Below are positions 1 through 64,000 of a stretch of 64,000 nt of DNA, one piece after another. The translations under genes were made by a program, and so were the position numbers. The stretch is from the NCBI GenBank assembly GCA_030052745.1, contig JANBVO010000046.1, forward strand, positions 1-64,000. The letters run 5' to 3'. A model generated the notes under the pieces. That model made no database searches, was not told where the DNA came from, and was given only the letters and a program-made list of their open reading frames with translations. How positions within the stretch are numbered: the first letter of the stretch is position 1; every line of letters begins with the position of its first letter. This DNA comes from Pleurostoma richardsiae (taxonomy: Eukaryota; Ascomycota; Sordariomycetes; Calosphaeriales; Pleurostomataceae).

Positions 1-3000
1 GGTGACAGGAGGGGGATAGGAACAATGGACGAGGAGGAGGAGGGACGGACAGGACGGACAGGGGGGGTGAGGGAGGTGAGGGGAGGGGTGGGCGGTGTCA
101 AGAGCGGGGGCGTCAGTGCATCCCGATGGCGCCGACCAGGGAGGGGGTGAAGTGGGGCGGGGCTCGAATTCGAGCGTTGATTGGACAGTGTGAACGCTTG
201 GCGAGCGGAAGAGCGGGGCGTGATTGGTCAAGACGATGTAACAGCGGGAGGACCACCTGACACACGGACCACTCTCTGCGAATGCTCCCTGCAAATCATG
301 GAGAACCTCGCATCCCCGAATCTGCATAGCCCGAACTCCTTTCAGTCTCTCTCCTCTCTCTGTCTCTCGTGCCTTGCTGGGATCAAGCGTCGACATCTCG
401 AGAGGCTGGCCCGCCTCGCTCGTCGTGCGGACACAAGCCAGCTTTGACCTTGAACCTGCCTCCGTCATGGATACCGCATTAGGGGAGGCGTTGCGGCTTG
501 CCGGTCACGGTCGCGCTACGACCCCCGGGCCATCCACCGACTCGACCTTGCCTACTAACGTTATGCCTGCTCGTAATTACTGTGCGGATGTAAGACGCAG
601 CAAAGCTCTCACGCTTCGCCAACCAGAACAAGTCGTGTTCTGCTCAGTGCAGGGATTAGCGGGAAAGCACAGCCACTGCGGTGCCTCGCTGCTCACGTAG
701 CCAGCCGCGACTGAACCTGTCCACTGGTTCCGTGGGCTTGCAGTGACCTCTCCGAACGAGCCGAGCCAGTCTGATGACGAGAAAGAACAGGCCGGCCAAC
801 GATGAGAATCGTTTACCTTTTAGCTGCCGAAGTGGAGGAGAGATGATGGTGGTGGTCATCCAGGGTCTCCCCGGGTATGGGAAGCGGGAACCCTCCCAGA
901 TCTGTTTCCGCGCTTTCATGCGAGGAAGAGGCCACCCGCTGCGACCCCAGGCTCTTTGCTGCCGACTGGGCGTCCAGGTCTACCCTCCCTTGCGCTCTCA
1001 AGCTCTTCCTAGCTACGCATCGCCCTGGCCGCCATCTCTGCGCCAGGCTGGCCACAACCGTCATCACACCACAGCGGCATTCGTCTCTAAGATCTCTCGG
1101 AGAGGCGCACAACCACCATTCAAAAGGGCTCCAATTGCCCACCCGCTTGTTCCCCCCCTCTGCATTCGAGGTTCGCTCCAACTGAAGGAGGGCGTACCCC
1201 TGCTTCCCGCTGTGCATCTCCCTGCTTGCCCGCGCCTGTCCTTTGTTTTACTGTATGAGGTTCCTTTTTCTGCCCTGGCTCTTCGTGGCGCCTTTCTCTC
1301 CGATGTAGGTCATCTCACATCTGCCGGAGACGCTAGAATGTCACTGCTGTTTTGCTCCTTATATTATGCGTCGTCATCCGCACCATCTTGCGGCGAGCCC
1401 ACCCGTCTGGCTGGGATTTGCCTGCCTCATGGTGTGCTACGCCAGAAAGCCTTTCCCGTGGGAGCCTCCATCCTTTTCCGACACGAGGCGCGATTGCCGG
1501 AATGACCATGAGCGCTATCTGCTTGCTGCTGTGTTCCTCGGCCGAGGTCTCACGGCGTCCGGTGATTCAGAATGCGGCGTAAGCCAGTCCCGGCATCGAG
1601 AGGCGCCCGTAACGCCAGAGCAACATGCTATCCCGGGAACGGGGCAGCAATCTTCATCCCGACTTCCCTTTACGTCTCGAAGTCGACCACTGGGATGGTC
1701 ATGCACGTCCATGTCTCACGGCTGAGGTCATTGCTGACTCCACTTCAGTCGGCATCGAAGCAAGACAAATAATCCTCGTGACTGACTAACTCACTAGTGG
1801 AATTCCAGCTGTAGCGAGCTGGTCAGAACAGGCTCTGAAGAGGCCTCTAGTCGCGCCACGGATAGGCTGTTTCAGCATCAGGTCAACTTGTCTGATTCAA
1901 GGGTCGCATATCCTGCGACCAGATGGATCTACGAGCTCGTAAGGCAGCACTAGGCGACGCAGTTGCGTCCCAGTCTTAGCAGCATGCGGGATGATAAGAG
2001 TTTGAAAAGCAATGCTGATCTCACAAGTCGGTCAACCTTGCCTGGCCCGCTCGTACAACAAGATCGTAACACGGTGCTCCCCAGCGTGCTCGATCGTCCG
2101 CAGTAGGTTGGAGGCTGCGTTACCCAGGTATGCTTCGGGAAAGCAAAGCAATCCTCACGATTCCCGCGGTTGAGGTTTAAGTTTAGGGCAGGTTACTCGC
2201 TCGAGACTTTGGCCTTGGACGGTCTGCTTTTGGCACGGTGAAAAGACCCTGTCCCTGATGTCCAACCGGACGTCCACATACCCTTCCCATTCTCTGCCGC
2301 GGCATCTTATCTTATCTACCCGGGGCTGGCTTGGCCTGGTGGTGGGCATCCCGTTGCTACTATTTTTGGGCCACGCAGATCGGTGGCCTGGCCCCCGGCC
2401 ATCGTTTCCTCTTCCCTTCCATTCTCTGGGGGGGGGCTTTCCTCCTATTCGGATGGATTCCGTCACCACCACCACCTCTTCCCGAGCTTAAGCTCAGGAC
2501 CACACCCATATGTCTGCGTCGTCCCAAAGGCCTGTGTACTGGCTGGTGGGGGATGCCTAAGGACAATCTGGCAGAATGCGCCGGTAGAATCGCCCGCAGA
2601 TCATATGACACTGCATGGGTAATAACTGGCAAATCTGTTGGATTGCTGCTGTACATTACGTCCTCCCCGTCACGGCAGAGGTCACGCAGAGCCGTGTCTC
2701 ATACGCGTCCTTCTCTCCCCCCCGGACGGCAGCCCGGACCTCCAAGTGGGGTTCCATCTCGTCCCCCCGCGCCAAGTGCAGGGCCCACGTAGTACGTACG
2801 GTTGTCTAATATCGATGGATGGGCGCACAAAGGAGGCCAGAGCTTCCAGCCGCCTCTGTGTGAGGCGAGTGGACGCATCGCAGACTGAGAGAAGCACCGC
2901 GGGTACTTGCCTCGCTTCCCCACAGACATGTCGCCCGGCCGTGCTGGCAGGCGGCCGTCGGTCGGTTGCACTTGCTGCGGTCACTGATGACTGTCTGCAG

Positions 3001-3501
3001 TAGGCCGCGGGCCGTTGAGGCTAAAGCGAAACGCAACTTCGACGGCAACTTGAATCATTCGAGTTTTGTTTCGCTGTGTACGGTAAATACTGGACATTGA
3101 CAATGTTGGCGATGTCAAGTGCCATATCACGTGATTTGTCGCAGCTCTAACGTCGCCGGCATTCAACAGGAGGTACTTAGGTACCTGGTATCATACGGGC
3201 TCTGTAGCTGCACAGGGCGAACCACGTATACTTACGACCATCATACTAATAAAGTCTCGTATAAACTTTCACAGCCAGCAGAGCGCAGTGATCTGTTGAG
3301 TGGAACTGGCTCGCGAAGAACTGCCGCCAAAACTTACTGCCCGCGGCTGATAGCGATAAGCAAGCGCATAATCGACCGTGATTGGTCAGCAAGTCTGCCT
3401 TATTCTCATTTTTGATACCGCCGCTCATCAAGCTCTGTCGAGCTCATCGATGCAATTTACATCCCACCCGGGTCAGCCATCTGACGCTTGTGAAAGCGAA
3501 C
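1..3501. other. Intergenic region, no gene recognised
   Basis: No reading frame here resembles a known protein or assembles into a plausible spliced gene. The first 130 bases are strongly purine-skewed on the + strand (runs of GGA/GAGG), and a pyrimidine-rich tract lies near 343-370. Both are common in fungal leaders or promoters, perhaps of a gene beyond the left edge. The longest open frame (774-1505, +) has no recognisable domain and overlaps several equally long frames, so it looks like chance. A short GTACCTA-type motif lies at 3171-3190, about 310 bases upstream of the Dis3 start. Confidence 0.5.
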
Positions 3502-6500
3502 ATGGCGAGCCTTAAGAGATCTGCGGAGTCTGACCCGTTCGCTTCCAATATATCGAGCAAGGTCTATGTCCGGTCCACTAGGAGTGGCAAGGTCCAGAAG
3601 ATCGTCCGCGAGGTCTACCTACGGCAAGACATCCCCTGCTCGTCCAAGCTCTGCTCCAGCTGTCTGCAAACCGCACCGAGAGATGCGTCCGGAAAACGTG
3701 AGTGAGCCTTCTTCCGCCGAATGTGAGCATCGTCGTACTGACGTGCCCCCCAGTGCCACCGTTCGTCTTGTCAGAGAAGCCCGCGGGGACCAAGGCGTTC
3801 CCGCAGGGCGTCTACCTGGTGCCCGACACCAACGCGTTCCTGAACGCCATGGACCTGTTCGAGCAGAGCTCCGCTTTCTACGACGTCGTCGTCCTGCAGG
3901 TGGTGCTCGAGGAGCTGCGCAACCGCTCGCTCCCGCTGTACAACCGCCTGGTGGGCCTGACCAAGAGCGACGAGAAGCGCTTCTACGTCTTCTTCAACGA
4001 GTTTCGCCTCGAGACGTACGTCGCCCGGGAGCGGGGCGAGTCGGTCAACGACCGGAACGACCGCGCCGTGCGGCGCGCCGTGAAGTGGTATGGCGAGCAC
4101 CTGGCGCAGACGAAGGCCAAGAAGGTCCCGGCGGTCGTCATGCTCAGCAACGACAAGGACAACCTGCGGAAGGCGAGAGCAGATGGCATCTCTGCGTGCT
4201 CCCTGGGGGAGTACGTGAGCGGCCTCGAGGATGCGGACCAGCTTATGGACATGATCCCAGAATCGCAGGACCGCGAGATAACGAGGGAGAAGCCGCTAGG
4301 TGGACATCTCTACCCTGAGTACTTCACACTGTCTAAGATGATGACTGGGGTCAAGAATGGGCTTCTGCATCAAGGCATCTTCAATGTGTCGCCCTACAAC
4401 TACCTAGAAGGTTCCATAAGAGTGCCAGCGTTTCCCAAAGCGTTGTTGATTCTCGGCAGAGAAAACATCAACCGAGCCGTTGATGGAGACTTAGTCGTGG
4501 TAGAGGTTCTGCCCAAGGACCAGTGGAAGGAGCCGTCTACCCAGATTATCGAGGAGGAGGCAGTCACAAAGAATGAGAACGCTGATGCAGACGAGGGAGA
4601 AGACCTCATCTCGCAGAAGGAGAGAAAGGCGCTGCAGGAGGAAGTGAAGAAGGTGCAGAGCAAAGGTACAGAGGGTCATGCGCAGCCCACGGCGCGGATC
4701 GTCGGCGTCGTCAAGCGTAACTGGCGTCAGTACGTCGGTCACATTGACCAGACTTCTGCCAGTCAATCTGCAAAGCAAGGCAGGAAGCAGGACACTGTGT
4801 TTTTGATCCCCATGGACAAGAAGATACCGAAGATCCGGCTCCGCACGAGACAGGTTGCCGAGCTGCTTGGGAAGCGCATCCTCGTCACCATTGATGCGTG
4901 GGACCGGGACTCGCGACATCCTGTTGGGCATTTTGTGCGATCGCTCGGCGAGCTGGAGAGCAAGGCTGCGGAGACGGAAGCGCTGCTGCTCGAGTGGGAC
5001 GTGCAGTATCGGCCTTTCCCGAAGACGGTGCTGGACTGTCTCCCGAAAGAGGGTCACGACTGGAGAGTACCTACAAGCACGGAGGATCCTGGCTGGAGGG
5101 ATCGAGAAGATCTTCGCGGTCTCCTTATCTGCAGCATCGATCCTGTGGGCTGCCAGGACATAGATGACGCTCTTCACGCAAAGTCTCTGCCAAACGGCAA
5201 CTATGAGGTTGGCGTGCACATTGCCGACGTGTCTCACTTTGTCAAGCCGAGCAACGCCATGGATACCGAGGCAAGCATTAGGGGAACGACCGTCTACCTT
5301 GTCGACAAGCGTATTGACATGCTTCCCATGCTTCTCGGCACGGATCTGTGCTCACTTAAGCCCTACATTGAGCGGTATGCTTTCTCCGTCCTATGGGAGC
5401 TGGACCAGAACGCAGATATTGTCAACGTGCGGTTCACCAAATCAGTCATAAAGTCGCGCGAGGCCTTCAGCTACGAACAAGCGCAGCTGAGGATCGACGA
5501 CGAGTCACAGCAGGATGACCTCACGAAGGGCATGCGGATGCTGCTGATGCTCTCCAAGAAACTCAAGCAGAAGCGCATGGACGCGGGCGCTCTCTCCCTC
5601 TCATCCCCGGAAGTCAAGGTCCAGATGGAGTCGGAGACGTCGGACCCGATCGACGTCAAGACGAAGGAGCTGCTCGACACCAACTCCCTCGTCGAGGAGT
5701 TCATGCTGCTCGCCAACGTCAGCGTCGCCCGCAAGATCTACGAGGCCTTCCCCCAGACCGCCATCCTCCGGCGCCACGCCGCGCCGCCCAAGACCAACTT
5801 CGACGAGCTCGCCGGCCAGCTCAAGGCCAAGAAGGGCCTGGAGCTGCGCGTCGACTCGTCCAAGGCGCTGGCCGACAGCCTGGACGCGTGCGTGGACCCG
5901 TCGGAGCCCTTCTTCAACACGCTCGTCCGCATCCTCGCGACGCGCTGCATGATGTCCGCCGAGTACTTCTGCTCGGGCACTCAGGCGTACCCGGAGTTCC
6001 GACACTACGGTCTGGCCTCCGACATCTACACGCACTTCACCAGCCCGATCCGGCGCTACGCCGACCTCATGGCCCACCGGCAGCTGGCGGCCGCCATCGG
6101 CTACGAGGCGCTCGCCCCGTCGGTCCGCTCGCGCGGCCGCCTCGAGGCCGTGTGCCGCAACATCAACGTGCGGCACCGCAACGCGCAGATGGCCGGGCGC
6201 GCCAGCATCGCGTACTACGTCGGGCAGGCAGTGCGCGGGCGGGTGACAGAGGAGGACGGCTTCGTCATGCGCGTCTTCAGCAACGGCTTCGTGGTGCTGG
6301 TGCCGAGGTTCGGCATCGAGGGGCTCATCCGGCTGCGGGACCTGGCGGACCCGGAGCCCGCGGCCGAGTACGACCCTGAGACGTACACGCTCGCCACCAG
6401 CGGGAGCAGGAGCGTGACGGTCAGCCTGTTCGACAAGGTCAGGGTTAGGATCTCGGACCAGAAGGACGAGACGACGGGGAAGAGGGGTGCTAAGATGGAA

Positions 6501-6518
6501 CTGGTGTCGGCGCGGTGA
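3502..6518 (+). CDS. dis3: Exosome catalytic subunit Dis3/Rrp44 (PIN + RNB ribonuclease)
   Basis: Two exons, 3502-3697 and 3754-6518, joined across a 56-nt GTGAGT..CAG intron, give 986 aa; yeast Rrp44 is about 1000. Dis3 is the processive 3'-5' exoribonuclease and endonuclease of the RNA exosome, acting in nucleus and cytoplasm. The N-terminus has the CR3 cysteines C46, C51 and C54. The PIN domain follows, with the VPDTN motif (D90) and an acidic residue near E119. Cold-shock-like domains come next, then the RNB domain with CQDIDDALH (D534, D536, D537) and HIADVSHFV, and a C-terminal S1 domain. Cysteine and PIN spacing match yeast almost residue for residue. An ATG at 3382 is in frame with exon 1, but homology begins at MASLKRS, so 3502 was chosen. 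No broken residue is seen. It stands alone, with long spacers on both sides. Confidence 0.95.
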
Positions 6519-7177
6519 AGGGGGGTCGGTGGATGGAAGGGGTACGTGTCTGTTGAGCATTGAGACTTTATCGGGTAGGTATCAAAATCACATGCGGTAT
6601 GATCGTGAGCCACAGCACCCGTGCTTGAATATGAGACGAAGCGTTATAATTCAGGCTTTGATATGTCGACGGTAGAAGAAAGGGCTATAGTCTCGGCGTA
6701 GCCTTGTTTGACAGCAAACTGCATTGCATAACTATGCTATCTGAGCGGGATGGCTTAGAGCTGCTTCATGCGAGTCTGGGTAGAGCTTGAGAGGACCGGC
6801 TTCCTCTCCTAAAGCTCGCTCATTACTACCCGTTCCGAGACGAGAGTCTAGAGCTCGAAGACGTGGATACACTCCTGTAAGCAATCGCAGCCCACTTGTC
6901 CCCGCAACGCCTGAAAGGGCGTATGTTTGTTTCAGTACTCCGTACAGCGCAGCGCATATTCAGAAGTGAGTGAGTTGTACTCGTACCCTGCTGATGCCGT
7001 GGGGACCAATGTTTCATGTCTCGGGCGGTCGTCCGCGGTCTCTCGCGCTCTGGATCGCTGTCACACAGACCTAGAGGCGTCCAGCGAGAACATCTTGTTC
7101 CATTGAGTCTCCCTCCCTCCTTCCACGGCCGCAGCAACACGCTTCGGCATGAGAACCAGCAATAACGGCATGGGGCG
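6519..7177. other. Convergent 3' intergenic spacer between dis3 and dpb4
   Basis: The two genes converge here, so this should hold both 3' UTRs. It is less GC-rich than the coding sequence. A GTACTCCGTAC element occurs at 6935-6945; related TACGGAGTA elements recur near 41740 and 41815. No open frame with coding character was seen. Confidence 0.5.
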
Positions 7178-8536
7178 TTACTCGCTCTCGTCTCCGTCAT
7201 CCAGCGCCTCATCCTCGTCCTGCACCTCTTCCCTTTCCTCGAGCGCATCCCGCTCCTCGTCCCCGCCGGCCCCTTCCTCTTCCTCATCGTCATCCTCTTC
7301 TTCCTCCTCTTCCTCTTCCTCGTCCTCGTCATCCTCCTCCTCAGGCTCATCCGGCACCGTCTCCGCATCAGATGGCTCGTCGTGCTGGCCCTCGCCGCCC
7401 TTGCCCTCTCCGTCGTCGTCGACGTCCATCGTCGACGAGTCGTGCGCCGCCGCGTCAGTCCTTGCCTTCTTTGACCGCGGGGGCTCGTCTCCTTCGTCGT
7501 CGAGCAGGGTCCTGTCGCCGTCCGTCGTGGCGCCGCCGAGCATGGACGAATCGGGGCCGGCGTCGTCTGCGCCCCCGGTGGCGGCCTTCTTAGCGGCCGC
7601 GACCTTCTTCCTGTAGGTGGAGCGCTTGGACGTCTGGATATCGTTGAATTCTGCGACACGAGACGTAACTGTTAGCAGATCTGGAGTAGGTATGTCGAGG
7701 AAATGTCACGGGAGCAATAGGGACCGGGAGGTGGCCCCGTCTAGTGAGGGTGGTATGTCAGAGGGACGCACTCTTGAACTCAGCCTCAACTCGGTCGCGC
7801 ATGAAGCCGAACTCGATCTCCTCCAGCGCGCGGAAGACGTCGGCCGGCATGATCGTTTTCTTGTTCTGGTCTAGCGTTATGGTGTTGGCCCTGTTGTCCA
7901 GCTGTTAGTGCCTATTCTCTCTTTCTGTATCTAACGTCCATCCCTCTACTTTGACGAGAATACACAACGATGACCGTCGACGTTGGGTGGCGGAAGGGGA
8001 TCGGGTGCGAGCTTACGCGTCGGCGAGATGGTTGATGAAGACTATCGCGCTCTTGCTCATCGCCTGGATAGCCGTCGCCTGGATCTGTGTGTTGGCGGGC
8101 AAGACGCCCTTGGCCAGGCGCGTGATTATCGACTTCGGGAGTTGCAGGTCCTGGGCTGCGGCGTCAGTCTCCTATGCCAAGAATTGCATTGTCTTGCAGA
8201 TAGAAAAGCAGGACAGTCCGTGGGACCACAGTTTGCGGCCACCCCCTGCGGAGGGGATGGCAGAGAAGATGCGCCCACCTCGATATTTATAACCGTCTCC
8301 CTCCTCTCCGGCTCCTTGTCCCTCTTCTCGGGCGGCACGCTACTACTCCCCGGGGCGGCGGTGATGGCGGAGGGTGTTGTGCTCGGGCTCGTGGGTGCTG
8401 CTGCAGGGTTGAGTGGCGGGACTGAGGACTGCTGCTGTGCGGGCGCTGCAGAAGCGCCATCGTCACCGTCGGCGAGGACGAACCGCGCGGCGGACACGTC
8501 GCTCTTACGATTTTGATCGCTTTTCCGTGGGGGCAT
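7178..8536 (-). CDS. dpb4: DNA polymerase epsilon subunit D / histone-fold protein Dpb4
   Basis: Four exons on the minus strand (8536-8279, 8150-8017, 7890-7772, 7650-7178) give 327 aa. Exon 1 encodes a low-complexity leader of about 85 residues (MPPRKSDQ..). Exons 2-3 encode a CBF/NF-Y-type histone fold with DLQLPKSIITRLAKG, QATAIQAMSKSA, FINHLADA and LDQNKKTIMPADVFRALEEIEF, diagnostic of Dpb4/POLE3. Dpb4 pairs with the Dpb3 histone fold in DNA polymerase epsilon, and in fungi also in ISW2/CHRAC-type remodelers. The last exon encodes a long acidic Asp/Glu tail, seen as a TCC/TCT-rich + strand around 7245-7345; this makes the protein longer than many family members. All junctions are GT-AG and in phase. 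Assignment to Dpb4 is by motif recognition, and another histone-fold subunit is the only serious alternative. Confidence 0.88.
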
Positions 8537-9951
8537 GCTGGGCGGGCGAGAAGGAGCCTGCGCCGGATGGATGGGTAGGTGGGCAGCGGTGTCTGGGTGG
8601 AAGACGTCTCCAACTGTTTTATCGGAGGAGCGAGGTATGCGACGCGACTTGACGTCAAGTCCAGAGGGCGGTAGATGGATCTTACGGATGTCGCTTGAGG
8701 TCTCAATAAAGGATCTCGCCCAATTGACGGCTTCGCGAACAGATAAAAGGAGCCGGCTGGGTACGTCGTTGAAGATAGTTGAGGCAGTGGAAGCACCAAA
8801 GTCAATTTTCAGCAGCGCGTCGCGACGGGGACCACCGTTTTCCTCGGACGCGTTAAGTGGGAGATCGATCGCATAACTTTATCGGGACGTTTTCACAAAA
8901 AGTTTAGACTGCCGTTTTCGGTAGCCCAGGCTAGAATATACCCCCGGAAACTACATTTTCGATAAGAGATATGCAATTCTCGAGGCCCCCCCTGTACACG
9001 CACAGTACTTGCTGCGCACGACACAGCTTCAATCGGTCATATCAGAATCTGACGACAAGGACCTAGAAGTCAAGTCCAGTACTGCAGAAGCTAGAGGACC
9101 GGAAATCGGAATGAATAGAAAAGCAATGCATGTATGGCCCATCTATCATGTCGGCGGCACATGACGCCCTCTCACAGTAGCTACGACCATATTGGCACGA
9201 CGCAACTCCAATACCATTTCGCCTTTCCTCTGCATCTCAGTTAATCGTGAGATAATGTATATTACTGCTATTCTTGGGACTTTCTCTGATTGCCGCGGTG
9301 ACAGTGGTGGTGGTGGGATTTGTAGAGGTGACGGGTCCGGGGGGGGGGGGGGGGGGGGGTGACGAGTCCTCGATACCCCGACTTATCCGGCGTCCGTTTT
9401 CTACTACACCAGGAACTGATTACGAATCTAAACATTGTTAGTGACCAGCAACGATGGAAAGCTGTCTGCATATAATTGCCAGGCGCAGCCTTCTGGGAGC
9501 CCTTGCGAGGACTGTTTACGTGAACCTGTACAGAGAACTAACGAGATAAATACTCCGAGGAAGAAAAGTAAGGCACGAAAGGGAAATCATGTTGCACACG
9601 TTAGAAGAGAGGGAAGCCTAAGCGGCCCCAAGATGGCCCTACGGATAGAGAAGGAGACAGATTTGAATCTGCGTTAGTACTGTGTCAAATGAGTTGTGAA
9701 CTCAGGTATTCGGTAGCTGATCCATACAAAATTTGTTACAGAATGAATCTACTTGTGACTGCGAAGGCCTTCTATGTTGCTAGTTAATACACCAGTATCA
9801 AAGTTGTAAATAGGACTGCCACCAGGTACCTGCTATGTTGAGCTTCTTTCTCTTGCCAAGCTCTTCGAATCGGACAGCGCCAACATCTCTCCGTATCAAT
9901 GCGCGCAGATTCATTTATATCAGCCTTGACAACTTGTCGCCAGAATGCCGT
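8537..9951. other. Intergenic spacer with poly-G tract
   Basis: This lies between the 5' end of dpb4 and the 3' end of the next minus-strand gene. It contains GTGGTGGTGGG followed by an uninterrupted run of 21 G. Sequence from about 8880 to 9260 is A/T-richer with no coding signal. No gene was recognised. Confidence 0.5.
9339..9359 (+). repeat. Homopolymer G tract (21 G)
   Basis: Twenty-one consecutive G residues are read directly, preceded by GGTGGTGGTGGG at about 9306-9317. Such tracts are length-variable and can form quadruplexes. The exact length may also be a sequencing artefact. Confidence 0.85.
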
Positions 9952-11288
9952 TCATGTCTGGCGCCTTTCCGGTCGGGTCGAGACAGGGAGGTCGAAGTTC
10001 TGGCTTGGCCCGCCGCTTCCCGAGATGGCAACCTGGAACTTATTGCCAGGCTGGCCTTGACCCGAGACGCTGTCTTGCTCAACCTCCCGGGTGATGTGGA
10101 TGATGTGGCGCGTCGAGTCGTCGTCATCGTTGCTTTCCTTGTCCTGGAAGTGGTGGTCCTGACCGCCGTCTGACCTGCTGTTGCCGGCGTTCGACAGCTT
10201 GATGTGGGTGCGTCGCCCGGCCGTGCCGCCAATGGTCACCAGGTTGACGTCGCCGGACCGACCGGGTGTCTTGTCGCTCGCATGATACGAGGAGGAGAGG
10301 GAGTGGAAGAGACGGCGCAGCATGGGCATGGAGCCCGCGATGATGCCCAGGTCGCACTCGAGCACTGTCAACATGACAATCTTGCCGATTTCGTCTGCGG
10401 CGCCAACCGTCAGCTTTCGTTCTCTTGATGTCTTCTGTGTCTTCTGATTCATTAGAGATGTGAGGATGGAACGTACAGAACCTCTCAGATGGCGCAGTGT
10501 AAGCCCACGTGTAGCTTATACGGATAGTGGTGGCCACTGACGCAAAGACACCCAGCGAAAGGACGCCCATGGTCAGGAGCTTGATCTTCCGGCGCATCTG
10601 GAGGTGGCGGAGCAAGAATATGGGCACCAGCGCGGTACTGATATCGGTAAAGATGTTGGCAGCCGAGACAAAGTAAGACACGTTCAGGATGACCGTCTGA
10701 CCCGAGGTGCAGTCTCCCGGCTCGCCCCATGCTGCCGACACGGGCTTGCACTGGAAGATGGCCACGGGCCATGATATCTGCCAGACGATCCAACTCAAGG
10801 CGAACAGTCCCCACAGGACATATTTGTATATCTTGCGCAGGTCCTTGGCAAGCCGGAGTAGCGTCCAGATGATGCTTGTTTTGATGAGGGCGCCGTCCAG
10901 GACGTACAAGAACTGCCATATTATTGTCCACAGCCCTATCTTATACTGCATACCAACCGTGATAATGTCATCGTGCGATCCAATGCCGCTATATGCAAGA
11001 ACGATGACAGAGGCATTATGTCCGAGGTTAATGATCTAGAGGAATGGTCAGGTAGCCGTTCGCAATCCAGAGTTTGTCCCGGGGTCAGAGCAACGCAAGA
11101 CTAACCCATCCGGCAAGCATCAGCCAATCTTCGACGGAGAACGCGTGTAGTGAGATGCGGACGTAGAACCGGAGGCACGCCACAAGGCTGGAGAGAATGG
11201 TGAAGACGATAGTAACCACCAACAGAGCGAGAGCCACACCCTCGGGCTGGATGGGCTCATACTTGGTTGTCGTCAGATCTTTGGCCAT
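9952..11288 (-). CDS. PTH11-like / fungal rhodopsin-domain integral membrane protein
   Basis: Three exons on the minus strand (11288-11106, 11035-10477, 10394-9952) give 394 aa. Introns are GTTAGT..TAG and GTACGT..CAG, both in phase. The N-terminal two thirds hold about seven hydrophobic segments: GVALALLVVTIVF, then DWLMLAGW, IGLWTIIWQFLY, YVLWGLFALSWIVW, a cysteine-containing loop (QCKPVSAAW, DCTSGQ), IFTDISTALVPIFLL, LLTMGVLSLGVFASV and LECDLGIIAGSMPMLRRL. This order and the LGIIAGSMPMLR ending fit the fungal rhodopsin-domain family that includes PTH11-like receptors. No CFEM domain precedes it. The remaining about 120 residues are a hydrophilic Ser/Asp-rich tail, presumably cytoplasmic. 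A signalling role is inferred from family only; ligand and pathway cannot be read from sequence. ATG 11288 was chosen because the alternative at 11333 adds a non-conserved basic stretch. Confidence 0.82.
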
Positions 11289-12484
11289 GATTGCAGCATC
11301 ACACTTCCGCCTTGTGCTCTGCCCTCGATACACGTCAGCGTTATAACGTGCGCCTGGAGGCTGGGAGAGCGAAAACTTTGCCGAAGGGAAGGCGGCTTTT
11401 TCTCTATATGAGATTCCACCAAAAGGGCCTTAGACGGGGTTATCTTATGGGACCATCCAACATCCGTTCGGTCAGCCTTGGCGTCGGAGCCGAAGAGACA
11501 ATGCTACATTAAGAGCGAGACCAGTCTTTTCTGCTGTGATCATCAACCCTGTTGCTAGGGACTTGTACCGATCCTTCCCGCGGGAAGTCCGCCCCCTATT
11601 ACTCACTACATAGTATTACTTGCTTTTCCACTGCCGGTCAGCCTGTCATCCCCTCCCAGGCAGTCCAGGGAGTGTCTCATAACCAGGGCAGTCACCCACA
11701 TCGTCGGACGACAAGTGGGTTCTTATTCTTTGGCGGGAGCGGGCCGGACGGGCCGGCCCCGGGGGTGGTGACATGCCAAGATCTCGGCGAGGATATCGGA
11801 CCAATGACGAACGATAGAAGCTGTCACAATACCTGGTGGTACTTTCGAGCCATAATGCGCTGATACCCTGCAAGAGGTGATCACCAATCACAGTTTCTCA
11901 TTTATTATTGTTATGATCAAATTGGGAAGAAGCTAGGACAGGTTCCAGTTAGAACGGACCATCAAAACCGTTAGATGGTCTGTGCAATTAGCTGGTTGCA
12001 GTACTCCCATGTACCGCTAAAGTGGGAAGATTTGGCACGGTTTGTGGGTTGAAGAGCTGGTGGTTCATCCCGCAGGCGGCTTTGATTCCGTACCTATATG
12101 GCCCTGGCAGTGTCTAGAACGTCCACACCGCCATTAGTCTACAAGGGTTTGATCTGTTGGGGGCCTGCCACTGGGCGGAAGACCCCGAAATCCGCTTTTG
12201 CTGGTAGGGTCCCTGGATGACAGGATGGGCAGTTGTATGCAAGCAAGAAGCGAAGTCAAGCAACCCCCTGTAAGTGGGATTGCACGACGGCTCCTGAGTT
12301 GCTGTAAAGCCCAGACTAGGATGGAACTGGTCATCTGTCATCTGGGAAACGGAGACGTGTTTAAATACGAAGGGTTTGCAGCTCCTCTTTAGGTATCCCA
12401 GTCATTACGACGTTCTTCATTCCATCCATTTGGCACGCGACCAGGGAACACCAGAACTGCGGAACAACGCAGGAAAAGAAAACA
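11289..12484. other. Divergent intergenic region
   Basis: This shared upstream region separates the rhodopsin-domain gene (-) from the kinase gene (+). It probably holds both promoters. No coding frame is convincing. A TTTAAATA element lies about 125 nt before the kinase ATG. Confidence 0.45.
12360..12367 (+). promoter_or_regulatory. Possible TATA-like element of the CHK-type kinase gene
   Basis: TTTAAATA is seen about 120 nt upstream of the ATG at 12485, a plausible distance for a fungal TATA element. This rests on motif and position only. Confidence 0.35.
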
Positions 12485-13632
12485 ATGTCTGGAACAGCAG
12501 GCGAGCAGCTTCCAGCCCTCCCGTCGGATCTGACCCCTGAGTGGTTCAGTTCCAAGCTCGGCCACAAGATCAAGTCGGTCGAGAATACGCGGAACATCTG
12601 GGGCACGGCCAGCAAGCTGTTCTATGCCATCACGTACGAGGATGACAGCAGCGACGAGAGACCGACGCATATCTGCGTCAAGGGCGTCTTCGACCCCAAG
12701 ATGATCGAGGCTCAACCGTGGACAGTCAGCCTGGCACAGCGCGAGGCCGAATTCTTCACAAAGGTGGCGCCCACCGTGAAGAATATGATCTTCCCCAAAG
12801 GCTGGTGGAGCGGCACGAGCGACAAGCAGGGCATCGCCATCATGAACGACCTGACCAAGGAGGGCTGCACCTTTCCGGCCGAGGTCGCCTCCTACCCGGC
12901 CGAGAAGGTCATGAATGGCGTTGAGCAGCTGGCCGGTCTGCATGCGAAATATTGGGGCCAGAGTCAGGATGGCCATCCCTGTAAAGAAGCCCCTTTTTGC
13001 TACGTCCCAACGTTCCCTTCGTGTGGCGTGCTAGCCAGACATCTGACCCAGCGACAGGGATCTGGAACAACTACGACCCGGCCATGAAATTCATGTGCAC
13101 CCCCTGGGACGAAGTGGTTCGGAGACCTGGCCGACCACACCTGCCCGAGTACCTGATGGACGGCAAGCGCTGCAACGAGGCCCTGGACCGCTACTACGCC
13201 GAGCGTAACCCGCGGTTCCGCACGCTGCTGCACGGCGACACGCACATCGGCAACATCTACTTCACCGCCGACGGGCGCATCGGGTTCCTGGACTGGTCGG
13301 CCTTCCACTTCGGCTCGTGCTTCCACGACGTCGTCTACCACATGACGGCTATGCTGAGCGTCGAGGACCGTCGCGCCCACGAGATGGAGATCCTAGACCA
13401 CTACCTCGAGACACTGCACCGGTTCGGCGGGCCCAAGTTCGACCGCCACAACGACCCCGAGGTCATGATTGAGTACCGGCGGTCCTTCATGACCAATGTC
13501 ATCTGGCTCATCTGTCCCGACGGCCTGCAGAGCAAGGAGCGCGTTGCTGCCCTGTGTGAGCGCACCGTTGCTACTTACGACGACCATAAGGTCATTGATG
13601 TCATTCTCGATCAGCCCAAGCCGGCTGCTTGA
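12485..13632 (+). CDS. APH/CHK-like small-molecule kinase (phosphotransferase)
   Basis: Two exons, 12485-12980 and 13058-13632, give 356 aa. The 77-nt intron (GTAAAG..CAG, branch CTGAC) splits a Trp codon and joins DGHP-W to IWNNYDPAM. The C-terminal lobe has the Brenner-type catalytic motif LLHGDTHIGNIYF (H224, D226) and the metal-binding equivalent IGFLDWSAFHFG (D244). Together these place it in the aminoglycoside-phosphotransferase / CHK (ecdysteroid-kinase-like) superfamily. Members phosphorylate hydroxyls of small molecules; the substrate cannot be inferred here. The N-lobe is less conserved but has LHAKYWG, typical of fungal members. It is predicted cytosolic, with no signal peptide or membrane segment. 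The divergently transcribed neighbour is a rhodopsin-domain protein, and no functional link is evident. Catalytic residues appear intact. Confidence 0.85.
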
Positions 13633-14462
13633 GGATCGAGGGCAAGGGGTCGTCTTGGCGGTTGACATGCAGTGCCCCCGCCGTAGCTAGGCATAATAGA
13701 GTCGTAGAAGAGCCACAGCAGAAGCATCAGGCCACTCGAACGGACTCATCATCTAACTTGTTCATAGTCTTCAATGATCGTCCGTTTTCCTTTCCGCTTC
13801 CCATAGTTTAGTATGACAGTTGGTGACGGACACTTTTCATCCCCTTTCTCCCTTAAGTTTGACTTCTATAGGCCAAGAAAGAGCAAGAACTTGTGTGACT
13901 TGAACACCAGAGGAATGACTGAGAATTCTATGGAATTAGCCCGTAATAGGGGTACTTCCAATCTAACATGCCACAATCACCACACTTACCACAGCCTCTA
14001 AGTCACTGCGTGATTTTGTATCTGTCTTACGGACCCCCCTGACAAGACTTGGCAAGACTCCCCCAGATAGCGGACAGGACCCCTGTTCCTCCCGTCAGCA
14101 CAAGCGTCCTTCGAAACCCAGTGGAGACGTGAGAGTGCTTAAGTCTGTACATCCAATAATTATACAACGTAGAAGATTGCTTGATGTAGTCCTGGTAAGC
14201 CACTTCGCAGCCCTTCTAATTTCTAGACAAATAGTTAGCGCAATCTCAGCATGACATGAATCTCTGGACTAGATTGCGAACGAGGTGCATTGGTGGTGTG
14301 CTAACATTCAGTTCTGGTCCTCCTTACTTCTATCCGTCTCCGCGCGCCTCCCGAAGTGCATCATCGCGTTCAAATCGAAGATATAGTGGGGATAATTTGA
14401 TAAGCACCATTCATGTTGCTTTCAATTTGGGAAAGGATTATCAGAAGACTCCGAGCTGACGA
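13633..14462. other. Convergent 3' spacer
   Basis: This A/T-richer sequence lies between the convergent kinase and BTB genes and presumably holds their 3' UTRs. The short open frames present have no coding character. Confidence 0.5.
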
Positions 14463-15566
14463 CTACAAATGCGTAAGAGTAACCATCTTTTCAAGGACAC
14501 CAAGCGTAAGTCCGGCGTGTTTCTCCATCAATGGCTTCATCCTTGCACGTAATCCTGGATCGACATGGTACTGACAAACGATGAGCTCGCAGACAAAGTT
14601 CCGTAGGGGGTCGTCCGGAATGGTCAGCTCAAAGAGCTCGTCGATCACGGCCGGGAAATCATCGTATGCCAGCCAGGTACTCTCGATGGTCCGTATAAAC
14701 CGATCTTTAGCCAGCAGCTTGAGAGCCGGAACGTCGTACTTGTCAGCCATGAGGTAGACCCGGAGCGAAGTGAAGGTGCTTATAGGGTGTTCTGTGCTAT
14801 ACTCCGTGATATATGGAGGAAGCTTGTCCTTATTCAATTCCTCATCATACAAGAGGTCCGAGTCGTATAAGTCATCTGGATCTGTGCACTTCGATGCCTC
14901 CGAATCATATTCTAGGGGATCCTCATCTTCTTCGTCGACCGCGTCTGACGTGTAGTCTTTGTCATCCTCCTCGCTATTCTCCTGGGGGTGATCTTTCTCG
15001 ATGTTAACAGAGGACACCGTAGCTGAGACTCCCAAGGTCTTAAAAACAGGTGCTTCGCCATTGTCGGGCTTCGATACTTTCTGGAGGCTCTCTGAAACCG
15101 CTCCAGGGGTCATCGTCGCGGCAACGGACGGCAGGAGATAGAAATACTCTCCATCAGAATAGTTGCCAGCATAGAGGAATTGAAAAAATCGATCGACGGT
15201 ATCGGGATCCTCTTCAGGGAGGTCAATGATATTTTCGATTCCCTCCTGCTCTGTTTGTCAGCTAGGGTCTTGTACGGGTAGTATCCAACTGACCTTGAAG
15301 CCACTATTGCACGCCTTGTCGAAGAAGGGTGACTGCGGACACACTATAGCTTTGTGCACTAGAAATCGCCGCCCGCAGCAAGTTACGGCGAGGTCCGACA
15401 TCTTGCCGCTTGCATACAGTGGCCATAATGCTGCGTGAATCATGGATGTTGCAAGGTGATCCATGTCGCCGCCGGCGTTGTGGATCGCTGTCTTGAGCTT
15501 CCCGTCGCGTGATTGGGATTTTGACTCCCATGTTTTCCATGTTTCTTTCCTTTCCTGACTGTCCAT
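14463..15566 (-). CDS. BTB/POZ domain protein
   Basis: Two exons on the minus strand (15566-15294, 15245-14463), with a 48-nt GTCAGT..CAG intron, give 351 aa. Residues about 54-125 form a BTB/POZ fold: GKMSDLAVTCCGRRFLVHKA, CPQSPFFDKA, then across the splice site FKEGIENIIDLPEEDPD and FFQFLYAGNY. A Ser/Asp/Glu-rich acidic insert follows at roughly 150-225. A second helical part (YLMADKYDVPALKLLAKDRF) is the BACK-like helix pair typical of fungal BTB proteins. BTB domains mediate dimerisation and often recruit Cullin-3. Many Sordariomycetes have large families of such proteins with no known function, so a specific role is not claimed. The 5' end faces the decayed gene at 15755, only about 190 nt away. 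Confidence 0.85.
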
Positions 15567-15754
15567 TTTGATATTTTGAAGGTTCGAAGGTCATGTCAAG
15601 ATGAGTTGAACAGCCCTCTCGAGGTTCCACGGATTATGGAGTTTAAGACATCGCAAAAAAGGTTAATTATCGCCAGTGCCTGGACACATCTCAAACACAA
15701 ACCCTGGAATGCAAGCGCTTCCGGAAAATTGCTCGTAACGCCCATCGTCTCAGC

Positions 15755-17753
15755 ATGAAAAGATTGGAGAACTCTCGTTGGTCAGATTGGCAAGTCGAGA
15801 TTCTCCCAGCGGCTAGATATGGCTGTCGTTCCAGACTCGGTGGCGCAGGGCCCAGGACTGCCATGGCCCAAGAAGCGCTCCAGTTACCTTGCTATGCGGC
15901 CCAAATCTTGCCCTCGCAAAGCCACAGATTCGGCGCCGCTTGAGCAGGCCATGGTATTTGTCGAGGATGCCTTGTCCTTCCTACCAGGATACTCTATCAC
16001 CGACACAGGAATGAACGTTACCATTGAATTGGCTTTGCTCACAGATCCGAGCGTCAGCGTCATGTCACCCGTGGATATCAAGGCTTACAATCCAGACCAG
16101 ACCGGTTAGGGGAATCGACGTCATCTCGTCTCATACTTCCAGCTTCCGTCGACTAGCAGTGCCGATTACTCGAGAAAGGTGCTTATCCTAGAGCCAACCA
16201 AGCAATTTCCATCTGTTCTTTGCCACACGAGTCCTGCAGCACTCTGCTGGTAGGGCTCAAGGCCTGTCTGCCTGCATTTCAGGAGCTCCTAGCCAATCGT
16301 CTCTCTTTAATTTTCGGCGGAGAGGAGAACTATAAGGGGGTCTCTTGGGATAGATTCCACCACGTATCTCTGCCAGAGACCCCCGAAATGCCACCGGAAG
16401 ATGCAGGCACCTACTAACATGATTTCAGGTCCGGTGGCGGAGCCCCAAATCAGAGAATCTGTCGAGGTGCACCAGGATCGTTTACGATCGATCTTTGTCT
16501 CGCTTGCCAAATTGCTTCTCGCTATCGAGCGACGTGACCGATAACCTAGATTAGGCCGGATCTGGTTTATGGTCTTGGTCGCGAACACGCAAACGGAACA
16601 CATGGAGCGTATTGTGCGGCTCTTGACTCACCCGGGGGTTCAGGAACTGGGATTTCAGTCTATCCTAGGATTGGAGAGGTGGACGCCAGACATGTTTAAT
16701 CTACACCCCAGATTGAACGTCTCAGACATTGACTCTATGAGTAGCGACTTCTGCAGCTACATTGGCGTGGCTCATACCTCCCACGACGAGGTCGCCCAAT
16801 CTTTTACACGGGGAGGCCTCGCGTCTATTATCCGGAAGCTACAGCGACTGGAACAAGGTCGAAGGCCTGCTGCGAGCGCATTAGCAGTCGACCGCCTCAC
16901 GGTGCATCACCAGCGCTCTAAGGGCAAGCTACTTAAATTCTTGTCATATCGAGGTTGATACGCACTTCTGATGGCGGTCAAGGCGCTTTACCAATCGATC
17001 CTTGGCGAAAGTGGCCACCGGTATAACGACGGGCGGTCGAATCTGATTCCGAGGATTGTTATCTTGTTGACAGCAATAATTCAATTTGTAGAAGACACAC
17101 GCCTCGTTTCTGGCCCGGTCGATGGGGGTTGTCTCGTAGAGATTGAGAAGTCTGAATTGGGGAGCCGTCTCGCAGATTGTTCAGATAATCTGTCTGGCGG
17201 AGCTCAGTTACCTACCTACTTATTCAGCAAACTAGCATGCTCCGAACTTTTGGCGACGCGCAAATACGCTCGCCTACATGCGTATTTCAAATTCCAATGC
17301 AATTGGGAGCGGCTACGGTGTAAGTGTCGCTGATCCTCTATGGACCTGGACCTGTGTGGTGGCTGATCAATCCCTGCTTGCCAGCCCACGTACCAGATGC
17401 CATTGAGTTCAGCTACAGCGGACTTTTCATCTCCTGACCAATCGCGCAGCGCCTGAACCAGATGACCCGGGTAGCTCTCTATAGCTCTCTACGACTTTCC
17501 CAGGAGTGGAGATGTTGCTGAAGTGGACGAACATGGTGTTGTGCGGCTCAGACGTCGGCCTTCCGATAATCGGCTGGGCCCGATCCTTCGTAACATCATC
17601 ATCGAGGAGCTCCAAGCCAATATACGAAAGGACTTGGAGATTCTTGTCAAGCAACAAGACTGGGAGCGCCTTCGGTTTGTGGGGTACGTCACAGCTGGGA
17701 CTAAAACATGCCTCCGCCGGCTGGATGGCCCAGGAATATCTGAGGAGGAGTGA
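15755..17753 (+). pseudogene. Decayed conserved fungal gene, multiple disruptions
   Basis: Several consecutive stretches have clear coding character but cannot be joined into one open gene. A frame running from about 16431 is interrupted by TAA at 16542-16544 and TGA at 16956-16958, yet continues in the same frame on both sides (KFLSYRG, stop, YALLMAVKALYQSILGE). A good intron, 17320-17384 (GTAAGT..CAG), follows NWERLR. The next exon is stopped by TGA at 17435-17437 (GLFIS, stop, PIAQRLNQ). It is then thrown out of frame by a perfect 10-bp tandem duplication at 17472-17491; ignoring one copy gives VALYDFPRSGDVAEVDEHG and restores the frame through to the natural stop at 17753. Upstream pieces (15819-16106, about 16144-16363) are likely 5' exons, but their junctions are unresolved. 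The product is an unrecognised conserved protein; the motif NWERLR/DWERLR occurs twice. A live gene with unusual splicing is unlikely. Confidence 0.65.
17472..17491 (+). repeat. 10-bp perfect tandem duplication
   Basis: The unit TAGCTCTCTA occurs twice back to back at 17472-17481 and 17482-17491. Being 10 bp, it shifts the reading frame of the surrounding pseudogene; removing one copy restores it. Confidence 0.9.
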
Positions 17754-17925
17754 TGGCGTGAGGCTTTTTCCACTGGCGTGGGATTGACAATTACAATAAG
17801 ATAACTGGATAACTACCTACCCAGGCACCTAGGTACATGTAGAAAAGCTGTTCCTAGCTAAAAGTGTGTTGTGGGGGGAGGGGGAGGGGGCACAAGTGAG
17901 CTGCTCGGAAAAGTGGTGGGAGCCA

Positions 17926-17931
17926 GATAAG
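17926..17931 (+). promoter_or_regulatory. GATAAG site, possible AreA/Nit2 binding site
   Basis: GATAAG is the core recognised by fungal nitrogen GATA factors (AreA/NIT2). It lies about 620 nt upstream of the glutamine synthetase start. Weaker GATAAC cores lie at 17800-17805 and 17808-17813. Function is inferred from motif and from the known nitrogen control of this gene class. Confidence 0.4.
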
Positions 17932-18325
17932 AGTCATGCCCCGCGGGGCCCACCTGGTGGTATGGGTGCCTAAGGCTCCCACAAATGTACCTACCTTAGC
18001 ACACGTGGGGACATGATGTATGGGGAGAATGTTACCAAGATACCTGTAGTCTGTTACTTGGCGGGGAGCCCGCTATCGGCCCCGAGTTTGGGCCCTGGCG
18101 GAAAATACCTCGCCATGTGGCAAACAATTGTTGAAGGCACGCCAGTCGCAGCTGACGCAGATGAATACAGCAGCTATATGCTCAGGTTGTATATGACCAA
18201 AGTAGATGAGTGGCTGGACATGGGAGTATCTTCAAAGAGCCCATGCAAGCGGGAATGAACGTGCGATGAGGCATTTAGAGTGGGGTGGGGAGAGTGGCCT
18301 TGGGGGATCAGGGCGAAGGGCTGAC

Positions 18326-18331
18326 CTTATC
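18326..18331 (-). promoter_or_regulatory. GATAAG site (minus strand), possible AreA/Nit2 binding site
   Basis: CTTATC on the + strand reads GATAAG on the minus strand. It lies about 220 nt upstream of the glutamine synthetase ATG, and is the closer of the two strong cores. Confidence 0.45.
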
Positions 18332-18546
18332 TAAACTAGCGATCTCGCCGGGGAAGGGTGGGTCCCAGCTTGCCCTCTCTGCCTTCCTCTGACCACACAA
18401 AGGCTATAACATGACTTTCCCCTCCTTCAACCCGAGCTTCGTCCTTTCTCACCACCCTCTCGGCCCCAACAGACGAGCCTCAGCCAGCACCAAAAACCCG
18501 AAAAGCCTGTCGTATACATTCGAAAGTCGATCGCAAGACCGCAATC

Positions 18547-21109
18547 ATGGTGCGTCCAGGCCCCTGCGCCCCCCCGTCTCGCCGCTCGGCCAAGTGCCAG
18601 CGAGACCACACGCGCCCTGCTAATACCGCAATTCCGTGTCCAGGCCACCCCCGAATCCTTCATGTCCCGACCCGAAATGGTGAGTGACAGCGATCCAGGA
18701 CGCGCTGTTCGCCATGCCGACTAATTCGACTAGCTTGCCCCCTACATGACTCTCGAACAGAGGGGCAAAGTCATGGCCGAATACGTCTGGATCGATTCCG
18801 AAGGCGGCACCCGGTCCAAGTCGAGGGTGAGTCTCTGTCTGATCCGGACCCCCTTCCGGCCTCGGCGTCCACCGTCGCCTCCAGCCACTTGAATCCTTCC
18901 CATTCCCCCCCAAGAACCTCCCTTCCGCGCGCTTGCCAATCAGGGTCGTGCGGCTGGGCTTGTACCGTTGCACACAAGATATCCGGCCGCCTCTCCATCC
19001 ATCCACTCCAACAAGGCTGACATTTGAACCCTTCTGCGCAGACGCTCGACAAGAAGCCCGCCTCGGTCGATGACCTTCCTATTTGGAACTTCGATGGGTA
19101 CTGGTAGACCATCCCACATAAAATCATTGCCGCTAACAGATCACAGATCGAGCACCGGTCAAGCACCCGGCGACAACTCTGATGTCTACCTCCGGCCCGT
19201 CGCCATGTATCCCGTATGTCCTGCTGATCCGTTCCCCCTCTCTTTGCGCCTGCCGACGAATCGATTTCCCCGGCTTGCTCCGAGTCGAGAGGCGCTGAGA
19301 CTTCAGACCGACACCTCACTCGAGTCATTTGCTCCCAAAGGGCCAAAGACTTGCCCATTGCAGTGTCTTCTCCTTCCGTTTGCCTTGATCTTTTTTGCTG
19401 CCGCCATGGCTGACCAGAGCAACAGGATCCGTTCCGGCGCGACCCCAACATCCTAGTCCTCGCCGAGTGGTGAGTTTCTTCCCCACACGACGGACTTTGA
19501 GCAGCGATATCTGACCGTGTGTCTACACAGCTGGAATGCAGACGGGAGCCCGAACAAGCAAGTGGCCTCTACAAGCCTCCAAACCTAGTCTAACTAACCT
19601 GTCAGGTTCAATTACCGCCACGAATGCGCCAAGCTGATGGAGACTCATGCTCGCCAGGAGCCTTGGTTTGGCTTGGAGTTAGTTCCCTTTTTAGCCAAAA
19701 AGCCAGGAAGCCAACAACTGACCCACAACTAGGCAGGAGTATACGTTTCTCGATCTGTCGGATCGTCCGTTCGGCTGGTACGTCAACCCTCACCTATTAA
19801 CATCCGCGTACTGACCTTGACCAGGCCCGTAAATGTACACCAACCTTGCCCCTACTATTCCCCATCCATTGTCTAGCTTCTAGGAGTCTAACAGACCGTG
19901 ATAGGGATTCCCAGCACCGCAGGGCCCCTACTACTGCAGCGCTGGTGCGGGCAAAGTAGTGCTACGCGACGTTGTGGAAGCTCACTACCGCGCATGCCTG
20001 TATGCGGGTATCCAAATTTCCGGCACCAACGCGGAAGTCATGCCGTGAGTAGCCAGCCGGTCACGCCTTATGGCGTGTTCTAGTCCCCATCCCCAGATTC
20101 CCCGGCCCGGGCCCTCGGAGCCCCGGCATCCCCTAATATCTGCATCTCCCTGCCTTGCAACATTACTTACACCTGGTGACTATGTACTAACCCTGACCAA
20201 GTGCCCAGTGGGAGTACCAGGTGGGACCGGTAAGAACACCTTGGTCCTTTGCTGTGGGATTCGGTAGTCGCTGACTCATGTAGTGCCTCGGTATTGATAT
20301 GGGAGACATGCTCTGGATGAGTCGCTTCCTGGTATGTCGATGAGTTTTCGTGTCCTTTTGATGCAGCAAACTGACTTGAGACATGATAGTGTTAGTAATT
20401 TCTGAGCAGATCTGGGAGCTCAACCAACTCCCGGGGATATACGAGACTGACTATAGATAGTGCATAGAATCGCTGAGCAGTGGGGGGCAAAAGTTAGCCT
20501 TCATCCAAAGCCTATCCCTGGAGGTAAGCAACCGCATAAGTCAAAGCCAAGGGGGGCTGAGAATGGCTGGACAAAGACTAATCAAGCCCAGATTGGAATG
20601 GTGCTGGCCTCCACAGCAACTTCAGCACCCGTGAGATGCGGGCGGAAGGAGGCATGACCCACATTGAGGCGGCCATCAAGAAGCTTGCGAGCCGTCACAA
20701 GGAGCACATCCTCGTTTACGGAGAGGACAACGAGAAGCGTCTGACGGGCCGACATGAGACGGGCGCCATTGATCAGTTCACGTACGGTGTCGCTGACCGT
20801 GGATCCTCGATCCGCATTCCCCGAGAAGTTGCTGCCAAGGGATACGGCTACCTTGAAGATCGTAAGTGACGCAGCTTAATACCACTGTATACAAGATGAT
20901 CACTATACTAATACTGTCTAGGCCGCCCTGCTGCAAGTAGACATGATTCCTGCATGCTGTGCACCAAGACTAACTTGTTTTTCAGAGCAACGCCGACCCT
21001 TACCGCATTACTGGCATTATCATGGAAACGTAAGTAAATCTGAAAATGCCCTCGGCGTAGCATCCAGAACTGACAGGTCATAAGCTGCTTCGGTTCCGTG
21101 TCGGAGTAA
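18547..21109 (+). CDS. gln1: Glutamine synthetase, exceptionally intron-rich
   Basis: The enzyme makes glutamine from glutamate, ammonia and ATP in the cytosol. Exons: 18547-18549 (ATG only), 18644-18679, 18734-18826, 19042-19097, 19147-19213, 19426-19469, 19531-19557, 19606-19677, 19733-19777, 19825-19834, 19905-20044, 20202-20229, 20284-20331, 20390 (1 nt), 20461-20523, 20592-20861, 20922-20932, 20986-21029, 21085-21109. Total 1083 nt, 360 aa, the usual eukaryotic length. Visible motifs are [108 protein letters not shown] and the terminal METCFGSVSE. Two introns use GC donors (GCAAGT at 19558 and 20933). The 1-nt exon yields SRFLLHR; a single long intron ending at 20456 would add one residue. 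[10 protein letters not shown] is a little divergent from the usual CGVGTGKV, so a second paralogue is possible. Confidence 0.92.
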
Positions 21110-24100
21110 GTAAGTGTCGTGTATGGTGAAGCCTTTCGCACAACTCTGCGCTGCGCAGCCTAGAATCGAAAGCTTGGCCTCTCTGGTTCTTGTTGGGGAG
21201 ATTAGACACCGGTGCCTGCAAGATAGTCTATTCGCGGCCTTTTCAACAATTGATTGCGGTCTTAGTCTAGAGACAGCGTTACTTGTTCACTCCATGATAT
21301 ATTTCTACGAATCTTGGTCATTCTATGCGAGTTTGGTTAGTGGACGATGGTCCTACTCTTCCATGTGACGGAACGTCTTGGGTGTGTTACGTTTCTGATT
21401 ACTCGATATGCCTGGGTCTACTACGTCGTTGACTTCATCGCCGACTTGTGTGTGTTTGAAGAGCCTATATCTATTCACTAAGCCAATGGATTACATTCGC
21501 GCTGGCTTATTGTAGCGATGGTTGTATTTCGTCTAGAAGTAAGCGATCCTCTACTTGATATTGAGCATCTCTTAGAAGATTTGGTTCTCTGGCGGAGCCT
21601 GCTTTGGTGTCGACGTATTGGCTCTAGTAGAGGTCTATGTTCCAGGTATATTCCTATTGCATACAAGAGTGTAGTAGTTCTCCCCCTGTCTGTCGACTAA
21701 TCAAGTTGTGCGGCTCCGCCGTGATCATCACCGTTGGACTAGTGAAATAGACTGGCTTCGAGTTCAATTCGTTGGCCCAAGACGTGAGCTGCTGTGGACG
21801 ACGTTCGTATCATTGGTGGACGACTCGCGGCACGTGACCCCGCTGTGGTTGGGATAATCACGCTCGTGGACAAGCTTAGACCTTAAGAACTTGTACTGCT
21901 GTAAATATTGTGTATATAAGTATTCTAGAAACAGAAAGACCACCTGTAAAAGTTCAGTTATCTCGAACCTATGCTTTTTTTGTAAGGATATTTTTGTCCT
22001 TAGTAAGACTTCACAATTTTAGATGAAGTTCGCAAAGCATAATAGGCCAGTTTGACCAAGTGTCAGCCGAAACTGAGCTGGGATTGACCTAGGCTGAGCA
22101 AAAGTAATGACAGATTATGCAAATAGTAGCCGCCTTGTTATCAGCAGCTCACTGATCCCTGAACAGCAGCTCTACCTACATACAGTGATGGATTTCAGAT
22201 AGCCACCGGAGTAAACCCCGTGCATTTTAACAGTGTCGTGACTGTAGACCTATCTTCTTTTCTTTTCCTGACTCGAGCTCTTCAGCCCACTGATCGAAAC
22301 CAGCAACATATTAGGGCTTTTCATTAGGAGGGCTCAACATGGTCATATGTTCGAAGGCTTAGTGACATCCTATCAACAACATGCCACTTCGCCAAATGGG
22401 AATCCCTGTATCATTGATGGCTTGGTCTGTTGTTTATATATCAGCTCGATACAGTTGAAACATCTGAATAAACTCGTAACCATACCAGGATGAGCATTAT
22501 CGAGACCTGCATAGACAATCAGGTCAAAGAGAAGATTATGAGGCATTTGTGGAAACAAACGACTTACAAGGCATGCTGTCGAGCAACCCATGGCGCGGAC
22601 CCTGAATGGTTGATGATGGTCTGACGTTGAGGACCACAAAGCAATTAGAAAACGGATTTCCGAGAGCGATACGTGGATTTCATTGCCCCGCCACCTACTA
22701 ACGATACATGTACTCTTTAATACATACATCTTCGAGTATCAAAATTCATGCAGTTCGTCCTCGGTAACTGCAGGCCTCTTATGTATGAGAAATGGTAACT
22801 TCCGCTACTTCTGAGTTTCTGGGATCTATTAAGCGACTATATATTCCGCGATGACCCTCAAATCACCAGTTTCTCCTCGTGGGAAGATCAAGGCTGGCCG
22901 CTCTGGAGCTTTAGGACGTTGAACATAGCGCTGTAGCAGTGTATTACTCGCGGCTGAGCTGCGCCGTTCTTCATCAACCGTGATCACACAGCTGAGCTCG
23001 ACAAGAGTATGAGATGATGGCAGGAAAAGAGGCAAGGAGGACCGAAAAGTTCGCACGCCTTATATCCTCTCTCCGTGTAGTTGTTGACAGTTGTCATCAT
23101 CTTCCAGCTCCCCTGCATGTAAGAGTCAGATCTAGAGATTGTTCATCAACAGCCACCACAGATACTCACCCTGAACCTTGGTTTGATTGATAAGTGAATG
23201 TTGAGATATCGGGTGAAAGGTGCTGGCCGATGAGGGACCGCCCTGACAACCACGACGCGTCTTACAGAGTACAAATGAAACAGTCCCGCCACGCAGGAGG
23301 GAAATCAGTCAAGTACTCTGCCGTAGCATGGCTGATTGTATGCTTATGCTACTCTTTGTGGGATATGATGATCCATGACCCTTCTCAGGCACTCATCGTC
23401 TTGAACGAATTGTTACTTCGTACCAATGGAGAGACTATGCATTTATGACTTGACTGACTCGGATGCCATTTCCAGAAAAGAAAACATAGCTTCCCCGGCA
23501 ACTCCAGAGAGAAATCCAAAATGTAATGACAACTTCTATTTTCCTTCTGCATGGAGCGGAGCAAAGCCTCGGTGTCAGGTGTTACGGTTAGCGAGAGGTG
23601 TCAATCTTGGGTTAGAGTTAACGTTAGCTGGAGCATGTCCCGAAGTTGTCAGTGCGTCTCTCCATGCGAGTCTGTGCCTACGCGCCTCAGCAACATTAGG
23701 GGATAAGCACAATCTCAACAGGCGGGGGTCCATATTAGACGATGGATAATGGGCATCCGAAAATGCGTCCAGCAAAGCTGATCTCCTAATTATCCAAGCT
23801 TGGAACCGAGAGTGTTGAAACAACAAACGCAGGGCAACCCTGAAGATAACGGGCGCAACCCTGTCGCGAACCCCGGATCTTCCCTTCATCTCGGAGCAAA
23901 TCCCCCGGCCCGAATTTGAGTTTGCCCTCCCGGGTGACGTATCTCTCCGATGCCGTTTCATGTCAGACAGGGGTAGACGCACGCGCCAAGCAAGTTCATT
24001 TCCCGATTCCCGCTGTCAAGGTCTAGAGCCCGCGGCCGTGCAATGAGGTCTGCCGGAAACGTTTTCTATGACCCTGCCTGCCGGAGGTGAGGAGCACGGT

Positions 24101-25101
24101 TGCGTTGGATAGTTACGATGACACAAGGAGCAGCAGTGGATATCACAGAAAGAGTCGGGCGGGGACAAGAGCTACAGATGCGGTCATTGTTTTTTATTTA
24201 TCTGTTTCTGAAGAAGCGTCTCTGTCTAACCAAGCAAGGGAGAAACAAGAAGTCCCCGAATGGTACAGAAGACGTCGTCGTCTGGGTATATGAATACAAA
24301 ATAGACGCGATGGTGTTTCATTCGTCTTCATCTGAGTGGTGTTGCCGAGCTTGCCGAGAATTTCCCATCCTGGGATCTCGCAGAGAGGGAGAAATAGAAA
24401 AGAGCCCTTGGACTGAGAAGCCTCCAGAGACAAGATGAAAAACAGACAAAATAGCCGCCGGCGCTGGGGCTTCCTGGGTATATCCTCCTCGCCTGCATGT
24501 GTGCTTCGTAGTCTCATAAAGGTACCTATGGTGGAATGGGTGCGCTCGGCTCAAATGTCGGCGCGAAGAGGAATTTCGGCGAAGGTAGGGAAGGCAAGGG
24601 AGGGGACACTTGGTGTGCGAGTTGTTTGGATCCGATCAGGCACCGTAGCTCCTGAAATCTCCGGTAGAGACGAAATGATAAGAGTGGCTCGGCACGAAGA
24701 TGTGCGTTATTGAACGGTGATATATATCCCGGTCCGGCCGGACCTTGCTATAGGCTGCCCGGGATGTTGCCGGCGTGATGATGCGGGCGTTCGCCCTCCG
24801 CGACGGGCTGCCGAAGAAGTGCTTGGCGCGGCGTTGTGCTGAGTGACAACTGGGAAGTGCCGAAGTTTAAGGGGTGGGTAGAAAACCACGGTTCCGATCA
24901 TGGTGAAACATGAAACGCTGCCGGCACGTGCGTGGGACAAGGGGAACGAGAAGGTGTGCCTCGAAGTTCCCTTCTTCATTTCATCCCTTGTTCCATTCAC
25001 GCACGCGAAATCGGCGGTTGGGGTGGTGTGCAGTAGACAACAACCCCCCGGTCTTGATCAAAAGGCGACGATGTGATCGCCAGGGGCAGGGGAGACTGCT
25101 C
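21110..25101. other. Gene-poor spacer with possible retroelement remnant
   Basis: Nearly 4 kb with no supportable gene. The stretch 21370-22800 is A/T-richer than the flanks and includes an LTR-like segment (separate entry). Short frames such as 22829-23056 (-) and 22373-22729 (-) look partly protein-like but have no recognisable domain or neighbouring exons. From about 24700 the sequence becomes GC-rich again and is probably the 3' flank of the membrane-protein gene. Confidence 0.45.
21705..21990 (+). mobile_element. Possible solo-LTR-like remnant
   Basis: An A/T-rich patch holds, in order, CACGTGAC (about 21833), a GGTTGGGATAATCACGC segment, TATATAAG (21913-21920) about 80 nt before a T-run, and CTCGAACCTATGC just before it. 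This order (upstream boxes, TATATAAG, short leader) is typical of fungal LTR promoters. I cannot define TG..CA ends or a target-site duplication, nor a paired copy in this window. Confidence 0.25.
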
Positions 25102-26616
25102 TCAGCCAATCGCCCTCCCGATCTCGTCGTCCCTCACCGACGGCCGAGGCGACAGCCCGCCGACGACGTAATCGTCCCCGAACGACACCCGGGGCGGGAT
25201 CGACGACGACGAGAAGACGCGCGAGTGGCGGCCCCTGTGGTCCTGGACGTACTCGTGCGACACCCTCGGCGGCGACGACGACAGCTCCAGATCGGAGCCG
25301 TAGCCGCCGCCGTCCTGGTGCTGGTTCTTGAACGGGTCCGCCCACGCGACACTGCCCCCCGTGAAGCTGCGCATGCTGCTGCTCCGCGAGCCGCGCGTCC
25401 GCCCGTGGTGGCTGTGGTGGTGGTGGTGCGCCGGCTGCACCTTGGACAGCCGCGAGGGGTGCCGTTTCGGGCTGGGCAGGAACGGCTCGTCGCCCGGGAC
25501 GCTCTCGTCGGTGAGCCCGGCCCGGGCGTTGGGCGCCCGCGCCTGGATCGGCGCCGGCGACGCGAGCTCGCCGCCGCGGTGCTCGAAGCTGCGCTTGGTG
25601 CTGCCGCCGTAGCTGCTGTACGAGCCGTAGTGCCGCGGCGAGGTGTGGCTGTCCTCCGAGAACCTCCCGCCCCCTGCTCCCTGCCCGGCGGCGACGGAGG
25701 GGTGCGGGTAGACGATGACGCTGGGCGGCTTCTTCGTGTAGGAGGACACGGAGGCCTTCTTGGCGTGGCTGGGCCCCGGCGGGCTGCCGGTTAGAGGGCC
25801 CGTCGCGCCGTACCCGGCCAGCGCTAGGCCTCCCGGCCCCATGACGGGTGCGGGTGCCTGACCGCGGCCGCCGCTCTTCTCGCCGCGGCCGCTGCCGACC
25901 TTCCAGGTGGCGATCTCGTCGTCGTCGATGGGCGTGATGCCCCGGCGGAAGAAGAGGAAGCGCCGCGTCTGACGGTGGCGCCAGCACACGGAGATGACGC
26001 CCAAGATGACGAAGGCGCCCACGATGGAGAGCACGGTGCTGAGGGTGATGACCGTGGTGCGGCTGCTGCCGATGCCGGAGGTGTAGCCGTTGGTCATGAC
26101 GGCCGAGGTGCTACTGCTTGGTGCTGAGGAAGTCAGAGCCGATGAGCCAGAGAGTACGTTGCTGCCGTCTCCAGAGCCGGTCACTAAGGCGTTGCTCCCA
26201 GCGCTGCTGCTGGGTGAGGGGTCCTCGCCTTTCGTAAGAGGCTCGGCGGAAGAAGATGAGGTAACGATCGTGGAGGGCTGAGAAGCCGGGGTGACGGAGA
26301 TAATGAGCGTCGTCGTCTTCACCAGCACTGTGGGACTAGTGCTCTCCGTCGACGAGGACGGTATGGCGGTGGCCAGGGCGGACAGGGCGGAGAGCGCCAG
26401 CTCTGTTGCTGGTCCTGAAGGCCAGGGAACGATTAGCGTCTGCGTGATCAACCTGGTGGTCCAGAGCGGCGGTAATATCCAGGCCACACCTTTCTGCGAG
26501 CCGGAAGCGGGAGACTCGGCGCGGGCATCCATGACCACGAAAGCCGAAGCCTCCACGACAGGGCAGAGGAGCAAGCTCCATCCTGCTGCCGCTAGGAGCA
26601 CCCTCGCCAAGAACAT
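25102..26616 (-). CDS. Single-pass membrane protein with signal peptide and Ser/Thr-rich ectodomain
   Basis: One uninterrupted frame of 504 aa. It begins with a clear signal peptide (MFLARVLLAAAGWSLLLCPVVEASA). An ectodomain of about 190 residues follows, very rich in Ser/Thr/Pro and likely heavily O-glycosylated. One transmembrane helix (VITLSTVLSIVGAFVILGVI) is followed by a basic stop-transfer (CWRHRQTRRFLFFRR). The remaining tail of about 270 residues is long and disordered, with Gly/Ser/Pro-rich stretches and a His-rich patch (AHHHHHSHHG). This resembles fungal Mid2/Wsc-style wall sensors in layout, but I see no WSC domain and recognise no family. The ATG at 26616 was chosen because it starts the signal peptide; the in-frame ATG at 26721 would bury it. 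The 3' half is very GC-rich and has long antisense open frames that are not genes. Confidence 0.75.
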   Translation of the reverse strand: MFLARVLLAAAGWSLLLCPVVEASAFVVMDARAESPASGSQKGVAWILPPLWTTRLITQTLIVPWPSGPATELALSALSALATAIPSSSTESTSPTVLVKTTTLIISVTPASQPSTIVTSSSSAEPLTKGEDPSPSSSAGSNALVTGSGDGSNVLSGSSALTSSAPSSSTSAVMTNGYTSGIGSSRTTVITLSTVLSIVGAFVILGVISVCWRHRQTRRFLFFRRGITPIDDDEIATWKVGSGRGEKSGGRGQAPAPVMGPGGLALAGYGATGPLTGSPPGPSHAKKASVSSYTKKPPSVIVYPHPSVAAGQGAGGGRFSEDSHTSPRHYGSYSSYGGSTKRSFEHRGGELASPAPIQARAPNARAGLTDESVPGDEPFLPSPKRHPSRLSKVQPAHHHHHSHHGRTRGSRSSSMRSFTGGSVAWADPFKNQHQDGGGYGSDLELSSSPPRVSHEYVQDHRGRHSRVFSSSSIPPRVSFGDDYVVGGLSPRPSVRDDEIGRAIG

Positions 26617-29600
26617 GTCTTCCCGTTCCCGTCGGGATTGGGGGAGCTGGAAACGCTCCGGAGGGGGAAGAAAGAAGGGGGGAAGAAGAAGAGAAGATAA
26701 AGAGATGACGGTATGTGGCAAGCTCGTCAGTGAGCCATCGGGGAGAGTGACGGCAGCTTGACCGGACCACGCTCACGGGATGGAAGCTAGTCGAAAGCTC
26801 CAAGCAAGAAGAGGCAAGCTATATGTTGCAACAAGAAAAGCATTGGAGGGAAGGGGGACACCAACAATGCTGGGGCTGAATCAATGATGACACGAGTGAC
26901 GAAGCGGGCATTGAGGGAAGCCGGCGGTCAAACTCTACAGCTTCGGAGCGAGAGCCGGTTCACGGGGCATCGACTGGCTGACTGGGTGACTGACGGGCTT
27001 GCTGGCTGAGCCCTCGAGAGGAAAAGAGAGGGCTGGCAGCAGGGCGGGAAGGGAGTGCAAATGAGGTCAGGATGGGCGAGCATCCCGCCTCTATATACGG
27101 GAGGTGACATGTAGATTGGTGGGAAAGTAGGCGGCATACCTGTCTGTCTAAGCTCAAAGTATCAATCAAGCCTGCTGCACAGCTCTGCTTGAACGAAGCA
27201 GGCTATGTCTGATGACCGTGCGCGTGAGGGACGGGGAGCACGGCATCTGGGATAATCCCGCATTTCCCAAGCATTCCAGCGGACCTCTGGGTTGACGCAC
27301 GTCGACGGCGTGGTGGTGGTGAGGGTGTGGGAGGCTGTCTGTGTGTCGGCATCTTTTGGGGGTCGATACTATGTATATATGTGTACGGAAGTACTTCCCT
27401 ACATACGACACGCGGGCTGCTAAGCTGTTTCAACGGGAGGAGGAGGTCAAGACTAGACAGACAGGCAGACAGACAGGCCGGCCGTGTAAGCCGGCGGTGG
27501 GGGGGAGGATCTGCTTTCCGCTCTTCCTCCTCCTCCTCCACACACACTCACACGCTCCACACGCTCCACCACGGCTGCGAGGTCCAGACACTCGCAGCGA
27601 GCGTAGCTTGCGTAGCCGTGATAGGTGCAGCATGTACGTGGACACGGACATCGGCCCATGGGCTGCAGCATTCGGCTGTCAAAAGCCCGGAGTGGGCAAT
27701 AGCAGATGGCAATTGCACTGCTGCAGCGTCGAGCTGCGACGCTGCCAACTCATGCGTGGTATCGTAGCTGTACATCCTGTCAGGTACGCCATAGCAGAGG
27801 GCAGAGAACTCGAGGTTCAACGTCGTCCAGGTTTCATCGAGCGGGCAAGGTGCGCTGCAACGGTGGTTGGATGACGGGCGATCGCCGCTGTGTGATCGGA
27901 CATGAATTTGAGTGACCGGGACAGGGGGCTGATGGGGGCATGTCGACATGGATGTGCCGTCCCCCCCTTACCCCTGTTCATGACATGGGGGAGGGGACTC
28001 AGGGGGGGCTGGCTGGCAAGAGTGGAGAAGGGAGGCCACAGCGGAACTGGGGTTGGTTGTCTTCGTACTCTCTCACTTTCATTCTCTCTTCAGGTTCAGG
28101 TTCTGCAATTCACGGCTGTCACGGACAGTCTCTCATGAGTCGTCATCACCATCCATTGCACTCGTACCTTGTGTAACTGCTTCGGAACCGGGATTGACTC
28201 CGCACCCTGCCCACCTAGCATCCTCACCTGGGCAGATAAGCAGCAGGTGAGGGAGGGAAAGGGGGCGAGAGACGAAGGTGAAGAGCCGAGCTGGGCTGCC
28301 AGCTGCCGGCCAATCTGCGGCCGAGGCATGGATGTACTAGGTTCGTAGGAGTCGTCGGGCAGTTCGTTCGTTCGGGCACCGGGCCAGACACAAGGCCTGG
28401 ACGGAGCCACCTGGCCGGTCGTGGCCCTGCCGTGTGTCCCTGCCAGGGCACAGCCAGTTACAGGTCCTCAGTTGCAGGGCCGCCGAGGGCGAATGAGTTG
28501 CGAGATGCCCAGATTCTGAAGCACACCAGCTCTGCCTTAGCGGGGTTCGGAGAGGGGTAAGAGCTGGGAGGTGTGTGTGCTTGTGCGCGTGTGAGTTGGC
28601 AAAGGCTCTCTGCAAGGGGGGAATTCAAGGTGTTCAAGGTGAAGAGAGCCGTGGTGTTCTGTCCTCTTACACTCGAGTGCCGCGCCCTCCGAGTCCAGAT
28701 CGCGACGCCGGACGCCACGCTATTGAGAGCCGTGATGCAGCCCGCTTGTTCGACTCGCCGACTTACCAGAATAGGCATCACTTGTGCAAGCATTTACAGA
28801 AACGAGCTCGGTCGCTCAATAACGGCGCATTGCACATGTCGAGTTAGCCACGCCTGGCAGAGGTTGTAGCGATGACACGCCGGCAATGATCAGGCTCTCT
28901 CGTCTGCAAGCACTCCAAGACCTCATACGTACTACGAGACCTAGTGTGAGTAGCAGAAAACGAGGTCTCAATCTTGAAGTCCTCATTCCAGGTGAGGTCA
29001 CAAACGGCTTGCTAGCGTCTGAGTCTGATGGCTGGGCTATCCCGGGCTTCCCCTCCGGCAGACGGTGTAGAGTACCTTACCTCGCGATAGAGCACATCGT
29101 GAATCATCGAGGGTCTCTTGCTGAGACACCAACAGCGCCGAAACCCAGCCGTCCCTTCCTCTAGTGCGCGGACTCTGCACTCTGCATAAGCAGCCTCTGC
29201 AGAGCTGCTGCAAGGTACGCGCGCGAGGAGGGCTCTCGATAACAGGCTAATCAGCAGCCAGGAAAAGGTACGGTCAGAGGAGTCGGGCCAACTTGATGGC
29301 CGCCGGCTCGACGCATCTTGCCCCTCAAAGAGGAAGTTTCCTTCAAACGCCGCTCTCTACGGGTGTACCTACGTCCTGCAGATGTGAGCGCAGTACATAG
29401 TAGCCAAGCCCTCAAAGCCGGTAAGTCAGGGGCCACCCTTGAAAATCCTGACAATCCTCCGAGAGGCTGCGAGCTCGAAGCACCAATTGACTGCGCGCTG
29501 CCAGTGGCCGGCTCTGAAACAGCCGCATTCTTCTGTCGTGTTGAGCGGTCATTGGCTTATTGCTCTAATTCTACGTCTCGAGACCTGTTCGACCGCTTAC

Positions 29601-32600
29601 CTCTCGCTCGACATGCAAGGTACCACAGCAGGCTACGGGGTACGGAGTCCCTGAGTCTAAGATAGTCTAGCAGGCAAAGAGACTTGGGGATTTGACGGTT
29701 GAATGCCACCGCGCAATTTGGTGGCAGCCGTCACATGAGGCTTCGCTGCAACGTGTCTTGCCTGTCAAAGTGTCAAGGTGTCAGACTACATGCCACGGCG
29801 AGGCTTGACTCGCAATCAAGTTGACTCCTCGCCTCACAGATGCGCATCATAGTCTATCTTGGTCTGCAGAACGTCGTATGGAACCGTAGAATGTTCGACT
29901 GCCTGGCCGGCGATGGCCAGCCGAGGAAATAATGAGGTGCCATCGCGCCGCCGAGTGCTCCCGGGTCTACCACTCGCCGAAATATCCGTACCTTACAGAA
30001 TGACGAGCTCAATTACCTGCGTTAGGTAGGATGACCTTGCAAGAGGGGCATTCGAGAGCTCCAGGGTCTTTTTCTGCAGAGGAGACGACGTTCCCCCACT
30101 TGCGCCGCTCATCTTGCAGTGAAGGTCAGGGGGAATACACACGGGAGTCGAAGTGTGGAAACCGCGGGAAACGGATCGTCAATCATTGCTTGCATTCAGC
30201 GTCGCAGTCCCCCCACACAAGTAAATCATCGCCAGAGATGTATTCGGCGGTCTGCTGCCGCGGTCTGTGGTTGACTTTGGAGCTATGGCCGCTGCGTGGC
30301 TTGGTCTAACTTCTTGAGATAGCAGGAAATGCTCCGAAATCGAAAAGGGCCCCCCAAATGAACCGCATTCGGAGAGTGACTGCCCACTCATCTCAGCACG
30401 AGGTGACGCTCTTCCACACGGCACACCTGCGAGACGCGCACTTACTACCACGGGCTAGTCGTGTCTTGCCCCAGCAGACACCAAAAAGCACCGGTGGTGC
30501 CCTTATCAGGACACTTGGTGGTCCCCCGTTCCGCCTCAACCGGCGGGGAAGAGCGGTGGGGTTCCGAGTTAATCAACCTGAGAGCTCGTGAGACAGACAG
30601 CTTGAAGAGCGGAGTCCGGAAGCTACTCTAAGAGTAACTACGAGACATCTGCCGTTGCGAGTTCCCTGCACTGAGTTGCAGTATCTTTCTCGGCGGACGA
30701 GATGGTGAAGAGCGTGAAGTGAAGAGCCTCTTGACCAACAGGTGATGGATGGTGAGGGGCAGCTCAGCAGTCCGCACTGACCTCTCGGACAGGAAGCTCA
30801 ACCAACAATGGCAACCGGAAACTCGAGATCTCATTTTATTATCATCAACCACTGTAGCCCACGCGGGCCGAGAATGAGCTGCCCCTCCATGTCCAAGGGT
30901 CGTCCCGCTCTCTCTGGTGGTGCCGCTACGAAAACCGCCGATAGGCCTACTGCGGCCCTTCCTAACCCTTCCGGGGTGCTGTGTCCGGCGGCTGCCATTA
31001 TTAGACCCTCTCGTGGAAAGCCTAGCTGTCGAGGACCCCCCATCGAGCACTCCATTGATGCATTGAGACTGCATTCGAAGACGCTACTAAGCGAGTCTTG
31101 CGCTGCTACTCCACCGTTGGGGGGATGAGGTTCCCAATGTCTCACTGAGATGCTGCTAGATCATCAGCATTCCAGCTGCTTGGGCGGCTGGACCCTGTGC
31201 TCACTATCCTCGAGATGTCTGTGTTGCTGCTTAACCGCCAGGAGCGGCAGGTGAGTCCTCAGGCAGGGCAGACCCTGCGAACGCGAAGCAGGATTATCCT
31301 GTCCTGCGTGCGGTCCTATGCCGCGCCTTGCTTCCAGACCATTCTCATCTGCATCTGCGTCTTTCAGATCCACGAAACGGTCGATCAAGCCGGCGTCTTC
31401 GAGGGGTGGGTAAGGAGGCGTCGGACTCCCCTCGCTCGCATCCCACTACGCATTCACTAATGCCAGGAACTAAGCAAGTTGCCGGTCGCTCGAATCTTGA
31501 ATCTTTGAGTGAGGAGACTTATCAACTCCTTCTCACGGTCAGTTGCAGGCGCTGCTATTGGACTCTCTATTTGAGAGATGAGATGTGGCCAAGCCAGATC
31601 CGTCGTAGGCCCTTTGCAGGCAAGGCAGAAAGGGCCGGGCGCTATCAATAGCGTCTCGAAGTGTATCCTCAGTTGGACCTTGACCGCGTGCTTCTCCGAC
31701 CGATTCACCGCTCTTTGCCCCTCCTACTGATGCTCTAGCACCAACCGAAGAGGAGGGCCAGCTGACACACTTTCACCCCCTTCTCGGGAAAAGCTGTTTC
31801 CTGACCACCCCTCCCGCCTCCCGTCCTTTGCCGACCGAGCCAGTTTTACTCAAGCCATTACAAAACGTTCCTTGCTGTGGTGGCTGCCCAGCCCTGCGCT
31901 GCAGCCATGGCGCAACACGTCCCGCAGTCGCAAGTGGCCAATGGCCGCGCCGATGTGCCTGGTGCGACGGGAGGTGGCGTCGCCGCTGCCCCCTCTCTCC
32001 TCCGGCCTGTCGCTGAGGGTGGCGCGGCGCCGCTGCTCAGTCGGCGGCTTCGCTCCCGTCCAGAGCGCTTAGAGATGACTCGCAGCTGGACGAGGCCTGG
32101 GATGATGGTGTGGAGGGGATCAGGAAGGATCATCGAGGAGATTCAAGATGGACGGCATTTGTTGGAGGAGCTCTTCACTACGAGAGCTAGGACTCTTGAA
32201 GAGTCGCATGAAGTGTCAAATCTTAACCCCGGCTGTCGAGCAAGACGCTCGGATGGGGGATGCACGCCGGGGAAGCGAACAAGCTCAGGAAGCATAATCC
32301 ACCCCCAGACCCCCAGAACTCTTCGAAACCCCAGGACGGTTCCGTTGGGGTGAGAGCAGCTTTGAAACACCCTCCGCAAGAGTGTGGCATCCAGCATTCC
32401 AGTCCCCGGCGCGGCGCCGGTGATCTCTCAACGTTTACAGCCACCTAAATCAGCGGGAAGCGAGGGATGGATCACTGACGCAACGACGGGATCCTGATCG
32501 CTCCGAGGAGATGATGACGGCTCAGCCCGTTAATCCACATCGACCACAGTCGAGAATGTTCGGTCGAGGGCGGGACTCGTTTCATGTGCCATCGTAATGT

Positions 32601-34698
32601 GATCAGCAACGAAGAATCGGCAGCGCTCTAGGTATGACTCCTGTGTTAATTGTGATAGAGCTTTACCTGCCGACGGTACCCTGCCGTCCCGGGTCACAGA
32701 TCGTGACCTGCACGAGCGAAAAAACATGCCGCCGTGTCCGTGTTTTCTTCCCAGGCGAATAAGGCAGCGGTGCTGAATGATGCTCCCGCCTTTTTCTACC
32801 GGCTTCTCGCATGATACTGGCAGATAATCTGGTATAGACGAGACCACCTGTAGTAAGTCACGCTTGGTCGCCTTCCTGTGCATGGGAGCACGATGTCCGT
32901 TAGGGCCGTTCTCGAAGCGGGAGCGGCCCGCAGCCGGTACGGACCAGGACCCACTTTTCCGTGTGGTTCGGCCCCGGCCGGGCCGTGCCTGTGCCGCCTA
33001 CTACTTTCCTCGCGAGTTACCTCCTGAACAAGTACTTCAGCGACCAGCAGTCCCTTTACCATCGTCAGCTCCACGCATCTACCTAGTATGTATCGGCTCT
33101 TCTAGAAGCGACTGCTAGCATGTACGGGCCAGAGCGAGGCCGTTAGACTTGGGGGACGTATGACAGTCCTGATAATGCTCGTGGATCGTCAAACACTCCT
33201 TCGGCCGATCCTGTCATCCATGGCTTCGAATATCACCAGACAATACGAAGGAGGAAACCGGAAGCCTAGAATGATATCAGTGGAGGAGCATCTGATCTTA
33301 CTCGATCGGCCCTCGTACGACCGTGCACTTTTGATACGGGCAAAGGCCTAATCTTAAACGCCTCCACCAGTACCAAGAAGAGCACGAGATGAGCTCACTA
33401 ATTCTCCGAGAACGTCGAGGGTCCAAATCTCGGCTGCTTACTCCGGCTGCCGGCGGGGATATGTCCCAGTCTGTCCATCTTCTCCCACCGTCAGTGTCGT
33501 AATGCCATCGGAGATTTTATTCTCGTGCCCTGCGGAGCGTTGCCGCTGAAGGCGACGATCATATGTCACAGGACGTGACGATTCTCGAGTCGGCTAAAGC
33601 GTCTGAATCCAGAGGTTCCAGCGTCGCATTCTGCGACTGATCGTAGCCTTCGCCATGCCGACATCGACTAGGCCGGCCGAGGGACCGAGACCCTCTCACA
33701 GCGCTACATGCGCGTGCAGACGTACTATGTATGTAGGTACTCATGCACGTCGACATGTATATCATGACGCTTGACTCCATAATTGACGTCTGCAGCTGCA
33801 GGTCGGATCTCTGGGTGTAATCAAACACTGGTCACTTGATGGAAGCGGCCCGAGCATGAGTCGTGGATGAACGGAGGTGCTCTCGGCAGCCTTTCCGAGC
33901 ATCAGGGGTCGTCTTCTCTGCCGATGGAAGATCAAATGGCTAGAGAACGCGAGTCAGCGAACATCAATACGATGCTCCTCGTTGATGATCCATTCATTTC
34001 TGAGCTTGCGTCGCCATGCCTTTGGGAATACGAGGACTCCTTCAGCCGGAGAAGAGGGAAACGTACAGTCCAGCCGAACAGGTGTTCCTGCTCTTCACTT
34101 CACTTCGTGGCAACGATATTGCTAGCAATCCCTTTCCCCCGGCTTCGTGGGACTCCAAGTATCGCGGCCTCGGCCTGCTCGCCGCTACGATCCTCGCAAG
34201 GAGGCCTTCAATACACAGCACCTATAGTGCTTCCATCATATTATACAGTGCCTGTCTGCGGCTTAAGCCTCCACTAAGCAACACCAGTGCTCGTATCTTA
34301 ATGTGGCGTACTTTACGTACTTCCCGGTCTGTCTGTGAAGTGATTCGCCTATATCGGCCGCGAGACTCCCTTTGCAACTTGTGGCAAGGGGCTTTGGGGT
34401 AGTAACGAAGAGAGAGTATCTCCCTCCTCAAAACTCGGCGTGATCTGGGCCACTTGGGCATGTTGTTAAGCAAGATAGAAAGGATATGGAAGAATTCGAC
34501 CTGATCCCCGTCCACGAACTCTACATCCAAAGCCGGAAAGTCTGAGCGAAGGGGTATCATGTACGGACACAGTCGTGTCGTCAACCATGAGCATGCATCA
34601 ATCATGACTTTCATTCTCCAATCTACCACGTAAACACGATACTTCATCGCGCTCCCAAGCTCCAAGCCCTGTAACGAGGGAAAGGCACCCATAGAAAC
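26617..34698. other. Eight-kilobase stretch with no convincing gene
   Basis: Despite many short open frames I find no domain and no set of exons that assembles. The first 500 bases probably contain the promoter and leader of the membrane-protein gene; a TATATA-type sequence on the minus strand lies near 27090-27098. Two fragments look exon-like. At 31151-31409, FQLLGRLDPVLTILEMSV is followed by a GTGAGT donor and a CTTTCAG acceptor leading into IHETVDQAGVFEGW and GTAAGG. At 32064-32188, LRDDSQLDEAWDDGVEG follows a possible acceptor. Neither connects to a start or stop, so they may be relics. A 156-codon frame at 34222-34692 (-) has no recognisable content. Confidence 0.45.
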
Positions 34699-35826
34699 TC
34701 ACACAATCCCCGCCTCCAGTATCTCAAAGGTGTCCGTCTCCGAGTCCAGCCTCACCAGCGCATCCAAGGGAATCGTGACCATCGGCGACGTGTGCCCGAC
34801 ATCCACATTCATCAGCACCGGGAACTCCCTCCCTCCCTCCTCCAGCCCGGGCCCCAGCTCCGCGCGCAGCACCCCGTCCACCACCCCCTCCAGCTCCGCC
34901 CTCGCCTCCTCCGAGTCGTACCCGAAGAACCGCCCCAGCACCATCCCCGCCGCCTGCGCCACCACCCCGTACGCGACCAGGTCCGCCAGGAACTGCCGCA
35001 CCCGCGGCAGCGGCAGCGGGCCCCGCATCGTCTCGTCCGTCGCCGTCTCCAGCAGGAGCACCTTGCCGCGCCAGTCCGGCTCCATCGCCCGCACCCCCTG
35101 CATCCGCACCACGAGCGACAGGCAGCCCCCGAAGATGCGGCCTGTGCAGGACCCCCGCCGGACCCAGCGCCACGGCGGGGTGGCCGCCAGCGGGCTCGCC
35201 GCCGTCGAGGCCGCGTCGCCGAAGCAGAAGTCCGGCAGCTGCGGGGCGTAGTGCGTCGAGCGCGGGACCGGCCCGAGCGGCGCCGGGACGTCGGCACCCC
35301 CGGCGGCGGCGGCGGCGGCGGGGTCGTGCCGGATGGCGCGCAGGAGGTTGTCGATCGTGAACGCCATCGGCCCGGGCGCGTCGCCAAGCTCAGGGAACAC
35401 GCCGGGTCCGTAGAACGTGCGCAGCCCCGCCTTGGCGCGCAGCGCCCAGTGCAGCGCCGTGATGTCCGAGTACCCGACGAACACCTTGGGGTTGGCCCGG
35501 ACGACCTCGGCGGCGGCGGGGTCGCCGCCCAGCAGGGACGGCACCAGCTCGTTGGCCGTGGTGCCGCCGACGGTGCAGATGACGGCGCGCACCTCCGGGT
35601 CCGCGAACGCAGCGAGCAGCTCCTTCAGGCGGTTCTTGATGTGCGCCGGGATGCCGGTGCCCTCGTCCTCGTGCGTCCAGAACACCTTGACGGGGTGGCC
35701 GCGGGCCTCGAGCGCCGCCTTGGCGCGGGCGAGGACCGCGGGCAGGAGCTCGTTGAGGCGCGCGGAGGGCGAGACGAAGGCGATGGTCTCGCCGGGGCGG
35801 AGGCCCCTGGGTGTGATGGCGGCCAT
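34699..35826 (-). CDS. LD-carboxypeptidase family protein (peptidase S66, MccF-like)
   Basis: A single exon encoding 375 aa, full length for the family. S66 serine peptidases cleave an amide next to a D-amino acid or an acyl-sulfamoyl adenylate; bacterial members recycle murein peptides or inactivate microcin C-type antibiotics. The N-terminal domain opens GETIAFVSPSARLN, has CTVGGTTANELVP, and carries the nucleophile in FVGYSDITALHW (S120). The C-terminal domain supplies VLLLETATDE (E260) and NVDVGHTSPMVTIPLDA (H345), completing a Ser-Glu-His triad. The whole gene is very GC-rich and intronless. The family is mainly bacterial, so an ancient transfer into fungi is possible, but other genes here are also GC-rich. 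It is predicted cytosolic. Its physiological substrate in a fungus without murein is unknown. Confidence 0.92.
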   Translation of the reverse strand: MAAITPRGLRPGETIAFVSPSARLNELLPAVLARAKAALEARGHPVKVFWTHEDEGTGIPAHIKNRLKELLAAFADPEVRAVICTVGGTTANELVPSLLGGDPAAAEVVRANPKVFVGYSDITALHWALRAKAGLRTFYGPGVFPELGDAPGPMAFTIDNLLRAIRHDPAAAAAAGGADVPAPLGPVPRSTHYAPQLPDFCFGDAASTAASPLAATPPWRWVRRGSCTGRIFGGCLSLVVRMQGVRAMEPDWRGKVLLLETATDETMRGPLPLPRVRQFLADLVAYGVVAQAAGMVLGRFFGYDSEEARAELEGVVDGVLRAELGPGLEEGGREFPVLMNVDVGHTSPMVTIPLDALVRLDSETDTFEILEAGIV

Positions 35827-36752
35827 TTTGGCTTGTTCTTTGTGCAGATGGTGCTGAGTTTGGTGTGCTTGTTGTCTACTTGGGTTGCGAGGTAAGAAGA
35901 GGGGAAGTCGGCTGGCGTGATCGCCGGGAGGATTTACGTCAAACCTCTGGGAATGCTGCCTATCTACCTACTTAATTAAGGCAGCTGCCTGACTGAATGA
36001 GCAAGTAGGATTAGGTTATTCGCTGCTTGAGGCCGTGGCTGTTGATTTCACGGTGTCGACGACACTCCAGCTTTCTGGCAAGGCGGCGCCAGCTTCAAGA
36101 ACGGCTTCGCGTTGTTGGCCTCCCAATCGACGGTAATGTTTACCGCTACCCTCATCTCACTTCACAATGTAGAGCACCCACGACGCCTGAAGCTTCGTTG
36201 GAGTATTAAAGGTGTATTTCATATCTACACCTCCATGACACAAACTGCCATCCTTGTTTTCTAGGCTGTCTGTCCGGTACCCTCCCTACCGTCCCCCCCA
36301 AATCCCGCTACCACCCCGATGTTGCCTTGGTCATGATCTCGTCAGAAGGATCCAGGATGATGCTTCTTGGGTGAGAAAGTTCGCTCTTCCCTCCGGACAC
36401 CACGGAAGCCGAGAAGAACCCACCACTATATGAACTCCAAAACTCAGTCGCTTGATGCAATCTTTTCGGGCCGTTCGAGAACGAGCCGGTCCATCAGGCA
36501 TGACGAACCATGGCGCGCCCCGAACCCAGTAAAAGCCATCCGGGACAAGAAAAAAAGAAGAGAAAGGGAAGAAGATTATTATCATGTACGAAGATAGCCT
36601 CCCGTGTATGGACTATGGTCAGGGGTATATTCATACATAGGAAGCCGAGCAGGAAAAGAATAAGCCCTAGGAAGCGAATAGAAAGCGTATCGCATGATCA
36701 GCGAGACGGCAGAAGTCCTCCCGGGGGTAAAGCTACATCGTTATCGTAGCAT
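35827..36752. other. Intergenic spacer
   Basis: This holds the promoter of the S66 gene (right-to-left transcription starts to its left) and the 3' flank of the MAPKKK gene. A motif resembling CTACCTACTTAATTAAGG lies near 35965-35981. No gene seen. Confidence 0.5.
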
Positions 36753-39700
36753 CTAGTAGTAGCCGTCCACGCCAAGGCTCCCTCTCCCGGAGCTCGACGA
36801 CGGATTCGGCGTGTTTTGGGCCGAGGAGCTGCTACCGTCGCTAGGTGTGGGGGGCTCGACGACCCGGTTCCGGATGGTCATGATCCACTCGTGCTGCAGC
36901 AGCTCGACGGCAGTAGCCCTCTTGGTGGAATCCCGGATGAAGCACTTCTTGAGGAAGTCGATGCCCTCAGGGCTCAGCTGGTCCGGCGTGGGCAGCTGGG
37001 GTGGGTTGCCCTGGGCGATGTTATACATGATTGCCCACTCGTTGTCGAGGTTCGCCCACGGTCGGCGGCCCGTAGCCATCTCAAGGATGACGCAGCCCAG
37101 CGACCAGATGTCGACGGCGCCGAAGTGCCCGGGGTTCTCGCCCTTGATCACCTCTGGCGACATGTACATGGGTGTCCCAGTCATCGAGTTATTGGGCTTG
37201 GTGGAGGTCAGGTCCCGAATCAGAGTCTTGCCCTGCCGGGAAATGACCTTGGCCGCTCCAAAATCGACGTATTTGATTATGCCATTGTGGTCGAGCAGGA
37301 TATCTGTATTATGTCAGTGGGTGCGTGCGGCTTGGATCATTTAGACTCGCGACTACTTACTCTCTGGTTTGATGTCGCGATGGGCGATCTTGAGCTCGTG
37401 AAGATATGCAAGACCTTCCAGGAGCTGCAGCGCATAAACCATGATGACCTGTTCATCCTCGATACGACCATGCTCAAGCAAGCTAGCCAACGAGCCACCC
37501 GAACAAAACTCCATGAAAATATAGACCCTGTCCCTGTGGACCTCGATGCCGTAATAGGATACGACGTTTGGATGGTCGACGGACTCCAGGACCCTCATCT
37601 CGTCCTTGATCTGTGTAGCTATCGTCGGGATGAGCTTAGGATCCTGCAGCCTGATTTCCTTGACCGCCATCAAGTGACCGGTGTCGAGGTTCATTGCAGC
37701 ATAGACGTTTCCGAAAGTACCACCACCGACAAAGTGACCCTGCTGCCACCGCATGGTGAAGTTCGTTGCCGTGGAAGACAGATACGCCAGGGAGCGGTCA
37801 ACTTCGTTGGAGGCTTCAAGGACTCTTCCGAGAGCTGACCTCTCCGCAAGGACCTGCTTCCTGCCCTCGTCGATCCTGGAGAGTTCCTGGATTCGGTGTT
37901 CTCGGACGAAGTTGGACGCTTCTTGATCGTCAAGGATGTGGCCCTTATCGAGCTTACGGAACTGGCCCACGAGAGCATCTAAGCGCTGTCTCTCGGCCTG
38001 CGCAGCTACACTGGATCTAGCACCCATGATATCGAAGTGGGAGATGAGCAGTGACATGCAGCCCGAAACCTTGGCGCGCAACTTGGCATACTCTTCGTCT
38101 CCAAGGGCGAGAATATGTCGACCTCGGGTCATACCCATGGCAAATTCAAGTGCCAGCACAGCCCATCGGAAAGTCTTCCGTTCCGAGGACATGCAATCAT
38201 CACAGATGAAGCTCACCCAGTCGAGGGCCAGCTTCGTTAGCTTGATGTTGTTCATCTGCCTCCTGTTGCTGTCCATATATAGCAGAGATCGCTGACCGAA
38301 CTCTGTCGCGAAGACGAAGCACGTTTGGATAAGGTCCTGGACCGCTAGACCCTGCGTCTGAGATCTGATGGTCTCGACGCTGTCCATGAAAGTGTTGGAC
38401 AGCTTGTAAGCGACTCTTCGTATGTCCATGAGCTTCTGGTTAACCTTTTTAAGGTTTGATCTCTGTTCGACGACGAGATCTAGATGCATGTCGATGGACT
38501 CGAGGAACACTTTCCTGGCGGCTTGCAGGCGCTGCTGAGAGCCGCCTGCAACCAGTCTGATGTGCCCGACCTTGAGATCAAGGGGTTCATCCCGGACAGT
38601 CAGCGATATCTTCGGCCCATACCAGCTTGGCGCATTCTCTGCTCGGATGATGAGCACGTAAGGGTTAGTTGGGTCTTCGGACACATGCTCGTAGGATGCA
38701 GTAGCCATGATAGACTGGATGTCTTGCATCCGGTCCTGCAAGCTCGGCGAAGCGACAAGGATGACGCCTTCATGTTCGATGCTGGCTGTATAGACCTGGA
38801 AATGATCTGAGGCGATCAGACGGTCGTAGAGGTCGTTAAGTATCTCCGGACTGAAGGCAACACTGAAGTCGGAGGCGTTCTCGTAATTCTCGCTGATCAT
38901 CCTCGAGAAACGTTGCAACATCCTCTGTCGTACTCGGACGGAATCGAGGACCTGCTTATATCTTTTGCTCATCTCGGCCACACTTTCTTTTGGCTTCCTC
39001 TGCAACTCCTTCTCGAAAGTGTTGCTCAGACGGGTAAATGCCTTATAAGTGAGATTACTGAACAGTTCAGCAACCTCAACGTCACCGTGCTGGAGATGGC
39101 TGCCAATCTCGTTGACGAATTCCCATTCTTGGAAAAGGAGTTCAGCTTCCTTGAACGTGTTCTTGTTGCCGGTTAATTTCCAGTTCAGCATCTTGAAGTA
39201 GTATTTCAGGGCGTCGAGAACCACTTGGTCAAAGGCTTCATCGATGCAAGGAGGTAATTCCCATCCCGGCTCCGGCTGGGATATCTCCAAGTACTCGAGC
39301 TTGATGCTGATAGCCAGGTTGAGCAGGACCTGAAACTGCGAGATCATCTGCTCTTGCAACATCGGGTTTGCCTGGGCCGTGTCCTTCATCTTCTTAGCGT
39401 ATGCGAGGCGAACCTTGATGATCTCCTCGATGAGGCGGGAGGGGAAGCTGATGAGCGTGAGAAGATCCTCGATATACGGTGGGAGGTGCCTTTTCCTAAA
39501 TGCTTCCGCGTTGACTATCAGGGTATCCTTGGCTTTGAGGATCGTGTTGGTGATACCCCGCAGCATGCTGTTACGCTTGCTCTTTCCCATGACATCTTCC
39601 TCGACGTGGTCATGAAGCGACTTCAGACCGTCCTCTTTCAGCAGCTTGTCGAGGAATGACGACTCATCGCTGATGGCATTACCGACAGGAGAGCGTTCCT

Positions 39701-40928
39701 TGGTGCGGAGGAAGTCTAGCTCACTATTTCCAACCCAACTCCTGAGGACGAACATCTCCGTATTGATGAGTTCGTTGGTGTTATACCATGACAAAACGAC
39801 ATCGCGAGCCTCGTGGTACAGAACGGACGCCGCCGACTTGTGTGCAGCCTCGAGAGCGGCTCGAGAAGGGTATAGACTGTCGACTTTATCGATCTTGGCC
39901 ACAATATCTCGGACTTGGTCGATGGGAGGCTTGCCGGCCTCACTCTCGCCAACGATTTGAAAGTTGATGATGTCGTCGATCGTCCGGTCCAATGTCGCCC
40001 GAGCTTCCTCTACCATCCTGCGCTGCACCGGAAGGTGCCTTCCACAGACCCTGGCCCGGATTCCTAACCAGAGCTCTGCTTTTTGCGCCGTCTTCCCGAT
40101 CTCTTGGTCTTTCGAACCAATGAGGCGCTTCTTCTCTTGTCGAACAACATCACCTGTCAGGACCGCTGCGAGCATTCCATGCCACTCAAGCCTTTCCCGG
40201 CTGTCCGGATCTTTTAAGTCTTCCTCAGTCGGATCGAGATCCTCAGGCCCCTCGAACAGCTTCCTCGCGTCGTCGTCTTCATTGTCATTCGCAAAATGGC
40301 CTTCGGATGACGGTGTCTCGCCCTCGGAATCGCTCCCGGCGTCGAGCTCATCGCGGTTATTGCCATTCATGTAGTAGCTGTTGAAATATTCTGTTGCATA
40401 ATCCTGCTGCCGTAAACGCTGCACGTATGCGCGCTCTTGCCGCGCAAAGGTCGAGTTCGTGTTCGTAGTCCGTGATCTGGAGACGGATCGGTTGTCGGAG
40501 CCAGTATGTATGTAAGAGGGAGTCTGTTGTGGTCGCCTTTGAGGCTGATAGGTGTTGGACGGGGTTCTTGCGGGCCCGATGGGTCGCTGCGGCCGTGACG
40601 AGTTGCCGTTAACGTAGGAAGGAGCCGCATCCGTGCTCGTCCCGCGATGCCTACCGCCAACGCCATTGGTGATGGAGGGGGGTACGAGGGACGACATGGA
40701 ACCCGAGTGACTGGAAGACTCGGCATATCGGGTGAGATCGCCAAGCTCGTCTTGACCTTCAAGATTGTCGAAGTGCGCGGGAGACTCTGCGGATTCTTCT
40801 GAGTCGCCCGAGTCGGCGGTGATGGCTTGGGGCCGGAAGTTTCTGAGCTTGTCGGTCCGTGACTGGTCTTCCTCGCCCTGCGAGAAGCGCACCGCTCTGG
40901 GTGATGCCTCGCTCGCCATCTCCGACAA
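36753..40928 (-). CDS. ssk2: HOG-pathway MAPKKK of the Ssk2/Ssk22 (OS-4, SskB) type
   Basis: Two exons on the minus strand (40928-37361, 37303-36753), with a 57-nt GTAAGT..CAG intron, give 1372 aa, the normal length for filamentous-fungal Ssk2 proteins. The N-terminal about 250 residues are Ser/Asn-rich and disordered. A long helical regulatory region follows (for example LPPYIEDLLTLISFPSRLIEEIIKVRLAYAK), as in MEKK4/Ssk2. The C-terminal kinase domain starts near residue 1085: VGGGTFGNVYAAMN, MAVKEI, FMEFCSGGSLASLLE, AHRDIKPEN split by the intron, VDFGAAKVI, TGTPMYMSPEVIKG and DIWSLGCVILEMATG. Family knowledge places it downstream of the Sln1-Ypd1-Ssk1 phosphorelay, phosphorylating the Pbs2-type MAPKK in osmotic and oxidative stress and in phenylpyrrole/dicarboximide fungicide response. 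All catalytic motifs are intact. Confidence 0.95.
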
Positions 40929-42523
40929 CTATGGCCCGAGCTGCAGGACGGCTGGACAGGGAAGGGGTGCGTGGAGGGTTCGATATCAAGCTGCGGCTGG
41001 GGGGGGATCGAAAGTTCCCGGGTCAGCCACGAAACCTCTCAGATGGAAGCGACGAGGTGCACGTGGAGACGCCACACTTCCGCAGGAACGCCTCGCGCAG
41101 AGAGATGGAAAGATGAGGTCCTGCAACAGATCCACAGGTGCCGTGAGGCGGTGCCATAATAACAGGCGGAGGGTTAAGGACGGGCCATCAATGGTAGTGG
41201 CCGATGGTGGAGGTCATGAGTCGGAGATTTCCAGAGTGGAGGAGGGAATCGAGGGCGGAAATTGTCTGGAGCAGTGGCAAAGGACCGACCCAAGCTCGCT
41301 GGCCGTCGCCGCTATCAGAGAGCCGAGCTAGCTCAGCCGGGTTTGGTACGAGGGCGGCTTGGCGGCCTGTGCTGGTGCTGTAGCTAGCGCAGCTTCTCTT
41401 TGGCCGCATTGGATGGAGCCAATTCCACCACCTCTGCTCCTCATTGCATGCAGTGTTGGTGGTTGGCCTGTCCGTCCGGTAACGTCTCCGTATAGTGTAA
41501 GTTTTGGCCGGAATACGGAATGCCTACCATAGTAGACGACAGATTCATTCATCGTCTGACAGTCTGCCGAGTGCGTGTTCCGTCGACGCAGTGTCACTGG
41601 CACGCCTGACATACCCAGCTGAGCTTATGCATGCGTTACGGGTGCGATGTTACGGATTGCTGCTACCAGTGCAGGAGACCAAGGGGAAGAACGGGAGAAC
41701 AACGCATTGTCATTGCTCAATAGCCAGTCAATATCTACGGAGTATCCCGTGTCAACGTACAATCTGCCATCCCGACTGGCACGCAGTGCAGCGAATACCA
41801 GGCTCTTGTGCGAGTACTCCGTACAATGAGGGGCAAAGGAGCCGCGTCAACGAGTTGATGGGCGTGCACAGGTTTTAGCTCCCGATCGCGTTTGCTGAAG
41901 CGGATCGAGCTTTTTTACCGCTGGGATGTGGCCCATCTGCCCATCAAGCTCACCAACAGGCTATCTCCCACCACTAGGAACACGATGGCATAATGTATTG
42001 AGGGACCGCATATTGTGCCTGGGGCACGATAGCCGAAAATAAGGAGTTATAAGTGGCAAAGATGCAGTTTCAGAGGAGCCCACAGCATCGGGACACTGGC
42101 CAGAGGACGTGATTTGGTGAACAGAGAGAGAGCTCGGATGAGATGGAGCAGAGAAGCCGCCGGTGCAGGAAAAGGGCCGAGCACAGCCACACATACCACC
42201 AAATGCGGGGATCATAAGCCACAGCCAGCTCGTCACTAAGAATTTAAGGTTTTGCCATTCGATCGTCGGCTCCGGATAACCCGCTTACGTAAGTCAATAT
42301 TATGTACCTAAGTACCAGGGTACAGAGGTACCCGTCGCGTTCCAAAAGACGCGTGACGCCACACCTTCCCACGTCCCACCGGCCAAGCATTGCGCTCTGC
42401 CCGTTATCCGCCCGCATTTTGAGCTTCCTCATGCTCTGTTGGATAGAGCGACACCTGCTGGCCTGAGCTCACGTATCGTGCATCCCTTATGTCTCCATTG
42501 AAACGGATTTACATGGCTAGATC
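40929..42523. other. Divergent intergenic region between ssk2 and sld3
   Basis: About 1.6 kb containing both promoters. TACGGAGTA-type elements occur at 41736-41745 and 41813-41824 (opposite orientation), and a dense cluster of GTACC/GGTAC motifs at 42303-42332. No coding frame is supported. Confidence 0.5.
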
Positions 42524-45500
42524 ATGTCCTCAGCCGCCATGTCGCCCATGACCCGCGATGGTCCAGACGCGTCGCGTCCAGCGTCAAGATCTGGCGGCAT
42601 ACTTACACCTGCTTCGGACAGCTCCGTGAACAAAAACAGCCATCATGCTGCGTCGACCTCCAGCTCTCGGAAACATACGCAGAGTGACGAGAGGTCTCTC
42701 GCCATGGACGATCTGCTCAAGCCTTCTATAGTCATGAAGGTCTATTAGTTCATCGTATAAGCGTCTGGCATCCTTGCTAACTCCTTTCGTAGCCGCATCC
42801 TTCTACTCTAATGTTAAAGCCCACCATCTTACAACCTCTGCTGCTCTTACCACGAGAACACCTACATCTCTCGTGCCTGGATCTGTCCGCCCCCAATGGC
42901 GAGTTTTCGACCGGTGCTGGGCGATTCTTCGACTCACAGATCCGGATACTCGACTTGGAGGGCCGACTGGGATCCAACCTACTCTTAGCTCGGTCAGACG
43001 CAAGCCGCGCCGTCTATGCGATCGAACGACAGGAGACTGGCTTATACGTCTTGTGCAAGCTTGGTGCGTGGGTTGACCTGCAAAAGTTGAGCGAGCTGGC
43101 GACCGCTTGCTGCCGGCAACGCATTCGTCATGTAGCACCTCCAGCCAACACCACGATAACCGAGCCGCCTCTAACGACCCCTCAACTGCACAAGGAAAAC
43201 AAGAGGAAGAGACTAGCGATTGAAGAGCTCCAATCCATTTTCAAGAAAAGACAAAGGTCTCTGTCTACGGCAACCCAGGAACACCAAACATCCCACCCAC
43301 CATCTCAAGCACCAGCAGAAAGCAGTCAGCGTTTGCCAACACCACCGGGGACAGATACACAAAACCTTCAACTGGACCAAACGGTGGATGAACCGGCTCT
43401 TCCTGGCTCGGAGCCAGGAGCTGCGACGATAGAAGCAAACCCGAACTTCTTGTCACAGCCCACGGCAGAGGATATCTTCCAGAACATCAGGAATCAATAT
43501 TCCGAGGCTCTCTACCATTCAAAGGTATGCTTTATCCACTAATTTCCGGAAGTTCTCCTCCTGATGCGTCGTAGGGATCTCTGGCGTATTTTGCGAAAGG
43601 GCCATTATCCCGAGCACGCGCCGCTTTTCATCTAGACTGCGATGCAAACTTGGATATGAAAGATCTGCTTGAATTTCTGAAAAGCCTGGTCATGACAACA
43701 ATTTTGATCGACAAGAAGTACAGAGAAACCATCCCGGAACTAATTGCTAAGATGAAAATCATGGTCGAGACTTCAGACGAAGAGGCACCTAAGACGAAGA
43801 AGCGGAAGCCCAAGAAGATGAAACTTGGAAAGGATGGGCTGTATCCCACCGAAGACGAGCACGTCAAAAGGTGGTGGTCCGTCCACAAACCGGAAGAACG
43901 CGACGATGAATCCTCGACAGTATCCCAGGAAACTAGGTACCACATCACTTGCCTTAGGACGAGGGAGACACAGTTGCAGATGATCATCATTCTCGAAATA
44001 CTCGCATTAGAAGCACTAGGGCCTACAGCGGGTGCGGTAGAGAGCCAGCTCCCGGGGATGGCAGCTGAGGATGGACCCAAGGAAAGCACTGAAGGTCCGA
44101 CCAGGAAGAGGAACAAGCACAACTATCCTGTGCTCGTAGATGTGCACGCAGACCGCCTATGTATCTGGCAATCCACAACGCTCGATGAGGTCAAGGTAAT
44201 TGCGGAGTCTCAAGGCCTCAAGCATGCCCATGAGAGCCAGCAGTCGGGCAGGGTCAATTCCGACCCATTGAAAGATTTTTGCGTGGACATCATAGTACCA
44301 TTGTAAGTCTTGTTGTGTTGTACTCCTGATGAAATGACAGCTGACAGCGTCCAGTTTCTCAGCGCGACTCCCAGAACTCTGCGACGGACTGAATCGCAAG
44401 CTCGGTGGTCCTGTTATAGTATCTCCGCCAAAGCCAAAACAGCCGAAGCACCACAATCCCTCGACCGGATCGAAGTCACTGCCGAAACCTGGAGCTGCGG
44501 CGAAGCGGCCGTCGCTGCCGAAGGCAAGGAGAAGCTTGGAACGGGTCTTGTCAAACGACCGACTCAAGAGAGCACCAGGTCCACGGCCGAACGGCATGCT
44601 CGCCAGGATGAGGTCTGCAACACCGGCTGCCATCCCCGGGTTCAAGCGTGAAGCGAGCGAGCCTATGCCACTTGGAGGTATACCAAGGTCAGACTCGGGC
44701 TCGAAGGATAAATTGACGAGCATGCTCTCGAGAAGCAACTCGGTGTGCAGTACTGAGGATCTGAAGGCAAAGAAGAAGGCTATGGTTGAGGCCGAGTTAC
44801 ACGAGGCTATCTCTGCGCTTAAGAAGCCAAACAGACAGCTAGCAGGGAGGTCAATCGTTGAGGACGCCGAGAGACGCGCATCCTACAGCTCGTTTCAAAC
44901 CCGGAGTAAGCATCCTCCACGTGTTTTGACAGCCAAGTGCAAGACTGACTCCGAATATAGAATCGAAGAAACCAAGCCGAACCCCCAACGCTGTTCAGGT
45001 CAAAGCCACGCCCGCGAATTTCCGCTTCCGAGACGCTTTGGCTGAAGAATCTCATGCGACAAGCAGCCTGCACTTCCCTCAGGGGAGAACGGACGCGAAC
45101 TACATCCCTTCTAGTTCTGTCATCCCGTCCTCAGCACCTAGAGGTGGTATCGTGAACGATCACCTACTCGCGGGACACGTCAGCTCAACTCCGTTGGCTG
45201 ACAAGGTGCATGGGACGCCGAGACGCACCTCTGCCATCCCGAAAGCACTCCTGAAACCGAACCTCGATGAATTCATTATACCCCCTTCCTCGCCGCTGCA
45301 ACCTCGGAAGGCCGCAGTCGCGAACCAACCATCCACTATTCCGGACAGCGCTCGGAAATCTACCAGCCTAACCGTGCCGCCGTCGCCCCGGTACCCAGGG
45401 CTCTTAGAGACTCCTATTAAACAACGACAAGGGACCGCTGAAGATCTGATGAGGTCAACACCCCCTGTCCCTATCAAACTGACGCCTCAACCTGTCATAT

Positions 45501-45592
45501 CCACCCCTGTGGTGACGGCTCCTGAGGAGAAGGAACTTACTATATACCAGCGGCTGGGTTGGGATGACAATGACCTTGATGACCTCGCATGA
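42524..45592 (+). CDS. sld3: DNA replication initiation factor Sld3
   Basis: Five exons (42524-42739, 42793-43524, 43575-44302, 44355-44905, 44961-45592), all GT-AG and in phase, give 952 aa. Sld3 is a CDK substrate that recruits Cdc45 to loaded Mcm2-7 and binds Dpb11 when phosphorylated. The N-terminal part has the conserved LLLPREHLHLSCLD stretch. The middle carries the Sld3/Treslin Cdc45-binding region, including the hallmark TRETQLQMIIILEILALEAL and an HVKRWW motif, followed by FCVDIIVPLFFSARLPELCDGLNRKLGGP across an intron. The C-terminal about 300 residues are disordered and rich in SP/TP sites (PPSSPLQP, VPPSPRYPG, LLETPIK, RSTPPVP), as expected for a CDK-regulated factor, ending YQRLGWDDNDLDDLA. 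Dpb4, another replication protein, lies in the same window but far away. The assignment rests on the central domain. Confidence 0.88.
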
Positions 45593-45968
45593 TATTGCAT
45601 TGATACTATTGATTGTATGAAAGAACCGCACCTGAGAAAGTGATGTTGGAAACTACGAGGCACTGGCCTAGCTTGGAAAGAAGAACGACAACTTGGCATA
45701 CGACTTGGCGCACTTGCATAGAGGCCTTAGGTTGGCGCAATCGAGGTTTTGCATGCATTAACCGGGCTGGCGTCTCTACTTGCATCTTCGGGAACACTGC
45801 CGGCAAGGGCAATACATGAAAGGCGATATGTGATATACCTAGCATGATCATAGAAAGCATCGCTTAGCCTTTGAAAGGGGACGCTGTCATGGCAAGTCTC
45901 ATGATGGCATCGCACGTGGTCTCTATATACCTGAGCGCCTTGGCCCGGTGATTACATTGATACAGCTT
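45593..45968. other. Convergent 3' spacer between sld3 and trs65
   Basis: 376 bases of A/T-richer sequence between two convergent stop codons. It presumably holds overlapping or abutting 3' UTRs; no other feature seen. Confidence 0.5.
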
Positions 45969-48001
45969 CTATTGTAGATACCCAGGCACATCCTCCCGAC
46001 TCTTCGTCCCCTCCACAATCATCACCGGCAGCTCCCTAATATCCACGTGCTCCTGCGACCCCAGGTCCACGACACGCACGCACTCCACGCCTACGATCCC
46101 CTCGCGCAGCGCCACGAACCGCAGCTCCGCGACGTGGCACGCCCCCGGCGGCAGCGGGCCCACGCGCACGTCCGCGCTCAGGCACACCACCTCCGTGCTG
46201 TCCACGACGCTGCTTCGCTGCATCGCATGAACCACGTTCTCGTCCAGCACCGCGTCCGCGAGCTGCTGCTCCTGCGCCAGCGAGGCCGCGTCCGCGCCGC
46301 CCTTCTTGCCGGCGGCGGCGGCCGCCAGGGCGCTCTTGCTGCGCCGCGCGTGCTGCTGCTGCTGGCCCGCCGTCGAGGGAGGCCGCACCACGCGGACCTC
46401 GTTGCGCCGCCGCTTGGGAACCGCGAAGAGCGCGAGCTTGCGCGGCTGGGAGTGGTGCACGTCTGGAACGGCGGCGATGGCTGCACCCCCGCGGGCGGCC
46501 GGGGCCGGGTGGTGCAGCGGTGTTGGCCCCGGTTCCTTGGAGCGGTTGACAACGAAGACGGTCCAGACGAACTCCTCGCCGGGGTAGACGGGCCCTTCGG
46601 GCGCGGAGAAGGTCATGGTGATGCCGAAGTCTGGGACGTTGGCCTCAGTCGACCGCGCAGCGGCTGCCTCGAGGCCCGGCAGCGCGTCCGGGCGGGACAC
46701 GGAGGGGGAGATGAGGCTGGTGGCGGCGCTCTCGCTGATGGACAGCTGCGAGGGCCGGTGGGCGCGCTGCAGCGGGGCGGGCACGGAGGTACCGAAGCCG
46801 GGGTTGACGGGCAGGGTGAAGTCGAGGGCGGTGGCCCACGCCATCCTCAGCTTGGGCGTGCAGGCCCCCGGCTGGACGAGGGCCGTGCAGGTGATAGAGA
46901 TGTCGAGCTCGCGGGTCGGGCTCCGCGACGGCACGTCCGTCTCCTCGGGCGCGAGGCGGTAGAGGAACGTCACGTGGTCGTGCGCCACGCAGGTCAGCGG
47001 CAGGGACAGCCCGGGCACCTGGCTCAGGTCGTCGGCGACGCCGTCCGGGAGCGACAGGTTCACCTCGTCGAGGACGGTCTCGCAGTCGAAGAAAGGCGTG
47101 AAGTCCATCTCTAGCAGGGCTATGATCGCCGGGCTGGGCGGCGTGGCGTTCGGCCGCGCGAAGCGCACCCGCGTGTGCACGGCCGGGTAGATCTTGAGCG
47201 TCACGCTAGGTAGCGCTCTGAGTGGCCGGTACGAGTCCTTGGCCTGCGTCACGGGCGCGACGCGCGACACCCGCAGGGCTGAGAGCCGTGGCGTGATGCC
47301 GCCTAGGGCAGGGTCGTTGCCGAACGTCTCGAGCAGGTTAAGCCCGGACGGAACGCCGCTGGCCAGGTAGCCGTTGCCGCGGTCGTCTGAGGGCCCGCTG
47401 TCCTCTGATTTGAGGTTCGCCGAGCCCGAAAAGACTACCGAGGGCGCCTGCAGCCGGATGCGCGGTCGGGTGAGGAAGACGGGCAGCTTCCACACCGCGT
47501 ACATGGTTTGCGCTCGTTCGTCATCGTCGCTTCCGCCGCTCTCAGGGTCGGCGACTATAAAAGGGTCCTCCCTGCCCTCTAGCGACCCCGTGTATATCAC
47601 TTCCGTGGCTGGAGGCCCGTCTCGGTCTGGCGCATGGCTATTCACGATCTGCGCCTCGAGCGACAGGACGAGTCGTTTGAGGTACGAGCGCACGACTTTC
47701 TCGTTTCGGCATCGGGTGCGCAGCACGAGGTACACGTCGACCGTCTCATCTAGGGTTCTGGGAATGAGTATTGTGTGAGACAATGGGCGCCTTGATGGTT
47801 TGCGGGCGACGTACCGAAGAAGAGGGACTCGCGCTGGGGTATCGAGTCGAACAGAGAGCTGCTCGAGCCGTTCTGCTCCTGCTGGAGAGATTGCTCAAGA
47901 TTGAAGTCCGTGGCAAAGGGTATCATGTAAGAGAGGAAGGAATGCTCAATGAAGTCCTCCTGGCTGCCGTCGGGCGCCTCGTCTCGCTCCGGGACGGCCA
48001 T
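45969..48001 (-). CDS. trs65: TRAPP II trafficking subunit Trs65-like
   Basis: Two exons on the minus strand (48001-47815, 47749-45969), with a 65-nt GTACGT..TAG intron, give 655 aa. Trs65 is a fungal subunit of the TRAPP II complex, which activates Rab GTPases at the late Golgi. The start has SFLSYMIPFATDFNLE, and the splice joins SLFF to DETVDVYLVLRTR, the conserved N-terminal strand. The rest reads as beta-sandwich modules: PSVTLKIYPAVHTRVRF, the LPLTCVAHDHVTFLYRL segment, then the C-terminal immunoglobulin-like domain with YPGEEFVWTVFVVNRS and a final strand set ending PVMIVEG. Disordered Ala/Gln/Lys-rich inserts near residues 500-540 are low complexity. No membrane segment. The assignment is by overall pattern; a related beta-sandwich trafficking protein is the alternative. 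The locus is GC-rich with long antisense frames. Confidence 0.82.
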
Positions 48002-48514
48002 GGTGAGGTCGCTCGATACGCTGTGGGCATGCGACCATGCTTGGAGCTGTGGTCGAGGTGCTACGCCCTTTGCGCTGCAGTCTGAGAGGGCCTCGCTTGC
48101 CTACTGCATATGTCCGCAAAAGCAGATTGCACCTATCTTCAGAGTGGCTTCGCTCGGGAACTGGCGGCCTTGTTCACTGTATCTTAGGTAGGTAACAGAA
48201 CACATGTACGGGGGAGTACCTTGCTTTGTGTGTGGGTTGGAGCTTGGCTGCTTCGGCACTACTCAGTGTGGCCCGTGCGCGCAGTAGCTAGCGGCTCTGT
48301 TGTTCAGCCTCGCAAATCTGTCGCGACTCCAAAATTTCCCATATTATTTAGCCGACAACACTCGCTCCGTTTTCACCTCCAGCCACAGGTATAGAGTGTT
48401 GCGCTCATCATCGCCTTGCTCTTGAGCCGGAGCCCGTCTACGTACCGTCAAGTCTGTATCATTCCTCAGAAGCGCGACCAGGAATTCAACAAGATACACC
48501 CAGAAGCCGGCGAG
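48002..48514. other. Divergent promoter region between trs65 and prp40
   Basis: About 510 bases between two divergently transcribed genes. A TTAGGTAGGTAA motif is at 48184-48195. No coding sequence supported; a frame in phase with prp40 extends upstream of its ATG but is not conserved in character. Confidence 0.5.
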
Positions 48515-51304
48515 ATGAATGGGCATTTCCCCCAGCCTGGCACACCTCAGCCGTGGCAGGAATATCGCAGCCAAGATGGCCGAGTTTATTACTACAACTC
48601 GATCACCAAGGCTACGCAATGGACGAAGCCCGAGGACTTGATGACACCCGCCGAGGTATGTGTATTCTCATGTCTTTCCGCTTGACAAAACATGGCGGCT
48701 AATCTTCCTTCTTTCCTGCAGCGCGCGCTTGCGAACCAGCCGTGGAAAGAGTACACGGCCGAGGGCGGCAGGAAATACTGGTACAATACCGAGACAAAGC
48801 AGAGCTCGTGGGAGATGCCAGATGTCTACAAGCAGGCGCTCGGTGCTACTGCTGCTGGAACGCCAACTACTCCTGCGTATGTTCTCTCTCCTAGTGGTAT
48901 TGAAAACCCGCTCTAACATGCGCAAAGGACTCCCAGTTCATTCCCAACTCCCGGCGGACATGGCGGCCACGGTGGTCGAGGCTGGGATAGTTCTCGTGAC
49001 CATCGCGACCATCGCGATCGCGATGGCCGTGATGATCGTGAAGCGATTCCTGAATCGCGGCAGTTAACCTACGGCAACGACTTGCGCGCGCAGCAATTTG
49101 TTCCGGCAAGCAACGACCCTGAATACGCAACGCAGGAAGAGGCGGAAGCTGCTTTTGTCAAGCTTCTCAAGCGCAGTGGTGTGCAGCCCGATTGGACATG
49201 GGAACAGGCACTTCGCGCTATTATCAAAGATCCTCAGTACCGCGCGATTAAGGATCCCAAGGACAGGAAGACGGCGTTTGAGAAGTACTGCCACGATGTC
49301 ATTGCTCAAGACAAAGAGCGTGCCAAGGAGAGGCTGACGAAGCTCCGTGCTGACTTTGCGACGATGCTCAAGAGCCACCCGGAGATCAAGCATTATACTC
49401 GCTGGAAGACGGCTCGGCCCATGATCGAAGGCGAGACTATCTTCCGGTCAACGAACAACGAGGAGGAGCGTCGCCAGCTCTTCGAAGACTACATTGTTGA
49501 GCTCAAGAAAGCTCATCGCGAACGACAGGCCTCGCTCCGTAAAAGTGCGATGGACGGCTTGATTGAGCTCCTCCCAAAACTTAACCTCGAGCCCTACACT
49601 CGCTGGTCTGAGGCACAAGGTATCATCACAGCAACCCCTCCTTTCCAGAATGACGAGAAGTTCCAGACTCTGAGCAAGTTTGATATCTTAACCGTCTTCC
49701 AAAATCACATGAAGGCAATCGAGCGCGCCTTCAATGACTCGAGACAAGAAGAGAAAGCCAAGAAGATGCGTAAGGAGCGACAAGCGCGCGACGGCTTCAG
49801 GTCTTTGCTCGGCGAGTTGAAGAGCGACGGAAAGATCAAAGCCGGCACGAAATGGAGTCAGATTTACCCGCTCATCGAGAACGACGACCGTTACAGGGCA
49901 ATGCTCGGCCAAGGCGGTTCCACCCCACAAGATCTCTTCTGGGACATCGTTGAGGATGAAGAGCGAGCGTTGCGCGGCACGCGAAATGACGTGACGGACG
50001 TACTTCATGTAAGTCTCGAGCCTCGAGGCAGACAAGTCCCAAGGAGAGACACTGACGCATTCTTTTACAGGACAAACGCTTCGAGGTTACTCCCAAGACC
50101 GATTTCCAAGATTTCCTTGCGGTTGTTAAAGATGATCGTCGTACTGCTGACATTGATCGAGACTACCTACGACTGATCTTTGAGCGGGTAAGTCTTGCGC
50201 CACCTGTTTTAATCGCATTTTCTGACGAACGTATTACAGCTTCAGGAGAAAAGGACGAAGCCTTCGGAGGATGACAGGCTAGCCGAGCGCCAACAGCGCC
50301 GTGCTCTGGATGATCTTCGCTCTTACATGAAGCGGCTCGACCCACCCATCACTGTCAGTGATACTTACGAAAAGGTGAAACCTCGCTTGCAGAAGAGCGA
50401 GGAGTTCCAGGCGGTCACTTCAGAGGATGCCCGCCGCAGCGCTTTTGAGAAGCATATTCGGCGGCTGCGAGAGAAGGAAGACGACGAGAGAGACCGTCAG
50501 AGGCGCCGCGACCGTAGTTCTGTGGACCGCGGTGTGTACCGTGAGCGAGACAGAGGTGAGAGATCTCATCGTACCAGTGGACGTCCTAGGTCCAGCCGTA
50601 GCCCGGAGCCCGATCCCTATGAGGCAGATCGGCGCAAGGCCATCGCCGAGCGCGAGCGCAACTACCGCAAATCCAGCATGGCAGAGTCTCTCTTGTCTTC
50701 TGATCGCAGATCCTCAGATGGCCCTTATGATCATCGCGATCGTGACAGGGACCGCGATAGGGAGAGAGACCGGCCCCGAGACCGTGACAGGGAGCGGGAG
50801 CGTGAGCGTGACCGGGATCGTGACCGGGATCGTGAGAGGGATCGCGACCGCGACCGCGACCGTGACCGTGATTACGACCGTCCGCCACGCCCTCGTCGTG
50901 ACGAGATCAGCCACTACGAGCGGGAACGCCGTGACCGTGAAGAGGAGCGAGAGCGACTTTACCGTCGTCGCGTCGTCAGCGAAAGAGACATTGACCTCCC
51001 CTACGGCGACGAAAAGCCGAACGCCACCAGACGGCGCCGTGCTGAAGACGACGAGCGTGATCGCGGAGATTCGAGGGATTCCAAGGTACGTCAACAATCT
51101 CCAAACTTCTCGTGCCCTTTCTCCTATCTCTGAGTAGGCTGGCGCTGACAAATCCCACAGAGGCTGAAGAGAGAGTATTCACCCCGTGAGCGTACCCCCC
51201 TGCACAATGGCCGGCTCAGAACTAGGTCTCCTCAACCCCCTCCGAAGGAAGAGCCGTCGGGTGTCCACTCCGGTAGCGAAGAAGGCGAGATTGAGGAGGA
51301 CTAA
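48515..51304 (+). CDS. prp40: U1 snRNP splicing factor Prp40 (WW + FF domains)
   Basis: Six exons (48515-48655, 48722-48876, 48928-50008, 50071-50187, 50240-51085, 51161-51304), all in phase, give 827 aa. Prp40 bridges the 5' splice site (U1) and the branch site (via BBP/SF1). Two WW domains open the protein: PWQEYRSQDGRVYYYN..TQWTKP (about residues 13-42) and PWKEYTAEGGRKYWYN..SSWEMP (about 53-83). A Gly/Asp/Arg linker follows, then a series of FF domains beginning EAAFVKLLKRSGV and DWTWEQALRAIIKDPQYRAI and continuing to FEKHIRRLREK. The C-terminus has a very long RD/RE/ER dipeptide array (about 50730-50890), longer than in yeast, resembling metazoan PRPF40, and ends in an acidic GSEEGEIEED. 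ATG 48515 was chosen as the first Met before the WW domain with no conserved sequence upstream. Confidence 0.95.
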
Positions 51305-53415
51305 GGTGTCTGTCGTACCTACTACGGACTGTCGGGTTTCGAGGACCAGAGATATTCAATCGCTTGCTGTCGGCAATGCCTCAGTACGTACAATGGACAC
51401 TGACCACACGACCCTCCATTGCTGGCAAGATGATGCCTGAGGACACAGGACTACCTGCTAAAGGCGACGACTCACACATTTCGCAACCGTCGGTCGGCAT
51501 CCCTACCCCTTTCTCCGTACGGGCCTTTCATGAGCTTCTTTTCCGCTCTAGTCATCCAGGCACCCGGTTCGACAGTGGCATCAGGTCCTGGATGTGGAGG
51601 AACGCCGGGGAACTTTTCACTGCTGGTGTGTATGTACCCAATCTTCTCACCCACACAGCTGCTACATAACAGAGCTTCGTCGACAACCCTACTTTAGTCT
51701 AGCAACAATGTTCATAATAAACAATACATGTGTATATTCGGATGGTTGCCGCCTTGTCTTGTCCTGCTGCTCCCTAATTTATGAAGACGATGCTGCTTTC
51801 CGTGGTACTCCGCAGCCTGCATCATCGGGCTGCGAAGCCTGCTGTCTAGATCCAGGTTTTCGTACCGCCCAAACCAGCGGTTATCAATCGGGACGAAATC
51901 TTACCTAGGTAGGCACCGGCAAACCTTATTGGCAGAGGTCAGTGAAGACAGAGAGCGGTCGACAGAGATAGATGCTTTATGCTCTTTTGCCTGTCCGGCT
52001 TTGCCAAGGCAGCCATTCCGCAGCCGAGTCGTGGCATCATCCGGCGTACACCGCCATGCAGAGGAGGCATTTTCTCAGCCGGACCGAGCCGGGCTGAAAC
52101 GGTCGACTACAATACGACAAAGGCCGATCCTGCAACGTAGCCAAGAGGCTGCAATACGTAGTCACAAGACTATAACAAGAGGATACAGTAGCGGCTTGTC
52201 AGCTAAGCTGAGAAACCAGTTATGGGTTCTAGTCACTGGATGTTACAGTCGCTCCTCGACTCTATAACTATGGCAGCAGTCAAACAAGACGATGATGAGA
52301 CTCCAACTTGTAACCCAAAGATGGGATCGAGAGCTTCCCGGCAAAGTCTCTCTTCACCAGCATAACTGCACACATAGAACGACTACCTGTCTGGATAGGT
52401 GAATGGAAGTGTAGTTGCCGGCGAATGAGAGGCCTCTTGCGCACGCGTCAGCCTCATCGTCGGCCTCCCCGTTGGACGGGCGAGAGAGAGATCATATCAG
52501 TTGCAGGCCGCGCCGCCTGTCATTCCCGGACTCTCTTTCTTCACCGCAGAATTTAGGCAGGGTAGAGTGGCCCGTGCTTCAGCCAGCGCAGTGATCAGCT
52601 CTAGTCCCGAAGAGGTTAGCTTTGTTAGTGGTGTACTCTGCCAGCGGCGGCGACCCAGTGAGAAACTGAGGCTTTAGGTACCTTGCTGTAGGTTATTCCC
52701 TATAGTTAGTCGGGGTATCAGGTGAAGTACAGAGCTAACAGGCGTTTTCGCGCCTAGGCCCCGAATACCCACTGCACAGGAATCTTTCTTACCTGGGCTC
52801 TCCCTCCTCCACCATTTCGATTTACTGACTGACAATCTCCATCTCCGGCCTGTCCAGCACATGGCCCTCTAATACCACGCCCACACCACAACGCCCCCCT
52901 TCTCCCTCCGATCTTGGGGCCATAGGTGAATCTTCAGGTGCCTGAAGGCCTTTCGTTAATGACTTTGTAAGTGATTCGATAATGCCTGCTGCTTCCAGGC
53001 CGTTGCTCCGCGGTGAGGCCTTGTCCTCGCGTCGTCATGTCCCTCCATCGAATCCGAGCACATGCCACCCCGGATTCAGACATATACTACCCTGAAGGCA
53101 CTCCGGAAGTTGAATTCTTGATGGAATCGTCTGCCGTCGATGATGTCGACGTGTCTCTGGGCTCGTCCCGGCCCTCTAGCTCTCCAGGCTGCCCCAATGG
53201 CTCGTCATCATCCGGCAGCCTCGCGTCCATCTCCGCCATCGCGGGGATGCGACAAGCTCGATATCTCCATCCTATTCACTCTATTTCTTCTGCTTCCGGT
53301 CGATCCGCGGTCGCCTATGATGCACCTTGCACCCCCGACGGCTCGTCTGAGCCGAAGAGAGAAAACTCTGACTGACATCGCCGTCTTACAGCAGGCAGCC
53401 TCGGACGCGCGAGAG
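51305..53415. other. Spacer and long 5' leader of chd1
   Basis: From 51305 to about 52900 no gene is seen; a CCTAGGTAGG motif is at 51904-51913. From 52967 (a good GTAAGT donor) the sequence is probably the chd1 leader. It ends in an excellent acceptor at 53398 (CTGAC branch, TCTTACAG) 18 nt before the chosen ATG. Within it a 112-codon frame, 53037-53375, has a coding-like composition and is discussed in the findings. Confidence 0.45.
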
Positions 53416-56400
53416 ATGATGTCTTCCTCTCCAGAACCCGGTCCGGTCAATGGGCATGTATCCCCCGAGGCCGCTGGTGATACTGTCGAGGTCGCCAATG
53501 GGATCCAAAGCGAGAGCGATCTCTCCGACGTCCAGCCCGCCGATGCTGATCACCAGTCGTCGGAGTCCCCGAACATACCAGACTCGAGAAATGGCGACAA
53601 GCAGGCGGATGGTTTGGATGGTTCCTCAGAATCCAGTGATGATGATGCTTCAGATGACGCGGACTTCGACATGGCGGATAGCCCGGCTTCACCGCGCAGC
53701 AATGGCGTCCAGAATGAACGCGCCGGCTCTGACGATTCCCGACGCGCCGCCAAGCGGAAGGCTGGAACAAGCCTTGAAGAAGACTATATGAGGGAGAATC
53801 CTGAACTATACGGCTTGAGACGAAGTGTATGACTGATCTCCCATTGTTTGCTCAAGCGTGCTCCGTGCTGACGCCGATTGAACAGTCGCGCCCTCAGCAA
53901 CGGCGAAAGATAGTAAGGCGTCTCGGCCAGGTACCACTATCAGGGCTCGAGCTAATTGATCCTTCTAGGTGGATTCGGACGATGAATCCGAGTCTGATAT
54001 TGTGCCTTCCAGCCGCAGGAATACCAAGAAGAGGCGTGTGGAGCGGTCTCAACCTTGTATGCGACAGCCGTATAATCCTTGTCCTCCTACCAAGTCACTA
54101 ACGTCACGCGTACTCAGCATCCAAACGTGAGACTCCATTACGCCAGACTTCCGCAGATGATTCCGACTCCGATACCTACGGCGGCGCTCGTGCCCGCAGC
54201 TTCATGAAGAAGGCTCGAAAGCAGCAAGAGTCACAGCCCAACCTCCTCTATGCTGAGAAGAGGTGGTCGAGCAGGCGTGCTGCTCAAGTCTCTGCTGGAG
54301 CATACCAGGAGAGCGATGCCGAAGACGATGAGGACGACGTCACACCCGGCTACTGGGCGAATGCAGAAGTCGATGACAACTCTCCCTACATTGAGAAGAT
54401 CATTCGGCATCGCCTAAAAGAAGGTGTCGATTTGACTCCCGACTCTACACGTCATGATTTCGAGTACTACATAAAGTGGCAGGGCAAATCGCATCTGCAC
54501 GACACGTGGGAGACAACGGAGAGCGTCGCGGGTTATCGTGGCTTTCGCCGTCTCGAGAATTATTACAAGAAGATTGTCGAGTTTGAGATCGGCATGAGGT
54601 TCGACGAAGACGATTATACTCCCGAGCAGAGAGAGCAGTGGCTTCTCGATCGCGAACGGGAAGAAGAAGCACACGAGGACTACACAAAGGTCGAGCGAGT
54701 CGTCGCGGTCCGTGACGGAGATGACGGCGACGAATATCTGATCAAGTGGAAGGGCCTTCAGTACGACGAATGTACCTGGGAAGCTGCGGATCTTGTGGCC
54801 TCACACGCCCAGGATAAGATCGACCAATTCTTGGATAGATCCTCCCGCTCATGGCAATCTGATCGGAAAGAAGCCAATCCTGACACCAGGTCAAGAATGA
54901 CCAAATTGGAGAAGCAGCCATCGTACATCAAGGGCGGTCAGCTGCGAGAGTTTCAAATGAAGGGTCTCAACTTCCTTGCTCTCAACTGGACGCGTGGAAA
55001 CAATGTCATCCTTGCCGACGAAATGGGTCTTGGAAAGACAGTTCAAAGCGTTTCCTTTCTAAGCTGGCTGCGGAATGAACGTGGCCAGGAAGGCCCATTC
55101 CTCGTCGTCGCGCCCCTCAGTGTCATTCCAGCTTGGTGTGATACTTTCAACCATTGGGCGCCTGACCTCAACTACGTGGTCTATCTTGGGCCAGAGGCTG
55201 CTCGTTCCACCATTCGTGAGCATGAACTGCTCGTTAACAACAACCCAAAGAAGCCCAAGTTCAACGTCCTTGTCACATCCTATGACTACATCCTCCTCGA
55301 CTGGGAGTTCCTGAAGACCATCAAGTGGCAGGTCCTTGCTGTTGATGAGGCTCATCGGCTCAAAAACAGAGACTCTCAGCTGTATGGCAAACTGAACAGT
55401 TTCAACGTACCCTGCAAGGTCCTCATTACAGGAACGCCTATCCAAAACAACCTAGCCGAGTTGTCAGCACTGCTTGACTTCCTCAACCCGGGAAAGGTCC
55501 TTATTGACGAAGATCTTGAGCAGCTCGGCCAGAATGAGACGAAGGAGGAAGACGAAGAGAAGGACGAAGAGAAACGCCGCGAGACGCAGGAGAAGCTCCG
55601 CGCGTTACATACGTCCATTGCACCATACATCTTGAGGCGTACCAAGGAGATTGTAGAATCCGACCTCCCGCCCAAGACTGAGAAGATCATCCGTGTCGAA
55701 CTCTCCGATGTTCAACTCGACTACTACAAGAATATCCTCACGCGCAATTATGCTGCCCTGTGCGATTCCAGCGGCCATAAGCAGTCCTTGCTGAACATCA
55801 TGATGGAGTTGAAGAAAGTCAGCAACCATCCGTACATGTTTTACGGCGCCGAAGAAAGAGTGCTCGCTGGCAGCAGTCGCCGGGAGGATCAGATTAAGGG
55901 CCTCATCACCAGCAGCGGAAAGATGATGCTGCTCGATCAGCTACTCCAGAAGCTGAAAAAGGATAATCATCGTGTCTTAATCTTCAGTCAGATGGTAAAG
56001 ATGCTCGACATCCTCGGGGATTATCTGCGCATCCGCGGGTATCAGTTCCAGAGGCTCGACGGAACCATACCTGCTGGCCCGCGAAGGATGGCCATCAACC
56101 ATTTCAACGCGGAAGACAGCGATGACTTCTGCTTCCTCTTGTCGACGAGAGCGGGCGGTCTTGGCATCAACCTCATGACGGCCGACACGGTCATCATCTA
56201 CGATTCTGACTGGAATCCTCAAGCAGATTTGCAAGCCATGGCACGAGCTCACCGTATCGGTCAGAAGAAGCCTGTCAGTGTCTACCGGCTCGTGGCGAAG
56301 CAGACCATTGAGGAGGAAGTCGTGAAGCGTGCCCGCAATAAGCTCTTCCTGGAATACCTCACCATCCAAGCTGGCGTCACCGATGAAGGCAAAGCCCTGC

Positions 56401-58669
56401 GTGAAGAGTTCAAGCAGCGTGGCATGAAGATGGACGAAGCTAAAACCGCCGAGGATATACAGTGGATTCTCAAGATGCGTTCTCAGAACCTGTTCGAACA
56501 GTCTGGCAATCAGGAGAAGCTCGAGCAGCTGGATATTGATGCCATTCTTGAGAGTGCCGAAGTCACCAAGACGAACGTCGATGATAAGCTCAATCTCAGC
56601 AGCGGCGGTATTGACTGGGATAACTGGATGCAAGTCACAGATGTCAAGGTCGATGACCTGGCTCTTGATTGGGATCAGATCATCCCTGCAGATCAGCTCG
56701 CTGTCATCAAGGCCGAAGAGGAGAAAAAGAAGCATGAGGACTATCTTGCCAAGGCCATGGAGGAGAATGCGCCTCGAAGAGCAGCCTTGAAGAACTCGAA
56801 GCGCAACGCTGAGTCCGACAGAGCCGAGCGGCTGGCCAAGAAGCGCGAACGAGAGAGGCAGGAACAAGAAGAGCTCGAAGAACAGCGAGCCCTCCTTTCC
56901 GATCCCAAGCGGCCATTGAACGAGAAGGAGACGAGAAACTTGATCAGAGCCTTCTTTCGATATGGTTCTTTGGATGATCGCGGCGACGAAGTTGTCCATG
57001 AGGCCCGCTTAACAGACCGTGACCGCGAGTTCCTCCGCTCTATTATCGATGATCTTGTCGCTGTGAGCCGGGAAGCGGTAGATGCAAACAACGCAAAACT
57101 CCGCGAGGAGGAAGAACGTGCAGGGAAGGTGCTGGCCAAGAAAGACAAGAAGGCAGTGCTCGTCGACTTTGGCGAGGTCAGGAAAGTCAACGCCGAAACT
57201 GTTATCGAGCGGCCGCGACAGCTGAAGCTCCTTCGCCAAGTTCTCACCGAGCATGGTAATCTCCGGACTTTCAGGCTGCCAGACGCAACCAAGGCTGCTC
57301 ATTACACTTGTGAATGGGGCGCTCGTGAGGATGGCATGCTTTTGGTGGGGATTGACAAGTACGGCTTCGGCGCATGGACCCAAATTCGAGACGACCCCGA
57401 ACTCGAGATGCAGGAGAAATTCTTCTTGGAAGAGCACCGGGTCGACAAGAAAGAGGAACGCAAGAAGACGGATGACAAGAGCATTGCATCCCCTGGAGCA
57501 GTGCACCTCGTTCGCAGGTCCGAGTATCTTCTTTCCGTCCTGCTGGCCAAGTACGCGGACGACGAAGCAGCCCAAAAGGCCGTCGAGAACCATCATCGCA
57601 GCAAGAAGAACCTCGTTGTCAATGGGCACCGTCGAGACTTGGCTGGTTCTGTGTCGGGCTCTCCTGTGCCCCAGCTTGCTAAGAGATCGGGCCAGAATAG
57701 AGACAGGAACAGGGAACGCGGTCATTCTCACAGCGAGCATCACCGCTCGCGGAGCAATGCGGATGAGCGTGGCACACCTAGACCAGAGCATAAGCGTAAA
57801 TATGGCGACGACTATGATGAGCGCCACAACAAGCATCGTCGTGTTGACGAGCACGGCGACGATCGTCATGGGACTCACGACAAGCACCATCATCATAACA
57901 AGGACAAAGAGAAACGTCGGAAGCTTGACCCAGAGACTCTCGAGAGGCTTAAGAAGAAGCGAGAGAAGGCGGTGGAGCGCTTCAACGAGCTGATGAAGAT
58001 GGACGACGACAAACTCGACCCGCGCGACAGCGAGCAACTTATGTGGTCCTTGCTTAAGCCGGTTCGACCCAACTTCGAGAGGATCATGTACACCACAGTG
58101 GACAGAATCCCGTCGGCCAAGGAACGTGCTAAGATCATGGGCACCGAACTGCGACATATCGGCAGCTGCCTGTCCGACCTGAAGAAGAACGCCACGATCC
58201 CGCCAGAGGAGCTCGATTCGTTGATGCCACGCTTTTGGTAAGTAGAATTCCACGTGACTTCCAAGTTCTATTTTTCGCCAACGAAACTAACCCGTCGACT
58301 AGGGATTTCCTATCGACAATCTGGCCCATTGGTGACTTCGAGGTCTCAGGCAAGCGCCTCTCTCGGATGTATCGTGACCTCACTCAGAAGGACAAGAAGG
58401 ACAGCGACGACAAGGTCGAAGTGAAGAAGCGAGAAGATCTCGAGGACGGAGAGATCGATGATGAGGAAGAAGCCCGGCGCCAGGCTCGACGCGACTCTTC
58501 GCGGCGGGAGCCGGGCGACGAGATCAGACGCGATTACCGGCGGGATGATCCGCGGTATCGCATGTACGACAATGGAGACCGTCTGAGCTTCAGAAAGGAT
58601 AAGGTCTTGACCGATAGAGGACGGACCTCCTGGCTCAACAGTCCCGGGGCCCGACACAACCCGTATTAG
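53416..58669 (+). CDS. chd1: Chromatin remodeler Chd1 (chromo-helicase-DNA-binding ATPase)
   Basis: Five exons (53416-53826, 53886-53912, 53969-54056, 54118-58237, 58303-58669), all in phase, give 1670 aa. Chd1 slides and spaces nucleosomes behind elongating RNA polymerase II. The acidic Ser-rich N-terminus is followed by tandem chromodomains near residues 266-340 and 366-415 (YYIKWQGKSHLHDTWE, YLIKWKGLQYDECTWE). The SNF2 ATPase has ADEMGLGKT (about 475), DEAH (about 585) and a helicase C lobe with LSTRAGGLGINLMTAD and ARAHRIGQKKPV. A SANT/SLIDE-type DNA-binding region follows (CEWGAREDGMLLVGIDKYG), then the CHD1 helical C-terminal domain ending LMPRFW and, after the last intron, STIWPIGDF. 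All motifs are intact. Exon 2 is only 27 nt. The start is uncertain: ATG 53416 or 53419 fits best, but splicing from further upstream could add residues. Confidence 0.95.
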
Positions 58670-60445
58670 AGGTTGGAGCCTGGGGGATAAACGTGGTCGC
58701 GCTCATGCTGAGTATTTCGCGACAGTCGTGAATAGCCTGCATGGGACTGGAGTAACGGCAGCTTTTTATCTGGCATTTTGGCGTTGTGTATTCTGCGGTC
58801 GTGGAAGATCATACACTACATACCCGGCAGCTTTGCATGGGGACTGGGAACCGTGGCTCGGGAGTTTCAGTTCGTGTCAACATCACTAGGGAGGGGGCAT
58901 AGGCGGGGATATTTCGCTACTCCGAGACATGCGGGAAAGGGATGTTTGTCTTGTTTGCCGGGATCAGAAAACCGGGGAGAAGATTTGTCGCATTGGGCGC
59001 TGCTTTTCCTCGTCCCCTTATCTTAGAAGAGACATACCGGGCTCCAGGCCGTATGAAGAAAGAAAGTTATCATAGGACACGCGGATCGGTCGCGGGACTA
59101 GGACAGAGAGACCCCAGCGTTTTGTTCTATATAAGATAGCGTACCCGTCTAGGAAGGGGTCCATGTCACCGATCGTCTGCTTCACCTTTCGGCTTCTCTG
59201 GTTTCGCGTGTCCTGCTGCCAATGGGCCTGTGGGACGTTATCAGCTCATGCTTGCCTGCGAGGCGCTGGAGGAAGGCTGATCGGGATTTCGCGGACGGAG
59301 TGACAGGGCCCAGAAGCATGATTTTTCACGCGGGAAAAATGGAGATGGGGCTGGCTGCTTGCTGTGCTGTCAGTCTACTCTCGGCAGGTAGCGATATGCC
59401 AGCCAGCGAGACAAAAAAGAAGAATAGACATCCATAGAGGGTGATCCATAACCCGGCGTGCTTGTCAGTGATGATTGAAGAAGCTTATGGCAGTTTCCCA
59501 GCCGCTCAAGGTCTGTCTGGGTGCCGATGTGGCCCTGCTTTTCGGCAACTCATCTGGAGCGCCCTTGTCAGACTTACAATATACTGACTGCACTCCCTAT
59601 TCAAGGGATCAGCGCCCATTTCACATTAAGCATATCACCGTCACAAGCGCCGTGTAGACGTAATTATGGAGTCCGGGAATTATTCTGTATTTGCAGACGG
59701 CGCAGGGCTCGCAATTGCGCGCGCCCTCTTCCAAGTTCCAGCATATACCTCTATATCAGTAGTAAGTGTGCCTCGCGACCCTCTCGTACAGCCCACCGAC
59801 AGACGACGAGGCTCCGGCGGGCGACAGACTCTTCTCCATCGATACACAGTTCCCCTCTGTCCGCTGCTTCCCCCCCTAACCCCCCCTTACTGTCCTACCA
59901 TGGGACAGGTTTTGCCTTAAAAATAAAACGAGGACCACAACGCCATGCCGCGAGGTTTGGGTTCAAAACCACCACGCTTTCCATTCCTGAATGCTGCACT
60001 GATTTTTGGTGAATGGTATAAATAGAGGACCCCCCCTGATGCAGAACTCGAAGCCGAGTTCACGCGGACTATGCTGGGGTTCAGAATAAAAAAAAAGACA
60101 AAAGATGTAAACGCTACCGCTGACTTGCTGCGGCGGGGCATATGCATGCAATAGCCATGGTATAAATAGTACACACGAGACGGGGCCGGCTGGGTGATGG
60201 TAGCAGGTCCCCCGCCTCGTGAGAGGATGGAACGAAAAGTTCCGCAACCGGTCGAGTATCTACTGCTCCTCCCCACGGATGATCCTCAAGATGACACCCC
60301 TCGGGTCGGTCTGGAACAGCCAGTCGGCGTAGCGCGTGGCGTCCCCCAGAAACTTGGTCCACTTCGAGACCTGCGCTGTCCTTCGAGCAGCCACCGCCGC
60401 CACGGCTGCTGGTGCCTGCCGCTGCTTGGTCCCGTGACCCGACTT
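58670..60445. other. Convergent spacer between chd1 and hst4
   Basis: About 1.8 kb between two convergent genes. Sequence near 60000-60180 has A/T-rich patches and two TATAAATAG-like words, but these lie 3' of both genes and are not assigned. No coding sequence supported. Confidence 0.5.
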
Positions 60446-62461
60446 CTAGTCGATCAAGTGGCCCATGCTGCGCGGCTTCGACTCGGGCGATATCGTCCCC
60501 GCGGGGGCCTCGCCGCTGACGGAGCTGTGGAAGCTGAGCTCGCTCGAGGGGTCCTCCTCGTCCATCGGCTTGTACACAAACGTGTCGGAGGCGTGGGGGC
60601 TCTTGCGCTGGGGGCGCAGTGTCGGAAGGCCAGATAGAGTTTCTGAGTCGCTGCGAGGTGACGAGGGCGGGAACAGGTCGGGGTCCGGCTTGATGTGCTT
60701 GTCCTTCGCCGCCGGGGCGACGTTCTTGGTTGCCTTGAAGGCCTTGGAGAGGTCGTTTCTGGGCTTGGCATCCTTCTTGGGCTGTGCCTTCTTCCTGCTC
60801 TTTGTAACTTTGTTGGCATTGTCGGCCAGTGATAATGGCCTGACCTCCTTGATGTCCGACGCCGCGTCGCGGCCAAAGTTGAGCGTGCTCTGCTTCGTCC
60901 TGCCGCCCTTGCCCGGCAGCGGCGTCCTCCGCAGTGGGCTTTGCTGCCTCGGGCTCGCGGTGGGCGTGGGGATGCCTTGCACCTGCTCGACCAGCCTGGA
61001 CTTGGCTTCGAAACCACTTTCTGATTTGGTGGAGGCCACGTCGCTGAACTCGTCAAACGGCCTCTTCCTGTCGAGGAGCACGTCGATGCGGTCCCGGCTG
61101 GTGGCCCGCTTGTACTGCTCCTCCTTCGCCTCGTCTCCGGTGACCATGTACGTGTCTCTCTCTCCAACGTCCTGCTCGTCCCAGCGGGGCAGGTTCAGTA
61201 GCTCGGCGATATCGTCGCACTTCCCTCGCACCACCAGGTCCCACAGGTCCTTCATATCAGAGCCCTGAGGCTCAGGATCCAGGTTGATCCACGCCGTGAA
61301 CCCATCTCTCTTCGCGCGTGTGGCGAGGCACATCTCCTTGACGATCCGACGGACGCCGGGCACCTTGAGGCTCGTCCCCACCACAATCACAGCATCCGGC
61401 ACTCTTCGCAGATCACTCTCCGAGACGGCGCCGATGGCGTCCGCGTCCGGGTGATACTCCTGATACAGGACCATTCTGGGCCGCAGCCGCCCGATCCCGT
61501 GACTCCGCTTCCCGGCGAACTTGGTCCTCACGTGGTCGTCCTCCTTGCACCTCTCGCACAGCGGCGGCTCCGGGCCCTCGAACAGCGAGGCGTTGAACGG
61601 CTCGAGCTGGCCGCACTTGGTGCAGACCATCTTCTCGAGGCCGCCGTGCAGCTGGACGGTGGTGGGCCAGGGCCCCTTGGCGTTGAGCGGCACGGCGGTG
61701 GCGAGGGGCCGCATGGCGGTGTCGATGCAGTCGACGTTCTGCGAGTACAGGCGCATCAGGCGGCCCTCCTCGGCGATGGAGGCCAGCATGTGGTGGAAGG
61801 GGGTGGGCGCCGCCTGCTGGGTCAGGCGCGACAGGTCGCGCACCATGGTGTGGAACTCCTCGGTGGACTTCTTGTCCTTGTAGACGGCGGCGTCGAAGAG
61901 GTGCTTGCCGGAGCCGCCTTTGATCTTGTGCTTCTCTTTCAGGGTTGTGAACAGGCCATTGCTTGACCGGAAGTCGGGGACTGTGGGCATTGGTTAGCCA
62001 TAGGCAGGGGTTTAGACGTGAGGTATGAGACAGTATAGAAATGACACGAGATATATAACGAAATGCTTGTACGTACTCCCCGCTGAAACGGATATGCCCG
62101 CGCCTGCAACCACGACGATCTTCTTCTTCTTGCGCAGGACGGACAGCAGCCGGTCGAGGCGCGCCTCGGCGGCCCGGTCGCGGTCCTCCTCCAGGTCGAG
62201 ATGCTCCGTGGTCCTCGGCTTGCGCGCGGCGATCCGCCGCCTCTTCGCGGGCGGGGGACCATCGGTCCTCACGCAAATCTCGTCCGAGGGGTCGCCGAGC
62301 TTGATGGGCGACGCGCTGCCGGACTGCACGGTAGTTGAGCTGGGCGATGGGTAGCGGAGGTGCGACGCGTCAGGCAGGAGGCAGGGGGGTGGAGGGGTGG
62401 GCGACTTCGACAGGACCGAGAGAGGCGACGAGGGCGACGAAGGCTGCGCGAGAGCGTCCAT
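60446..62461 (-). CDS. hst4: Sirtuin, NAD-dependent histone deacetylase Hst3/Hst4 type
   Basis: Two exons on the minus strand (62461-62077, 61980-60446), with a 96-nt GTACGT..CAG intron, give 639 aa. The Sir2 core starts at about residue 110: VVVAGAGISVSAG is joined by the splice to IPDFRSSNGLF. It then has SQNVDCID, the catalytic LHGG histidine, a Cys4 zinc module (CTKCGQ and CERCKE), RPRMVLYQEYHP, VGTSLKVPGVRR and WINLDPEP. The class is Hst3/Hst4-like, whose members deacetylate H3K56 to support replication and genome stability. An N-terminal proline/serine leader contains a basic PAKRRRIAARK that may be a nuclear localisation signal. The C-terminal about 300 residues are disordered, Lys- and Ser-rich, typical of filamentous-fungal members. 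Catalytic and zinc residues appear complete. Confidence 0.93.
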
Positions 62462-64000
62462 TGTGGTTGATGAGGTCTGAAGCGCTGTCGCAGAGAGCTG
62501 GAGGTCCTTGTTCCGGAAGGAAGGCAGAGGTGAGAGGCGAGGAGAGGAGGGAAGGGAAAAGGAAACCGGCAGGGGAACAGTTTGCTTTCTTTCTAGACCA
62601 TGACTTTTGACAGATTCGCTATTGTTCGTTCTGGGGCATTGTTCCGCGTCACCGGGTGGCAGGGCGCGTTACTGTGGGCAGACAATTGCTCGGGTCTCTT
62701 TTGTGTCTTTTTTCTTCTTGATGGTGAGGTTGGAGTTGACCAGCAAAGTCAGTCAGGGCGGCGGCACGGAATGGGCGAGGGAGGCGTAAGTAAAGTGAGG
62801 TCGATTACGGGGGAGCAGACGCAGAAATGCGGCTGGGAACTGGGACAGCCACCGGGGGCTCCGCTTATTTCGCTGGAGCCGACGAGTACTGTGGCCGCGG
62901 GTTCCTCGTCGGATTCCTTTCTTCTCGAGTCGCCCGTCTCTCTTCTCTCCTCTTATTATTGTCAGCAGTCGGTCGGCCACTAATCGTTCCATCATTCCTT
63001 CTTTGTCCTTGCGCCGTTTCGCGGGCGGGTTTCCTCGCCGCCCGCCTCGACCCAGTCTGGTGATCCCGGCTCCAGCAACGGGGATGGGGATCCCACTTAC
63101 ACCTCTACCCCCCCCGAGATTGTGGTTTTTTAATTTTCTCTTCACTCTCGTCTCTCTTTTGGTTTCTGTCTTTCCACGTCACTCACAGCAACTCTGGATA
63201 CACCCCCGAATAGGAAACAGTTGCCGGCATCGAACTGTTGGTGAGCTCTTATTGCCGACAATTTATTGACTCGTGGCTCTTAGAAGTAAGTTATAAACGA
63301 TTTGGGCTCTAATTACGTGCCTCTTCCCGTGAATCCTGCCCGAATAAATCGGACAGCCTTGCCATCCCGGAGCTTGTGGTTGCGAGCTTGAGCACCCAAG
63401 AATGGCGTTGTCTCGCCGCTCTGCCTCGCCTCACCGCCAGAGGGTTTTCTACTATGGTACTATGGTAGAGAAGACAACTTGGTTTACCTGGGTTAAGCCT
63501 TTGTTTGATCGAGTCTGGAAATATAATCAGATCGTAGTATTCCATCAGAAGAAGAGACCATTTTCATTAATTGACCATAACGAGAATTGTCTGAACAGAT
63601 TCTCTGTGCTCTTAACGCTCAATGTCACTTGCCGATGTCTCGCGCCTCACTTTGTCGGTGGCCTGTGACTTGGCGACTTCCCGTTGCTCGGAAACTTGGG
63701 GGAGCGGCAGGGGTGCATCTGTCTTAAGTGGGCCCCACATTCGTCATGTACCCACGCATCCGCATCCACGCAGGGCTGTTGTGTTCATGCACGCGCGCAA
63801 GCCACATCTGGGAATTTCCCCATCCTTTTGTGTGCCCCTCAGCTTTTTTCAGCCGGGGCTGATCCCCTTTACTATGTAGAGTCCCCGACTCTTGCCTTAT
63901 GTAAGCCGGTGTGAACGTACCTGCGCTTTCTTTACATAATTCCTCTCAAAGCTGTGGCTTGATCTGTGGCTTTCCAGAGTTAGTCATCTCGAGTTATGGC
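62462..64000. other. Right-edge intergenic region
   Basis: The first few hundred bases should contain the hst4 promoter. The remainder has pyrimidine-rich stretches (62920-63020, 63120-63180) like a fungal leader, but no coding frame is convincing up to the edge. Confidence 0.45.

Follow-up and report, generated by a model that had tools for sequence, protein, structure and literature searches.

How does a core metabolic gene keep its reading frame across an interruption of 129 nucleotides whose interior holds what look like the end of one intron and the start of another, a single base apart? The gene in question, encoded at 18547-21109 on the forward strand of the window (the whole stretch of 64,000 nucleotides that was analysed), is that of a class II (eukaryotic) glutamine synthetase (GS), and the interruption lies at 20332-20460. 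From its sequence, we propose that T20390 is very probably a constitutive single-nucleotide exon of the sole class II GS gene detected, flanked by two ordinary and complete introns, A and B, which would be removed sequentially.

The proposed model of the gene comprises 19 coding exons and 18 introns, and its coding sequence of 1083 nt, with a TAA stop ending at 21109, specifies 360 amino acids; the first coding exon, which consists of the ATG only, the first intron and the gene end were placed by eye. Between 18653 and 21100, spliced alignment to the PDB entry 3fky, which we take to be the yeast glutamine synthetase, yields 17 introns and 354 residues with zero gaps. The protein is 65% identical to 3fky, and its initial hand-spliced version matched the same entry with an E-value of 1.9e-166. 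The full-length similarity to eukaryotic GS and the conserved residues place the enzyme in class II. Outside the interruption the gene is intact and accounts for the 360 residues, and its introns are short, with CTRAC branch sites, which, together with the identity to the yeast enzyme, points to a fungal gene. Two of them are GC-AG introns (19558-19605 and 20933-20985) with GCAAGT donors and CTAAC branch sites, and two more micro-exons, of 10 nt (19825-19834) and 11 nt (20922-20932), are found inside the gap-free match to the yeast enzyme. At the end of the 10-nt exon, the tandem donors GTAAAT and GTACAC lie six bases apart (19829-19840), and the choice between them would, as judged by eye, add or drop two residues (W-P-V-N-G versus W-P-G). 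In the genome (39.4 Mb, 136 contigs), a search with a 102-residue piece retrieved this locus alone and no second class II GS locus. The search for the Gln-synt_C family missed the GS gene itself, which has short exons, and could likewise miss a second intron-rich copy; the other Gln-synt_C genes among its matches (L007, L006) are FluG-like, on contig 49, and class-I-like, on contig 100, both labels being judged from the appearance of the proteins.

Exon 13 (20284-20331), a number given by the preliminary description and correct provided that the ATG-only first coding exon is counted, ends in phase 0 with the residues S-R-F-L. It is followed on the same strand by intron A (20332-20389, 58 nt), which runs from GTATGT through the predicted branch site CTGAC at 20371-20375 to GATAG. 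After T20390, the candidate exon 14, comes intron B (20391-20460, 70 nt, phase 1), which runs from GTTAGT through a second predicted branch site CTGAC at 20447-20451 to another GATAG. Exon 15 (20461-20523) then opens with TG CAT AGA and carries H-R-I-A-E-Q, and the predicted junction reads TTCCTG-T-TGCATAGA. All these positions and motifs are exactly as first described. T20390 lies directly between the AG of one intron and the GT of the next, both introns possess complete signals with a CTGAC of their own, and the motif AGNGT occurs a single time within the 129 bases, at 20388-20392 (AG-T-GT). Scored with matrices derived from a small base of 32 introns, from which A and B were left out, the two introns total 21.0 and 20.5 bits, well within the 13.2-23.2 bits of the training set, and the strong signals attributed to both are borne out. 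Fifteen of the training introns are others of the GS gene, and the 17 extra ones bridge open reading frames elsewhere in the genome and were picked partly on donor strength, which makes the donor scores somewhat optimistic. The branch-site adenosine is 15 nt from the end of intron A and 10 nt from that of intron B, consistent with the 9-14 nt from the AG given earlier. The base preceding the donor of intron B is a T, which counts against a one-base exon; the commonest base before the donor in Fusarium introns is G (53%), according to the available part of the report (PMC5677156). A competing AG (20455-20456) is located 4 nt upstream of the intron B acceptor, and the resulting pair at 20455-20460, TATAG and GATAG, is four bases apart; the use of this AG is in frame, with one additional residue, when the one-base exon is skipped, and out of frame when it is kept. 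The RNA fold predicted for the 129 nt is unremarkable, its stability being like that of shuffled sequences (z 0.06), and pairing of the distal sites by structure is therefore not supported. No second copy of the 129-nt sequence was found in the genome, which gives no sign of a repeated element.

Does an alignment that ignores this proposal arrive at the same exon? A spliced-alignment program run with 3fky as target and generic splice preferences, to which the claim was not supplied, picked the introns 20332-20389 and 20391-20460 around T20390. Over 24 settings, combining two target proteins, six intron penalties and two gap penalties, the one-base exon was the best solution in 18, two of them narrow (margins of 1.2 and 0.2), and the six settings with the heaviest intron penalties preferred a single ordinary 125-nt intron (20332-20456); at a penalty of -20 (four settings), the alignment lost further introns of the GS gene too. 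Apart from this preference under heavy penalties, the 125-nt intron has real merits. It is in frame, it has a strong donor and a CTGAC branch, its sites score the same as those of intron A, and its acceptor at 20456 is the first AG past the branch site of intron B. The gene also contains single introns of 157, 212 and 215 nt, so that a length of 129 nt is by itself unsuspicious. However, the branch adenosine would then lie just 6 nt from the intron end (the preliminary description had put the AG about 5 nt from the CTGAC), against at least 9 nt for the branch adenosine picked in the 32 training introns. Two introns of the GS gene do show a branch-like motif 8 nt (19558-19605) and 5 nt (20045-20201) from their end, and both also contain another CTAAC upstream, at 12 and 11 nt when counted by eye. 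A distance of 6 nt is thus uncommon in this genome without being impossible, and very short branch-to-end distances exist in some yeasts. The protein scores favour the one-base exon: fragments of about 200 residues reach 47.1 bits against Pfam with this exon, and 43.7 (the 125-nt intron), 43.1 and 36.5 bits with three rivals, while the alignment to the yeast enzyme scores 1324 against 1311 (again the 125-nt intron) and 1313.

A further constraint comes from the protein itself. The reading frame is anchored on both sides, by the conserved S-R-F-L up to 20331 and by H-R-I-A-E-Q from 20463. We enumerated models with either one GT/GC-AG intron or two, the first donor lying at 20318-20344 and the last acceptor ending at 20400-20484: 72 solutions are in frame, only six of which keep the length of the family, and the one-base exon is the sole one among these to keep L-H-R. 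The statement of the preliminary description that L-L-H-R preserves both the length and the residue of the family is thereby upheld. The five other length-keeping solutions all lose L-H-R, and each of them relies on one or more donors that score no higher than 0.2 bits. Among the candidates discarded are the donor at 20336 (GTCGAT, 0.2 bits) and exons of 5 and 8 nt and GC donors, which fail in frame, length, residues or the strength of their sites. With T20390 in place, the base and 20461-20462 form TTG, the codon of Leu224 (Leu220 in the 354-residue fragment), and the base is needed both for the frame and for this conserved residue. We compared the site with 50 bacterial class II loci, of which 48 cover it and two do not: a leucine stands at this codon in 48/48, as does an arginine two residues on. 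Over the 19 residues around the codon there is no length change in 47 of the 50 loci, the other three consisting of one interrupted by an N-run, which reads as 61 extra positions, and the two that do not cover the site; over a wider segment of 32 residues, length differs somewhere in five of 48, the locus with the N-run included. The yeast protein and 2uu7, presumably the mammalian glutamine synthetase, are ungapped at the site. In the class II GS gene of an Acidimicrobiaceae MAG contig (L074:701-1888), a run of unknown residues is seen right after the helix that holds this codon, where R-I-A-E-D-Y-D-V-V is present on both sides of the run, which is probably an assembly join. The 125-nt intron would thus turn L-L-H-R into L-I-V-H-R, one residue longer, at a place where 47 of 50 bacterial loci (the remaining three being uninformative), like the proteins of yeast and mammal, do not vary in length, and the leucine that all 48 relatives have ahead of H-R would be lost. 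The extra residue that the preliminary description had ascribed to this rival is real.

Could the split within the interruption be fortuitous? In dinucleotide shuffles of its interior, with the ends kept, some AGNGT was present in 3,179 of 20,000 sequences, and only 9 of the 20,000 yielded two good introns with a single base between them. The 125-nt intron leaves the complete split site at 20388-20396 to this chance, and we regard it, on the sum of these observations, as an unlikely account of the interruption. A strong intron pair (45-80 nt each) separated by 0-4 nt was found at this site alone in 282,002 bp of this genome, scanned on both strands with thresholds chosen after the site was known. 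With gaps of 0-15 nt, intron lengths of 45-110 nt and the strict threshold, it is still the sole pair in the 282,002 bp, and two looser thresholds raise the number of pairs to three and five, none of the others having a gap of one base. No such split is possible in the three long introns (215, 212 and 157 nt) of the GS gene. The internal split site is also left to chance if the interruption is taken as one intron of 129 nt (20332-20460), a flanking exon having lost a base by sequence error or by a real deletion in a broken gene. The donor, branch site and acceptor of that intron are all strong, but the frame is correct to the CTG ending at 20331 and again from the CAT at 20463, which would place the lost base precisely at the junction, a position free of homopolymers. 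Nothing else in the gene is damaged, and the 102-residue search revealed no further class II gene; such a loss is very unlikely.

The preliminary description hesitated between a one-base exon and a twin intron. The first alternative is that retained by the alignment blind to the claim, in 18 of 24 settings; the second, in the strict sense of a stwintron, finds no support. In a true [D1,2] stwintron, G20331 and T20390 would together constitute the external donor once intron A is removed. The unit does open with two successive Gs and has a T after the internal AG, as the type requires (PMC5639578), and a canonical internal intron does follow the first G and precede that T (G20331, intron A, T20390). 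However, the donor created by the removal of the internal intron would be GTGTTA, with -1.6 bits compared with 7.5 for GTTAGT, and the excision of the unit 20331-20460, that is 130 nt, breaks the frame. A [D1,2] unit ending at 20467 would keep the frame at the cost of deleting L-H-R, and its Pfam score falls to 36.5 from 47.1 bits. All six in-frame solutions that keep the family length retain exonic bases inside the unit, and we give the stwintron a probability close to nil. A recursive splice site, which is an AG|GT without any exon between, was likewise rejected: T20390 sits between the acceptor and the donor, and the frame needs it. These comparisons together argue strongly for the one-base exon as the best reading of the interruption.

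How would such an exon be spliced? In the route we propose, introns A and B would each be recognised by intron definition as an ordinary, complete intron of the U2 type. Intron definition has been reported for filamentous ascomycetes in work on stwintrons (PMC5639578). The acceptor of A and the donor of B, one base apart, would not be occupied together, because, to judge from the size of the machineries, a single base could not hold both, and the two introns would be removed one after the other. Whichever intron leaves first, the other would remain intact with a good site, and both orders would lead to CTG-T-TG-CAT, that is L-L-H-R; the removal of A first may be slightly favoured, since transcription completes A 71 nt ahead of B. 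Errors at this site are costly to the enzyme. Of five aberrant paths computed, the skipping of the exon with the acceptor at 20460 gives 265 residues before a stop, the retention of the base with the acceptor at 20456 gives 226, and the retention of intron A or of intron B gives 226 and 224 residues, respectively. The sole in-frame escape is the skipping of the exon with the acceptor at 20456, which yields a protein of 361 residues. One may then imagine two isoforms at comparable levels, one of 360 aa by inclusion with the acceptor at 20460 and the other of 361 aa by skipping with the acceptor at 20456. Each of these preserves the frame, unlike skipping to 20460, so that the 4-nt spacing of the acceptors fits the absence of the exon, but this dual output would require the 6-nt branch distance and an enzyme bearing an insertion, and it appears extremely improbable.

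A constitutive one-base exon at T20390 would bear on several questions. Single-base exons probe how small a piece the spliceosome can retain, and show that adjacent splice sites need not be bound together. The gene is a core metabolic one with one copy detected and, if this is the sole functional enzyme, its splicing must be efficient. The arrangement is also a hazard for annotation, as a predictor averse to tiny exons would call the 125-nt intron and its extra residue, which is what our own aligner did at heavy intron penalties. As to its origin, a base loss may have been rescued by a cryptic exon, or a second intron may have been inserted one base from an older one; if the latter is true, such pairs would be intermediates of one-nucleotide intron shifts. 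In the case of a fungal histone gene, near-coincident introns one nucleotide apart have been discussed and, in the available part of that report, their origin is left undecided (PMC10878826). If A and B can be removed in either order with a one-base spacing, the later loss of one of them would leave an orthologue with an intron shifted by one nucleotide. Could the present arrangement, with A in phase 0 and B in phase 1, be a snapshot of such one-nucleotide intron sliding, and the site a splicing checkpoint on nitrogen assimilation as well? The checkpoint is suggested by the fact that most mis-splicing paths truncate the sole class II GS detected; we hold this combined view to be a doubtful, though conceivable, one. 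A comparison of relatives could reveal whether such pairs account for introns whose position varies by one nucleotide from species to species.

It remains to place this exon among the known systems, as far as the accessible portions of the cited reports describe them. A literature search combining glutamine synthetase with single-base exons found no paper on the combination, nor did a search on fungal GS gene structure with all terms together. The preliminary description, which called single-nucleotide exons extremely rare and named one in Arabidopsis, is out of date on this point: a fungal example supported by RNA reads appeared in February 2026 (PMC12940212). This exon, in CYP621A, is found in 20 Fusarium orthologues and is covered by 18 RNA reads from two species, and its authors present it as the second single-nucleotide exon known and the first in a fungal gene (PMC12940212). 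The proposed GS exon would share several of its features: both are in fungal nuclear genes, as one base between two short introns, a base required for the frame and for a conserved motif, and in both the interruption is roughly double a typical intron in length (139 nt in CYP621A, 129 nt in GS) (PMC12940212). The two differ in their motif, AG-G-GT in CYP621A and AG-T-GT in GS, and in the position of the base, the second of a glycine codon in the former and the first of a leucine codon in the latter; moreover, the CYP621A exon is documented by its 20 orthologues and its reads (PMC12940212), whereas that of GS, a core metabolic gene, is predicted from the sequence of one genome. The origin proposed for CYP621A is a base loss rescued by a cryptic exon (PMC12940212). 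In the Arabidopsis APC11 gene, the single-nucleotide exon described in 2015 and tested with reporter constructs also lies as one base between AG and GT, in contrast in a plant gene and within an interruption of 422 nt (PMC4674806). The authors of that work favour intron definition and a recursive, one-after-other removal, and likewise argue that the flanking sites cannot be occupied together (PMC4674806). Mitochondrial one-base exons are represented by the placozoan cox1 (PMC5436844) and by a survey (PMC12308204), and plant micro-exon surveys may hold further cases (PMC8831610, PMC12409088).

With the fungal stwintrons of the [D1,2] and [A2,3] types, the GS site would share two U2 introns per site and two consecutive reactions, and in both the direct joining of the outermost sites leads to a frameshift (PMC5639578, PMC9024468, PMC12403724, PMC7138796). 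In the overlapping [D1,2]/[A2,3] stwintrons, a single G is common to both introns (5'-AGT), and the internal intron must be removed first (PMC9024468). Unlike them, the GS introns are one base apart, neither interrupts the other, and their order of removal would be free. To our knowledge, no exonic base is retained at the ratchet points of recursive splicing. Such points, described for large introns, resemble our proposal in the stepwise removal via successive sites (PMC4674806), and the GS gene would differ in keeping one coding base. The GS exon would therefore be a further case of a known and very rare kind, unrelated to the earlier ones in gene and in motif.
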